A stretch of DNA of 37,180 nucleotides from Bacteroidales bacterium Bact_07 (lineage in GTDB: Bacteria > Bacteroidota > Bacteroidia > Bacteroidales > Tenuifilaceae). The position numbers and the translations under genes were made by a program. The stretch lies in assembly GCA_001603415.1 (NCBI GenBank), contig LUYY01000026.1:1-37180 (forward strand), read 5' to 3'. The notes beneath the pieces are model-generated. The model was not told the DNA's origin and did not search any database. It saw nothing but the letters and a program-made list of their open reading frames with translations. The first letter of the stretch is position 1; each line of letters opens with the position of its first letter. Of the stretch, positions 1-37,180 are shown piece after piece.

Positions 1-1479
1 CTATTGTTGGTGTTTACACAATTTGCTTGCACCAAAGAAAATGAAAACATGGTACAAGACGACAGCATTGCTCTTGAACCACTTTCACAGCAACAAATCA
101 ATGCCATAATTGACAGGGAGTTGATGGAAAAAGGTTCTTTTAATTGGAGTCAGGTTGATGCTTTTGTACTTTGGAGTGCTCTTCAGCATGGGCAAGGTAT
201 TTTGACTGTAGGGTATGCTGATGCTCCTTATTCCGAAACAAAGGATGCTAAGGTAATTGAAACTAAAAACGAGGTTATTGATATTGCAATAAGCATAGAA
301 AGCGATGGTATGCTTAATATCAAGTCGAATGCCGACACGTTTGTGATTCATGCCCCCAAAATATTAAATTATATCGACCTAAGGGTTAATAAAATGGAAA
401 CCGTATTGGCTTTAAAGTACAATCCAAATGTACGCTACCTTGAGCCTTCGGGCTATCGATATTTTTACGAAAACGAGGTGGCAAAGAGTTCATCGGGATG
501 CGATAAAACACCATCGACAATTAACAGTGCCGATTACCTAGTTGTAGAACCAAACACTCAGGTTTCTTGGACATTCTATAAGCATAATATCCCTCAGGCA
601 TGGAACTATAGTACTGGCAAGGGAATTACGGTTGGGCTAATTGATACAGGTGTTTCGCCTGACCAGCCTTTACTGGGAAGTAGTTTTAACCAAGGGTACT
701 CATCAGGGCGTTTTATACAAAAGTATGGTACTTTCGTAAACTCTATCTGGCCTTGGGAAACCAAAACCGATGGTCCTGACGATAAGTGTAGCCATGGTAC
801 GTCAATGGCTGCAACCATTGCAGCTCCACGAAATAACCTTGGGTTGCCGGTAGGTGTAGCGTATAATTGCAATCTGGTATCGTACAGGGGCACTGGCGAT
901 GTGGTTATTGATGGATACCATGAACAAAATGGAGTGGCAAAGGCTCTTACTGAGTTGGCTAACCGAACCGATGTTAAAATTATTTCCATGTCAATCGGTC
1001 ATATTTTCACCATTGGTAAAGTTAGCGATGCTATTAAGTATGCATACTCAAAGGGTAAATTGATTATTGCAGCTGGCGGAACCTCAACTTCATTCACTAA
1101 CTGGGCAGGAGTAATATTCCCAGCAAACATGGATGAGACAGTTGCTGTTACTGGTATTACTGATGGCAGTGGCTATACTGAGTGCGAGGTTTGCCACAAG
1201 GGAAGTAAGATTGATTTTACAGTAATTATGCAACGGTCGAACAATAGTGACCGAACCTCAGTTTGTTTGGGTTTTTATGATATGACTCGTTCATACGTGG
1301 GTGGTTCGTCGGTGTCAACAGCAACCACAGCCGGTATTGCGGCTCTTATCTGGGCTAAAAATCCAACATGGACACGCCAGCAGGTTCTCGATAAAATGAA
1401 ACAGTCGGCTTCCATATTCCCTAATCGTCATCCCGACTTTGGGTGGGGCTCAATTGATGCACTGAAGGCTGTTCAGTAG
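1..1479 (+). CDS. S8 family serine peptidase (subtilisin-like), probable lipoprotein; N-terminus truncated by window edge
   Basis: ORF with Asp motif GITVGLIDTGVS, His motif HGTSMAATIAA and Ser motif GGSSVSTATTAGIAALIW; N-terminus LLVFTQFAC resembles the end of a lipoprotein signal peptide; no ATG before the window start. Confidence 0.9.
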   Translation, partial: LLLVFTQFACTKENENMVQDDSIALEPLSQQQINAIIDRELMEKGSFNWSQVDAFVLWSALQHGQGILTVGYADAPYSETKDAKVIETKNEVIDIAISIESDGMLNIKSNADTFVIHAPKILNYIDLRVNKMETVLALKYNPNVRYLEPSGYRYFYENEVAKSSSGCDKTPSTINSADYLVVEPNTQVSWTFYKHNIPQAWNYSTGKGITVGLIDTGVSPDQPLLGSSFNQGYSSGRFIQKYGTFVNSIWPWETKTDGPDDKCSHGTSMAATIAAPRNNLGLPVGVAYNCNLVSYRGTGDVVIDGYHEQNGVAKALTELANRTDVKIISMSIGHIFTIGKVSDAIKYAYSKGKLIIAAGGTSTSFTNWAGVIFPANMDETVAVTGITDGSGYTECEVCHKGSKIDFTVIMQRSNNSDRTSVCLGFYDMTRSYVGGSSVSTATTAGIAALIWAKNPTWTRQQVLDKMKQSASIFPNRHPDFGWGSIDALKAVQ

Positions 1480-1520
1480 AAAATATAAATCCCCCTATTT
1501 TGGGGGATTTATATTTTCTA
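1477..1520. terminator. Bidirectional intrinsic terminator between convergent genes
   Basis: Perfect 19-bp inverted repeat TAGAAAATATAAATCCCCC / GGGGGATTTATATTTTCTA with 6-nt loop; arms contain A/T tracts on both sides; includes the TAG stop of the S8 peptidase. Confidence 0.85.
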
Positions 1521-1524
1521 AAGT

Positions 1525-3924
1525 TTACTTCAACATGTTCCCAAGTTTAATGCCAAAATAGATTGTTCGTGGCGAGGTAGGGCCATAAATGTACGATGGA
1601 TCCCTATCAATGCCTACGTCGAAATCCTTTTGGTAGGAATTAAAGATGTTCTTTACTCCACCGAATAATTGAAGCGTTTTACCCTCGAGCTTGATGTTGT
1701 AGGTTAGCTTTACCCCTAAGTCGTAAAAGTCACGAGTCTTGCGGAGTTCTCCTATATCGGGATTGGTATTTGGACCAAAGTAGGGGGCAAGCATTGGGCC
1801 TGTATAGGTACCCGAAACCGATAGGCACAAATCTTTTACAAAATCCCAGTCGAGCATTAGGTAACCATATTGCTTGGGAGTGCGAAAGAACTCCCGGGTG
1901 TTAAACTCCTGAGGGATATCGTAAAGCGATTCCTGTAGGGTAAAACCCGCGGTAAGTGAAAAGTCCTTAAACGATTTGATTTTGGTTTCAAGGTTTATCC
2001 CTTTCACTACAGCACCATCGGTGGCATTGCGGCGGGTGTAGATTACCGTTCCGTTCTCGTCGGGTGCACCAATCTCATTATAGAAGGGGTTTTGAAGGCG
2101 TGTATAAAATATCTCGGCCAAAAAGCCGATAAAAAAGTTCCCCATTTCCCGGTTTGCGTCAGCTGAGAACATGAAACTGTGACTGGTTTCCTGTTTAAGA
2201 TTAGGATCGTTCCTGTTAATTACCTGACGGGCACCAGAGGTTTCCACGTGCAAATCCTCATCGAATATTTGGGGTGCACGGTAGCCTTGCGAGTACGATA
2301 CCCTTGTCTGTATCCACGGAAGCGCATTGTACATTACGCTCAGCCGGGGCACAAGTACAAATCCTTTTTTTATTCCATTTTCAGGATGGGCATAATCTTC
2401 AATGCGGTACTGTTCTGCCCTTAACCCAACCGATGTTTTCCATTTCCCAATACCCATGTCGTGCTGGGCAAAAATCCCCGTTGTCAAAAGCGATTGATCC
2501 GAAACGGTTGTGTTTTTAACCTGTGGGAAACTTACTCCTAGCGTATCGCCCGTTATTGGATCAATATCAAAAAATGGGTGGTTTAAATCGCGGTATGCCA
2601 ACTTGGTGTCATTAAGTTTGCTACCGGTAAGTTCAACCCCGGAGGTCAGGGTCGATAGCCCAATAATGGCCTTGTACTGTGCCCCAGTGTTATAGGTATA
2701 ATCAAATGAGTTGCCGTAGCTGCTCAGCGACTGGTTTGCCCCATAGTATGAGTCGCGGTTCAGGTATTGTGCTGAGGCAAAGATCGAGAGTAAGTCGAAT
2801 TGCCTGAAGTAACGCTCAAAGATTAGCGAACCTGCACGCATGTCGTGCTTTACAGCTTCGGCTACATCACGTTCGTGCAAAGGGTAATCCTGTTTGTTTC
2901 CACCATCGCGTTTCTCCCGAATGGTGAAAATGTCGGTGCTAATTTTACCTCTTTCCCCAATGCGTTGCCAGAATCGGGTTCCAAGGCTTACGTTGCTCAT
3001 GGGTGCAAGTTCCGAGTAACCATCGCCATTGGCATCGAACATCTTCCTGTCGCGAGTAAACCCGTAAATGGTTATGCCTGTACGGTTGTTAGTAGCAACA
3101 AATGTGTTGTTAAAGTTAACGGTATAGTCGCTGATAGGCCCATTTGAACGAGCCATCCCAGTTCCAATCAGCGAACCCGATGCTCCAACTTCATAGGAGT
3201 TTATGCTGGCATCTTTTAAAATGATGTTTATAGTTCCCGCTATAGCATTGCTACCGTAAAGCACCGATCCGCCACCACGCACAACCTCAACACGGTCAAT
3301 CATGTTTGCAGGGAGTAGCTCCAGCCCGTAAACGCCTGCCAGTCCACTAAAAATTGGGCGGCTATTGATGAGTATTTGGCTGTATGGACCTTCCATCCCA
3401 TTCATTCGAACCTGATTGAACCCGCAGTTCTGGCAGTCGTTCTCAAGCCTGAGGCCAGGCATAAAGTTGAGGGCCTCACCAACTACAACCGATTGTGTGG
3501 AAGCAAAAAGTGCTGGAGCAATGGTGTTTACCATTACCGGGGCTTGGGTACGCTTAAGCATACCTCTGTCGGCCGAAACCACAACCTCATCAAGGTGTAA
3601 GAGATCCTCCTGCAATTCAATTTCTAAGGTTTTCATGTTGGTTTCATCAATATCAACCTTGATTTCGGTGGTTTTAAATCCAACTGCGCTAACCGTAATG
3701 GTATAGGTTCCCTTTTTCAGGTCGCAAAGTTTAAAGCTACCCGCTTCGTCGGTTACAGTCCCTATTGTAGTGCCTTTAACAATTACATTTGCAAAGGGTA
3801 GGGCTTTACCATTGCTTATAACTGTTCCGTTTAACTTACAAACTTCCGATAGCTCATTTGCCCTTAGTGCGATATGATTGATGTATATGAATAATACTAA
3901 TAGTATTGGTAAATACTTTTTCAT
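1525..3924 (-). CDS. TonB-dependent receptor with N-terminal carboxypeptidase-regulatory-like domain
   Basis: 799 aa; signal peptide; GTVISNGKALPFANVIVKGTTIGTVTDEAGSFKL domain; plug with VMVNTIAPALFASTQSVVVGEALNFMPGLRLENDCQNCGFNQVRMNGMEGPYSQILINSRPIFSGLAG; C-terminal beta-barrel-like repeats. Confidence 0.93.
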   Translation of the reverse strand: MKKYLPILLVLFIYINHIALRANELSEVCKLNGTVISNGKALPFANVIVKGTTIGTVTDEAGSFKLCDLKKGTYTITVSAVGFKTTEIKVDIDETNMKTLEIELQEDLLHLDEVVVSADRGMLKRTQAPVMVNTIAPALFASTQSVVVGEALNFMPGLRLENDCQNCGFNQVRMNGMEGPYSQILINSRPIFSGLAGVYGLELLPANMIDRVEVVRGGGSVLYGSNAIAGTINIILKDASINSYEVGASGSLIGTGMARSNGPISDYTVNFNNTFVATNNRTGITIYGFTRDRKMFDANGDGYSELAPMSNVSLGTRFWQRIGERGKISTDIFTIREKRDGGNKQDYPLHERDVAEAVKHDMRAGSLIFERYFRQFDLLSIFASAQYLNRDSYYGANQSLSSYGNSFDYTYNTGAQYKAIIGLSTLTSGVELTGSKLNDTKLAYRDLNHPFFDIDPITGDTLGVSFPQVKNTTVSDQSLLTTGIFAQHDMGIGKWKTSVGLRAEQYRIEDYAHPENGIKKGFVLVPRLSVMYNALPWIQTRVSYSQGYRAPQIFDEDLHVETSGARQVINRNDPNLKQETSHSFMFSADANREMGNFFIGFLAEIFYTRLQNPFYNEIGAPDENGTVIYTRRNATDGAVVKGINLETKIKSFKDFSLTAGFTLQESLYDIPQEFNTREFFRTPKQYGYLMLDWDFVKDLCLSVSGTYTGPMLAPYFGPNTNPDIGELRKTRDFYDLGVKLTYNIKLEGKTLQLFGGVKNIFNSYQKDFDVGIDRDPSYIYGPTSPRTIYFGIKLGNMLK

Positions 3925-4050
3925 GCTGAAAAAAAATAACGAAATTAATGCTAATTTGATTTCTATTACAATGCAAACCGATGCATTGCAAGCATCAGCA
4001 TAGGAACCCGAATGGTTTCAGGTTTACTGATGGTTTTACATCGTGGTTAT

Positions 4051-4395
4051 TTATACAAACGGGGGTGCCCTATTAGGCTTAAGTTGTAATGCTACTTGAA
4101 GGTGGCGGACTGCTGTATACAGGTGAATTTGGGTAACAGCAATTTCGGTATTAGAAACCTGGATTTGTGAGCTTTTTTCGAATTGTTTTGCCTGGGCAAG
4201 CAAAACAATCTCCGATAAGGTATGCTTATGGCTTTTAACGGGCTGCTTATCGGATTGTGTATCGTATGGGTGGGAGTGGACTACCCATTGCCCGTTAATT
4301 CGGTGAACGTGACTGAAACTGCTGTAAATAATAATATTCCCCAGCGTAATTATTACGAGGAATATCGATATAGGCAGTCTTTTAGTACTTTTCAC
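4051..4395 (-). CDS. Small membrane-anchored/exported His-rich protein, candidate metal-binding accessory of the adjacent TonB receptor
   Basis: 114 aa, N-terminal hydrophobic segment then SHVHRINGQWVVHSHPYDTQ...VKSHKHTLSEI; co-directional and upstream of the TBDR; -7 promoter immediately upstream. Confidence 0.7.
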   Translation of the reverse strand: MKSTKRLPISIFLVIITLGNIIIYSSFSHVHRINGQWVVHSHPYDTQSDKQPVKSHKHTLSEIVLLAQAKQFEKSSQIQVSNTEIAVTQIHLYTAVRHLQVALQLKPNRAPPFV

Positions 4396-4423
4396 AATCT
4401 CAACTGTTAACGAATTAACATTG

Positions 4424-4453
4424 CAAAGGTAACTTTAGAATTATTCTAAACAA
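4424..4453 (-). promoter_or_regulatory. Bacteroidota-type promoter (TTG-N19-TACCTTTG) for the His-rich protein/TBDR operon
   Basis: Minus strand: TTG (4453-4451), 19-nt spacer, TACCTTTG (4431-4424), matching the TTTG / TAnnTTTG consensus. Confidence 0.7.
4434..4450. promoter_or_regulatory. PerR/Fur-like operator palindrome
   Basis: TTTAGAAT-T-ATTCTAAA, perfect 8-1-8 palindrome; core TTAGAATTATTCTAA matches the 7-1-7 PerR box pattern TTATAATNATTATAA apart from one symmetric base pair; lies within the promoter spacer. Confidence 0.6.
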
Positions 4454-4514
4454 TGGTTTATTGTGATTTTTTGCTTATTTTAGCAAAGCCAACAAACTTA
4501 AAACGCAGTTTACT

Positions 4515-5093
4515 ATGGAAAAGAGCATCAAAGGCACAAGAACCGAGCAAAACCTGCTAAAGGCATTTGCGGGTGAATCGCAAGCCAAAAATCGTTATAC
4601 CTTTTTTTCAAAGGTTGCCAAAGAGGAAGGCTACGAGCAGATAGCTGAAATTTTTATGATTACTGCCATGCAGGAGGAGCAACATGCAAAGCAGTTCTTT
4701 AAATTCCTCGAAGGGGGAATGGTTGAGATTACGGCTACATACCCTGCCGGGGTTATTGGCACAACCGCCGATAACCTACGTGCAGCCGCAATGGGCGAAA
4801 ACGAGGAGTGGACAAGCCTTTACCCTGAATTTGCTAAAATTGCCGAGGAGGAGGGCTTCCCTAAAATTGCTACCGCTTTTAAGATGATTTCAAAGGTTGA
4901 GAAGGAACACGAAGAACGTTACCGTAAGCTTCTTGAGCGGGTTGAAAACGGAACCGTTTTTGAGCGTGAAGAGGAAATTGAATGGGTTTGCCGCAAGTGC
5001 GGGTATGTACATAAGGGTAAAAAGGCCCTAAAGAATTGCCCTGTCTGCAACCACCCACAGGCCTACTTTGAAGAGAAAGCAAATAACTACTAA
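4515..5093 (+). CDS. rbr: Rubrerythrin
   Basis: 192 aa; [47 protein letters not shown] diiron domain, C-terminal rubredoxin-like CRKCGY...[12 protein letters not shown]. Confidence 0.97.
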
Positions 5094-5113
5094 GTTTTCA
5101 CAAATCTTTTTTT

Positions 5114-5145
5114 AGCCGCAGTACCACTGCGGCTTTAATGTTTTT
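5114..5145 (+). terminator. Intrinsic terminator downstream of rubrerythrin
   Basis: AGCCGCAGT-ACC-ACTGCGGCT hairpin (5114-5134) followed by TTAATGTTTTT; T-tract also precedes it. Confidence 0.8.
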
Positions 5146-5179
5146 AATTCAATTTATTGTGAATTAATCCAAAGCGCTT

Positions 5180-5187
5180 TAACTTTG
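5180..5187 (+). promoter_or_regulatory. -7 promoter element TAACTTTG upstream of the receiver protein
   Basis: TAnnTTTG match, with TTG at 5157-5159 (20-nt spacer). Confidence 0.55.
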
Positions 5188-5221
5188 CGTTTCAAAATTT
5201 TTGCTCGAACTTTTAAAGGGA

Positions 5222-5599
5222 ATGGGAAACGCCAAAAGGTATAAGATTCTTGTTGTTGATGACGATAACATTTCGGTAATTTTACTTACAAATTACCTGA
5301 AAAATATTGATGCTGATTTTATCATTGCCCGCAATGGCGAGGAAGCCATTGAACTTTTCAATCAAAACGCCGATGTTGACCTTATCCTGATGGATATCAA
5401 AATGCCCAAGCTTAATGGTTTGGAGGCCACAAAGCAGATAAAAGCTAAGAATCCTATTGTAAAAATCATTGCCGAAACGGCTTTTGCCATGGTTGACGAT
5501 GAAAGGAAAGCTTTAGAAGCTGGATGTGATGCTTACATTACCAAACCCATTAACGGCGAAAAGCTATCGGGTATGGTAAGGAGCATGCTTGGAATCTAA
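5222..5599 (+). CDS. Single-domain response regulator (CheY-like receiver)
   Basis: KILVVDDDNISVILLTNYL...DLILMDIKMPKLNGLEATKQI...AETAF...DAYITKPI; ATG at 5222 preferred over the TTG at 5201 in the ORF track. Confidence 0.92.
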   Translation: MGNAKRYKILVVDDDNISVILLTNYLKNIDADFIIARNGEEAIELFNQNADVDLILMDIKMPKLNGLEATKQIKAKNPIVKIIAETAFAMVDDERKALEAGCDAYITKPINGEKLSGMVRSMLGI

Positions 5600-5640
5600 G
5601 GTTTAGTTGACATTTGTTGGTTGTTAGTAAAAGAGCATCT

Positions 5641-5750
5641 ATTCCGATTCATTCCGATTCATTCCGATTCATTCCGATTCATTCCGACTCATTCCAACTC
5701 ATTCCGACTCATTCCAACTCATTCCGACTCATTCCGATTCATTCCGACTC
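5641..5750. repeat. Tandem decamer repeat, 11 copies of ATTCCGAYTC/ATTCCAACTC
   Basis: Read directly: 11 consecutive 10-bp units varying only between attccgattc, attccgactc and attccaactc. Confidence 0.97.
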
Positions 5751-5754
5751 ATTC

Positions 5755-5927
5755 TCCTTGGGCTTAACCGTTCACTTTTCATTCCTCTAACTTCCTCTAA
5801 CTCCATCATATTCTGTCTCATTCTCACTTTTAACTTTTAACGGTTCACGCTTAACGGATTCTAACTTCCTCATATCCTCAATTCTTCGGTTTAACGGCTC
5901 ACGATTAACAGTTAACGTTTAACGAAC
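5755..5927. repeat. Degenerate pyrimidine-rich repeat related to the 76-bp units at 27581-28188, ending in TTAACGN heptamers
   Basis: Contains cctctaacttcctctaactccatcatattctgtct and ctaacttcctcatatcctcaattctt; heptamers TTAACTT TTAACGG TTCACGC TTAACGG (5830-5857) and TTAACGG CTCACGA TTAACAG TTAACGT TTAACGA (5891-5925). Confidence 0.85.
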
Positions 5928-5947
5928 TTCTTTTCAATTTTCTTTCT

Positions 5948-5955
5948 TACCTTTA
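5948..5955 (+). promoter_or_regulatory. Putative -7 element TACCTTTA upstream of the DUF2520 gene
   Basis: One mismatch to TAnnTTTG; no clear -33. Confidence 0.35.
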
Positions 5956-5968
5956 TGCACATAATGGG

Positions 5969-6760
5969 ATGCAATACATGAATCAGAATGTAGTGTTAAT
6001 AGGTGCAGGTAATCTGGCTACGTCGTTGGCTATTGCTTTACATAATAGAGGAATTCCCGTTACACAGGTTTACTCCAGAACCATCGAGAGGGCTAAGAGC
6101 CTAGCGAAGATGGTTGGGGCTGAACCCGTTAACTCAGTGGAGCACATCCTAACCAATGCAAGTATTTACATAGTTGCGCTACCCGATGATGTTATAGCCC
6201 AAGTAGCAGTAAGTTTGCCCAAAATAAATGGAATAGTTGTTCATACCAGTGGTAGCACTCCCGTATCGGTCTTTGAGGGGATTGACGCTAAGGGCTATGG
6301 CGTATTTTACCCTTTCCAAACCTTTTCGCGCACCCGAGTAATTCCGTTCGATAATATACCCATTTGCCTTGAGGCAAGTGATAAAGTAACATTTAAGCAT
6401 TTGGAGCATTTGGCCAAAAACCTTTCAAGTATTGTTGTTCCAATGGATTCCGACCAGCGTAAATGGCTGCACCTATCGGGTGTGTTTGCCTGCAACTTTA
6501 CCAATCACATGCTGGCTTTGGCTTATCGCTTAACTGCAGAACATCAAATTAGTTTCGATGTGGTTAAACCCCTTGTTGAGGAAACCGTTCGGAAAGCGTT
6601 TGAGGGTAATCCAGCCCTTTTTCAAACAGGGCCTGCCATTCGGAACGATAAGCAAACCATGGAGCGCCACGTACAGATGTTATCGGTAATTGGCTTGGCC
6701 GATTTATACAAAGAGCTATCTTTGAGCATTCAAAACTTGGGAAAAGAGGTAAAGGGTTAA
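5969..6760 (+). CDS. Rossmann-like/DUF2520 domain NAD(P)-binding protein
   Basis: NVVLIGAGNLATSLAIALHNRGIPVTQVYSRT; HTSGSTPVSVFEG..YGVFYPFQTFSR; ACNFTNHMLALA typical of the DUF2520 C-terminal domain. Confidence 0.88.
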   Translation: MQYMNQNVVLIGAGNLATSLAIALHNRGIPVTQVYSRTIERAKSLAKMVGAEPVNSVEHILTNASIYIVALPDDVIAQVAVSLPKINGIVVHTSGSTPVSVFEGIDAKGYGVFYPFQTFSRTRVIPFDNIPICLEASDKVTFKHLEHLAKNLSSIVVPMDSDQRKWLHLSGVFACNFTNHMLALAYRLTAEHQISFDVVKPLVEETVRKAFEGNPALFQTGPAIRNDKQTMERHVQMLSVIGLADLYKELSLSIQNLGKEVKG

Positions 6761-6790
6761 AAAACTTTTATCAAAGTATAATTTGATTTT

Positions 6791-7321
6791 ATGGTGGGTA
6801 AAAAGAATTTTAAGGAGCTTCTCGGTCAGGTCAAGGCTTTTGCATTTGATGTTGATGGGGTTTTTACCGATGGCACTATAATCATTCACCCTTCGGGCGA
6901 ATTGTTAAGAACATCCAATACTCGCGATGGATATGCAGTTCATGTGGCGGTTGAACGCGGTTTTCCGGTGGCTATCATCTCGGGCGGAAAGTCCGAAGCC
7001 GTAAGGCAGCGATTTCAGGGATTGGGTGTTACCGATATATACCTTGGCATTTCCGATAAGCTTGAGGCTCTTGAGGATTTTAGATTCAAGTATGGGCTTG
7101 AACTATCCGATATCCTATACATGGGCGACGATTTGCCCGATTTTGAGGTGATGCAACGTATTGGAATTCCCACTTGCCCAAGGGATGCTGCCCCCGAAAT
7201 CCAACAAATATCAGCCTACATATCCACATTTGCAGGAGGTAAAGGATGTGTTCGCGATGTTATTGAGCAAGTGCTCAGGGTGAACGGGAAATGGGGCCCT
7301 TCGGCTAATGGTTTACAGTAA
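6791..7321 (+). CDS. HAD family hydrolase, KdsC-like (KDO-8-phosphate phosphatase type)
   Basis: FAFDVDGVFTDGTI...TRDGYAVHVAVERGFPVAIISGGKS...GDDLPDFEVM. Confidence 0.9.
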   Translation: MVGKKNFKELLGQVKAFAFDVDGVFTDGTIIIHPSGELLRTSNTRDGYAVHVAVERGFPVAIISGGKSEAVRQRFQGLGVTDIYLGISDKLEALEDFRFKYGLELSDILYMGDDLPDFEVMQRIGIPTCPRDAAPEIQQISAYISTFAGGKGCVRDVIEQVLRVNGKWGPSANGLQ

Positions 7322-7334
7322 AAACATTTGTGCC

Positions 7335-8297
7335 ATGCAAAAATACTTGCGCTTAGTCCGATTCAAGAACCTGCTCATAATTGCAGCAACAATGGTTCTG
7401 GTGAGGTATATGTTAATCCAAACCATACTTTCAGGCTACGGATTAGATTTGCAAATGCCACTGTGGTATTTTGTTGCCTTGGTTTTAGCCACCACGCTAA
7501 TTGCTGCTGGGGGTTATGTTATAAACGATTACTTTGATACCAAGGCCGACCTGATTAACCATCCCGAAACGGTGGTGGTAGGTAAACAGGTTACACGTCG
7601 CGGTGCCATTGCGTTCCATTTGGTGTTAACCATTCTGGGTGTATTTCTGGGCACAATGGTCTCGTTTCGCATTGGCCGACCAGTCTTTTCGCTGCTCTTT
7701 TTTCTTACTGCCGGTGTGCTTTGGTTTTACTCAACCATCTATAAGCGTCAGCTTTTTGTAGGGAACCTTGTAGTTGCCTTCTTAACTGCCATGGTGCCGC
7801 TCATCCCCCTTATCTTTGAGTTCCCAATGCTGGGCACCTTTAGCGATATCATCTTCATTTATCAGCTAAACATGAAGGTGATTATTTACTGGGTTGGTGG
7901 CTACGCTTTCTTTGCCTTTATGCTTACCCTTTCCCGTGAAATCATCAAGGATATCGAAGATTTTGAAGGCGATAATTCACTCGGCCGTAACACTATTCCT
8001 GTTCACTATGGCGTCAAAATATCAAAGTTAATTACTGCTGCCATTTTAGCCCTAACGTTATTTGCTCTAATTGTAGCTTTTTCGGCATATCTGCTTAAAC
8101 TCTCGCCTAAGCCATTCGATTACGTTTCGCTGATTTATTTCGTTACCTTAATTATTGTTCCCATTTTTGTGCTGCTTTTCAGTGTTTTACTTGCTACGTC
8201 CAAGTCCGATTACCACAGGGCAAGCCTACTCTGCAAGATTATCATGCTTTTAGGCCTGTTCTACACCATAATTTTTAGGTTTATTGTAAACTCATAA
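7335..8297 (+). CDS. UbiA-type prenyltransferase (geranylgeranylglycerol-phosphate geranylgeranyltransferase-like)
   Basis: Polytopic; INDYFDTKADLINHPE Asp-rich motif, LSREIIKDIEDFEGD second motif; start at MQKYLRLVRFKN preferred. Confidence 0.88.
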   Translation: MQKYLRLVRFKNLLIIAATMVLVRYMLIQTILSGYGLDLQMPLWYFVALVLATTLIAAGGYVINDYFDTKADLINHPETVVVGKQVTRRGAIAFHLVLTILGVFLGTMVSFRIGRPVFSLLFFLTAGVLWFYSTIYKRQLFVGNLVVAFLTAMVPLIPLIFEFPMLGTFSDIIFIYQLNMKVIIYWVGGYAFFAFMLTLSREIIKDIEDFEGDNSLGRNTIPVHYGVKISKLITAAILALTLFALIVAFSAYLLKLSPKPFDYVSLIYFVTLIIVPIFVLLFSVLLATSKSDYHRASLLCKIIMLLGLFYTIIFRFIVNS

Positions 8298-8307
8298 AGG
8301 TTTTATA

Positions 8308-8919
8308 TTGATGCTGTTACACGATTTATTGAAGGGGAAGCGACTGGTTTTAGCGTCAAAATCGCCAAGGAGGCGAGAGTTACTCAAAGGGCTTGATGTC
8401 GATTTTGAGATTTGGGATACCAATCACGACGACGAGGAGCCATTCCCTGCCAATTTGCCTTTGGCCGATGTGCCAGTTTTCCTGGCTAAGCATAAGGCTG
8501 CTCACTTTGCCGATGAACTCGATGAAAACACCATCCTTATCACCTGCGATACTGTTGTGATATGCTGTAATCAAATAATTGGCAAGCCCAGGGATGCTGC
8601 CGACGCGCGCCGTATCCTTAGCTCACTATCGAACAAGTCGCATACGGTAGTTACCGGTGTTTGCTTAAAATCCAAGAATTCCGAACGGGTATTTGATGCT
8701 GCAACTGAGGTTTACTTCAAGCGTCTTAGTTTGGAGGAAATTGATTATTATGTAGATAGATACAAGCCCTTTGATAAAGCTGGGGCTTATGGCGTGCAGG
8801 AATGGATTGGTTATGTGGGCGTGGAGCGTATCGATGGTTCTTACTTCAATGTAATGGGACTTCCTATACATACCCTGCATTCCCAATTAATCTCTTTCGT
8901 TACATCGATGTCAAAATAG
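8308..8919 (+). CDS. maf: Maf family nucleotide pyrophosphatase
   Basis: LVLASKSPRRRELLKGL; CDTVVICCNQIIGKPRDAADARRIL; DKAGAYGVQEWIGYVGVERIDGSYFNVMGLP. Confidence 0.95.
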   Translation: MMLLHDLLKGKRLVLASKSPRRRELLKGLDVDFEIWDTNHDDEEPFPANLPLADVPVFLAKHKAAHFADELDENTILITCDTVVICCNQIIGKPRDAADARRILSSLSNKSHTVVTGVCLKSKNSERVFDAATEVYFKRLSLEEIDYYVDRYKPFDKAGAYGVQEWIGYVGVERIDGSYFNVMGLPIHTLHSQLISFVTSMSK

Positions 8920-8935
8920 AAAAATTAAAATAGCT

Positions 8936-11095
8936 ATGAGAAAAGCATTCCTTTTTGTGGTTCTTTCCCTATTCCTTGTTTTCAAAGGAATTGCCGATGA
9001 GGGTATGTGGTTACCCATGCTCATTGGTAAAAATTTAGCCGAGATGCAGCGGATGGGATTCAAACTTACTGCCGAAGACCTATACAATGTAAACGGTTCA
9101 AGTCTAAAAGATGCCATTGTGCAGTTTGGCGGAGGTTGCACAGGCGAACTCATTTCGGCCGAGGGACTCTTGATAACCAATCACCATTGCGGATATCCCG
9201 AAATACAGTCGCATTCAACCATTGAGAATAACCTTTTGGCCAATGGCTTTTGGGCTGCTTCCCGTGCCGATGAGCTTCCAAATCCTGGCTTGGAGGTTAA
9301 ATTTTTAGTGCGTATGGATGATGTTACCAACCGTGTACTGAAAAATCTTACTCCCGGCATGAACGAACGTGAACGCTTAATGAGTATTCAACAGGTTGCC
9401 GATAGCTTAATCCAACTGGCCGAAAAGGAAGGTGTTGGATACGAGGCTATTATTCGCCCATTTTACTATGGCAACCAGTATTACATGTTTGTTTATCAGG
9501 TTTATAAAGATGTTCGTTTGGTGGGAGCTCCACCCGATGCCATAGGTAAGTTTGGCGGTGATACCGATAATTGGGTTTGGCCCCGCCATACCGGCGACTT
9601 CTCGCTTTTCCGTATTTATGCCGATAAGAACAATAACCCTGCACCTTATTCGCCAAGTAACGTGCCTTTCAAGCCCAAAAAGTTTTTTAAAATATCGATG
9701 AGGGGTGTTAAGGAGGGTGATTTTACCTTAGTTTACGGATTCCCGGGACGCACCCAGCAGTTTATCACTTCACACGCCGTTAACCTGTTGATTAATCAGA
9801 GCAATCCCAATAAGATTGGGCTTCGCGATATCCGTCTGTCAATCTTTAAAAGTTTCATGGATGCCAACGATACCATTGCCATTAAGTATGCTGCTAAACA
9901 TGCCCGAGTTGCCAATGCTTGGAAAAAGTGGATAGGCGAGACCATGGGGCTTCGCCGATTAGATGCCGTTGCCCAAAAACAGGAACTTGAAAACATGTTT
10001 GCCGCATGGGCTGCTACCAACCCTGAGCTTAAAGAGCGGTATGGCTGGTTGTTGCCAAAGTTCCAAAACCTTTACTCTGAACTGGCACCACTATCGTTGG
10101 TTGTGGATTACCGCAACGAGGCTGTTTATGGCGTTGAACTGCTCAGCTTTGCTTCGCGTTTCGAGAGGTTACTGAGCATGGCCATTGACCCCAAAGCCGA
10201 TAAGGAGAAGTTGATTGAGCAGCGTGAAAACTTGAAGGATTATGTCCGCGATTTCTTCAAGGACTTTGAACTTGATGTGGACAGGGAGGTTTTTGCTGCC
10301 TTGATGAAGGCTTACCAAGAGCGTGTTCCTCAAAAGTTACAACCTGAGTTCCTGAATAAGTTCATGTTGCAATCGGGCAACTGGAGGCAACTGGCGGGGC
10401 AAATTTACTCGCAAACAGTTTTTGCCGATAGCGTTAGGGTTTTGACCCTTTTGAACGATATTGATAGCACAAGTGCGCGTGAGTTCCTGAACGACCCAAT
10501 CTTCAATATTTACTTTGAGTTTGAGGATTATTACCGCAAAAATGTTCAAAAACGATACTTTGAAATTACTGACAGTCTCGAAATCCTTTACCGCACCTAT
10601 GTGGAGGGGCTAATGCGCATGCAACCCGACAAGCGTTTCTACCCTGATGCCAACTCAACCCTACGAATTGCCTACGGCAAGGTAGCCGGTTTTAACCCCC
10701 GCGATGGAGTGGTTTACGACTACTACACCACCATCGATGGGATTTACGAAAAATCCCAGCAGCGCAACGTTCCCGATTATGTTCCACCAAAACGTTTAAT
10801 GGAACTCTACCAGGCAAAGGACTTTGGCCCCTATGCCGTTAACGGCACTGTGCCTGTGGCATTTATCGCATCAAACCACACCACAGGCGGCAACTCTGGC
10901 AGCCCTGTTCTCGATGCCGAAGGCAACCTTATTGGTGTGAACTTTGACCGCTGTTGGGAAAGCACCATGAGCGACGTGATGTTCGACCCCAATTACTGCC
11001 GAAACATCTCGCTCGATATGCGCTACGCACTCTTTATTATCGACAAGTATGCTGGCGCTAAAAATCTGATTAACGAAATGGTGATTTTGCAGTAA
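8936..11095 (+). CDS. S46 family dipeptidyl-peptidase, DPP11-like (Asp/Glu-specific predicted)
   Basis: LITNHHCGY His motif, TGGNSGSPVLDAEGNLIGVNFDRCWES Ser motif with Arg at +18 from the catalytic Ser. Confidence 0.93.
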   Translation: MRKAFLFVVLSLFLVFKGIADEGMWLPMLIGKNLAEMQRMGFKLTAEDLYNVNGSSLKDAIVQFGGGCTGELISAEGLLITNHHCGYPEIQSHSTIENNLLANGFWAASRADELPNPGLEVKFLVRMDDVTNRVLKNLTPGMNERERLMSIQQVADSLIQLAEKEGVGYEAIIRPFYYGNQYYMFVYQVYKDVRLVGAPPDAIGKFGGDTDNWVWPRHTGDFSLFRIYADKNNNPAPYSPSNVPFKPKKFFKISMRGVKEGDFTLVYGFPGRTQQFITSHAVNLLINQSNPNKIGLRDIRLSIFKSFMDANDTIAIKYAAKHARVANAWKKWIGETMGLRRLDAVAQKQELENMFAAWAATNPELKERYGWLLPKFQNLYSELAPLSLVVDYRNEAVYGVELLSFASRFERLLSMAIDPKADKEKLIEQRENLKDYVRDFFKDFELDVDREVFAALMKAYQERVPQKLQPEFLNKFMLQSGNWRQLAGQIYSQTVFADSVRVLTLLNDIDSTSAREFLNDPIFNIYFEFEDYYRKNVQKRYFEITDSLEILYRTYVEGLMRMQPDKRFYPDANSTLRIAYGKVAGFNPRDGVVYDYYTTIDGIYEKSQQRNVPDYVPPKRLMELYQAKDFGPYAVNGTVPVAFIASNHTTGGNSGSPVLDAEGNLIGVNFDRCWESTMSDVMFDPNYCRNISLDMRYALFIIDKYAGAKNLINEMVILQ

Positions 11096-11117
11096 AAGGG
11101 AAATAAAGTAAAGGCTC

Positions 11118-11153
11118 AAACGCTTAGCTTCTGCACGAAGCTGAGCGTTTTTT
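11118..11153 (+). terminator. Intrinsic terminator downstream of the S46 peptidase
   Basis: AAACGCTTAGCTTC-TGCAC-GAAGCTGAGCGTTT stem (one G-T wobble) followed by a T run. Confidence 0.88.
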
Positions 11154-11163
11154 GTCGTAATAG

Positions 11164-11871
11164 TTATTTTCTAATTCTGTACACCTTTTGCATGGTATGC
11201 ATAAATCCCCTGGTACCGTAACCTTGGGCTATAAGATTGAGGGTTTCGGTGTTATTGATTGGGAAAATAGAACCAAATAGTCCCTTTACCTGTGGTATGG
11301 TAAACATTAGGTTGTGGAGTGGGGTGGAGGGGCCAAGCATGTAAATGGAACATTTGGGACTAACGGCTTTGGCTATTCCGCCAAAGGTGCCGTTACCAAG
11401 ACTGGTTGAGGTAAGTATCACACAGTCGGCTTGCGTTAGGTATTCGTGCTGTTTTTCCATGGGTAGCACCGGAGCATCGTGCTGGTCGATGTCAAAAACA
11501 ACAGGACTCACTCCCTTGACCTGTAGCTTTTGAACCAGCGAGCCAAAGTACCCTATCATTACCGGATTGGCGAAGCGGGTAAAGTCAACCACATCAAAAA
11601 TATCACCGTAACCGTCGGGTTTGCTAAGGTAGTTCAGTGATGCGTTGATAAAGGCATTCGCAACCACACGGCACTCAGCTTTGCTGAAATCGATGTTGCT
11701 GATATGATTTTGGTGAACTTTGACGTTAAGCGTGGCGCAAACACCAATCTGACCATTGTTGTTCATGGCAGCCACGTATTTGTCGCCAAAAGTGAATTGA
11801 ACATCACCAATGGTTTTTACGCCTTTTGCCTTTTCAAAAAGTTGTTCAAGTATATCGTTATTGTCGGGCAT
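11164..11871 (-). CDS. DUF364/DUF4213-type Rossmann-like (putative heavy-metal chelation) protein
   Basis: 235 aa; IGYFGSLVQKLQVKGVSPVVFDID...LTQADCVILTSTSLGNGTFGGIAKAVSPKCSIYMLGPSTPL. Confidence 0.72.
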   Translation of the reverse strand: MPDNNDILEQLFEKAKGVKTIGDVQFTFGDKYVAAMNNNGQIGVCATLNVKVHQNHISNIDFSKAECRVVANAFINASLNYLSKPDGYGDIFDVVDFTRFANPVMIGYFGSLVQKLQVKGVSPVVFDIDQHDAPVLPMEKQHEYLTQADCVILTSTSLGNGTFGGIAKAVSPKCSIYMLGPSTPLHNLMFTIPQVKGLFGSIFPINNTETLNLIAQGYGTRGFMHTMQKVYRIRK

Positions 11872-11903
11872 ACGCTAAATTTGTAGTTTCATCTTGTTTA
11901 AGA

Positions 11904-12473
11904 ATGGATATCGATAACCTAACTGAACGGCTAAAATACTCACTTCGTAAAAGCGAAGTGCAGCAGTTGGCATCTTTTTTTTCAGCTCATCCCAAAGGTA
12001 TCGATATTCTTTTTGAACTTAGCATTTCCGGTAGTAATGAGCTGGCTTTCCATGCGGCTTGGGTTTTGGAGGGTTGCCTTATAGGAAGTCGTTCGCTTTT
12101 AGATGTTTATGCCGATAGGGTTTTAGCGCTAATTCCCGAATTGCGAAACAACTCGGTTCGCCGCCATTTTTGCAAGCTTTTCAAAACATGGCTGGCCACT
12201 AATCAATCTAAACTATCGGGTTGGATTGATACTCGAAATGGTAAGGTAGAGCGGTTGATTGAGGCTTGTTACGACTGGCTATTAAGCAACGATGTGCCTG
12301 TTAGCGTTAAGGCTCATTGCATTGAAATACTATCAATTATGTCCAATCACTACCCATGGATCGCCGAGGAGTTGCCTAATACCATAAGGCTTATACAAAT
12401 CGACTCAACTCCAGGAATTAAAGCAATGGTTAGGCGAATAAAAAAAACAGGGACTCGGAATGGTAAGGCTTGA
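11904..12473 (+). CDS. Hypothetical protein, possible alpha-helical (HEAT-like) repeat fold
   Basis: Start at MDIDNLTERLKY; ELAFHAAWVLEG and later helical segments; overlaps the tlyA start by 14 bp. Confidence 0.7.
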   Translation: MDIDNLTERLKYSLRKSEVQQLASFFSAHPKGIDILFELSISGSNELAFHAAWVLEGCLIGSRSLLDVYADRVLALIPELRNNSVRRHFCKLFKTWLATNQSKLSGWIDTRNGKVERLIEACYDWLLSNDVPVSVKAHCIEILSIMSNHYPWIAEELPNTIRLIQIDSTPGIKAMVRRIKKTGTRNGKA

Positions 12474-13251
12474 TATATATTTGGTGGAACAAGGGCTTTG
12501 CCGTTCACGGGAGCGCGCAAAAGCGCATATTTTGGCGGGAGAAGTTTTGGTTAATGGAGCAAAGATTACTAAACCGGCTTACCCGGTTTCCGATACCGAT
12601 AAGGTTGAACTGTCGGAAAGTTCAAGCAATTTTTTTAGCCGTGGTGAGTTGAAACTGCAAAGGGCAATCGATGAGTTTGGGCTCGACTTTTCAGGTAAGC
12701 TGGTGCTCGATGTAGGGGCATCTACCGGTGGTTTTACCTTTTGCGCCTTGCAGCATGGCGCAAGGTTTGTTTGGGCGGTTGATGTTGGAACTAACCAGCT
12801 CGATGCCAGGTTAACCCACGATTCGCGCGTTTGTTCGCTGGAAAAAACCGATATCCGCACACTCGATATCTCGGCACTGGGCACGCAGGTCGATATTGTA
12901 ACTGCCGATCTGTCGTTTATTTCACTCACGCAGGTGGCTCAACCCATGGTTAAATTCCTTAAACCCGAAGGGTTTATGGTGCTACTCATAAAGCCACAGT
13001 TTGAGGCAGGCTTGGAGAACATTGGAAAAAATGGTGTGGTAAAGGATAAAGAGGTTCATGAATTGGTGATTGAGAAGGTGGCAAATTGTTTTGCTCAGCA
13101 CAACTTATACCTGAATAGTATTACATTTGCACCGCTCAAGGGTAAGGGTTATAATATTGAGTATCTTGCACTTTTTAGCCGTTCCCTTAAGGTTTTGCCC
13201 CATATAAAATCGGTTGTGAGTAATGCGTTTGAACTAAACAAAAGTATTTAA
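12460..13251 (+). CDS. tlyA: TlyA family RNA 2'-O-methyltransferase / S4 domain protein
   Basis: MVRLDIYLVEQGLCRSRERAKAHILAGEVLVNG S4 domain; LDVGASTGGFTFCALQHGARFVWAVDVGTNQL SAM motif. Confidence 0.94.
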   Translation: MVRLDIYLVEQGLCRSRERAKAHILAGEVLVNGAKITKPAYPVSDTDKVELSESSSNFFSRGELKLQRAIDEFGLDFSGKLVLDVGASTGGFTFCALQHGARFVWAVDVGTNQLDARLTHDSRVCSLEKTDIRTLDISALGTQVDIVTADLSFISLTQVAQPMVKFLKPEGFMVLLIKPQFEAGLENIGKNGVVKDKEVHELVIEKVANCFAQHNLYLNSITFAPLKGKGYNIEYLALFSRSLKVLPHIKSVVSNAFELNKSI

Positions 13252-13255
13252 AGGG

Positions 13256-15295
13256 ATGAATAAAACAGGATTCGACAGTTTCTTGGAAGCTATTCACTGG
13301 ATTGTAAGGAATTTACTGGTTGGTGTAATAATCCTTTTTTTATCGAGGTTGATTTTTCTACTATCGTATGCCGATTGGCACGACCTGCGCGGATTGTCGG
13401 GCGATGTTGTCAGGGCTTTTGCTGTGGGTTTAAAATTCGACCTGAAAGTGCTAACCATTGCTTTGCTTCCATTGATTGTAATTGCTTTTGTTAGGTTGAT
13501 GTTGGGCAGAAGGGTAGGCCGTTTTACTGTATTTTTCAGGCATTATTCTACTTTGATAATGTTTTTGGTAGTGCTGTTCGAGGTGATAAACTTCTACTTT
13601 TACAAATTTTATCACACCAAAATCAACGTAGTAATTTTTGGTTTTTTTGAGGATGATACCTGGGCTGTATTGGTTTCTATCTGGAAGGAGTATCCGGTTA
13701 TTCCATTATTGCTGTTGTTTGCATTGCTAATTTGGGCATTCCATAGGCTTTTTGCCCATCTGTATAAGCCTGTTTCCTACAATTTCAGCGAAATGGTAAA
13801 GCCATTTTGGCTTAGAGCTACTGTGGTTATTTTTCTTTCCGGGTTATACTTTTTGGGCATGCGCGGTAATTTGGGAGTTGTGCCGCTCGATGGCAGGCAT
13901 GCAACCATTTCGGAGAATGTGTTTGTTAACGCTTTGCCGGTAAACGGGCTATTTAGCACCAAAATTGCTTGGGCCGACAGAAAGGCCAGTAGAATTGATA
14001 TCAACATTCCTAAAATGTTGAAATCGTTAAAGTTTAGTTCAATTGAGGACGCTGCAAGTGCGCTTTACGGCACTAAAATCGATAGTGTAACTCCTGGGGC
14101 TTTCTTTACTTATACCAGTCAAAACGATTTTCTTGAAACCAATCCCCCGCATGTGGTTTTCATCCTGATGGAAAGCATGAGCAACTTTTATATCGATATG
14201 CACTCCGATAGTTGTAACATGCTGGGTTCACTTGCCGACGTACTTGATAGCTGTTTCCTGTTCCGTAACTTTTTGCCTTCGTATTCGGGAACCATATATT
14301 CGCTCGAGAGCATACTGGTTAATACCCCAAAAAGTCCGCTCTCGCAATCGCCATATCAGAATTTTTCGTTTGACGCATCGGCTGCAAAGCCATTTTACGA
14401 CAAGGGCTATCAAAATGTATTCATTACCGGCGGTAAAATGGGATGGAGAAACATGGACAAGTTTATACCGCGCCAGTATTTCCACACCATTGAAGCCGAA
14501 CCCACGCTTAGGCAGCACTATCCAAATGGAAGTTCCGGTGAATGGGGCATGCACGATGAGGTGCTATTCCAAAGGACTTTCGAACTACTCAGCCATTCCA
14601 ACGGAAAACCCTACCTGATATTTGGCATGACCATATCGCACCATACACCCTACGATATCCCTGCCAGTTACAAGGGTTATCCCATTAATATTCCCCAATG
14701 GGCACGTAAACGAATGAAATTCGACGATGAGGTAGTTTTGAAGGGTTTAAGGGCATACCAGTATGCCAACAGCTGTTTAGGCGATTTTATTAAACAGATA
14801 ATTAATTCGCCCCTTGGCGAGAACACCATTATTGTAGCCACAGGCGACCATAACATACGTCAGAATTTTGAGTATCCGCAGGAAGATTTATTCATGCAAT
14901 ATTCGGTTCCCTTGCTCATGTATATTCCACCAAAGTATCGCCCTAAAAACCCAATCGATACCAAACGCTTTGCATCGCACAAGGATATTTTCCCTACCCT
15001 TTACAACCTTTCGCTTTCCAACGCGCAATATCCAAACTTTGGAAACAACCTTTGTGACCCCAATAGCGCAAGCGACTTTGGACTATACTGCTACAGCATT
15101 GCTGCCGATAGCCTTGGACTTGTCGATTTTAGCACATCGCCCTTGTTCTACCGGTGGAGCGACAGGGAGCACCGTAAACTTGTGCCAAGTAACTCTTCGC
15201 CCGACACCCATCTCGATTCGCTTATGATTAGGGCAAGGGCTCTTACTGCCTGCATGAACTACCTGTTAATTAAACAAATTGAAAAAAACAGGTAG
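13256..15295 (+). CDS. LTA synthase family sulfatase (membrane phosphoglycerol/phosphoethanolamine transferase type)
   Basis: N-terminal TM segments, HVVFILMESMSNFYID, PSYSGTIYSLESILVNTP, TGDHNIRQ. Confidence 0.9.
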   Translation: MNKTGFDSFLEAIHWIVRNLLVGVIILFLSRLIFLLSYADWHDLRGLSGDVVRAFAVGLKFDLKVLTIALLPLIVIAFVRLMLGRRVGRFTVFFRHYSTLIMFLVVLFEVINFYFYKFYHTKINVVIFGFFEDDTWAVLVSIWKEYPVIPLLLLFALLIWAFHRLFAHLYKPVSYNFSEMVKPFWLRATVVIFLSGLYFLGMRGNLGVVPLDGRHATISENVFVNALPVNGLFSTKIAWADRKASRIDINIPKMLKSLKFSSIEDAASALYGTKIDSVTPGAFFTYTSQNDFLETNPPHVVFILMESMSNFYIDMHSDSCNMLGSLADVLDSCFLFRNFLPSYSGTIYSLESILVNTPKSPLSQSPYQNFSFDASAAKPFYDKGYQNVFITGGKMGWRNMDKFIPRQYFHTIEAEPTLRQHYPNGSSGEWGMHDEVLFQRTFELLSHSNGKPYLIFGMTISHHTPYDIPASYKGYPINIPQWARKRMKFDDEVVLKGLRAYQYANSCLGDFIKQIINSPLGENTIIVATGDHNIRQNFEYPQEDLFMQYSVPLLMYIPPKYRPKNPIDTKRFASHKDIFPTLYNLSLSNAQYPNFGNNLCDPNSASDFGLYCYSIAADSLGLVDFSTSPLFYRWSDREHRKLVPSNSSPDTHLDSLMIRARALTACMNYLLIKQIEKNR

Positions 15296-15401
15296 TGGTG
15301 TTTAATGATATTGAAATTGTAGCTATATTTATATAAGAAAAAGATGAGAATATTAAACAAAACGCATCTTGGCGTGTTGGTTATTCAAAATCAATCAAGT
15401 T

Positions 15402-17804
15402 ATGTTACGAAAAACATTAGTAATTCTGCTTACATTTATAGTATATTCTCTCACAGCCCAGGATGAGGGCATAATCAAGGGGAGGGTTTCTGATAGCAAA
15501 AACAATGAACCAATTCCCTTTGCCAACGTCATAGTATTTGGTACAACCATTGGCACCACATCCGATTTCGACGGTAACTTTATTATTGCGGGGCTCCAAC
15601 CGGGTTGGGTAGAGTTGCGTGTTACCGCAATAGGCTATAAGCCTTACGTATCGGAGGCCATAATGGTAACGCGTTCAAAGAATGTTTATGTTGATATTGC
15701 TTTGGATGAGGCCCCGTTTGAAATTGAAGGTGTTGTGGTTAAAGCGTCACCTTTTCGCAGGAGCGAGGAGGCGCCCCTATCGTTGCGTCGAATTGGAATC
15801 GATGAGATTGAGCGAAACCCAGGAGGTAATCGCGATATTAGTCGTGTAATTCAGTCTCTTCCGGGTGTAGCACCTTCGCTTGCTTACCGCAACGATGTTA
15901 TTGTTCGCGGTGGTGGGCCTAACGAGAACCGTTTCTACCTCGATGGCGTTGAAATCCCAAACCTGAATCACTTTGCCACGCAGGGCTCTTCGGGTGGGCC
16001 TGTTGGCATTATCAATGTCGATTTTGTTCGGGAAGTCAATTTTTATTCTGGTGCTTTCCCCGCGTCAAAAGGGAATGCGCTTAGTTCGGTTCTCGATTTC
16101 CGTCAGGTTGAAGGAAATAGCGAGCGTTTGAAGGTAAAGGCTGCGGTTGGCGCATCGGATTTGGCACTCACCCTCGATGGCCCTTTGAGCAGGAACACAA
16201 CCATGATTTTCTCGGCCAGGCGTTCATACCTGCAATTCCTTTTCAATGCACTTGGGCTTCCGTTCCTGCCTAACTACAACGACTTTCAGTTCAAAACCAA
16301 AACCCGAATCGATGCCAAAAATGAAATTACCGTTATTGGCCTTGGTGCTAATGACGAGTTTGACCTGAACCTTAAACTGAAAAACCCCGATGAGTATCAG
16401 CGTTACATACTCGGCTATTTGCCTGTTAACACACAATGGAACTATACTTTGGGAACGGTTTACAAGCATTATGCTAAGAACGGTTACCATACCTTGGTTG
16501 TAAGCCGCAACATGTTGAACAACCGGCAGTATAAGTTTACCAACAACGATGATAATTTGCCAAAATTACTCGATTACACTTCGTGGGAGGCTGAAAATAA
16601 ATTGCGCTATGAGCGCGATTTGAGTTTAAGTAAGTTCAATGTAAACTACGGCGCTGGTTTGGAATATGCCCGTTACTATAACTCAACATTTAGGGCAAAG
16701 TTTGTGGGATCAACCTATACTCCCGATACTTATAAGACCAATCTCGATTTATTCAAGTGGAATGTTTTTGGGCAAGTGAACAGGGTTTTTCTGAATAACC
16801 TTACGGTTTCGTTAGGTCTAAGGGCCGATGCCAGCAGTTACTCTTCGGAGATGAACAACCTGTTTAAACAGGTAAGTCCCCGATTATCGCTTTCGTATAA
16901 GTTGAAGCCCAACGTTTTTCTTAATATGAACGTGGGTAGGTATTATCAACTGCCACCCTACACCGCCTTAGGGTTTGCTAACCCTGCTGGAACGCTTGTG
17001 AATAAAGCCAACGGAATAACCTATATTCAGTCCGATCACTTGATGGCCGGTTTTGAGTGGCAGCCCAATGAGGCAAGCCAGCTTACCGTTGAGGGTTTCT
17101 TGAAATTCTACGATAAGTATCCCGTGTCGCTTAACGATTCAGTAGCCATTTCAAGCAAAAGTGCCGATTATGGAACCTTTGGCGATGAACCGTTGGTTTC
17201 AACCGGCAAAGGCCGAACCTACGGCGTGGAGTTCCTTTACCGTAATAAAAAGTTACTGGGTTTTAATACTTTGTTTTCCTACACATTGGTTAGGAGCGAG
17301 ACAAGCCTTATGAATAGTACTCTTAAGCCTACTGGCAGTTGGATACCCACATCGTGGGATAACCGGCATCTGGTTACCATTACGGCTACCCGTTCGTTCA
17401 AAAAGGGTTGGGATTTTGGCTTTAAGTGGCGGTTTGTTGGTGGTCCTCCATACACACCCTACGATTTGGTTACTTCGTCGCTCATTAATGTTTGGGATGT
17501 CCAGCGTCAGCCTTCGCTCGATTATTCACGCTTTAACAGTAACCGATTATCGTCGTTCCATCAGCTCGATATTCGTGTCGATAAGTCGTATTTCTTTAAT
17601 TCGTGGATGCTCAATATCTACATTGATATTCAGAATGTTTACAATTTCCAGGGCGACAGACCGCCGCTTTATACAACTGTTTCCGACACTAATGGGAACC
17701 CCGTGGTTGACCCCAACGACTCTTCGCGTTACCTGCTTAAAAAGGTTGAGGGAAGCGGTGGTGGAACAGTATTGCCAACAATTGGAGTAATTGTAGAATT
17801 CTAA
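15402..17804 (+). CDS. TonB-dependent receptor with carboxypeptidase-like regulatory domain
   Basis: Signal peptide MLRKTLVILLTFIVYSLTAQ; GRVSDSKNNEPIPFANVIVFGTTIGTTSDFDGNF; plug NRDISRVIQSLPGVAPSLAYRNDVIVRGGGPNENRFYLDGVEIP. Confidence 0.95.
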   Translation: MLRKTLVILLTFIVYSLTAQDEGIIKGRVSDSKNNEPIPFANVIVFGTTIGTTSDFDGNFIIAGLQPGWVELRVTAIGYKPYVSEAIMVTRSKNVYVDIALDEAPFEIEGVVVKASPFRRSEEAPLSLRRIGIDEIERNPGGNRDISRVIQSLPGVAPSLAYRNDVIVRGGGPNENRFYLDGVEIPNLNHFATQGSSGGPVGIINVDFVREVNFYSGAFPASKGNALSSVLDFRQVEGNSERLKVKAAVGASDLALTLDGPLSRNTTMIFSARRSYLQFLFNALGLPFLPNYNDFQFKTKTRIDAKNEITVIGLGANDEFDLNLKLKNPDEYQRYILGYLPVNTQWNYTLGTVYKHYAKNGYHTLVVSRNMLNNRQYKFTNNDDNLPKLLDYTSWEAENKLRYERDLSLSKFNVNYGAGLEYARYYNSTFRAKFVGSTYTPDTYKTNLDLFKWNVFGQVNRVFLNNLTVSLGLRADASSYSSEMNNLFKQVSPRLSLSYKLKPNVFLNMNVGRYYQLPPYTALGFANPAGTLVNKANGITYIQSDHLMAGFEWQPNEASQLTVEGFLKFYDKYPVSLNDSVAISSKSADYGTFGDEPLVSTGKGRTYGVEFLYRNKKLLGFNTLFSYTLVRSETSLMNSTLKPTGSWIPTSWDNRHLVTITATRSFKKGWDFGFKWRFVGGPPYTPYDLVTSSLINVWDVQRQPSLDYSRFNSNRLSSFHQLDIRVDKSYFFNSWMLNIYIDIQNVYNFQGDRPPLYTTVSDTNGNPVVDPNDSSRYLLKKVEGSGGGTVLPTIGVIVEF

Positions 17805-17816
17805 AAAACAGAAAAA

Positions 17817-18542
17817 ATGAAAGTAGTAATCCTATTCATATCAACATTAGTGGGATTTATGGTATGGCAGTCGTGCAACACTACAAGCCAAACACAAACC
17901 CAAGCAGTAGTTCAGGAGCTGACAACATCGCCATTCAGCAATGGTGTTCCTGCTCAAATTATGGTAGTTGGAGGTCAAGAGTATAAATATCCCATTATGG
18001 CCATTTGGGTTGAAGATGTTAAAGGCAATTTTATTGGTACGCTATACGCATCGCAGTCCATTTCAACGGGCATTTTCCGTTATGGTGTTTACGATAAAGG
18101 CAAATGGCTGCCGGGTGAGCGTAATAGGCCAGCTGCATTGCCGCGCTGGAAAAACTTAACATCTGCTAACGCATCAAAATCTACCCAAAATATTGATGCA
18201 TTCAGCGGAGCAACCCCATCGGGTTCATTTACTCTTAAAACCATGCTTCCACCTTATATGAGTGAGTTAAAGGTTGTAATGGAAGTAAACAAGCCCTGGG
18301 ATTTCAACAATTACTGGCACAACAATCGTTTCCCGGGCGATGAGGAGTATGCCACATCGGGTCAGCCAGCTTTGATTTATGAGGCTTTGGTAAGCAGGAA
18401 TTCAACTGAAAATCGATTTTATTTCAAACCCGTTGGCCATAGTAATCCTTCCGGAGCCAATGGTGAGGTTAATCCCGATATCACTACTTTTACATCGGCA
18501 TTAAAAATTATTGATAACGCTTGGATTGAAATTGTAAAGTAA
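17817..18542 (+). CDS. DUF2271-like lipoprotein with DAFSGATPSG motif
   Basis: Lipobox-like VWQSC; IMAIWVEDVKGNFIGTLYAS; DAFSGATPSGSFTL; 12 bp after the TBDR stop. Confidence 0.75.
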   Translation: MKVVILFISTLVGFMVWQSCNTTSQTQTQAVVQELTTSPFSNGVPAQIMVVGGQEYKYPIMAIWVEDVKGNFIGTLYASQSISTGIFRYGVYDKGKWLPGERNRPAALPRWKNLTSANASKSTQNIDAFSGATPSGSFTLKTMLPPYMSELKVVMEVNKPWDFNNYWHNNRFPGDEEYATSGQPALIYEALVSRNSTENRFYFKPVGHSNPSGANGEVNPDITTFTSALKIIDNAWIEIVK

Positions 18543-19471
18543 TGGCAAATATTGATGATAGCAAAGTTGCCGTAGTAGCCGGAGGTACTGGATTAATTGG
18601 ACGTTGGCTGATCCCTTTGCTTGTCAGCGATGGATATAGGGTAAAGCTATTAACCCGAAATCAATCTAAGGTTCAATCTTCTGGCAGTAATGTTGATGTT
18701 GTTGAATGGAGCGGAAAACCTGATGAGCGGCTTGTGTCTTTATTGGAGAATACAACGGCTGTGATTAATCTTGCAGGCTACAACATTGCAACGCTTTGGA
18801 CAAAGCAAAACCGAAAAAAAATTGTTGAAAGCCGAATACTGCCAACCCGGGCATTAGCACAAGCCGTTAATTCTTGTAAAAATCCGCCCAAGGTGTTTGT
18901 GCAGGCATCGGCAGTAGGAATATATTCATATAATAGCAGTAGCTTTTTAACTGAGAATTCCGCTGTTGGCAATGGTTTTTTACCGGCATTGGTAAATGAT
19001 TGGGAAAACGAGGCCCTTGCTTGTGCTAATGCAACTCGTGTGCTTATTATCCGAACGGGTATAGTGCTTTCCAGTAATGGTGGGTTTTTACCCAAAATTG
19101 TAAGGCCAACCCGATACTTTGTTGGTGCAATGCTGGGCGATGGAGAAAATGTTGTTCCATGGATACATATTTCGGACCATGTAAGGGCAATAAAATTCCT
19201 TATAGATAATCCAGCGGCATCAGGGGCATTTAACCTTACTGCCCCTGCTACCAATAGCTATGCTGATATTGCAAGGCAAGTGGCAGGTTTTTACCACAGG
19301 CCAATGCTTTTGCGCATTCCAAAGTTTTTGCTAAGGCTGCTGCCCGGCAATATGGCCAATGAGGTGCTCTTAGCCAATCAACCCGTTCAGCCGGAACGGT
19401 TAGTTCAGTTAGGTTTTAAGTGGAACTTTCCAACTCTTGAAAATGCCATTGTCGATTTGTTGGCTAAGTAG
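18542..19471 (+). CDS. TIGR01777-type NAD-dependent epimerase/dehydratase
   Basis: VAVVAGGTGLIGRWLIPLLVSDGYRVKLLTRN; VFVQASAVGIYSYN; VLIIRTGIVLSSNGG; PWIHISDHVRAIKFLIDNP. Confidence 0.93.
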   Translation: MANIDDSKVAVVAGGTGLIGRWLIPLLVSDGYRVKLLTRNQSKVQSSGSNVDVVEWSGKPDERLVSLLENTTAVINLAGYNIATLWTKQNRKKIVESRILPTRALAQAVNSCKNPPKVFVQASAVGIYSYNSSSFLTENSAVGNGFLPALVNDWENEALACANATRVLIIRTGIVLSSNGGFLPKIVRPTRYFVGAMLGDGENVVPWIHISDHVRAIKFLIDNPAASGAFNLTAPATNSYADIARQVAGFYHRPMLLRIPKFLLRLLPGNMANEVLLANQPVQPERLVQLGFKWNFPTLENAIVDLLAK

Positions 19472-19484
19472 ATTGTTTTTTTCT

Positions 19485-19492
19485 TACCTTAG
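19485..19492 (+). promoter_or_regulatory. Putative -7 element TACCTTAG upstream of ftsE
   Basis: Near-match to TAnnTTTG; TTG about 22 nt upstream. Confidence 0.35.
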
Positions 19493-19516
19493 CATTTTGA
19501 AACATTTCGGCAATAT

Positions 19517-20224
19517 ATGGATAATTTTACTGTTGATATTCGCTCAGCTAACATTTATCAGGAAGATAACCTGGTGCTATCCGATGTTAACTTTTCGCTT
19601 GGCAAGGGCCAATTTGTCTATTTGATTGGTAGGGTTGGAAGCGGGAAAACGAGTTTAATTAAAACCATAACAGCCGAAATTCCGCTGAAAGAGGGCGAAG
19701 CATTTGTATGCGGGTTTAATTTGAAAAAGTTGAAACGCAATCAGGTTCCAAAGCTACGCCGGAAAATCGGCGTTGTGTTTCAGGATTTTCAGTTGCTAAG
19801 CGATAGAAGCGTTTACGATAACCTGCTTTTTGTTTTAAAAGCAACCGGATGGAATGACAAATCAGCCATTAAGCAACGTATAGCCGAAGTTCTCGATATG
19901 GTGGAGTTAAAGTTTAAGGATTACAAGATGCCCCATCAGTTATCCGGAGGCGAACAGCAGCGTGTGGTTATTGCTAGGGCACTACTTAATAACCCCGAAT
20001 TGATTTTGGCCGACGAGCCAACCGGTAATCTCGACATGGAAACATCGGAAGGCATTATGCAGATACTTCATAACCTGTCAGCATCAGGAATATCAATAAT
20101 AATGGCTACCCACAATACTCAAATCATTAAGAAGTTTCCGGCTCGAACCATTAGATGCGAAAAGGGGAAAGTGGTCGAAACGGAACAAGCTGCCGAAATC
20201 GATTTTGAAAGCCTAATGGAATAG
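19517..20224 (+). CDS. ftsE: Cell division ATP-binding protein FtsE-like ABC ATPase
   Basis: Walker [71 protein letters not shown]. Confidence 0.88.
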
Positions 20225-20227
20225 TTC

Positions 20228-21316
20228 TTAAATAAAGGCGCAATCGCCATCGCCATCCATCAAATCAAAGTTTTCCCCTATTAAATCAAGCATGCTGTCG
20301 GCTACTAGGTATTTGCGGACTCGCTTCTTGCTGAAAAAGTAGTAATGCCTGAGGTTAAGCATGGCATCTACAATTTTTGGGTTGTAGATGTTGATGAACG
20401 ATGCTTTAGCCTTTGATGCATGTAGGAGTATTACTTTGGCCATTACATCTTCGGATCCACTTTCAAACCAATAGTAGGGAACTGTAAAACGCGTATTGCT
20501 GTGCTGCATGAGCAAAACGCCTATCAGTTCATCATCTTTAAATACCTTTACCAAATAGTAAGCCGATGCTGGTATTACCGATGCAAAGAAAAACTTTTGA
20601 GCCGCACGGTCGGGTAAAAGGCCATTTATTAACCATGGATATCGGATAATCCAGTTAAACTCATTTGCACCTCGTTTGGTTAGAGTTTTTTCTGTTTCCA
20701 AGGTAAGTTTCTGAATAATCTCCTCATCGGGTCTGCTAAAATATTCTAATTCAACTTCTTTGGGAAGGTTTAGAAATTTACGGGTCAGGTTTGAGTAGTT
20801 AAATAGGTTTATGGCCTTTTCGCCCAAATAGTTAAATGGGTTGCTGTGTTTGCAGCAGTTGTAGGAACTTAGAAGTGTTTTCCGCAAGTAAAACCTTCGA
20901 CCTACGATTTCCTTGGCAGTTTTAAAGGTTTTGGTCTTCTCAAAAACTGTTTCGGTGATTTTTGAAAAATTTGTTGCCATAAGCATCCCTTTCCAGTCGG
21001 CCACCACTGTGTCGATAAGTTTTGTGGCAATGCCTTGCCTGCGAAAATTTGGATGAACCCATGCACCGCTAATCCATGCAAATGGAATGGGTTGGTTGTT
21101 GACAAATGCTATATCGGGCAATACCGTTAGGTATGCAATAAGTTTTTCGTTCCAGTGGGCTTGGTATAGCACATTATCGTTCGAACTTACACGCGGATTT
21201 GCCATGAACGACATCGCTCTAACCTTGCTGATAGGCAAAAATTCTTTCTCTGTCAAACCAGTATCGTCATTAAAGAGCTTGAGTTCCTTCAACGAGATTT
21301 TTGATATCGATAGCAT
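20228..21316 (-). CDS. GNAT family N-acetyltransferase
   Basis: WISGAWVHPNFRRQGIATKLIDTVVADW acetyl-CoA binding motif; start at MLSISKISLKEL preferred. Confidence 0.82.
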   Translation of the reverse strand: MLSISKISLKELKLFNDDTGLTEKEFLPISKVRAMSFMANPRVSSNDNVLYQAHWNEKLIAYLTVLPDIAFVNNQPIPFAWISGAWVHPNFRRQGIATKLIDTVVADWKGMLMATNFSKITETVFEKTKTFKTAKEIVGRRFYLRKTLLSSYNCCKHSNPFNYLGEKAINLFNYSNLTRKFLNLPKEVELEYFSRPDEEIIQKLTLETEKTLTKRGANEFNWIIRYPWLINGLLPDRAAQKFFFASVIPASAYYLVKVFKDDELIGVLLMQHSNTRFTVPYYWFESGSEDVMAKVILLHASKAKASFINIYNPKIVDAMLNLRHYYFFSKKRVRKYLVADSMLDLIGENFDLMDGDGDCAFI

Positions 21317-21320
21317 ATGC

Positions 21321-22262
21321 CTATATAAGTTTAAGTTTCCGTTTAATGTTAACCAGGGCTTTACCTGCCTGTAATGTGCTCCTTTGATAATTAAGATATA
21401 TACACGGCTTAGCCCCAAAACCACTAAAAAATCTTGCAATAGATAAAATCATCGAGCCTTCAAAGTCAAGTACTTTATCCATTCCTGAATGATTTCTGAT
21501 TATCCCATCAATCAAGTAAAACATTGCGCCTTTCTTTTTGTATTCTGGCTCGGCTGCGCCTAGCAGGTAGTGTATAGTGTTGTGACTTTCGGTAAATAAC
21601 CCAATTGCTCCCACCTGATTACTACTATCAATCACCCCGGCAATGGTTGCCTTGTTATGAATAATAAGGGTTTCAATGAGTTTCTCAATAACTATAATAT
21701 CCTTTTTACCATTTACCATATAGCCGTATTGTGTATACGATTTCAAAAAATCGTTTGGGTTTAACAAGGTGGTTAGTGTAAATTCGTTGGCAATGGCCTT
21801 AAAAATATTTCTTTTGGTATTTTGATTGTAGTTTTTGAAAACTTGCTCATTATAGTTCAGCAAATCGAGCATGTATGTTTTTCGCTTTTTGGTTTGTTTA
21901 TTGTATTTATCGGTTTTGTTATGGATATTTAGGTTAATATCTATAAACCTGAATTTTGAGGGAATGCTTTCAATGAATAAGTCAACAATTTCAGGAGATA
22001 TGAATTTTGATGAGAAAAGCCCAAGTTGTTGGCAGAATAAGGGCTGAATAATATAGTTTATGCCATATTTTCGTTTTGTGGGAAGCGGGAAAAGGTAGTT
22101 GTAATCGGGTGTAACCAAAGCCCCCCAGCCCGGCGAAACCACATCGAGATACCATGTGTAAGCGTAAATATTCCCGTTAATGGCATTATCGATGCTGGTG
22201 TTCCAGCGTTTATCGTCAATCTCTTCGCGGAGTAAAAAATCTATTTTAAGATTTTCTTTCAT
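21321..22262 (-). CDS. FemAB/GNAT-like acyltransferase-fold protein
   Basis: LKSYTQYGYMVNGKKD...ATIAGVIDSSNQVGAIGLFTESHNTIHYLLGAAEPEYKKKGAMFYLIDGIIRN...DFEGSM pattern of FemAB-like proteins; overlaps the upstream deacetylase. Confidence 0.72.
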   Translation of the reverse strand: MKENLKIDFLLREEIDDKRWNTSIDNAINGNIYAYTWYLDVVSPGWGALVTPDYNYLFPLPTKRKYGINYIIQPLFCQQLGLFSSKFISPEIVDLFIESIPSKFRFIDINLNIHNKTDKYNKQTKKRKTYMLDLLNYNEQVFKNYNQNTKRNIFKAIANEFTLTTLLNPNDFLKSYTQYGYMVNGKKDIIVIEKLIETLIIHNKATIAGVIDSSNQVGAIGLFTESHNTIHYLLGAAEPEYKKKGAMFYLIDGIIRNHSGMDKVLDFEGSMILSIARFFSGFGAKPCIYLNYQRSTLQAGKALVNIKRKLKLI

Positions 22263-23568
22263 CCTTGCACATTTCAACAGTTTTTTCGAGCAATTCCCTG
22301 AGTGTAATCCCTGTATGGTTTTCAGCCAAATAATCGATATGCCAAATGCTTACAAAATTTCCGTTTACTTTCCGAACGGTACGTACTAATCGTTTAACGA
22401 GTTCTAAGGCTTGACTGGGGTTGTGGCGGACGATATTTATGAGCGACTTATCCATCAGGGCAAAGGGAAAAACTTTAAGGTTTTTGGGTGTGTTTTCAAA
22501 TAGGTCGAAAAAAGGGTAGGGCGTGCACGTTCCTGCTCTAAAACCTGGTTTGTCGGCATATCCCATTGAGTATTCCTGGGTTATACCGGCTCTTAGAAGT
22601 GGGTAGTATGAGTAAGGAATGCTTTGTCGCAGGTAATGAAACCGCGAGGCCGAAACAGCTTGCCCCAGCATATCAACCAGTTTAGTTAACTCCTGGCGAA
22701 AGTATTCGTCGCTTAAATAGGTTTTATATGAGGGGTGAATTCCAATGGGATAACGCGACGATAGTTTGTTTACAACATTTAAGAACGATGCACTACGGGT
22801 GTTTACCTGTTTATCGTATTTACCCCAACTGCCAACGTGAATAAACCATTTGGTGGCTTCGCCGGCAGGGAGAAAAGTAAATAGTTCGTCGTATATATCA
22901 AAAGGGTCTTTTGCCTTGCTTGTGAGAACTTTAAGCCGCAGCTTGGCTTTGCTATAATCAAAGGTTAATGCCGATTTTGCAAATCCCAACGCATTCCTAA
23001 CAATACTTTTACCCTTGAATGCAAAAGCGCTATCGAGGTCAAAGGTTATTTGGCTAGTGAAATTACGCTCTTTAGAGTGCGTATTGCTAAACTTTTCCTT
23101 AATGAGTGTTCCAAGTTCGTAGGCCCATAGGTCAACAATGGGGATTTCCAGAAAACCATTCTTGTAGGCTATGCTATTGGTAAATCTATACCGCCCATGT
23201 CTGTCGGGCTTGTGGGATAGATATTCTTCGTAGCGGGTTACCATGTAAAAAGCGCCGGCTAGCAAGTCGAAGGGAATATCGGTTTTGTGATTGCCCAATG
23301 TAATTGGAAAGGCTGGCATGCCATGCCATTCGCCAATTTCCATTGGAACTTGGTTGATGGCTGTATCAAATAAGAGTGATGAGGGGCAAATGCTGATAGA
23401 CCCGGGAATGGGTTGTTTGTCGTAACTCAGAGTAGGCCCTTTATAATCCGACGCTTCGGTATAGGAACTCGATATACGGTAGGGCATACGAAGTATGTCC
23501 TTGAATATAAATCGGCAAATGTATTCCAGTCGTGGGCTTGTTTGTCGACTATATATTAGTAGTTCCAC
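22246..23568 (-). CDS. Polysaccharide deacetylase family protein
   Basis: QITFDLDSAFAF, PIGIHPSYKTY, KPGFRAGTCTPYPFFD; N-terminal DUF7033-like region LEYICRFIFKDILRMPYRI. Confidence 0.85.
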   Translation of the reverse strand: MELLIYSRQTSPRLEYICRFIFKDILRMPYRISSSYTEASDYKGPTLSYDKQPIPGSISICPSSLLFDTAINQVPMEIGEWHGMPAFPITLGNHKTDIPFDLLAGAFYMVTRYEEYLSHKPDRHGRYRFTNSIAYKNGFLEIPIVDLWAYELGTLIKEKFSNTHSKERNFTSQITFDLDSAFAFKGKSIVRNALGFAKSALTFDYSKAKLRLKVLTSKAKDPFDIYDELFTFLPAGEATKWFIHVGSWGKYDKQVNTRSASFLNVVNKLSSRYPIGIHPSYKTYLSDEYFRQELTKLVDMLGQAVSASRFHYLRQSIPYSYYPLLRAGITQEYSMGYADKPGFRAGTCTPYPFFDLFENTPKNLKVFPFALMDKSLINIVRHNPSQALELVKRLVRTVRKVNGNFVSIWHIDYLAENHTGITLRELLEKTVEMCKDERKS

Positions 23569-23627
23569 AATGCGCTATTTTGAGTGGCAATATACAAAAT
23601 GCCATTCAATTTTCATAGGTTAAATCG

Positions 23628-26105
23628 CTAAACATCAAGGTCAACTACAGTAATTCCTGCTCCCCCAAATTCTACATGTTCGTCGCCAAAACTTTTTACG
23701 CCGGGCGTATTCTTTAAAAAGTCGCGGATTACTTGTTTAAGAATGCCATTGCCTTTGCCGTGCAAAATACGAACTTTGCTAAACCCAAGCATCAGGGCAT
23801 CGTCTATTAAATCCTGAACCGCCTCAATGGCTTCTTCGGCCCTGTAGCCACGTATGTCGATGTCGGATTTAAAGTTTAACCTTCGTTTATAAACGTCGAA
23901 ACCTTTATTTACTGTTGTTTTCTGTTTCGAAACCTCACGGAATTCGCCCGACGAGATGCGTTTTAGCTTATCTAGTTTTACAACGGTTATCATACTCCCA
24001 ATAGCGATAGATGCGCTTTTTTCGCTTACACTTATTACCTCGCCAGCCACATCGCTACCTTCCACTTTTACCTTGTCGCCTGGCTCAATGGCTTTTTCCT
24101 CCTCAATTTTTATGGGCTTACTTTCGGCGTTGCTTTTTTGTTGATTTTTTTGCGCTTTTCGCTTCTGGCGTTGCTTTATTAGTTCCATTTTGCGCTCAAT
24201 GAGTGTATCGGAACTTTCGGGTTTTTCAATTTCTGCTTTGATGTTTTCCAGATTTTTTCGTGCTTCGCGGGTTTGTTCCTTTTCAGCATTACTTTCCTTA
24301 ATAGTTCGAATGGTGTTTTCAATTTGTTTGTTCACATTAGCCAGCAAATCCCGAGCCTCTTTTTTTGCAGCAGCAATAATTTCCTTTCGCTTTTTCTCAA
24401 GTTCTTCCAGTTCATTGCGGAGTTTCTCTTCGGCCTCTTCGGCGCGTTTGTTGGCTAACCTTATGCTTTCACGTTTCTTTTCCCAGTATCGTTTATCACG
24501 CGATATTTCACGGAGATGCTTTTCAAAGGTGATGTAATCGGATCCTACTTTTTTTGCGGCTTCGTTAAGCACATCTTCGGGTAATCCGATCTTTCGTGCA
24601 ATCTCAAAGGCAAAACTGCTACCAGGTTTCCCAATTTCAAGTTTGAACAGGGGTTCAATGCGTTCGTTGTCGAAAAGCATGGCTCCATTTACTATGCCAG
24701 GGGTGTTTGCCGCAAAATGTTTAAGGTTGGAGTAGTGCGTGGTGATAACACCAAAAGTTCCCTTATTGCAGAGTTCTTGGAGAATTGCCTCGGCAATTGC
24801 ACCGCCGGCTGTGGGTTCGGTTCCAGCCCCAAACTCATCAATTAGCACAAGGCTTTGGTTATCGGCATGCCTTAGCATCTGCTTCATGTTGATGAGATGC
24901 GAGCTGTAGGTGCTCAGGTCGTTCTCTAACGATTGCTCATCGCCTATATCTATGAATATCTTCGAAAATATTCCCATCTCGGAGTTTTCCAACGCACAAG
25001 GCAGAAAACCGCATTGTAACATGTACTGGAGCAAACCAACAGTTTTTAGGCAAACCGATTTACCCCCAGCGTTAGGCCCCGATATTAGTAGAATTCTACC
25101 GTTTGGATTCAACTCGATGTCGAGCGGAACAATCGCCTTCCCTTCCCGTTTTAAGCTGAGCTGTAGAATTGGGTGGCGCGCTTGCCTAAGGTAAATGCCC
25201 GTTGTGGTGCTGTTCAGAATAGGTTTAGTGCCTTCGAACTCAATGGCCAAAAGAGCTTTTGCCCTGATAAAGTCAATCTCGCCCATAAAATCATAGGCCG
25301 ATAGTAGTTCGGGTAGGTAGGGCCTGATGTTATCGGCAAATTCGATGAGTATTCTAACTATCTCGCGCCTCTCATCGTATTCAAGTTCCCGAATTTCATT
25401 GTTGAGTTCAACCACTTCAACGGGTTCAATGAAAACGGTTTTGCCGGTAGCCGACTCGTCATGAACAATCCCCTTTAGTTTCCTTTTGTTTGCAGCCGCA
25501 ACGGGGATAACTACGCGCCCTTCGCGCACAGTGGGCTGTGCATCGGTTTCAACAACACCTTGGTCGCGGGCACTACGCAGTATTCCCTGCACAAGTTTAT
25601 TTACCGATGCTTCCTTTGCCCTGATGCTTGCTCTAATTTCGGCCAGCTTTGCTGATGCATTATCCTTTATTCGCCCGTATTTGTCCAGAATACTGTCAAT
25701 TCGTTCAATAACATAAGGGTAGTAGTTTATTCCTGTTGCAAGTTTAGCAATGGTAGGGTATTTGTCCGATACCCTTTTTACAAAAGCCAGCAGCTGCTTT
25801 ATGGTTTCCAGCGAACGTCTTAGCTGCTGTAGTTCATTTTCATCAATCCATTGCCCTTCCACCTGAAGTTTGCGGAGTGCTGGGGTGATATCAACAAAAC
25901 CATCGGTGGGGAAACCATCTTCCATTAGGCAAATGGTCTTCATCTCGTGGGTCTGTTCAATCCACTCAAACACCACAGATGGGTCACTATTGAACTTAAC
26001 ATCCTTAACACGTTGCTCGCCAAGCGCACAAAGGCAACGCGTAAGAGTAAGTTCGCGAACCTTATCAAATCCAGCCTTTTGCTCAAAGGTGTCGGGGTAA
26101 ATCAT
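23628..26105 (-). CDS. mutS2: Endonuclease MutS2
   Basis: LLISGPNAGGKSVCLKTVGLLQYM, LVLIDEFGAGTEPTAGGAIAEAIL; C-terminal Smr domain DIRGYRAEEAIEAVQDLIDDALMLGFSKVRILHGKGNGIL. Confidence 0.97.
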   Translation of the reverse strand: MIYPDTFEQKAGFDKVRELTLTRCLCALGEQRVKDVKFNSDPSVVFEWIEQTHEMKTICLMEDGFPTDGFVDITPALRKLQVEGQWIDENELQQLRRSLETIKQLLAFVKRVSDKYPTIAKLATGINYYPYVIERIDSILDKYGRIKDNASAKLAEIRASIRAKEASVNKLVQGILRSARDQGVVETDAQPTVREGRVVIPVAAANKRKLKGIVHDESATGKTVFIEPVEVVELNNEIRELEYDERREIVRILIEFADNIRPYLPELLSAYDFMGEIDFIRAKALLAIEFEGTKPILNSTTTGIYLRQARHPILQLSLKREGKAIVPLDIELNPNGRILLISGPNAGGKSVCLKTVGLLQYMLQCGFLPCALENSEMGIFSKIFIDIGDEQSLENDLSTYSSHLINMKQMLRHADNQSLVLIDEFGAGTEPTAGGAIAEAILQELCNKGTFGVITTHYSNLKHFAANTPGIVNGAMLFDNERIEPLFKLEIGKPGSSFAFEIARKIGLPEDVLNEAAKKVGSDYITFEKHLREISRDKRYWEKKRESIRLANKRAEEAEEKLRNELEELEKKRKEIIAAAKKEARDLLANVNKQIENTIRTIKESNAEKEQTREARKNLENIKAEIEKPESSDTLIERKMELIKQRQKRKAQKNQQKSNAESKPIKIEEEKAIEPGDKVKVEGSDVAGEVISVSEKSASIAIGSMITVVKLDKLKRISSGEFREVSKQKTTVNKGFDVYKRRLNFKSDIDIRGYRAEEAIEAVQDLIDDALMLGFSKVRILHGKGNGILKQVIRDFLKNTPGVKSFGDEHVEFGGAGITVVDLDV

Positions 26106-26130
26106 TGCTAATGTTTAAAGTTTGCTTTTG

Positions 26131-26138
26131 CAAAGGTA
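26131..26138 (-). promoter_or_regulatory. -7 promoter element TACCTTTG upstream of mutS2
   Basis: Plus-strand CAAAGGTA 26 bp from the start codon; perfect TAnnTTTG; -33 not clear. Confidence 0.5.
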
Positions 26139-26379
26139 GCGATTTGGTTGCGAAGAGTGTTAGGTTTTGCAAACGGTAATAAATGGAACTTCACTTTTCC
26201 CAAAAATATTCAATAAAAAAACTTTCACCGTTACATGTTTGTGTTTGTCAATATTGGATTGTTAGATGCGTAGTTTGGGTAAAGCATTTCACAAAAAAAT
26301 ACAAAAAGAGTTTTATGTTTAATTTTTTTGTAATTTTCAAATGAATTGACAATGTAAAATATATTAATGAAAGCTGTTT

Positions 26380-27510
26380 ATGGATTTTGTAATTAGCCTA
26401 CTGGTTAGCACGCTCGTATCGGGTGTGGCTGCTGCAATTCTTTTAAGTAGAGTATATAAGAACAGTATCTTTGTTAAGGTTGGGGTAGTTTGGCTTATAA
26501 ATCTGTTGTTTATTATGACAACAGTAAGCATTAGGGTTAAATTTTATGATGGCAATACGTTAGTTCGATATCTAATGCTTGCCATTAATGTCTTGTTTAG
26601 TGTGCTGTGTTTCTACTATGCTACCATTAAGGTAGTAAGGCCGCTTTCAAAGGCAATTGCTAAACTTTACAAGTTGGCCGAAGGCGATTTTAACATTCCC
26701 GATGACGACTCATACGTGAACCCTAAAACCGATTTAGGTCAACTAATTCAGGCTACAAATATTATTAGAGAGAACTTTGGCCGGGTTGTGCTGCAAATTC
26801 AGAATAATGTGACTAAGTTACGCGAAATGAGTGATGAACTCAACGCCATTTCAGGCCAATTGGCTGAGGGTTCAGCTGAGGAATCTTCGTCAATCGAGGA
26901 GATTTCTTCCTCCATGGAACAAATTGCAGCTCATATCGAAAAGAATGCCGATAATTCCAAACAAACCGAAGTTTACTCGCGTAAAGTATTAGATGGTGTG
27001 CAAAACCTGAATAAATCGGCTGAGGAGAATTTGGAGGCTATTAACCATATTGCCCAAAAAATCAATGTTATAACTGATATTGCCTTCCAAACCAATATAC
27101 TTGCACTTAATGCCGCCGTTGAGGCAGCCCGTGCCGGTGCGCATGGGAAGGGCTTTGCCGTGGTTGCTGCTGAGGTACGTAAACTTGCTGAAACTAGTAA
27201 GGCCGCAGCCGATGAAATTGTTCAAATGGCCCACAAGAGCGTGAGCGTGGCTCAGCATACCCAAACCATGCTCAACGAACTTATCCCCGATATTACTAAA
27301 ACCACCGAGTTAATTCAGGAGATTACCGCTGCAAGCATTGAGCAACATGTGGGCGTTGAGCAGGTAAATAATGCAATTCAACAGCAAAATGTTGTTGCAC
27401 AGCAAAATGTTGCTATCAGCGAGGAGGTTGTTACAACCAGCAATAAGCTTTCAGAGTTTGCTAACCAGTTTGTGGAATTGGTATCGTATTTTAAGATTAG
27501 GAAGAAATAG
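26380..27510 (+). CDS. Methyl-accepting chemotaxis protein without an obvious extracytoplasmic sensor domain
   Basis: N-terminal hydrophobic helices, HAMP-like [18 protein letters not shown], signalling hairpin [43 protein letters not shown]. Confidence 0.93.
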
Positions 27511-27580
27511 TTTTTGTTAGTTGATTCATTAACTGTATATTTCAATTAGAGAATTTTGTTTTAACTGTTCACTTTTCCTT

Positions 27581-28188
27581 TAACTTCCTCTAACTTCATC
27601 ACATTCTCAATTCTTCTTTTCACGGTTCAAGTTTCACGGCTCACGTTTCACGGACCAAACTTCCTCTAACTTCCTCATATTCTCAATTCTTCTTTTCACG
27701 GTTCACGTTTCCCGGTTCACGTTTCACGGGCCAAACTTCCTCTAACTCCATCATATTCTCAATTCTTCTTTTCACGTTTCACGTTTCCCGGCTCACGTTT
27801 CACGGGCCAAACTTCCTCTAACTTCCTCATATTCTCAATTCTTCTTTTCACGTTTCACGTTTCCCGGCTCACGTTTCACGGACCAAACTTCCTCTAACTT
27901 CATCACATTCTCAATTCTTCTTTTCACGGTTCAAGTTTCACGGCTCACGTTTCACGGACCAAACTTCCTCTAACTTCCTCATATTCTCAATTCTTCTTTT
28001 CACGGTTCACGTTTCCCAGTTCACGTTTCACGGGCCAAACTTCCTCTAACTCCATCATATTCTCAATTCTTCTTTTCACGTTTCACGTTTCCCGGCTCAC
28101 GTTTCACGGGCCAAACTTCCTCTAACTCCATCATATTCTCAATTCTTCTTTTCACGTTTCACGTTTCCCGGCTCACGTTTCACAGACC
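27581..28188. repeat. 76-bp tandem repeat, eight units, in a 304-bp higher-order (4+4) arrangement
   Basis: Unit starts at 27581, 27657, 27733, 27809, 27885, 27961, 28037, 28113, all exactly 76 bp apart; units 1-4 pair with units 5-8. Confidence 0.97.
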
Positions 28189-28274
28189 AAACTTCCTCTA
28201 ACTTCCTCTAACTTCCTCTAACTTCCTCTAACTCCATCACTTTCTGTCTATTCCGACTCATTCCGGCTCATTCC
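28189..28274. repeat. Decamer tail of the 76-bp array: ACTTCCTCTA x4 then ATTCCGACTC/ATTCCGGCTC/ATTCC
   Basis: acttcctcta x4 at 28191-28230; attccgactc (28250-28259), attccggctc (28260-28269), attcc, same decamer as 5641-5750. Confidence 0.93.
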
Positions 28275-28308
28275 TTAAAATTCATGTCACTTGGTGTAAA
28301 TGCATTTC

Positions 28309-30453
28309 TTACTGCTCCACATCCTTCATTGAGAGCTGAATCCTTTTCCTGGGAATATCAACCTCAAGCACTTTCACCTTTACGTGTTGGTGTAGCTTAA
28401 CCACATCGAGCGGGTTTGAAACGTAGCGGTTGGCCAATTGCGATATATGAACCAGCCCATCCTGCTTAACTCCTATATCAACAAATACCCCAAAGTTGGT
28501 GATGTTGGTTACAATGCCCGGTAAAACCATACCCGGTTTAAGGTCATCAATGCTGAAAATGCCATCGGCAAACTCAAATACTTTTATGGCTTTTCGGGGG
28601 TCGCGTCCGGGTTTTGAAAGCTCTTGCATGATGTCGTTTAGTGTGGGTAAGCCTACCTTGTTCGTTACATATTTTTCAAGGTTGATTTTTGTCCTTAGCT
28701 CCTCGTTATTGATTAAGTCAACAACTGAGCAGCCCAAATCGGCTGCCATTTTCTCTACAATGTGGTAGCTTTCGGGGTGAACGGCTGTGTTGTCGAGCGG
28801 GTTTTCGGCTTCGGCAATTCTAAGGAATCCTGCACATTGTTCAAACGCCTTTTCGCCCAGGCGTGGAACCCTTTTTAGCTCATCTCTGCTTTTAAATGCG
28901 CCATTTTGTGCTCGGTATTCTACAATGTTTTTTGCCAGTTGGGGTCCAAGCCCGGAAACGTATGTTAGTAGGTGCTTGCTGGCGGTGTTCAGGTGAACGC
29001 CAACATGGTTTACGCAGCTTTCCACAACCTGGTCAAGGCTACCTTTCAGCTTGGCTTGGTCAACATCGTGCTGGTATTGGCCTACGCCAATCGACTTGGG
29101 ATCTATCTTAACCAGCTCAGCCAACGGGTCCATCAGCCGACGGCCAATTGAAACTGCTCCCCGAACGGTAACATCGTATTCCGGGAACTCCTCTCGTGCT
29201 ACCGGCGAAGCCGAGTAAACCGATGCGCCATCCTCGCTTACCACAAATACCTTTACATCGCGGTTAAACCTGATCCTTTTTATTAGTGCCTCGGTTTCGC
29301 GGCTGGCAGTGCCGTTACCTATGGCAATTGCTTCAACTTTATAGGTGTCAACCAAAGCCGATATTTTGCTCATTGCTTTGCCCTGCTCGTTTTGGGGCGG
29401 ATGCGGAAAAATGGTTTCGTTATGGATTAGGTTGCCTTGCTGGTCAAGGCATACCACCTTGCAGCCAGTTCGGTAACCGGGGTCAATGGCAAGCACGCTT
29501 TTTTGCCCAAGGGGCGGCGATAGCAGTAACTGCCTTAGGTTTTCGGCAAAAACACGAATGGCCTCATCATCAGCTTTCTCTTTGAGTTCCGATGTGAACT
29601 CATTTTCAATCGATGGCTCAATAAGTCTTTTGTAGCTATCGGTTAAGGCTAACCTTAATTGCTCAGCGGCTTCGCCGTTTGAGCGTATGAACACTCGTTC
29701 CAGCTCCTCAATTACTTGGTCGGCCGGCGGAGCAATGTTTACACGCAAGTAACCTTCGTCCTGTCCGCGGCGCATGGCCAGAAACCTGTGCGATGCACAC
29801 CGCTTAACCTCTTCCTCCCAGCTAAAGTAGTCGGAATATTTGATGCCTTCGGTTTCCTTGCCTTTAACCACTTTCGATCGTATAATGGCCGATTTACGGA
29901 AATGCCTTCGAGCGATATTTCGTGCTTTCTCGTCTTCGCTAATCCATTCGGCAATAATATCACGAGCTCCTGCAAGTGCCTCGTTGGCATCGGCCACTTT
30001 ATCGTTAATAAACGATTCGGCTTTGGCAAGTATGTTCCTTTCCTGTTGCTTGTAAATGATTTGAGCCAGTGGCTCTAAACCTTTTTCTTTGGCTATGGTT
30101 GCCTTGGTTCGTCGTTTGGGCTTATAGGGTAGGTAGATATCTTCCAGTTCGGTAGGGTTATAGCATGAAATAATCCTTGCGCGCAACTCCTCGGTGAGTT
30201 TTCCTTGCTCCTCAATGGTCGATAGTATAGTTTCCTTACGTTTGTCAAGTTCTACATACTTAACGGATAGGTCGCGGATGGCTGTAATCTGCGTTTCATC
30301 AAGGTTGCCGGTCATCTCCTTGCGGTAGCGGCTTATAAAGGGTATGGTTGCCCCTTCGTCAAGTAGTTTGATTGTGTTTGCAACACCTCGGCTGGGAATG
30401 TTGAGCTCTGCCGATATTAGTTCAACGTGCTTGGCTTTGTTTACTATCTCCAT
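28309..30453 (-). CDS. tex: Tex family RNA-binding transcription accessory protein
   Basis: IPFISRYRKEMTGNLDETQI; LAIDPGYRTGCKVVCLDQQGNL; C-terminal S1 domain GMVLPGIVTNITNFGVFVDIGVKQDGLVHISQL. Confidence 0.96.
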   Translation of the reverse strand: MEIVNKAKHVELISAELNIPSRGVANTIKLLDEGATIPFISRYRKEMTGNLDETQITAIRDLSVKYVELDKRKETILSTIEEQGKLTEELRARIISCYNPTELEDIYLPYKPKRRTKATIAKEKGLEPLAQIIYKQQERNILAKAESFINDKVADANEALAGARDIIAEWISEDEKARNIARRHFRKSAIIRSKVVKGKETEGIKYSDYFSWEEEVKRCASHRFLAMRRGQDEGYLRVNIAPPADQVIEELERVFIRSNGEAAEQLRLALTDSYKRLIEPSIENEFTSELKEKADDEAIRVFAENLRQLLLSPPLGQKSVLAIDPGYRTGCKVVCLDQQGNLIHNETIFPHPPQNEQGKAMSKISALVDTYKVEAIAIGNGTASRETEALIKRIRFNRDVKVFVVSEDGASVYSASPVAREEFPEYDVTVRGAVSIGRRLMDPLAELVKIDPKSIGVGQYQHDVDQAKLKGSLDQVVESCVNHVGVHLNTASKHLLTYVSGLGPQLAKNIVEYRAQNGAFKSRDELKRVPRLGEKAFEQCAGFLRIAEAENPLDNTAVHPESYHIVEKMAADLGCSVVDLINNEELRTKINLEKYVTNKVGLPTLNDIMQELSKPGRDPRKAIKVFEFADGIFSIDDLKPGMVLPGIVTNITNFGVFVDIGVKQDGLVHISQLANRYVSNPLDVVKLHQHVKVKVLEVDIPRKRIQLSMKDVEQ

Positions 30454-30508
30454 ATAATTCAAATTACGTGGCAAAAAAACGAAATAATATCAATGCTTGC
30501 AAATGAAA

Positions 30509-30533
30509 AACGGCTGCCGTTCAGGAAGCCGTT
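30509..30533 (-). terminator. Intrinsic terminator downstream of pruA
   Basis: Minus strand AACGGCT-TCCTGAACGGC-AGCCGTT followed by TTTC. Confidence 0.6.
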
Positions 30534-30555
30534 AATCAATTTGTCTATTGTTAGC

Positions 30556-32199
30556 TTACTCGCCACAGCGGGCATTGGTCATGTAGGGGTAGCGATAATC
30601 GGTGGGTGGGTTAAGGTTTTCCTTAATGGTTCGTGGACTTGTCCATCTAATTAAGTTGAAGGGTCCGCCGGCTTTATCGTTGGTGCCGCTTGCACGTGCA
30701 CCTCCAAAGGGCTGTTGCCCAACAACTGCTCCTGTGGGTTTGTCGTTAAAGTAAAAGTTTCCGGCTGAGTACCGCAAAATCCGGCAAGCCTTATTAAGGG
30801 CTTCCCTATCGGACGAGAATATGGCTCCAGTTAGAGCATAGGGAGATGTTTGGTCGCATACCCTAAGGGTTTCCTCAAACTTGTCGTCGGGATAAACGTA
30901 AATGGTCAGAACCGGCCCAAAGATTTCCTCTTCCATGGTCACAAAGTGTGGGTCGGTTGTTACTATGATTGTTGGTTCCACAAAGTACCCCTTGCTTTTA
31001 TCGCCCTTGCCTCCGGCAATTATTTCAGCGGCATCGGATTGTTTTGCCTTTTCAATGTAGCTCATTATGTTGTCGAACGAGGCCTCGTCAATAACTGCGT
31101 TTACAAACGTTTCGTAGTCAGTAGGATCACCCATGTTTATCTCGTGCATAATGGCAAGTATGCTTCTCTTAAATTCCGGCCAAAGCGACTCTGGAATATA
31201 TGCTCTTGAAGCCGCTGAGCACTTTTGCCCCTGGTACTCAAAAGCACCACGAACGGCTGCTATTACTGCCTGGTTAATATTGGCGCTTGGATGTATGAAA
31301 ATGAAATCCTTACCACCGGTTTCTCCAACAAGTTTGGGGTACGAACGGTATTTGGCTATGTTGTTGCTAACTGCTTTCCAAAAGGTGTTGAAAGTTACAG
31401 TTGAACCGGTAAAGTGGATTCCTGCTAGCATTGGATGGTTGAACACCACATTGCCAATGGCAGAACCTTTGCCTGGTATGAAGTTGATCACACCATCGGG
31501 TACGCCGGCTTCCTTGTAAATCTGCATGAGTACGTAGTTCGAAAGTAGTGCGGTTGATGCTGGCTTCCAAACCACTGTATTCCCCATCAGCACCGGTGCC
31601 ATATTTAGGTTCGATGCTATGGCCGTAAAGTTGAATGGACTTACTGTAAAAACAAATCCTTCCAGCGGTCTGTATTCCAACCTGTTTATTGTTCCGGTTT
31701 CTGATATGGGTTGCTGGTTATAAATTTCGGAGATATAGTGGGCGTTGAATCGTAAAAAGTCAATCGTTTCGCATGCGGCGTCAATCTCAGCTTGGTAAAC
31801 GTTCTTACCTTGTCCAAGCATGGTTGCTGCATTTAATGTGGCTCGATACTTTTTTGAAATCAGTTCGGCCACCTTGAGCGTTATGCTCAAACGCTCAACC
31901 CACGATACCTGCGACCAGTACTCATGCGCATTAAGAGCAGCCTCAATGGCCATTTGGGTTTCTTCCTCGCCGGCAATATGGTACTGGGCTAATACGTGGC
32001 TGTGATTGTGAGGCATAACTACATTGCCTAACTTTCCTGTTCTAACCTCCTTGCCACCTATTATAAGTGGTATATCCATTACACCGGTTGATAACCTTTT
32101 AATCTCTTTTTCCAGTGCCTCGCGCTCTGGTGAGCAAGGCAGGTAGCTGAGCACCGGTTCGTTTTTAGGTAAATCGTACTTGAAAATTGCGTTGTTCAT
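30556..32199 (-). CDS. pruA: L-glutamate gamma-semialdehyde (1-pyrroline-5-carboxylate) dehydrogenase
   Basis: VSPFNFTAIASNLNMAPVLMGNTVVWKPAS; VGETGGKDFIFIHPSANI; AFEYQGQKCSAASRAYIPESLW; QPFGGARASGTNDKAGG. Confidence 0.96.
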   Translation of the reverse strand: MNNAIFKYDLPKNEPVLSYLPCSPEREALEKEIKRLSTGVMDIPLIIGGKEVRTGKLGNVVMPHNHSHVLAQYHIAGEEETQMAIEAALNAHEYWSQVSWVERLSITLKVAELISKKYRATLNAATMLGQGKNVYQAEIDAACETIDFLRFNAHYISEIYNQQPISETGTINRLEYRPLEGFVFTVSPFNFTAIASNLNMAPVLMGNTVVWKPASTALLSNYVLMQIYKEAGVPDGVINFIPGKGSAIGNVVFNHPMLAGIHFTGSTVTFNTFWKAVSNNIAKYRSYPKLVGETGGKDFIFIHPSANINQAVIAAVRGAFEYQGQKCSAASRAYIPESLWPEFKRSILAIMHEINMGDPTDYETFVNAVIDEASFDNIMSYIEKAKQSDAAEIIAGGKGDKSKGYFVEPTIIVTTDPHFVTMEEEIFGPVLTIYVYPDDKFEETLRVCDQTSPYALTGAIFSSDREALNKACRILRYSAGNFYFNDKPTGAVVGQQPFGGARASGTNDKAGGPFNLIRWTSPRTIKENLNPPTDYRYPYMTNARCGE

Positions 32200-32496
32200 C
32201 GGTTTTAAGGTTTTTAGTTATCGATATGTAAAAATATGCATAACAAGTTTTGCTTCAAATGATTTTTATCAAAAGTCTATTATTTGGAAACATTCTAAAT
32301 AGAATAACATTGATAAGTGCAATTTGTTTTAAGGTGTCAATCAATTTCAATAGAATTTATTGTAACACAATTGTTTGTTTTAATATGAAATTGTCGTAAT
32401 GCATTTATTGAACATTAAGTGTTATGTTTACATCCTTGGTTATGTTACTATCAAAATTTTCTGACTTAAATCATTTCTAAAAATGTTTTAACTGGT

Positions 32497-32504
32497 TAAC
32501 TTTG
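32497..32504 (+). promoter_or_regulatory. -7 promoter element TAACTTTG upstream of ppnP
   Basis: Perfect TAnnTTTG, 16 bp before the ATG. Confidence 0.5.
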
Positions 32505-32520
32505 GGAAAAAAATAAGCTA

Positions 32521-32801
32521 TGTTTAAAACAAATGAATACTTTGAAGGCAAGGTTAAATCGATAGCCTTTGAAACTGCCGAAGGCAGGGCAACAGTAGGA
32601 GTTATGGCTCAAGGTGAATACGAGTTTGGCACATCAACCGTGGAGTATATGACCGTTATTTCTGGTCAGATGGATGTTATGCTTCCTGGTGAATCAACTT
32701 GGAAAACCTACAAGGAGTTTGAAACCTACATTGTTCCCAAAGATGTAAAATTCAAGGTTCGCGTAAATGGCGATACCGCTTATCGTTGCCTTTACAAGTA
32801 A
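32521..32801 (+). CDS. ppnP: Pyrimidine/purine nucleoside phosphorylase (DUF1255 family)
   Basis: 93 aa; NEYFEGKVKSIAFETAEGRATVGVMAQGEYEFGTSTVEYMTVISGQMDVMLPG. Confidence 0.93.
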
Positions 32802-32808
32802 AAAAATT

Positions 32809-32829
32809 AGGGGGAATGATCCCCCTTTT
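32809..32829 (+). terminator. Intrinsic terminator downstream of ppnP
   Basis: AGGGGGA-ATGA-TCCCCCT followed by TTT. Confidence 0.8.
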
Positions 32830-32830
32830 G

Positions 32831-32838
32831 TATATTTG
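32831..32838 (+). promoter_or_regulatory. -7 promoter element TATATTTG for the ModE-like/wtp operon
   Basis: Perfect TAnnTTTG, 34 bp before the ATG at 32873 and abutting the ppnP terminator; weak -33. Confidence 0.45.
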
Positions 32839-32872
32839 CCGATAGGAAAATAGTTGCATATCATTGGGGATT

Positions 32873-33253
32873 ATGGCAGGACCTAAAGGATCAAAATACT
32901 ACGATGTTTTTCTCGACTATTCCATAGTGTTACGTGAACGTAACACTAACCAATCAATTCTTACCCAGGAGCAGCTTTGTTTATTGTTGAATATCGATGA
33001 GCTGGAATCAATTGCAGCATCTGCAAAAAAAATGGATATCAGTTACCGTAAAGCATGGGAGTTGGTTCGTAGAGCTGAGGAGGATATTGGTTTTCCGCTT
33101 GTGAGCAAGTCGCGGGGTGGCAGTGATGGTGGCAAATCAGAGCTAACTCCCGATGGCAAGCAATTGGTTGATGCATACCGCCAACTCCGAAGCGAGTTCG
33201 ACGATTCCGTGAAGCGGGTAGTAAAAAATTTCTTCCAAACCATTAATCGTTAG
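32873..33253 (+). CDS. ModE-like winged-helix regulator (N-terminal DNA-binding domain only)
   Basis: IAASAKKMDISYRKAWELVRRAEEDIGFPLVSKSRGGSDGGKSELTPDGKQLVDAYRQL; no TOBE/molbindin domain; upstream of the wtp genes. Confidence 0.88.
   Translation: MAGPKGSKYYDVFLDYSIVLRERNTNQSILTQEQLCLLLNIDELESIAASAKKMDISYRKAWELVRRAEEDIGFPLVSKSRGGSDGGKSELTPDGKQLVDAYRQLRSEFDDSVKRVVKNFFQTINR
32925..32948. repeat. Perfect 11-2-11 inverted repeat inside the ModE-like gene
   Basis: TAGTGTTACGT-GA-ACGTAACACTA. Confidence 0.9.
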
Positions 33254-33257
33254 CCCA

Positions 33258-34208
33258 ATGCGCGGCTCTATGTTTCTTATCGTAGCGATGTTCTTTTTAA
33301 GCGGCTGTTTCCGTTCAAACACCAACAGCAATACCATTACTATATTCCATGCTGGTAGCCTATCGGTGCCCCTTAAAGCCATAACCGATAGTTTTAAACG
33401 GCTTAATCCGGAAGTAACCTTTAACCTTGAGGCAGCAGGAAGTTTAGAATGTGCCCGCAAAATTACTGACCTCAACCGGCAGTGCGACCTGTTTTTCTCG
33501 GCCGATTATCAGGTCATAAATAATCTATTGGTTACTAAACATGCCAACTTCGTAATCCCTTTTTCAACTAACCGAATGGTAATTGCCTATTCGCCCAAAT
33601 CAAAACTTTCCAGCTCCATCAATTCGTTAAATTGGACTTCCATCTTACTAAATCCTAAGGTTACCTATGGGCGGAGCGATCCCAATACCGATCCTTGTGG
33701 CTATCGTACTGTTTTTGTACTGCAACTTGCCGAAAAGTATTATGGTAAAAAAGGCTTAGCCGATTCGCTCTTGGCCAAGGATAATCAATTCATTCGACCC
33801 AAAGAGGTCGATTTATTAGCCTTGCTTGAAACCGGAGCCATCGATTACCTTTTTATATATGAGTCGGTGGTTAAGCAGCATCAATTACATTACCTTCCTT
33901 TACCTGACAGTATAAATCTTGGTAACTTTTCCTTAGCACAGCACTATAGCTCCGTTCAAGTGAAAATAAGAGGGCGTAGCCCCAGCGATTCATTATACAT
34001 AGCAGGCGAACCTATTGTTTACGCTTTTACAATCCCCAAAAATGCTCCCAACGCCCAGTTAGCCCTTAGGTTTGCCAAGTATTTTCTATCCGATACCGGA
34101 GGAATGAGGGTAATTACCCAAATGGGACAGCAGTCGCTTATTCCGTTCAATAGTACTGGGTGTGGTTCAATTCCGAGCGATCTTAAAGTATTTGTGCTTA
34201 ATAATTAG
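33258..34208 (+). CDS. wtpA: Tungstate/molybdate ABC transporter substrate-binding lipoprotein (WtpA-like)
   Basis: LSGC lipobox; TIFHAGSLSVPLKAI; VTYGRSDPNTDPCGYRTVFVLQLAEKYY. Confidence 0.88.
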   Translation: MRGSMFLIVAMFFLSGCFRSNTNSNTITIFHAGSLSVPLKAITDSFKRLNPEVTFNLEAAGSLECARKITDLNRQCDLFFSADYQVINNLLVTKHANFVIPFSTNRMVIAYSPKSKLSSSINSLNWTSILLNPKVTYGRSDPNTDPCGYRTVFVLQLAEKYYGKKGLADSLLAKDNQFIRPKEVDLLALLETGAIDYLFIYESVVKQHQLHYLPLPDSINLGNFSLAQHYSSVQVKIRGRSPSDSLYIAGEPIVYAFTIPKNAPNAQLALRFAKYFLSDTGGMRVITQMGQQSLIPFNSTGCGSIPSDLKVFVLNN

Positions 34209-35002
34209 TGTTGATGTTGCAGAACCGAGTAAATAGTTTTTCGCATTTTCAGTTGGTTCTAACCCTTTTGGGCGCTTTTATTCTTCTATTCATTGTTGCG
34301 CCGTTGTTGGGTATGATAATCAGCACACCTTTTAAAGCAATCACCGCAACAGCTGCCGATAGTCAGGTCTTAAACTCGATTTGGCTTTCCATTTGGGTAG
34401 CCATGGTAACCTCACTTCTGTTTGCAATTCCAGCTATTCCATTAGCTTATATTTTGGCACGCTACAACTTCCCTCTGAAAAACCTGATAAACGGAATAAT
34501 CGATTTACCTGTTGTTATTCCCCATTCCGTTGTTGGCATTGCCCTGCTTGGTTTTATTGCGGGCGATGGTTTGCTTGGCAAAACCTTCGATGCTTTTGGC
34601 GTAAAGCTTTTGGGAACTCCCTTTGCCATTGCCATTGCCATGGCCTTTGTTAGCTTGCCCTTCCTTGTTAACTCCGCTCGCGATGGATTTCAGCAAGTGC
34701 CTGAAAGGTTGGAGCAAGCCGCGCTCACACTTGGAGCATCGCCCTTTCAGGTGTTTTTCACCATATCGTTACCGCTGGCATGGCGAAGTATTGTAACCGG
34801 ACTTGTAATGATGTTTGCCCGTGGCATGAGCGAGTTTGGAGCGGTTGTTGTTATTGCGTACCATCCCATGGTTGCCTCTGTTATGATTTACGATAGGTTT
34901 ACTGCGTTTGGTTTAAAATATGCTCAGCCAGCAGCAATCCTTTTCCTCTTTGTCAGCCTTATTGTCTTCATTTCGCTTCGTTTTTTCTCACAAAAAAGGT
35001 AA
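34208..35002 (+). CDS. wtpB: Tungstate/molybdate ABC transporter permease (WtpB/ModB-like)
   Basis: DLPVVIPHSVVGIALLGFIAGDGLLGK; LPLAWRSIVTGLVMMFARGMSEFGAVVVIAYHP; GTG start overlaps the wtpA stop (ATG alternative at 34214). Confidence 0.9.
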   Translation: MLMLQNRVNSFSHFQLVLTLLGAFILLFIVAPLLGMIISTPFKAITATAADSQVLNSIWLSIWVAMVTSLLFAIPAIPLAYILARYNFPLKNLINGIIDLPVVIPHSVVGIALLGFIAGDGLLGKTFDAFGVKLLGTPFAIAIAMAFVSLPFLVNSARDGFQQVPERLEQAALTLGASPFQVFFTISLPLAWRSIVTGLVMMFARGMSEFGAVVVIAYHPMVASVMIYDRFTAFGLKYAQPAAILFLFVSLIVFISLRFFSQKR

Positions 35003-35005
35003 GCC

Positions 35006-36067
35006 ATGCTTGTTGTCGATCAAATATCAAAGCACTTGCCGACTTTTTCGCTTAGCGAAGTAACCTTTAAGGTTTCGCAACCCGATTACTTCATGCTTCT
35101 TGGCCCATCCGGATCAGGAAAATCACTTTTACTCCAAATAATCAGTGGGCTTGTTAAGCCCGATAGCGGAAGGATATTTTTTAATGGCAACGATATTACC
35201 ACAACCCCTGCCGGCAAACGTAATCTGGGCATACTATTCCAGGATTTGGCTCTTTTTCCTCATTTAAGCGTTTTTGATAATATCGCTTACCCGTTAAGGG
35301 TAAAAAAACAAAGCATAAGCATTGTAAGGCAAACCGTAAATGATTTAGCCGCACATTTCTCTATTTCCAAGTTGCTAAAACAAAACGTAGCCAGCCTTTC
35401 CGGCGGCGAAAAGCAACGGGTGGCGCTTGCCCGAACGCTTGCGTCAAAGCCTTCAATACTCCTGCTCGATGAGCCCCTTTCGGCTGTCGATGCACAGCTT
35501 CATTTGGATATAATGGGTATGCTTAGGAGTATTAATCGACAAGGCACTCCTATCATTCATGTAACCCATAACTTCGAGGAGGCCATTTCGCTGGCCAGCA
35601 AGGTAGGGGTGCTAAATCAAGGGCAGTTGGTTCAGGTGGGTGAACCGGTTGAGGTATTCCAAAACCCTCGTTCCGAGTTTGTGGCTAAGTTTACTGGTGC
35701 CAAAAACTTTTTCAGGGTAAAAGAATTGAATGCAACCCGGAATGGTCTGGTATATGCTGTGTTACCTTCCGACAAAAAAATTGCTTTTTACGCTGATACT
35801 ATTCTCCCAAAAGGTTTTGTTTGTTTTCCGGAGGATAGTGTTGTGTTATCGACACAAGTAGAGAACCAGAGCGCATTGAATGTTTTCCGTGGAAAGGTAA
35901 TCGATATATTCGCTCAGCGTTTTGGCTATGAGGTGATTATTGATTGTGGTTTCAGGATTTCCGCTCTAGTTACCAAGGAATCGCTTGAAAAATTGAATAT
36001 TTTGGCTGGCACCGAGATTTTTGCTGCGGTTAAGGCGAGTGCCGTTAAGTATATCCCCGAAATGTAG
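35006..36067 (+). CDS. wtpC: Tungstate/molybdate ABC transporter ATP-binding protein (WtpC/ModC-like)
   Basis: LLGPSGSGKSLLLQIISG, LSGGEKQRVALARTLASKPSILLLDEPLSAVD; C-terminal TOBE-like NVFRGKVIDIFAQRFGYEVIID. Confidence 0.91.
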   Translation: MLVVDQISKHLPTFSLSEVTFKVSQPDYFMLLGPSGSGKSLLLQIISGLVKPDSGRIFFNGNDITTTPAGKRNLGILFQDLALFPHLSVFDNIAYPLRVKKQSISIVRQTVNDLAAHFSISKLLKQNVASLSGGEKQRVALARTLASKPSILLLDEPLSAVDAQLHLDIMGMLRSINRQGTPIIHVTHNFEEAISLASKVGVLNQGQLVQVGEPVEVFQNPRSEFVAKFTGAKNFFRVKELNATRNGLVYAVLPSDKKIAFYADTILPKGFVCFPEDSVVLSTQVENQSALNVFRGKVIDIFAQRFGYEVIIDCGFRISALVTKESLEKLNILAGTEIFAAVKASAVKYIPEM

Positions 36068-36076
36068 CCAGCTGAG

Positions 36077-36919
36077 CTATTTTTTAAATTTAGGTCTTGC
36101 CCCGTTTTGGTAAACCACATGAATAAATCGGGCTGTAAAGAATACTGTCAGGAACGCTATGGCATAGTAACTAAGGGCAATTACAAGGAAGAATGTTACT
36201 CCAAAAATTAGTATGCCTTGTATGGCATCAAAAACAGTAAGCAACGTTCCGAACCGGAGACCTGTTTTGAAAATTGAACCTAAGTAATCGTATAGAATGC
36301 TGATGGCCAGTAACGACAGTTGTACCCAAACAGCTATGGTAACTATATCGGTACCAAAGTTATTGGCCGATATTCCTTTTGTAATGCTTTCAATGAAGTA
36401 ATCTTTCCAGTATAGGTAGATAATCCCCGAAAGGAGACCAGCTACAAAGAACGTTACATACGAAACAACGATTTCCTTGACATTAAAGTCGAATCGTTTT
36501 TTTAGAAGCTGCTTTGCTTTAACAACAGACTCTTCCACTAAAACCCAAAGCATCAACAAGGCAATGGCTAAAACCCAAAAGTACCATTTGTGCCAATTTG
36601 CCAGTTTTTCCAATGATTTCAGGATTTTAGGGGTATTGGGGTATTCTATTTTTTTAAGGTAATCGGTCGATACGTAACCTGTAGCGTAGCCGTTCCGCAC
36701 CATAATCCAGTATTTATCCGATGCAACTGCAACAATGGTGTCGCCTTGACCAAAGGTGCCCATAATCTCGGAAACTGTCGATGGTGCCGAACGCATGTAT
36801 AGCGAGCGAGTGGTTACTATATACCTGTCCCGCATACGGTAATTACCCGGTTCAACACATGCTGTAAAAGCAAAAAGAACAATGAACAGAAAAATGTTTC
36901 TAACTGAATTGTAGCGCAT
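36077..36919 (-). CDS. SH3b-like domain membrane protein, probable lipoprotein N-terminus
   Basis: Signal MRYNSVRNIFLFIVLFAFTAC; SH3b RSLYMRSAPSTVSEIMGTFGQGDTIVAVASDKYWIMVRNGYATGYVSTDYLKK; several C-terminal TM segments. Confidence 0.72.
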   Translation of the reverse strand: MRYNSVRNIFLFIVLFAFTACVEPGNYRMRDRYIVTTRSLYMRSAPSTVSEIMGTFGQGDTIVAVASDKYWIMVRNGYATGYVSTDYLKKIEYPNTPKILKSLEKLANWHKWYFWVLAIALLMLWVLVEESVVKAKQLLKKRFDFNVKEIVVSYVTFFVAGLLSGIIYLYWKDYFIESITKGISANNFGTDIVTIAVWVQLSLLAISILYDYLGSIFKTGLRFGTLLTVFDAIQGILIFGVTFFLVIALSYYAIAFLTVFFTARFIHVVYQNGARPKFKK

Positions 36920-37180
36920 TATGTCCCAAACCTTTTCCTGTGCAAATGTATCACTTTGCAACAATATAGCCATTGGAAATAGCATTTTTTAATAAACTGC
37001 ACGACAAATATTTTTTTCCCAACCCAAAGCCTTGCTATGGAGTAATACTAACAAAATACCCTATGATTGAGAAGTAAATAGAGCATTGGAATTCTTAATC
37101 TTTTAACCTTTAACTTTTATCATTTTCCCTCATTCTCTCTCCCCCAAGCTACAATCCGAAACTTTCTTAATTTGAATGGT

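What the first reader, a model, noticed from the sequence alone, without database searches (positions are those of the whole stretch)
27581..28188. 76-bp intergenic tandem array with a 304-bp higher-order (4+4) structure
Eight units sit exactly 76 bp apart. Units 1-4 are repeated as units 5-8: by eye, 1/5 differ by 1 base, 2/6 by 1, 3/7 by 0 and 4/8 by 3, whereas adjacent units 1 and 2 differ by about 7. That is the signature of a four-unit block duplicated after the monomers diverged, as in higher-order satellite repeats, and it is uncommon in bacteria. No ORF of 60 aa or more crosses it, and 76 is not a multiple of 3. It lies between a convergent MCP gene and tex.
Basis: seen in the sequence. 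Interest (0 to 1): 0.75.

Follow-up and report, generated by a model that had tools for sequence, protein, structure and literature searches.

The report
Nested intergenic tandem repeat in Bacteroidales
A 76-base non-coding sequence sits eight times in a row, as a four-copy block that was itself duplicated, between two genes of an uncultured Bacteroidales bacterium; close relatives have none or one copy at the same spot, so it looks like a recently grown array of a repeat family scattered through this genus rather than a new kind of genetic system.

Summary
Eight 76-bp units lie at 27582-28189 (500/532 matches at lag 76; best of 200 shuffles 186). Block 1-4 matches block 5-8 at 300/304 bases, against a mean of 4.6 differences between neighbouring units. 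It is non-coding, has no unusual RNA fold, and matches nothing in Rfam, phages, plasmids or two IMG/VR patterns. Unit 8 is a hybrid: 2 differences from unit 7, 3 from unit 4.

The array is the inner part of a composite intergenic repeat built from a decamer AACTTCCTCT, a decamer ATTCCGACTC, heptamers such as TTTCACG, and a 24-bp tail. Such elements number in the dozens per genome in five of the six sister genomes searched and none in the sixth. At this same MCP/tex site relatives carry no repeat, 0, 1 (77 bp), 1 (63 bp) or 8 cassettes. Two further sites also vary between species. Other composite arrays recur in the genus, including one with a 134/289-bp two-level period.

Best reading: a minisatellite grown by slippage or unequal recombination between the decamers flanking one cassette, then one four-unit duplication. 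No function is shown here. Closest known: the intergenic BrickBuilt minisatellite of Porphyromonas, but no terminal inverted repeats were found. The 304-bp duplication comes from one draft assembly.

The parts
27582..28189 (+). 8 x 76-bp tandem array; strand named is the pyrimidine-rich one. Unit = two decamers (AACTTCCTCT AACTTCCTCA), a linker (TATTCTCAATTCTTC) and five heptamers of TTTCACG/GTTCACG type
   Evidence: TRF; unit table
27582..27885 (+). first 304-bp block (units 1-4)
   Evidence: lag-304 identity 300/304; mismatches at 27714, 27824, 27826, 27880
27886..28189 (+). second 304-bp block (units 5-8); unit 8 looks like a hybrid of a unit-7-like 5' part and a unit-4-like 3' end
   Evidence: distance table and variable columns
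27560..27577 (+). left boundary module TTTAACTGTTCACTTTTC, shared with G001, G005 and L069
   Evidence: orthologous alleles
28190..28236 (+). decamer array AACTTCCTCT x 4.4 on the right side; with the decamers at the start of unit 1 it brackets the cassette
   Evidence: TRF; alleles
28250..28274 (+). second decamer family ATTCCGACTC, about 2.5 copies
   Evidence: sequence; genome search
28278..28301 (+). probable degenerate copy of the 24-bp tail GTTAATTCATGGCACTTCGGTTTA (about 8 mismatches over 24; placed by its position right after the decamers)
   Evidence: tail family in sister genomes; this copy is inferred, it was not flagged at 6 mismatches
5641..5924 (+). second composite element in the same window: ATTCCGACTC x 11.4, then a single relative of the 76-bp cassette, between a response-regulator gene and a DUF2520 gene; strongly remodelled in G001
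   Evidence: TRF; own-genome match 5764-5924; comparison with G001
26380..27510 (+). flanking gene, methyl-accepting chemotaxis protein
   Evidence: Pfam PF00015
28309..30474 (-). flanking gene tex, convergent
   Evidence: Pfam Tex_YqgF, Tex_N, HHH, S1

Best explanation
The array is a non-coding intergenic minisatellite. It grew inside a composite intergenic repeat (decamers, heptamers, tail) that a clade of this genus inherited at the MCP/tex site. One cassette bracketed by AACTTCCTCT decamers was multiplied by replication slippage or unequal recombination between those decamers. The copies diverged, and one later four-unit (304-bp) duplication plus a small exchange made the 4+4 pattern and the hybrid unit 8. 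Shown: array, block pattern, nested sub-repeats, dispersed family, and the state series (no repeat, 0, 1, 1, 8 cassettes) in related species. Inferred: the recombination step, the order of events, and that the array is a tolerated spacer with no locus-specific job.
For: Same-site alleles: G002 and G003 no repeat; G001 the composite repeat with 0 cassettes; L069 one 77-bp cassette between decamer blocks; G005 one 63-bp cassette, shorter by 14 bp, the length of two heptamers; window eight. The 0-cassette allele is what loss between the two decamer blocks would leave, the 8-cassette allele what repeated gain would give. Second site: one decamer remnant in G005, a 267-bp element in G001, about two more units in G006. 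Third site (response regulator/DUF2520): window and G001 differ in decamer copy number and layout. Other composite arrays: own genome 78 bp x 3.6; G001 115 bp x 3.0 at 97%, 134/145/289 bp, 145/155 bp; G006 160/133 bp; single-contig G003 143 and 276 bp. Elements are intergenic (80 of 81), with one strand per gap (0 of 124 mixed). No RNA structure (z 0.12 and 1.47), no Rfam hit, no terminator-like site.
Against: In co-directional gaps the pyrimidine-rich strand is the sense strand in 51 regions against 17 (44:17, p = 7e-4, after dropping 12 special cases in G003), with no link to replication direction in G003. A purely inert spacer need not be oriented; but orthologous regions shared by species are not independent, and only G001 is significant on its own. 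The 24-bp tail at preferred distances suggests a defined element that spreads, not just local slippage. No second genome of this species was available, so copy-number change within the species is untested.
Confidence: 0.74

Rival explanations
1. A miniature mobile element carrying a minisatellite, as BrickBuilt in Porphyromonas gingivalis: a transposase acting in trans moves the unit, and repeats inside it expand.
For: Same order; intergenic, dispersed, with a conserved tail and sometimes a matching copy on the left. Three of 100 elements have the left copy inverted. A 50-bp piece of the window unit is 96% identical to a non-orthologous site in G001.
Against: No inverted-end signal: 2 elements with matching inverted 10-mers across the ends against 4.5 in shuffled pairs. 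Left copies of the tail are direct in 16, inverted in 3. No clean empty site or target duplication was found; the smallest allele still keeps one decamer.
Confidence: 0.13
2. A functional cis element: a multi-copy binding site, or a transcript leader or trailer that affects neighbouring genes, with dosage set by copy number.
For: Strand bias relative to transcription in co-directional gaps; heptamer families near start codons in Beggiatoaceae were proposed to act in translation (PMC4679880).
Against: This array lies between convergent genes, upstream of neither. Orthologous sites carry no repeat, 0 or 1 copies. No structure, promoter excess or terminator. Flank identity to G001 (0.86 left, 0.96 right) lies near the upper end of other gaps in the window (0.67-0.94).
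Confidence: 0.1
3. The 304-bp duplication, or the exact copy number, is an assembly error in a draft metagenome-assembled genome.
For: 360 contigs, 78% complete; exact internal repeats of 132 and 109 bp are near the k-mer and read lengths of short-read assemblies.
Against: Blocks differ at four sites, so they are not a simple read-back of one copy. Comparable composite arrays occur in a single-contig relative (G003) and in a 30-contig one. Collapse, not gain, is the usual error, so the true array may be longer.
Confidence: 0.08
4. A CRISPR array or a repeat-encoding gene fragment.
For: Regular period.
Against: No unique spacers: only 10 of 76 columns vary. 76 is not a multiple of 3, stops recur in all frames, and no ATG occurs on the + strand of the array.
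Confidence: 0.01

Closest known systems
BrickBuilt, intergenic minisatellite within a MITE of Porphyromonas gingivalis (Bacteroidales; PMC4596501)
   Same: Always intergenic, dispersed as 19 copies, unit number changes between strains at the same site, partial leader and tail around the repeats, frequent stops.
   Different: 23-bp unit, terminal inverted repeats and 4-bp target duplications; here a 76-bp unit nested from 10-mers and 7-mers, a four-unit super-period, and no inverted-end or target-duplication signal.
TAACTGA heptamer direct repeats in Beggiatoaceae, Cyanobacteria and a few Bacteroidetes (PMC4679880); cyanobacterial STRR heptamers (from memory)
   Same: Short intergenic direct repeats of 7 bp, many per genome, patchy among relatives, copy changes in 7-bp steps, mostly forward to the next gene in Beggiatoaceae.
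   Different: Different heptamers (TTTCACG, TTTAACG), mixed with decamers in a composite unit that is itself amplified.
Non-coding satellites of bacteria as surveyed by Subirana and Messeguer (PMC6749651), e.g. Leptospira interrogans families
   Same: Meets their definition (at least four repeats of 10-200 nt); intergenic, unit length not a multiple of 3, dispersed family.
   Different: That survey reports dispersed non-coding families with long units only in L. interrogans and Methanocella conradii, and its main text does not use the term higher order.
MIRU-type dispersed minisatellites of mycobacteria (from memory; not tested)
   Same: Dispersed intergenic units of tens of bp with variable copy number.
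   Different: No sequence relation was tested; the sub-structure of 7- and 10-mers is not a MIRU feature as far as I recall.

Membership tests
Bacterial satellite/minisatellite (PMC6749651 definition) | at least four tandem repeats of 10-200 nt | tested here: met
   8.2 copies of 76 bp
Bacterial satellite/minisatellite (PMC6749651 definition) | regular unit length | tested here: met
   eight units of exactly 76 bp, no indels
VNTR | copy number differs between strains of one species | not testable with these tools
   one genome of the species held; between-species differences are shown
Higher-order repeat | units n and n+k more alike than neighbours | tested here: met
   lag-4 mean 1.0 against 4.3-6.0 at other lags; 0.95% of unit orders do as well
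BrickBuilt / MITE | terminal inverted repeats | tested here: not met
   2 observed against 4.5 in shuffled pairs; tail copies direct 55, inverted 3
BrickBuilt / MITE | target-site duplication at filled versus empty sites | tested here: inconclusive
   smallest allele found (G005) still holds one decamer, so it is not a clean empty site
BrickBuilt / MITE | dispersed intergenic copies with conserved flank segments | tested here: met
   80 of 81 elements non-coding; tail 6/18/12/12 sites in four genomes, control 0
TAACTGA heptamer repeats | tandem TAACTGA units | tested here: not met
   heptamers here read TTTCACG/GTTCACG
CRISPR | repeats separated by unique spacers | tested here: not met
   10 of 76 columns variable, no spacer
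Structured RNA family (Rfam 15) | match to a covariance model | tested here: not met
   no match to E 1 here or to E 0.5 in five relatives

The most novel reading that the evidence does not exclude
A genus-specific composite element, bounded by 24-bp tail repeats and oriented with transcription, that both spreads between intergenic sites and amplifies internally at several levels (7, 10, about 76-150 and about 300 bp), with the orientation kept by selection or by a transcription-linked copying mechanism not yet described.
Probability: 0.12. Interest if true: 0.65.

Novelty: new variant of a known kind. Interest (0 to 1): 0.4.

Why it matters
The state series at one orthologous site (no repeat, 0, 1, 1, 8 cassettes) gives snapshots of a bacterial satellite in the making, and the block duplication shows that higher-order structure of the kind studied in eukaryotic satellites can arise in a short bacterial intergenic array. 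If the strand bias relative to transcription holds in an independent genus, it would be a clue to what limits or drives repeats of this sort in Bacteroidota.

Tried and rejected
Coding repeat: stops in all frames. CRISPR: no spacers. Structured RNA: no excess folding, no Rfam match. Terminator between convergent genes: none by consensus scan. Phage, plasmid or virus origin: no match. Replication-strand marker: element strand in G003 does not follow the sign of GC skew along the chromosome. Inverted-end mobile element: no signal. Purifying selection on the unit: unit identity to L069 0.84 and flanks 0.85/0.97 exceed fourfold-site identity in tex (0.58), but other intergenic gaps against G001 are at 0.67-0.94 too, so this is not special. 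Literature on Bacteroidota composite repeats beyond the papers cited gave nothing closer.

Full report
Observation. The window is a whole contig (C259) of a draft genome of 2.45 Mb in 360 contigs, 78% complete. TRF places a 76-bp array at 27582-28205, 8.2 copies, 93% matches. In register, the eight units differ from the unit four places on by 0, 1, 0 and 3 bases, and from their neighbour by 2 to 7. The two 304-bp blocks agree at 300 of 304 bases, and the lag-76 match (500/532) is far outside Markov shuffles (best 186 of 532). Only 0.95% of unit orders give as small a lag-4 distance. Unit 8 is closer to units 3 and 7 (2 differences) than to unit 4 (3); it shares CTCCATC with 3/7 and the end GACC with 1, 4 and 5, so it reads as a hybrid.

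Anatomy. Each unit is two decamers (AACTTCCTCT, AACTTCCTCA), a 15-bp linker and five heptamers of the TTTCACG/GTTCACG type; TRF picks up the 14-bp heptamer pairs separately. To the right follow AACTTCCTCT x 4.4 and ATTCCGACTC x 2.5, to the left TTTAACTGTTCACTTTTC. Nothing appears to be coded: no frame is open beyond 75 residues on + or 31 on -. Folding is ordinary on both strands (z 0.12 and 1.47). There is no Rfam match and no terminator-like site. There is no match in phage or plasmid records or, for two exact patterns, in IMG/VR.

A dispersed family. The own genome holds 43 matches to the array region at E up to 10, the array itself included. The decamer pair AACTTCCTCTAACTTCC (up to 2 mismatches) occurs 63 times in it against 1 for the reversed control, and 34-186 times in five sister genomes, but 0 times in G002 of the same genus. 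ATTCCGACTCATTCCGA behaves alike in the three genomes tested. Weaker matches reach some other genera of the family. In ORF-based maps, 80 of 81 elements are non-coding, in loci whose ORF cover is 72-80%. Across 124 element-bearing gaps in four genomes no gap mixes strands. A 24-bp tail, GTTAATTCATGGCACTTCGGTTTA, recurs 6, 18, 12 and 12 times in G000, G001, G005 and G006 and never in G002 or G003, control 0. In 100 elements it was found 39 times on the right, at preferred distances, and 19 times on the left (16 direct, 3 inverted). The window has at best a degenerate tail copy.

Growth at this site. The MCP/tex gap in G002 and G003 has no such repeat. G001 has the composite repeat with no cassette; L069 one 77-bp cassette between decamer blocks; G005 one 63-bp cassette, 14 bp shorter; the window eight. 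L069 lies in a bin labelled Bacillota, which is a mislabel or a mixed bin. A second gap shows one decamer remnant in G005, a 267-bp element in G001 and about two more units in G006. A third, the response-regulator/DUF2520 gap at 5600-5968 of the window, is remodelled against G001. Other composite arrays: own genome 78 bp x 3.6; G001 115 bp x 3.0, 134/145/289 bp and 145/155 bp; G006 160/133 bp; and single-contig G003 143 and 276 bp. The 289-bp super-period in G001 is a second case of higher-order structure.

Mechanism. Cassettes bracketed by identical decamers are what slippage or unequal recombination needs: exchange between the left and right decamer blocks deletes the cassette (G001 state) or doubles it. 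Repeating this and letting units diverge gives a diverse array; one later four-unit duplication gives the 4+4 pattern. The recombination step itself is inferred. The free change between no repeat and eight cassettes at the same site, and its place between convergent genes, argue against a needed function there.

A hint the other way. In co-directional gaps the pyrimidine-rich strand is the sense strand 51 times against 17 (p = 4e-5), or 44:17 (p = 7e-4) after dropping 12 G003 elements that abut displaced toxin-like cassettes. Divergent and convergent gaps carry elements in about the proportion seen in control gaps (37:19 against 22:9). The bias does not follow replication direction in G003. 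Genes were called by a simple ORF rule and orthologous gaps are counted in several species, so the p-values are too small; after that exclusion only G001 is significant on its own (13:2). I take it as a lead.

Comparison with the known. The closest described case is BrickBuilt of Porphyromonas gingivalis (PMC4596501): intergenic, dispersed, with leader and tail and changing unit number, but with terminal inverted repeats and target duplications, which were not met or not shown here. TAACTGA heptamer arrays (PMC4679880) share the 7-bp step, the intergenic place and the patchy spread. The satellite survey (PMC6749651) would count this array as a satellite and reports dispersed non-coding families with long units in only two species. 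I file it as a non-coding bacterial minisatellite, a variant with nested periods, not as a member of the MITE family.

Limits. One genome of the species; short-read-style draft; exact internal repeats of 132 and 109 bp lie near read and k-mer length, so copy number is provisional. Taxonomy beyond Bacteroidales rests on tex relatives.

Noticed in passing
L227, L229, L230, L231, L236, L237, L270, L271 (G003): Twelve decamer elements in G003 directly precede copies of a conserved coding-like stretch (..TFSEKNFV..GTTGNLMDYPTTPALADRYTALIKTQWDLIHNPQSTTGLFDGMEEGA..) followed by different sequences each time; this looks like displaced tips of polymorphic interbacterial toxins in cassette arrays.
   Followed up: partly
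L006 1776-2370 (G000:C240) and L009 2360-3157 (G000:C213): Other large tandem arrays in the own genome, 210 bp x 2.8 and 269 bp x 3.0, containing GCGATGCAACG..GTGCATCGC inverted motifs; the same motif appears singly in G003 gaps (L225, L235).
   Followed up: no
L223 2363-2914 (G003): CRISPR-like array with a repeat near GTCGTAATCCTTGTTTTAGTGGACGTTACTCTCTGAC.
   Followed up: no
G002 (same genus, 99% complete): No AACTTCCTCTAACTTCC decamer pair and no tail at all, although five sister genomes have 34-186 decamer places: a natural comparison genome for gain or loss of the family.
   Followed up: partly
L224, L225, L235 (G003): Several other short motifs recur in gaps of G003: ATGCTTCGACAAGCTCAGCATGACA, CACAGAGTTACACAGAG, TTCAAGATTCAAGATT, GTTAAACGTTAAACG; intergenic DNA there is largely a mosaic of short repeats.
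   Followed up: no
L140 (G005): In G005 other sequence, including an apparent short gene, lies between the repeat and the next upstream gene at the tex site.
   Followed up: no
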